Part shown: positions 1 through 11,748 of the stretch, piece after piece
Layout: every line of letters begins with the position of its first letter
How positions within the stretch are numbered: the first letter of the stretch is position 1
Origin: an uncultured Bacteroides sp.
GTDB lineage: Bacteria > Bacteroidota > Bacteroidia > Bacteroidales > Bacteroidaceae
Reading direction: 5' to 3'
Length of the DNA: 11,748 bases
Assembly: GCA_934716785.1 (NCBI GenBank)
Contig: CAKUYM010000113.1
Coordinates: 1-11,748 of the forward strand
Translations under genes and position numbers: made by a program
Notes under the pieces: generated by a model
Told to the model about the DNA's origin: nothing
What the model saw: the letters and a program-made list of their open reading frames with translations, nothing else
Databases searched by the model: none

Positions 1-27
1 CAACATGACCGTGCCTGCAAAACGATG

Positions 28-360
28 CTAATACGCAATCTTCAAGTTATCCAAGGCGGCCTTCGATACCGCAAATTCATCTCCCGCCTTGATGCGTTCA
101 AGAACCAAATTTCCCACCCGCCGGGCATCCTGCTCTGCACGGAAAGGTTTCTTTCCGGCAATGACGGGAATGAAAGGCTGTACAATGATCGTACGTTCGC
201 CCTCATGGATTCTATAACCGTATCCGTTCTCTCCGAGTTTCATCACTTCCAAGTGATAGCGAGCTGTCGAGTTCATAGTCCGGTAACAGGCAAGTCCGAC
301 AGTAAGCAACAAAAGAAGGCATCCTATACTTACTATTATTTTACTTCTCTTCATATTCAT
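28..360 (-). CDS. DUF4907 family small secreted or membrane-anchored protein
   Basis: This 110-residue protein has one N-terminal hydrophobic segment (about residues 6-24, after MKRSK), which is either a signal peptide or an anchor; a cysteine at residue 25 lies just after it but without a convincing lipobox. The rest is a compact domain with the pattern GYGYRI, a short strand, then IIVQPFIPVIAGKKPF and a helical tail (ARRVGNLVLERIKAG), which I recognise as the DUF4907 type found in Bacteroidetes. The gene is complete, ending in TAG. Its start overlaps the end of the Kelch lipoprotein gene by 14-20 bases, depending on whether Met1 or Met3 is used, so the two are probably translationally coupled and co-transcribed. 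The function is unknown; the shared operon suggests an envelope role with the Kelch protein. The family call rests on remembered sequence patterns. Confidence 0.8.
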   Translation of the reverse strand: MNMKRSKIIVSIGCLLLLLTVGLACYRTMNSTARYHLEVMKLGENGYGYRIHEGERTIIVQPFIPVIAGKKPFRAEQDARRVGNLVLERIKAGDEFAVSKAALDNLKIAY

Positions 361-1372
361 AAGGTTTCAGCTCCCAAGTATCATCGTAATAGGAAGAAGA
401 AGTGCTGCCGCCGGTTGTTATGAATCCCCGTGTTCCTGTTGAGAAACAAACAGCTTTCGCACGGGCACTGCCCTCAAAATTGGTCAGGTCCTCACCTTCC
501 CACAAGTCCGTGGCAGGGTCGTATATCCAATAATTGGTACGCAAGCTCCCGCCTGCAGTCTGTCCCACAGCCAAATAGCCTTTACCGTCTATCACAAAAG
601 CACAACCGTAACAGCGTGCGATAGAAGTGTAATCGTCATCATAGTCATCATCACTGGAATCTTTTATGTCACGCAACTTCTTCCAAGGGTTGGATGTATT
701 CGACGGATCAAAGCACCAGAAATCCGTAACATCCGCATTATTATTCTCACCGCCGCAGATATAGGCAACGTCATCAATGACAAAAACCTGTCCGCCCTGC
801 CGCTTCTGCCCGCCGAAACCATTGATAATAGTCCATTCTCCCTTGTCGCCAGCCGAAGGGTCAAACCGATAGAAATCCTTCTGATAATTTTCATCGTAGC
901 CCGTACCCAAATAGCCGTATTGCCCGATGCCGAAAGATAGTGCATACCGACGCCCACCTCCGGGATAGTCCGCCATCTGTTTCCAGGTATTCGTTGCCGG
1001 ATCATATTGCCAGCAATCATTCAGCACCGAACTGGTCTTCGCGTCATATCCGGTGGCGATATACCCTTTCGTCCCTACGGCAAAGCCTGTCGCAGCGTTT
1101 CGAGCTACGGCTTCTTCATTCATGTCCTTACATTGAGTCCACCAGTCATTATCAATGTCATACTCCCAACAGTCTTTCAGACGCTCTTTGTTGCTTCCCC
1201 GGTATCCGCCGCAAATGTATCCTTTGTTGCCAATAGTAAACCCGGCAGCATCATTACGCGCCACACCATCAAAATCCGAACGACGGTACCACACGCCTGC
1301 CGTATATTCCGTATCCTCCGTACATGCCGCCAATGAGAGCAGCACAACCACCATGCAAAGTAATTTATTCAT
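341..1372 (-). CDS. Kelch-repeat beta-propeller lipoprotein
   Basis: From the chosen start the protein is 343 residues with a lipoprotein signal peptide (MNKLLCMVVVLLSLAAC, lipidated Cys at 17), so it should be anchored in the cell envelope. Six Kelch-like repeats follow, each with a GF/GY strand, a G-G or T-G turn (KGYICGGY, KGYIATGY, YGYLGTGY, VAYICGGE, KGYLAVGQ, RGFITTGG) and a later W-x-YDP motif, predicting a six-bladed propeller. Such propellers bind proteins or glycans, and some are galactose oxidases or NanM-type mutarotases; no catalytic signature is visible, so a binding role is more likely. Upstream in-frame ATGs at 1396 and 1384 exist, but the predicted promoter puts the transcript start near 1400, and the signal peptide begins exactly at 1372. 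A DUF4907 gene follows with overlap, and a DUF4270/barrel unit diverges on the other side. Confidence 0.87.
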   Translation of the reverse strand: MNKLLCMVVVLLSLAACTEDTEYTAGVWYRRSDFDGVARNDAAGFTIGNKGYICGGYRGSNKERLKDCWEYDIDNDWWTQCKDMNEEAVARNAATGFAVGTKGYIATGYDAKTSSVLNDCWQYDPATNTWKQMADYPGGGRRYALSFGIGQYGYLGTGYDENYQKDFYRFDPSAGDKGEWTIINGFGGQKRQGGQVFVIDDVAYICGGENNNADVTDFWCFDPSNTSNPWKKLRDIKDSSDDDYDDDYTSIARCYGCAFVIDGKGYLAVGQTAGGSLRTNYWIYDPATDLWEGEDLTNFEGSARAKAVCFSTGTRGFITTGGSTSSSYYDDTWELKPYEYEEK

Positions 1373-1406
1373 TTTATTATCCATTAAATATGTCATTTAT
1401 CACCTG

Positions 1407-1436
1407 CAAAAGTAGGTGGCAACAGGCATGGACAAA
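1407..1436 (-). promoter_or_regulatory. Bacteroides-type promoter for the Kelch/DUF4907 unit
   Basis: Read on the minus strand there is TTTG (1436-1433), 18 bases, then TACTTTTG (1414-1407), an exact match to the -7 consensus TAnnTTTG with an acceptable spacer. The expected transcription start is near 1400, leaving about a 28-base leader to the ATG at 1372 and almost none to the ATG at 1396. The -33 TTTG forms the outer edge of the left arm of the inverted repeat. Confidence 0.65.
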
Positions 1437-1517
1437 AAAACTATCGACAAACTAATGCATTCTGTCTACCAGCAAAATAGAGGTCGACAAATAGTAAGGC
1501 TTAGTCGATAGTTTTTT
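1435..1517. repeat. 14-base inverted repeat between divergent promoters
   Basis: AAAAAACTATCGAC (1435-1448) and GTCGATAGTTTTTT (1504-1517) are exact reverse complements separated by 55 bases. Each arm has the form GTCGATAG followed by a T tract running straight into a TTTG -33 element, one facing left and one facing right. A GTCGAC palindrome lies between them at 1483-1488. The layout fits a shared activator site or operator, or T-tract promoter upstream elements. The arms are visible directly; the regulatory role is inferred. Confidence 0.7.
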
Positions 1518-1545
1518 GGAGGGCTGCTTAAAAGCTCTTCTTTTG
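1515..1545 (+). promoter_or_regulatory. Bacteroides-type promoter for the DUF4270/barrel unit
   Basis: TTTG (1515-1518), 19 bases, then TTCTTTTG (1538-1545), which matches TAnnTTTG at five of six fixed positions. The start point would be near 1552, giving about a 24-base leader to the ATG at 1576. This mirrors the geometry of the opposite promoter. It also argues against a longer coding start at the TTG at 1516, which would lie inside the promoter. Confidence 0.5.
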
Positions 1546-1575
1546 CCGTCACAAAACCAAAATCATCAGTATTGC

Positions 1576-2895
1576 ATGAAATCAATCTTAGTGCTTTTTT
1601 CGTTCCTTATATTCCTTTCTTTTTCTGCTTGCCTGGACGAATCATCCGCAATAGGTGGGAAATGGGTGGAAAGTTCATTCCGGAATGTACAGACAGACAG
1701 TTGCACCGTATCGCTCAGTACCATTCTTAGCGACTCACTGGCGACTTCGGGAGATACGGTCTGCCAGATAGGACACCGCAAAGATGAATTATGGGGAACT
1801 ATCACAGCCTCATTCTACGCAGAATACGAATTGCCCTCTTTCTCCTTTAATGACGAGACGGTATATGCATTCGATTCCATCACCCTCCGGCTTTACTCCT
1901 CCGGAAATTATTTGGGAGATACACTAAGCATCCATATGCACCGCCTGACAGAGAATATCCAATTGGACGATTACGGCTATCTATACAGCAGTACCAAGAC
2001 ATCGTATGAGACGACTCCCCTTGCCTCATTCAACCTCAGACCGACTCCCGGACAAAAGACCAAAGAACTGGAAGTGCGCCTGCCGGATGACTGGGGAAAA
2101 GAGTGGTTTGACCTCATGCTGCAAGATGCACGCCAGATGGAGTCACAGGATCTCTTCCATGATTACTTCAAAGGAATAGCCTTTATTCCGGACATCGCCA
2201 ATGGCACTTGCATCAACGGATTCCAAGTGAATGACTCCAGTATGTGCATCACGCTTTATTACCACGAACAGGCAGAAATCTCGACGGAAAAGACACTCGT
2301 ATTCAATGCCAGCAGTTCTCTTATATATAATAAGGTATCATACGACCGGAGCGGGACTCCGATTGAGGGATTGAAAAACGGAATAGACAATGCCTTGCCT
2401 ACCTCCCGGACAGAACACCAATGCTATCTGCAAGGCATGACAGGAATGTATATCGCCATCGACTTCCCACATTTGAACGACCTCTGCGCAGAAGGCGAAC
2501 TGGTGACCATCGAAAGCGCTACGCTACAACTCTATCCGGTGAAAGGGACTTACGATGGGATGTATCCGCTCCCGGAGAGTCTGACTCTTTATACGACTAA
2601 TGATGATAACGTGAGACAGGATGTCATCACCGACCTTACCGGAAGTTCTGTGCAAACGGGCAACTTGGTTGTGGACGATATGGCCTACGAAGAGACGTAC
2701 TATACATTCGACATCACCTCTTTCCTGCAGAACAACTTGGGAACAACCGGATACAACCGGCAGAAGTTGCAGTTATTCCTTCCCGACAACTTGTTCTACA
2801 CCACTCTGCAAGGGGTTATCTTCGGAGACAGCGAACATACGGCTAATAAAAAGAACTCCAAACTTATCGTACTCTACAAAACCTATCAACAATGA
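1576..2895 (+). CDS. DUF4270 family lipoprotein
   Basis: The protein is 439 residues with a lipoprotein signal peptide (MKSILVLFSFLIFLSFSAC, Cys19). The body has two beta-rich halves with DUF4270-type patterns: a strand motif near YAFDSITLRLYSSGNYLGDT, followed by a Leu-Tyr rich stretch, a central LFHDYFKGIAFIPD segment, and a second copy-like region with ESATLQLYPVKGTY and a C-terminal YNRQKLQLFLPDN. DUF4270 proteins are widespread in Bacteroidetes and of unknown function; the lipid anchor places this one in the envelope. The start at 1576 is preferred because it begins the signal peptide; a TTG 60 bases upstream would overlap the promoter. Its TGA overlaps the ATG of the barrel gene (ATGA), a sign of translational coupling and perhaps of a lipoprotein-barrel partnership. 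Confidence 0.82.
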   Translation: MKSILVLFSFLIFLSFSACLDESSAIGGKWVESSFRNVQTDSCTVSLSTILSDSLATSGDTVCQIGHRKDELWGTITASFYAEYELPSFSFNDETVYAFDSITLRLYSSGNYLGDTLSIHMHRLTENIQLDDYGYLYSSTKTSYETTPLASFNLRPTPGQKTKELEVRLPDDWGKEWFDLMLQDARQMESQDLFHDYFKGIAFIPDIANGTCINGFQVNDSSMCITLYYHEQAEISTEKTLVFNASSSLIYNKVSYDRSGTPIEGLKNGIDNALPTSRTEHQCYLQGMTGMYIAIDFPHLNDLCAEGELVTIESATLQLYPVKGTYDGMYPLPESLTLYTTNDDNVRQDVITDLTGSSVQTGNLVVDDMAYEETYYTFDITSFLQNNLGTTGYNRQKLQLFLPDNLFYTTLQGVIFGDSEHTANKKNSKLIVLYKTYQQ

Positions 2896-4097
2896 AAAAG
2901 ATTCAACTCTGCCTTTTGGCACTCTATACGCCCGTCCACTTATTGATGGCGCAAAACACGACGAACTCCCCAACTTCCATGTTCGGACTGGGTGAACTCT
3001 CTACCGGAGAGGGCGGACAATATGCCGGTCTGGGTGGTGCGGGGATTGCCCTACGGAGTTATAACTTCCTGAATAGCGCCAACCCGGCTTCGCTTACAGA
3101 ACTAAGCGAACAGCGGTTTCAGATAGATGCCGGTGTCATGGGGGCTTATCAAAGCTATTCGCAACGGGGAGCAAGCAACCGCTCCATCACAGGGAATCTG
3201 AATAACTTGAGCATCGGCTGCCGGATTATGCCACGATGGTATGGAGCTATCTTTATGGCTCCCGTGAGTAGCGTAGGATATGCCATCACGCTGAACGAAG
3301 AGGTGGCGGGCAGCAACGGGAGTACCGTTTCTTCGTTGTTTCAAGGTGAAGGCGGACTATCTAAAATGGGAATCAGCACGGCATATCTTTTCGGTAAAGG
3401 ACTTTCTATCGGAACGAATCTCTCCTACGTCAGCGGCACTATCACGCAGACGGAGACTCAAGGCAGTGCGTCAAAAGAGACGAGTTCATACAAACATACG
3501 TTTTATGCAGACTTAGGTGTGCAGTATAAATGGACCATCGACCGTGACCGTTCTTTCGTGGCGGGTGCCGTGTATGGTTATTCGCAGGACTTCAAGCAGG
3601 AGAACAGTTTGTACGTCAGCAGCAGTTCAGGCGGGGATGATATTGAAAAAGACTTGAGACGCTACCGACAATGCCTTCCGCAATTCTTCGGATTGGGAGT
3701 TTCCTACAACAGTCTGCGGTGGATGGCAACCATTGACTATAAGTATGTGGACTGGAGCCGGATGTAATCTTCACAATCCAATATCAGTTTTGAGAACCAG
3801 CACCGGCTGTCATTGGGCGGAAGATATACGTTGGGAAGTGTTTACCATAATCCGGTCAGTGTACTGTGGGGGACGGGAATCAGTAATTCCTATATCGTCA
3901 TCCAAAAGAAAAAAGCAACCGGATATTATATGAGTACCGGACTGAATTTGGGCTTGCGCAATAACAATGTGCTGTCCATCGGGCTGAAATATAAAGGGCA
4001 GATAAAAGTACCTACCGGCATGCAACGCGAAAACAGCCTTTCCCTGTTTCTCAACATCACTTTTTCCGAACGTACTTATCGTGCCAAGATACAATAA
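2892..4097 (+). pseudogene. FadL/SPYSRYG-like outer-membrane barrel, interrupted by an in-frame TAA
   Basis: The first 291 codons encode a signal peptide (MKKIQLCLLALYTPVHLLMAQ) and a barrel resembling the Bacteroidetes FadL-like family: an N-terminal SMFGLGELSTGEGGQYAGLG-type segment, then GIALR, NSANPASLTEL and alternating amphipathic strands. A TAA at 3765-3767 stops it inside a strand after DWSRM. Beyond it the same frame is open for 109 codons and looks like the missing barrel end: SFENQHRLSLGGRY, GLNLGLRNNNVLSIGLKYKG and a last strand SLSLFLNITFSERTY. No base is gained or lost, so one substitution (for example CAA to TAA) explains it. The full-length product would be about 401 residues; the truncated barrel should not assemble. 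The start overlaps the DUF4270 stop. Loss may be recent, or the stop may be a sequence error. Confidence 0.8.
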
Positions 4098-4157
4098 TAT
4101 TCATTCTTTTTTTATGCAAAATATTTGCAAATGAATGGTTTTCAAGAGAGGAATCCG

Positions 4158-4165
4158 TATATTTG
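4158..4165 (+). promoter_or_regulatory. -7 box of a Bacteroides-type promoter for the aminopeptidase gene
   Basis: TATATTTG is an exact TAnnTTTG match 33 bases before the chosen start codon. No perfect TTTG lies at the usual distance; the closest candidates near 4135-4142 are weak. The position makes a TTG at 4163 unusable as the start. Just upstream, GCAAA-ATA-TTTGC (4116-4128) is a short palindrome flanked by ATTCATT and AATGAAT, of unknown role. Confidence 0.5.
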
Positions 4166-4198
4166 CGCCCAAAACAAATTAATATGAATGTCATAAGA

Positions 4199-5383
4199 AT
4201 GAAAAAAAGTATCCTTATTGCTGCCTTGGGCTTATGTAGCTTAGGCATGACGGCACAAGACGCAAAACCCCAGGAGGGATTTGTTTTCACGACAGTGAAA
4301 GAGAACCCTATCACCTCTATCAAGAATCAGAACCGTTCGAGCACGTGTTGGAGCTTCTCCACACTCGGATTCATCGAATCAGAACTGCTCCGTACGGGCA
4401 AAGGCGAATATGACCTCTCCGAAATGTTCGTGGTGCACAAAACGATGCAGGATCGCGGCATCAACTATGTACGCTATCATGGCGACAGTTCTTTCTCTCC
4501 GGGTGGAAGTTTCTACGATGTATTATACTGTATCAAGAATTACGGTATCGTTCCGCAAGAAGTGATGCCGGGCATCATGTATGGCGACTCACTGCCCGTA
4601 CACAACGAACTGGATGCCGTAGCCGCCGGATATATCGGCGCCATCGCCAAAGGAAGGTTCAGCAAACTGACTCCGGTATGGAAAAACGGACTGGCTGCTA
4701 TCTATGATACTTATTTAGGTAAATGCCCAGAGAATTTCACTTATAAAGGCAAGGAATATACTCCGAAATCTTTTGCCGAGTCACTTGGGCTGAAGATTGA
4801 CGATTACGTATCGCTGACTTCTTATTCACACCATCCATTCTATACGCAGTTCTCTATCGAGATTCAGGATAACTGGCGCAACGGCTTGTCCTACAACCTG
4901 CCTATCGAAGAGCTGATGGCTGTAATGGACAACGCAGTGAAGAAAGGTTACACTTTCGCATGGGGCAGTGACATAAGCGAAGAGGGATTCTCACGTAACG
5001 GTATCGCTGTTATGCCGGATGCAGACAAGGAACCGGAGCTGTCCGGTTCGGACATGGCCCGCTGGACGGGACTGACTGCCGCTGACAAGCGTAGAGATAT
5101 CTACTCCCAACCTTTCCCTGAAAAGGATATCACTCAGGAAATGCGCCAAGTTGCTTTCGACAACTGGGAAACGACCGATGACCACGGAATGCTTATCTAC
5201 GGTATCGCCAAAGACCAAACCGGAAAAGAATACTTCATGGTGAAAAACTCTTGGGGCAAATCCGGCAAATACAACGGTATCTGGTATGCTTCCAAAGCAT
5301 TCGTAGCCTACAAGACCATGAACATTGTGGTACATAAAGACGCGCTTCCCAAAGATATCGCCAAGAAGTTGGGTATCAAATAA
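4199..5383 (+). CDS. Secreted aminopeptidase C / bleomycin hydrolase-like cysteine peptidase (C1B)
   Basis: A 394-residue papain-fold peptidase with a signal peptide (MKKSILIAALGLCSLGMTAQ), so it acts in the periplasm or outside. The catalytic set is intact: oxyanion Gln44 and nucleophile Cys50 in NQNRSSTCWSFS, His329 in DDHGMLIYG, and Asn350 in VKNSWGKSG. The spacing and the long insertion between Cys and His fit the C1B family (PepC/bleomycin hydrolase), whose members remove N-terminal residues from peptides, usually as hexamers. Known PepC and bleomycin hydrolases are mostly cytoplasmic, so the signal peptide points to processing of exogenous peptides. The C-terminal tail (AKKLGIK) is where family members place the residues that gate the active site. 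The start at 4199 opens the signal peptide; an ATG at 4184 is possible. It appears monocistronic. Confidence 0.9.
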   Translation: MKKSILIAALGLCSLGMTAQDAKPQEGFVFTTVKENPITSIKNQNRSSTCWSFSTLGFIESELLRTGKGEYDLSEMFVVHKTMQDRGINYVRYHGDSSFSPGGSFYDVLYCIKNYGIVPQEVMPGIMYGDSLPVHNELDAVAAGYIGAIAKGRFSKLTPVWKNGLAAIYDTYLGKCPENFTYKGKEYTPKSFAESLGLKIDDYVSLTSYSHHPFYTQFSIEIQDNWRNGLSYNLPIEELMAVMDNAVKKGYTFAWGSDISEEGFSRNGIAVMPDADKEPELSGSDMARWTGLTAADKRRDIYSQPFPEKDITQEMRQVAFDNWETTDDHGMLIYGIAKDQTGKEYFMVKNSWGKSGKYNGIWYASKAFVAYKTMNIVVHKDALPKDIAKKLGIK

Positions 5384-5405
5384 GAATATATCTCCCCGGT
5401 TTCCG

Positions 5406-6137
5406 TCAGGAAAGGCTTAACTTGCCGATATATTCCGTAAACTTTTCCTTATAATTATCACCGACAGGGATATAGGTATTCTTATCGAAAATGATACGGA
5501 GACGGGAAACTTCGGTAATCTTCTGAAGATTGACAATATAAGAACGGTGTACACGCATAAAATATGCGGGAAGCCGTTCTTCCATTTTCTGGAGACTGGC
5601 AAGAGTGACAATCGCCTTGTCTTCTCTTTCCACAAAGATACGCACATACTCACTCATGCCCTCAATATAGCGGATACGGTTCACGTCGATACGAACCACT
5701 CTATAGTCGCTCTTCACAAACAACGAATCTCCCTTTATCTGCGAAGTATTCCCCAACTCGCCCTGTTGCTCCAACAATCGGTATTCCAACTGCTTGCGGG
5801 CTTTGTCCGCTGCTTTCAGCAAGTCTTGAAACTCGAAAGGCTTCAAAAGGTAATCTACGGCATCCAGCTTAAAACCTTCTACCGCATACTCGGAATAGGC
5901 GGTGGTGAAGATGACAAGCGGCGGGCTGATCAGCGAGCGTATAAAGTCCATCCCGTTCAAGTCGGGCATATTTATATCCACGAATATCAAATCCACTTCT
6001 TCTTCAGCCAATACCTTCATTGCTTCGAAAGCATCCTGGCAGGACTTCACTAAAGACAAGAAAGGAACACGGGATATATAATCCGTCAATTGTGCCAATG
6101 CCAACGGTTCGTCATCTATTGCTAAACATTTCATCAT
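5406..6137 (-). CDS. LytTR-type DNA-binding response regulator
   Basis: The 243-residue protein has a receiver domain (about 1-120) with acidic pocket Asp8/Asp9, phosphoacceptor Asp54 (FVDINMPDLNG), Thr79 and Lys99 (LLKPF), all in place. A LytTR domain follows (about 138-240: LFVKSDYRVVRIDVNRIRYI, then FMRVHRSYIVNLQKI), which binds paired direct repeats in promoters. It should be phosphorylated by the kinase encoded just upstream; the kinase TGA overlaps the regulator ATG (ATGA at 6137-6134), so translation is coupled. The premature kinase stop near 6268 leaves terminating ribosomes about 130 bases short of this start and may lower its expression. Its targets are not shown; the adjacent operon is the obvious candidate. 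The next gene downstream is convergent, 22 bases away, with no clear terminator between. Confidence 0.93.
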   Translation of the reverse strand: MMKCLAIDDEPLALAQLTDYISRVPFLSLVKSCQDAFEAMKVLAEEEVDLIFVDINMPDLNGMDFIRSLISPPLVIFTTAYSEYAVEGFKLDAVDYLLKPFEFQDLLKAADKARKQLEYRLLEQQGELGNTSQIKGDSLFVKSDYRVVRIDVNRIRYIEGMSEYVRIFVEREDKAIVTLASLQKMEERLPAYFMRVHRSYIVNLQKITEVSRLRIIFDKNTYIPVGDNYKEKFTEYIGKLSLS

Positions 6138-7338
6138 AATAAAGGTATAATAAGTAATACATCAAAAGTCTGTTCTTTGTCACTGATGGAAAGCGTATAG
6201 TCATTGCCGAACAGAATCCGCAAGCGTTTGCGAATGTTTTCGAGCCCGATGCCGTGATGCTGCTCGTCTACCGAGCCATTATTGCTGTTTGTACAGCGGA
6301 AAGACAAGCGGTTGTCTTCCTCCAAACACGGATGAAAGATCTGTTGCGGTAACTGACGCCATGCTTAAAGGCATTCTCCACAAAAGAGATAAAAAGCAAT
6401 GGCGGAATCTGCACCTCAGGGATTTCGGCAGGGAACTCCGTCTCGATAGAGACTTTGTCGGTATAACGCAGGCTCATCAAGCCTATATAATTTTCAAGGA
6501 ATTGTACCTCGCGCGAAAGTAATGTGGTTTTATTGCTTGCTTCATAGAGCACATAACGCATCAGTTTGGAGAGCTCCACAAGTGTACTTTTCGCCTTTCC
6601 GGTGTCGATATCCACCAACGCATGAATATTATTGAGCGTATTCATGAAAAAGTGAGGATTAATCTGATACTTGAGATATTGCAACTCCGACTGCAAATGT
6701 TGGTGTTCAAGTTCTTTCAGCATTTCCTCGTCACGAAAGGACTTGAAAAAGAGTTTGATGGCAATATTAAACCCTACCATCAGAAAAGCAATAGCAAAAC
6801 GGACAAGATAGCGAATGTCAAAAGGCGGATGAGGAAGAGGACGCGGCGGCTTTTTGCGTTCAGGCTCATTCCACCGCATCTCTCCTTCCTCTTTAGCCTT
6901 CTCTCTCATCCTTATAATCTGATCTCTCGAGTTCTCTTTCATATCCCGGCGCATATCGTCACGTCCGAACTCCATTGGAAAATGTTCCTTAGGTTCTTTC
7001 GAGAAATGCTCCTTGGGATCTTTCGGAAAATGCTCCATAGAAGGAACCGGAGAGAGCAAACATATAATACCTATCAGGAAAAGAAGCGAAACGGCATATT
7101 GCCAATACTTCTTCTTAAAAAGCATGTAAGGAACCAAACCGTAATTGTTCAGCAAAAAAAGTGCGAAGAAAGGCAGGATGCCCAACCATGAATCGCGAAT
7201 GATCGTACGGACTTCATCCCTTTCAAGCCCGCCGCTCATGGCAAAATATCCGCCTATCAACGGAAGAAGAAATACTACAACCCAGATAGCTACATAAATG
7301 CCTTGCTCCAACAATTGCTGTTTACGCTGTCTTTCCAT
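6134..7338 (-). pseudogene. LytS-type sensor histidine kinase, frameshifted before the ATP G box
   Basis: The readable frame gives 356 residues: helices at about 14-34, 52-73, 80-97 and 177-198, with residues 98-176 predicted periplasmic, then a His_kinase (PF06580) domain with His229 in QINPHFFMN and the N box VENAFKHG (Asn322). After FIRVW (6327-6322) the frame runs into nonsense and stops at 6268. The neighbouring frame from about 6325 continues the domain: EEDNRLSFRCTNSNNG, then the G box HHGIGLENIRKRLRILFG, ending at the regulator start. The span is 1205 bases, so inserting one base (or four) restores about 401-402 residues. A lost T in the GTTTGG run, or loss of one TGGA unit, would both explain it. 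Without the G box the kinase should not bind ATP. A sequencing error is an equally good explanation. Confidence 0.85.
6964..7035 (-). repeat. 24-base tandem repeat in the kinase periplasmic loop
   Basis: Three imperfect in-frame 24-base units encode EHFPKDPK, EHFSKEPK and EHFPMEFG (residues 102-125). The first two differ at two residues; the third keeps only the first half. They open an unusually charged extracytoplasmic loop rich in His, Met, Asp/Glu and Lys/Arg. Confidence 0.8.
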
Positions 7339-7363
7339 GCTCTATTTATACCAAATAATAAGA

Positions 7364-7395
7364 CAAAGATAAAACTGATAATGTCTTTTTGCAAA
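7364..7395 (-). promoter_or_regulatory. Bacteroides-type promoter for the two-component system
   Basis: On the minus strand TTTG (7395-7392), 20 bases, then TATCTTTG (7371-7364), an exact match to both consensus boxes. The predicted start is near 7357, with a leader of about 19 bases to the kinase ATG at 7338. The kinase and regulator can therefore be expressed independently of the large operon upstream. Confidence 0.7.
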
Positions 7396-7423
7396 TAGAA
7401 TCGACCAAAGGATGGATTTCGAC

Positions 7424-7441
7424 GGTAAACAACTGTTTACC
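7424..7441. other. Perfect 7-base hairpin across the stop codon of the beta-helix gene
   Basis: GGTAAAC, loop AACT, GTTTACC. The right arm contains the stop codon of the minus-strand gene. There is no following T tract on the minus strand, so it is not a standard terminator; it could be a weak attenuator, an mRNA 3'-end stabiliser or a protein site upstream of the kinase promoter. Confidence 0.5.
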
Positions 7442-9443
7442 ATCCCCATCCACCAGGGCCACCGCCACCACCCGGCCGACCGCCTCCGCCGCCACCTCCG
7501 CCACCGGAAGTGCTGCCAACCTGAGTCACCATCGAACTGGCTGTGAAAGTATCTGCCTGCGTACCACCGGAATAGGTTGCCCCCGTGTATAATCCGAAGA
7601 ACTCGGAGCCACCGGTGACTGTTCCGCCTTTCGAGATGATGTAACTTCCGCCCGACGTTAAGTTCGGACTACTGAACAAGACTGTCATTTGCGAATAGGC
7701 GCGGGGAATCTGATAAGTGAGGATATCGGTACTGTCGGTCGAACGGATGTTCAGATATTGTCCATTTGAACCCGAACCGCCATAGATAACACTGCGCTGT
7801 GTGCATACGCTTGATGTCGGTGTACTTGTTCCACCACCAATGCCAAGGACAATGCCGCCGGTTATCTTAAAGGTATTTTGGTCACAATCGAGTCCGTCTT
7901 CGGGAACGGTAGTACCGGATGATACAACCACTCCGCCTGTGATAGTCAACGTACCGTTGGAGTCGATACCGTCATTGCCCGAACTGTAGCAGTAAATATT
8001 ACCACCGTTAATGACTATACTGTTGCTTGCATTCATACAATCGTCATAGCAAAGGGCGGCAACCATACCGTTATTGACAGTCAGCACACTTTTACTTTCT
8101 ATGCCTTCACTGCCTTCTCCACCGGTAGCTTTCACCAGCACTGTTCCGCCGTCGATTGTCAGTGCACCGTCTGCCTTGATACCCTTGGCAGATGAGCTGA
8201 GCCTGTTGTATGTGCACTGAGGTCCGGTAGTAATAACCTTCACCGTGCCATCACTGATAGTGACAGAACCGTCACAGTTTATTCCTTTGCCGGCTCCACC
8301 GGTACTTTGGATAGCTATTTCACCACCTGTCACAAGTATATTGCCATCACACTTGATTCCTGCACATGAGCTTAAATCATTATCTTCATAAAGAGCGGTT
8401 TGCGAGGTGAGTGCTGTCAGTTTGCCACCCGAGAAAGTAAGATTGCCGTCACAGGAGATACCTTTTGAAGCAGCTCCCGCAACTTCTGCCTGAATAGCGC
8501 CACCACTAATCAGTACGTCTTGGGCGGACTTCAGCCCATGCGCTTTATTGGCAGTTGTGGAGACTTTCACAAATCCGCCTGTCATGGTGATTCCGCCTTC
8601 CTCGCACTGGATAGCGTCTTCGGTGGAAGAAATGTTAAGCACTCCGCCGCCGATAATAACGGCATCATTGGTATGAATACCGTCTTTCTTGGCGGCAGCT
8701 ACCGTGATGTTACATCCGCTACGAAAACGCACATAATCATCGCTGGTGATAGCATGTTTGTAATTTCCGGTAACAGTCAGTAAGCCGCCACCGCTGAATA
8801 TCAACTGTCCTTCACTGAAAAAGCAGGCTTTCATATCCTCGCTATCAGTGGCCGATGTATAGGAGGAACCATCGGTTAAGGTATTCGTCGTTCCATCGGT
8901 ACATACCACAAACACGCGTTTGGAAGACTGTATATTTATAGCCGCGCCAACCGGATTAAGTATGGATACTCCCGACAATGACAGTTTGAACTTTTTCTCA
9001 CTATACACTTTAAACGAGCCGTCCGTTGTTGTCCCGTTCAACACATATTCCACTTTACCAACCGTAGAGTTGACCACAACATGTCCTCCGTTGACAGACA
9101 CTTCCACACCGGAAACATTATTGTTTACCGTTGCGGTAGTACCATTGTAGGTTATAGTCACTACGGACGTAAATTCAGAATTTTCAATAAAATCATCCTC
9201 ATCAGATGATACCGTTTCCGTCATACTTCCGTAAGTCGATTCATCGTTTTCATCGAAAGCGACGGTAAAATCCAACAAGTCTCCCGATTCTGCGGGTATC
9301 GTCGGATCAGACTGACTGCCTCCTCCGCTACCCGAACCGTCGACCAATGTACCTTCTTCTTCACCGAAGTCAAAAGCCTCTGTCGTGCAGCTTACCAATA
9401 GCAGCAACAATACCGACAGTCCAAACAATACATTTCTTTTCAT
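7437..9443 (-). CDS. Cthe_2159-like carbohydrate-binding beta-helix lipoprotein
   Basis: The 668-residue protein has a lipoprotein signal (MKRNVLFGLSVLLLLLVSC, Cys19), an acidic Gly/Ser/Asp/Glu linker to about residue 100, then a long right-handed beta-helix built from rungs of about 20-25 residues with recurring G-I-x-C-D-G turns (KGISCDGN, AGIKCDGN, KGINCDGS, KGIKADGA, DGIDSNG, DGLDCD) and TGG/SGG corners. This matches the Cthe_2159 / carbohydrate-binding domain family (PF14262); Cthe_2159 itself binds acidic sugars and calcium. About sixteen cysteines recur at rung positions, which is unusual for an exported protein and may form an internal stack. The C-terminus is a glycine-rich tail of about 20 residues ending GGPGGWGW. 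It is the last gene of the operon, 18 bases after the DUF2490 gene. I infer a surface-exposed binder of an anionic polymer. Confidence 0.88.
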   Translation of the reverse strand: MKRNVLFGLSVLLLLLVSCTTEAFDFGEEEGTLVDGSGSGGGSQSDPTIPAESGDLLDFTVAFDENDESTYGSMTETVSSDEDDFIENSEFTSVVTITYNGTTATVNNNVSGVEVSVNGGHVVVNSTVGKVEYVLNGTTTDGSFKVYSEKKFKLSLSGVSILNPVGAAINIQSSKRVFVVCTDGTTNTLTDGSSYTSATDSEDMKACFFSEGQLIFSGGGLLTVTGNYKHAITSDDYVRFRSGCNITVAAAKKDGIHTNDAVIIGGGVLNISSTEDAIQCEEGGITMTGGFVKVSTTANKAHGLKSAQDVLISGGAIQAEVAGAASKGISCDGNLTFSGGKLTALTSQTALYEDNDLSSCAGIKCDGNILVTGGEIAIQSTGGAGKGINCDGSVTISDGTVKVITTGPQCTYNRLSSSAKGIKADGALTIDGGTVLVKATGGEGSEGIESKSVLTVNNGMVAALCYDDCMNASNSIVINGGNIYCYSSGNDGIDSNGTLTITGGVVVSSGTTVPEDGLDCDQNTFKITGGIVLGIGGGTSTPTSSVCTQRSVIYGGSGSNGQYLNIRSTDSTDILTYQIPRAYSQMTVLFSSPNLTSGGSYIISKGGTVTGGSEFFGLYTGATYSGGTQADTFTASSMVTQVGSTSGGGGGGGGGRPGGGGGPGGWGW

Positions 9444-9461
9444 AACTTTTCGCTTGATATG

Positions 9462-10250
9462 TTAAAACTTAAACGAATATCCTACTCCAATTACGTGTCC
9501 ATCCGACTCATCCTCATCCGCCTTATTCTGATACAGATAATAAAAATCAAGAGAATGCTTCTTACTGAGTTTCCATTCCGTGCCCACTGTCCACCGCAGT
9601 TTTTCAAAAGCGACATTGTCATTCAATGAATGGAAAAGCTCGCACGAAGCATATGGATTAAAGGCGCACTTACGTATGTTATATCCTATCTGAATACGTG
9701 AGCGAAGTACGTTTTTTCCTTTTCCACTGATATATTCATCACTTTTCGCACTCCCGTCGTCACCGTCAAATTTCGGTACCGACTGGCTGGGATGGTAAGT
9801 GTATTGCCACCGCTCGCGAAGAGATAATGTGAAACGACGCCAGTCCGCTTTTCCCGTCAGCGACAAGTTGACACGATGCCTTGCCTGCCAGTATTCGGGA
9901 ATGTAATTTCCTTTTTTAGTAGTTTCCATCGGGTGGTAGTAATTGATAAAAGTATACCCGGCGGACGCCTTCAACCAACGGAACACTTTATAAGAAATAC
10001 CAGCCGACCCCGACCATCTCTCTACTGTCTGCAACCCGTCTCTGGTACGAAACTCCCCTTCCAAGGAAGCATTAAACCCGGGAAAGAGTTTTTTCTGCAC
10101 TTCCGCACTGGTCCATATACCGAAATCATCACTTTGGCCATAACACTTGCCTGTTCCCGCCATGCACAGGAAAATCATCAAGCGTGCCGTCCTTTTCGAG
10201 CCCCCCGACCACCTTTCTTTGTCTTTCAAACTGTTCATATTCTTATTCAT
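9462..10250 (-). CDS. DUF2490 family outer-membrane protein
   Basis: The 262-residue protein has a signal-like segment at about residues 21-38 (RTARLMIFLCMAGTGKCYG) after an unusually long charged N-terminus, so cleavage near Gln39 is likely. The mature part starts SDDFGIWTSAEVQKKLF and continues as alternating amphipathic strands (FNASLEGEFRTRDGLQT, WLKASAGYTFINYYHP, RFTLSLRERWQYTYHP, SLDFYYLYQNKA) and ends VIGVGYSFKF, a barrel-type aromatic C-terminus. This is the DUF2490 pattern, a family of small predicted outer-membrane barrels of unknown function. The start overlaps the DUF4956 stop by 8 bases, implying translational coupling; Met5 at 10238 is an alternative that would shorten the long n-region only slightly. 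It could be the outer-membrane outlet or anchor of the operon. Confidence 0.82.
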   Translation of the reverse strand: MNKNMNSLKDKERWSGGSKRTARLMIFLCMAGTGKCYGQSDDFGIWTSAEVQKKLFPGFNASLEGEFRTRDGLQTVERWSGSAGISYKVFRWLKASAGYTFINYYHPMETTKKGNYIPEYWQARHRVNLSLTGKADWRRFTLSLRERWQYTYHPSQSVPKFDGDDGSAKSDEYISGKGKNVLRSRIQIGYNIRKCAFNPYASCELFHSLNDNVAFEKLRWTVGTEWKLSKKHSLDFYYLYQNKADEDESDGHVIGVGYSFKF

Positions 10251-10917
10251 TCTCTTTAGGGAAACGAGTTAACGTATCAATCGTATTTATTTCATTCTTT
10301 AAAGGTTCATAATAGACTTTCAGCATGGCGGTGTCACGTAGAAAGTCTATGTGCCCAACTTCCACACGAATTATGTCAAGCCCGGTGCGCTCGCGTAAGT
10401 CGCGCAGTAAATCCTGTTCCCTTTCGGGTTTTATCAGTTCTATCTTGTCATACTGTATCAATTTGCATGAAATGTGCTTCAGCCACCGATTGCTTTCGCA
10501 AATCCATATACACAGGACGAAAAGCAAGTTGGTACATAGCAATTCGGCATGACTGATAGCTACGGCAAGAGCATTGATCACAGAGATGGCGATGATTACA
10601 AACAAATAAGTCATCTCGCGTACGGGCATCGACTCCGTCCTATATCGTATGATTCCGAAAATGGCAAACAATCCGAGTGCAAAACCTATCTTCAGCTTGA
10701 CACTTCCCAACAGAAATATCATCAAGAAAATACTAATGCTAATTAGTGTAAAGGTAAAATAGTAATCGCGCCGCTTGCTCTTGGGGTAGTAAAACAAATG
10801 AATGATACAGGAAACAACTAATAAGTTAAAACAAAACCGCACCAATAGTTCCATGAATCCTGCACTATCCAACAAGGGTGTCTCTATTAACGTAATATCA
10901 TTCAATTCGTCCAACAT
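10243..10917 (-). CDS. DUF4956 integral membrane protein
   Basis: This 224-residue inner-membrane protein has hydrophobic segments at about 25-43, 52-71, 78-91, 103-121 and 126-141 and a soluble C-terminal domain of about 80 residues. The family hallmark is plain: FGIIRYRTESMPVREMTYLF at 87-106, between two membrane segments. The cytoplasmic-looking tail (DLLRDLRERTGLDIIRVEVG, then TAMLKVYYE) resembles a small ferredoxin-like alpha-beta fold. DUF4956 genes typically sit beside VTC-domain polyphosphate polymerase genes, as here (60 bases downstream of the VTC gene), so a role in anchoring that enzyme or moving its product across the membrane is the usual guess; no activity is proven. The stop overlaps the start of the DUF2490 gene. 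Confidence 0.9.
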   Translation of the reverse strand: MLDELNDITLIETPLLDSAGFMELLVRFCFNLLVVSCIIHLFYYPKSKRRDYYFTFTLISISIFLMIFLLGSVKLKIGFALGLFAIFGIIRYRTESMPVREMTYLFVIIAISVINALAVAISHAELLCTNLLFVLCIWICESNRWLKHISCKLIQYDKIELIKPEREQDLLRDLRERTGLDIIRVEVGHIDFLRDTAMLKVYYEPLKNEINTIDTLTRFPKENE

Positions 10918-10948
10918 AGTGTTCTGTTTTTAATGTTATTATATTAAT

Positions 10949-10986
10949 TATCTTATACTTGTACTTGTATCTTATACTTACACTTG
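10949..10986. repeat. 19-base direct tandem repeat spanning the VTC gene stop
   Basis: TATCTTATACTTGTACTTG (10949-10967) is followed immediately by TATCTTATACTTACACTTG (10968-10986), differing at two positions. The second copy includes the last two codons and the TAA of the VTC gene (10978-10980); the first lies in the gap before the DUF4956 gene. It reads as a local duplication; no palindrome or terminator is formed. Confidence 0.8.
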
Positions 10987-11748
10987 GGCTATTTTTTGTG
11001 CTAACCTTAACTTGGGTTTGAAACGGTTGTACTTCACTCCGCCGACTGTTAGTGCAGTACCCACACAGTATTTGCTGATTCCCGAAGGGCGCACGTGCAG
11101 TTCATGCAATATCTCGCTGATGGGCGATCTGGTTCTTCCATCGCGTTTCAATTCTATGATTGCAAGATTGTCCAACTTTGCCTCCATACCCGTAAGAAGA
11201 TGGTGGAATTGCACGTCCGTATCAATAGTCAGGCGTTCTGTCATGGCTTTATTCACTAATGTAATACGGTGGAAACGATTCTCCAGTAGAAGCTGTAGGG
11301 CAGACAGTTCATACCAAGCATAATTACGTAGAAATTCCTCTCCTCCATCCATACATAAAGTATCTATTCCCTGTATGCGGATACGCTTTTTATCCGTCCG
11401 TCCTTTGTTATTCTTGTTTTTCACTTCCAGAAAAGTCAAGCCGGAAGAGACATAAGTACGTACACGTATCTTTTCACGTATCACCCTTCCGTTTTGGTGG
11501 GCCATATACATGGCATAATCCGGTGTATCAAGATAGGTGGTATGATAAGCAATGTCACGCTCCCCCTCTACCTTTTGCACACGGTAATAGGAATTTGCGC
11601 GTTGCAGTATATCTGTCAGCCCGGACTGGGAAACAATGTATTTCGTATCCGTACGGTTCATCAGGCGGATAGTGCTCATCTCTTCCAAAGATATGGGAGA
11701 AAAGGCGGAAAGCACGGAGGAAACATTGTATTTTTCGTTCATATTCAT
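10978..11748 (-). CDS. VTC-domain polyphosphate polymerase family protein
   Basis: The 256-residue protein is a soluble, single-domain member of the VTC / triphosphate tunnel family. Visible tunnel residues include Lys36 (RTDTKYIV), the basic strand Arg91-Glu-Lys-Ile-Arg95-Val-Arg97, Glu108 and Lys110 (FLEVKNKNNKGRTDKKRI), Arg172 (TERLTIDTD), Glu199/Lys201 (AIIELKRDG) and Lys225 (SGISKYCVG). These match in order the phosphate- and metal-binding positions of yeast Vtc4, which makes polyphosphate from ATP. There is no SPX domain, as is normal for bacterial members. The ATG at 11748 is the last base of the window, so a start further upstream cannot be excluded; Met3 is an alternative, but the length is already typical. 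It heads the visible operon with DUF4956. Polyphosphate synthesis is inferred from the family; a role on another triphosphate is possible. Confidence 0.88.
   Translation of the reverse strand: MNMNEKYNVSSVLSAFSPISLEEMSTIRLMNRTDTKYIVSQSGLTDILQRANSYYRVQKVEGERDIAYHTTYLDTPDYAMYMAHQNGRVIREKIRVRTYVSSGLTFLEVKNKNNKGRTDKKRIRIQGIDTLCMDGGEEFLRNYAWYELSALQLLLENRFHRITLVNKAMTERLTIDTDVQFHHLLTGMEAKLDNLAIIELKRDGRTRSPISEILHELHVRPSGISKYCVGTALTVGGVKYNRFKPKLRLAQKIAQV

Follow-up and report, generated by a model that had tools for sequence, protein, structure and literature searches.

We found four tightly packed genes at one end of the window (the whole 11,748-nucleotide stretch of DNA from an uncultured Bacteroides sp. 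that was analysed), which encode a VTC-domain protein, a DUF4956 protein, a DUF2490 protein and a Cthe_2159-like lipoprotein (Table 1). All lie on the minus strand at the positions claimed for them in an earlier sequence-only reading, whose description of the gene run is thus borne out. The VTC and DUF4956 genes are 60 bp apart, the DUF4956 and DUF2490 genes overlap by 8 bp, and 18 bp separate DUF2490 from the Cthe_2159-like gene. The family assignments exceed the Pfam cut-offs in each case (VTC PF09359, 115.8 bits against 23; DUF4956, 203.5 against 30.6; DUF2490, 136.2 against 29.8; Cthe_2159, 252.2 against 25.8). VTC is the sole Pfam match of its protein at a threshold of 0.001, and DUF4956 is the only match of the second protein above its cut-off.

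Table 1. Genes of the minus-strand run in the window, with their family matches and proposed roles.
Gene product	Coordinates	Strand	Family match or model	Proposed role or remark
VTC-domain protein, 256 aa	10978..11748	-		Likely polyphosphate polymerase; leads the run within the limits of the window
DUF4956 predicted inner-membrane protein, 224 aa	10243..10917	-	Pfam DUF4956 2.4e-60; AF2 pLDDT 84.2	Likely conduit partner of VTC
DUF2490 protein, predicted outer-membrane beta-barrel	9462..10250	-	Pfam DUF2490 1.4e-39	
Cthe_2159-like beta-helix lipoprotein, 668 aa	7437..9443	-	Pfam Cthe_2159 6.5e-75	Predicted surface or periplasmic polymer binder
LytS-type histidine kinase	6268..7338	-	Pfam His_kinase 3.2e-24	Likely regulator; frame broken near C-terminus
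LytTR response regulator	5406..6137	-	Pfam LytTR 7.6e-21, Response_reg 1e-20	Likely kinase partner

The same-strand run extends past the Cthe_2159-like gene into a LytS-type histidine kinase gene, the remaining C-terminal part of which lies in another frame, and then into a LytTR regulator gene. Kinase and regulator were found downstream in 6 of 81 sources, comprising the window and 80 loci picked for their similarity to it: the window and loci L001-L004 share the kinase-regulator order after the Cthe_2159-like gene, and L073 carries the pair on the other strand. In three loci that carry CotH (L132, L134 and L135), genes of these two families come after DUF2490.

The VTC-DUF4956 pair and its variable partners

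The gene order VTC-DUF4956-DUF2490, with DUF2490 in third place, is retained in 76 of the 81 similarity-chosen sources and is therefore more than chance. The Cthe_2159-like gene is present in 50 of these sources, and the four-family set is common among the 80 loci. An even sample of 99 Bacteroidales genomes contained 55 VTC copies, 54 of which have DUF4956 adjacent or near, as do 26 of the 27 copies in 118 Bacteroidota genomes; the pair is found in both gene orders. All four families occur together within 8 kb in 5 of the 55 copies, three of them in the window's order. The proposal that the four genes form a unit is thus not supported as it stood by the neighbourhood survey that had been named in advance as able to refute it, although close relatives of the window often have the set. 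The core unit is the VTC-DUF4956 pair, and its other partners vary. DUF2490, for example, lies near 19 of the 37 VTC copies of the window's own class in the even sample, versus none of the 18 others.

The sequence-only reading had further described CotH as absent from the window, with the gene for an outer-membrane protein inserted in the cluster. No CotH match was found among the ten window proteins scanned, the window ending at the VTC start with the upstream side outside it, nor in the related Bacteroides ihuae genome (G003). CotH is not generally replaced, however: it occurs somewhere in the genome in 40 of 51 VTC-bearing Bacteroidales and within 8 kb in at least 13 of the 55 VTC copies of the even sample, 12 of them on the same strand.

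The clustering with CotH that had been proposed for Gram-positive bacteria was supported by an excerpt of PMC7112168, which describes a CotH-polyphosphate polymerase-DUF4956 gene group, and by Gram-positive records of our own. VTC and DUF4956 are side by side or near each other in all five such records fetched (of six matches). In the monoderm Paenibacillus cellulosilyticus, Cthe_2159 joins them in the order VTC-DUF4956-Cthe_2159, with no outer-membrane gene or any other gene between. The window shares with this group the adjacent VTC and DUF4956 genes, but differs from it in the missing CotH, the inserted DUF2490 and the LytS-LytTR genes that follow.

Fold and conserved residues of the encoded proteins

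The predicted structure of the VTC protein (pLDDT 93.8) matches yeast Vtc4 best, which tops both structure lists; this comparison had been put forward as a check of the sequence-only reading, and its outcome agrees with it. The model thus indicates a triphosphate tunnel fold closest to Vtc4, which was also found by sequence with a profile of Bacteroidota VTC proteins (1.9e-17). Ten of the 12 Vtc4 tunnel and catalytic positions compared are identical in the window protein, in line with the earlier statement that the tunnel residues are present; apart from R264, R266, E426 and K458, the listed positions are those that we take to be tunnel or catalytic residues. R264, R266 and E426 correspond to R95, R97 and E199, and the catalytic Lys458 to K226, while K455 and H283 are not conserved. 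According to an excerpt of PMC9911596, joint change of R264, R266 and E426 served to inactivate yeast VTC; the counterpart of Lys458 is described as of little importance in a plant hydrolase in an excerpt of PMC4641920.

The window protein departs from the CYTH-type TTM hydrolases and cyclases in its acidic patch: strand 1 has at its first site not Glu but Arg32, a residue that is invariant in alignment A1 and whose column holds Arg in 23 of 23 rows of A3. Sites were matched by motif to Glu2 and Glu4 of AtTTM3, as given in the same excerpt (PMC4641920).

The AF2 model of the DUF4956 protein predicts five helices and a C-terminal alpha/beta domain, with R49, R93, R100 and R177 invariant and R91 present in 67 of 68 alignment rows. 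The same layout of five helices and a C-terminal alpha/beta domain characterizes MgtC/SapB proteins, and the known MgtC proteins regulate ATP synthase and the uptake of phosphate. The alignment of a divergent DUF4956 group with MgtC spans 207 columns and has a probability of 97% and a score of 78, compared with at most 19.5 in 12 control runs. One VTC-adjacent divergent DUF4956 protein matches PF02308 at 9.9e-5 (23.8 bits, under the cut-off of 31.4), and weak MgtC matches were found in 5 of 68 DUF4956 relatives (best 0.0072). Judged by these profile comparisons, the divergent DUF4956 group is a putative remote relative of MgtC. The window's DUF4956 group differs in that it gave no direct MgtC match (probability 0.8%) and has its own invariant basic motif; the two DUF4956 groups are linked at 89% probability.

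Taken as a pair, the two proteins resemble the eukaryotic VTC complex (Vtc4 with Vtc1 and Vtc3) in their tunnel-domain polymerase fold with most catalytic residues, and in placing the enzyme beside a membrane protein whose basic residues are conserved, some of them predicted to face the cytoplasm; the yeast channel is lined by Lys and Arg of TM1 (PMC9911596, excerpt). In contrast to the eukaryotic complex, the window protein has neither an SPX domain nor a Vtc1-type membrane domain, the enzyme and its membrane partner come from separate genes, the partner belongs to another family, and the predicted target is the cell exterior rather than the vacuole.

The DUF2490 protein has a predicted signal peptide and a C-terminal Phe, both recognized by eye. 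For the Cthe_2159-like lipoprotein, the lipobox LLLLLVSC can be read directly from the sequence, and residues 109-345 match the solved chain 4peu_A (E 1.4e-19), which together with the Pfam score identifies a Cthe_2159 domain and a beta-helix.

A predicted polyphosphate route across the envelope

A gene for an HlyD-type periplasmic adaptor adjoins VTC-DUF4956 in all 21 sister-class loci and lies directly upstream in 19 of them, at -17 to 111 bp. Sixteen of the 21 adaptor products were scanned against public families, of which 15 match HlyD or adaptor families and L201 matches none; the calls for L201 and for the unscanned L119, L120, L121, L194 and L197 rest on an in-house profile. An HlyD gene also follows DUF4956 in 10 of 17 VTC-less loci. 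These arrangements recall tripartite HlyD/TolC exporters, from which the window class differs in its lack of HlyD (0 of 107) and all neighbours scanned in their lack of an ABC, RND or MFS pump; TolC-likeness was seen by eye, with no Pfam or NCBIfam match. The adaptors beside the sister pairs, those behind VTC-less DUF4956 genes and the remote MgtC similarity of divergent DUF4956 are three results that favour export. Of the trans-envelope pathway proposed earlier, the VTC-DUF4956 unit and its envelope setting are supported, but not the four-gene set as the unit.

We give an even chance to the reading that VTC-DUF4956 is a bacterial VTC-like polyphosphate synthase-exporter, with DUF2490 and the lipoprotein serving at the outer membrane and surface. 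VTC would likely make polyphosphate from ATP at the inner side of the inner membrane, and DUF4956 is predicted to carry the growing chain across it, so that in bacteria the pair would correspond to the yeast VTC complex. At the outer membrane of the window organism, DUF2490 would transport the chain or hold it in place, and on the surface the chain would be bound by the lipidated beta-helix protein. The product and its passage across the membrane are inferred, as are the parts played by DUF2490 and the lipoprotein. Of 51 VTC-bearing genomes, 31 have PPK1, whose presence is not associated with that of VTC (p 0.29), so VTC is not simply a substitute for this cytosolic enzyme.

A more far-reaching version, which we offer tentatively and consider doubtful, would make VTC-DUF4956 a stripped-down ancestor-type of eukaryotic VTC and the MgtC-like DUF4956 family a polyanion translocase. 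Polyphosphate might then leave via HlyD in some Bacteroidota or via DUF2490 in Bacteroides, and either coat the surface on beta-helix lipoproteins or supply phosphate to CotH-type kinases that work beyond the membrane, in a space free of ATP.

It is unlikely that the polyphosphate instead stays in or at the cytoplasm, with DUF4956 as a regulator or membrane anchor, and DUF2490 and the lipoprotein fulfilling separate envelope functions from the same transcript. The optional nature of the DUF2490 and Cthe_2159-like genes would fit such a store, as would the remote MgtC similarity of divergent DUF4956, given the regulator role proposed for some MgtC proteins; however, it assigns no role to the HlyD genes, and many VTC-bearing genomes already have PPK1. 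Somewhat less probable still is that VTC makes no free polyphosphate but adds phosphate or polyphosphate to an exopolysaccharide, a lipid or some other carrier, and that the modified glycan is what the export genes move. Consistent with this, pel genes adjoin the Gram-positive CotH-polymerase-DUF4956 group in some species (PMC7112168, excerpt), glycosyltransferases lie near VTC-DUF4956 in Pseudobutyrivibrio and Planococcus, and both cellulose and polygalacturonic acid are ligands of Cthe_2159 (PMC6712302, excerpt). Yet no glycosyltransferase was found among the ten window proteins scanned or in the 10 annotated neighbour clusters (of 20 present in at least five loci, target families aside). 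A triphosphate tunnel hydrolase, that is, a tripolyphosphatase using imported or surface polyphosphate, seems quite improbable; in its favour, the VTC protein shares the fold class of YgiF, AtTTM3 and ThTPase, and Asp34 stands at the second acidic-patch site, the first being the Arg32 site described above. That the genes are merely lineage-specific neighbours, sharing a transcript in Bacteroides and Prevotella but serving unrelated processes, is hardly credible: the rarity of the four-gene set in the even sample speaks for it, but the VTC-DUF4956 pair is kept across Bacteroidota and Gram-positive records and in both gene orders.

In the literature that we found, bacterial VTC proteins figure only as annotations, and the VTC-DUF4956 pairing makes the question of their function directly testable with two genes. 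If the synthase-exporter reading is true, the pair would provide a simple bacterial model of the way in which VTC links synthesis with passage through the membrane, DUF4956 and DUF2490 would gain likely functions and Cthe_2159 proteins a new role, and the MgtC superfamily would be tied to polyanion movement. Common gut and rumen Bacteroidales would then have a second polyphosphate route besides PPK1, one that delivers outside the cell, where the exported polymer could bind metals and influence contact with the host.

The VTC-DUF4956 pair and its variable partners

The four genes form one minus-strand run (see table) in which two neighbouring pairs lie 60 and 18 bp apart and the third overlaps by 8 bp; LytS-type kinase and LytTR regulator genes continue the run (Pfam). 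Bacteroides proteins are among the window's nearest relatives that carry names. Elsewhere in the window, an outer-membrane-protein-like gene (2892-4097, plus strand) holds an in-frame stop near 3767, after which reading resumes in the same frame.

Genes of the four-gene run in the window
Feature	Position	Strand	Evidence
VTC	10978-11748	-	Pfam, well above cut-off
DUF4956	10243-10917	-	Pfam, well above cut-off
DUF2490	9462-10250	-	Pfam, well above cut-off
Cthe_2159-like lipoprotein, 668 aa	7437-9443	-	Pfam, well above cut-off

We compared the window with the best 80 of at least 586 genome_contigs loci encoding a relative of its VTC protein (at least 597 stretches matched), and found DUF4956 in 80, DUF2490 in 76 and a Cthe_2159-like gene in 50 of these 81 sources, the loci having been selected for similarity. 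Four of the five sources lacking DUF2490 (loci L045, L052, L069 and L080) stop at or just past VTC-DUF4956, and our own profile detected no DUF2490 in 2.5 kb of the fifth, L062. A gene belonging to one small family is present in 23 of the 81 sources (L072:12338-12799 and 22 further loci), its usual place being after DUF2490 and before the Cthe_2159-like gene, with one copy on the opposite strand; the L072 copy bears a type IX secretion sorting tail.

A fairer view comes from 99 evenly sampled Bacteroidales genomes. VTC occurs in 51 of them, in 55 copies, and DUF4956 lies within 8 kb on the same strand for 54, the sole exception being a 143-aa frame in genome G104. DUF2490 was found near 19 of the 55 copies, CotH near at least 13 and Cthe_2159 near 5. 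The sequence-only reading had proposed a trans-envelope anionic-polymer pathway of all four genes; the four families stand together near VTC in 5 of the 55 copies, three of them in the window's order. A second set, 118 evenly sampled Bacteroidota genomes, overlaps the first in at least Bacteroides ihuae (G003) and contains VTC in 23 genomes, all with DUF4956. The two genes lie within 5 kb of each other for 26 of 27 VTC copies (two of them about 3 kb apart), and the remaining copy is an 87-aa frame; 13 of the 36 genomes with DUF4956 are without VTC. VTC and DUF4956 matches fall in the same three of 14 control genomes, and the pair is adjacent in all five Gram-positive records examined of six matches in the plasmid collection, an Enterococcus record standing outside this count.

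At the genome level, with relatedness left uncorrected, CotH is present in 40/51 genomes with VTC vs 18/48 others (p 4e-5), DUF2490 in 28/51 vs 7/48, Cthe_2159 in 17/51 vs 3/48, and PPK1 in 31/51 vs 35/48 (p 0.29).

In the window and in L001-L004 the cluster is followed by genes for a LytS-type kinase and a LytTR protein, and in L132, L134 and L135 such genes come after DUF2490; this recurrence suggests a regulator common to these clusters. Between helices in the N-terminal half of the window's kinase (6268-7338) runs a long, charged loop that carries repeated EHFPKDP-like units; judging from topology read by eye, this loop likely lies outside and could sense a metal or a polyanion. A frame change (6130-6480, minus strand) breaks the kinase gene ahead of its ATPase part, the remainder lying in another frame, and may be a sequencing error.

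HlyD-type adaptors and DUF2490 across locus classes

Several neighbourhood patterns favour export of the product. In a sister class with a divergent DUF4956 behind VTC, all 21 loci (seven from the Bacteroidales sample, its full set of this class, and 14 among the 20 fetched from the phylum sample) encode an HlyD-type adaptor on the same strand, directly upstream of VTC in 19 (-17 to 111 bp) and downstream in L192 and L202. HlyD or adaptor families match 15 of the 16 products scanned: those of L192 and L202 exceed the Pfam HlyD_3 cut-off, and 13 (L117, L118, L122, L123, L190, L191, L193, L195, L196, L198, L199, L200 and L203) match NCBIfam adaptors with best E-values of 3.5e-7 to 4.4e-15, all under curated cut-offs and thus at superfamily level only. 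The L201 product has zero NCBIfam matches, and L119, L120, L121, L194 and L197 are assigned by our own profile. No HlyD gene lies within two genes in any of 107 loci of the window's class, where DUF2490 is near 75 of 78 similarity-chosen and 10 of 29 other fetched loci; in the even sample, Pfam places DUF2490 near 19/37 copies of this class vs 0/18 others. The six fetched loci of a third class, with DUF4956 before VTC, have neither HlyD nor DUF2490 nearby.

The 17 DUF4956 loci without VTC comprise 13 from the phylum sample, 10 of them followed by an HlyD-type gene, and four from the Bacteroidales sample, none of them so followed. A TolC-like gene also follows in nine of these ten, and nine of the ten are mutually close relatives representing few events. 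Of three HlyD-type products scanned, that of L189 passes four Pfam cut-offs, L177 one, and L188 falls below. In three of the loci without VTC (L153, L154 and L183), genes for a CotH-like protein and a calcineurin-like phosphoesterase follow DUF4956 instead of HlyD, with ankyrin repeats in two of the three; extracellular phosphate transfer is a possible function of this gene set.

Paenibacillus cellulosilyticus, a bacterium without an outer membrane, has the order VTC-DUF4956-Cthe_2159 (Cthe_2159 at 269 bits). The DUF2490 gene thus appears confined to diderms among the loci seen, with five Gram-positive records compared. Beside DUF4956-VTC in L124 (6277-9300), a 1007-aa protein combines a CotH domain with a right-handed beta-helix. 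P0123 is an in-frame DUF4956-DUF2490 join of 465 aa (five member sequences, one contig).

DUF4956 and a candidate route for the polymer

For DUF4956, the predicted membrane partner, an AlphaFold2 model from 68 sequences (mean pLDDT 84.2, pTM 0.70) has five helices, at 18-47, 50-69, 73-93, 99-120 and 123-142, and an alpha/beta domain at the C-terminus. R49, R93, R100 and R177 are invariant, and 67 of 68 rows also carry R91; by the positive-inside rule, the loop residues among these conserved basic positions would face the cytoplasm. The yeast VTC channel is lined by Lys and Arg of TM1 (PMC9911596). Across 207 columns, the divergent DUF4956 (13 rows) aligned with MgtC at a probability of 97% and a score of 78, while two reversed and ten shuffled controls scored at most 19.5; its VTC-first group alone reached 97% and its DUF4956-first group 45%. 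The window's group gave no direct match to MgtC (0.8%), and matched the divergent group across 111 columns (89%).

A gene group of CotH, polyphosphate polymerase and DUF4956 adjoining pel genes has already been published (PMC7112168), as has a Clostridium perfringens locus combining VTC genes with CotH (PMC2879425). Our literature search found no published DUF2490 and Cthe_2159 arrangement, no HlyD-beside-VTC case and no publication linking DUF4956 to MgtC as a relative.

The families, gene order, pairing, predicted fold, conserved residues and HlyD neighbours are established here. The best-supported account is a yeast-like coupling, in which VTC would synthesize a chain, presumably polyphosphate, that would pass through DUF4956. 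DUF2490 may then provide the outer-membrane step, and the Cthe_2159-like lipoprotein may bind the chain at the cell surface. Cthe_2159 binds cellulose and polygalacturonic acid (PMC6712302), which is compatible with, and no proof of, binding of a phosphate chain.
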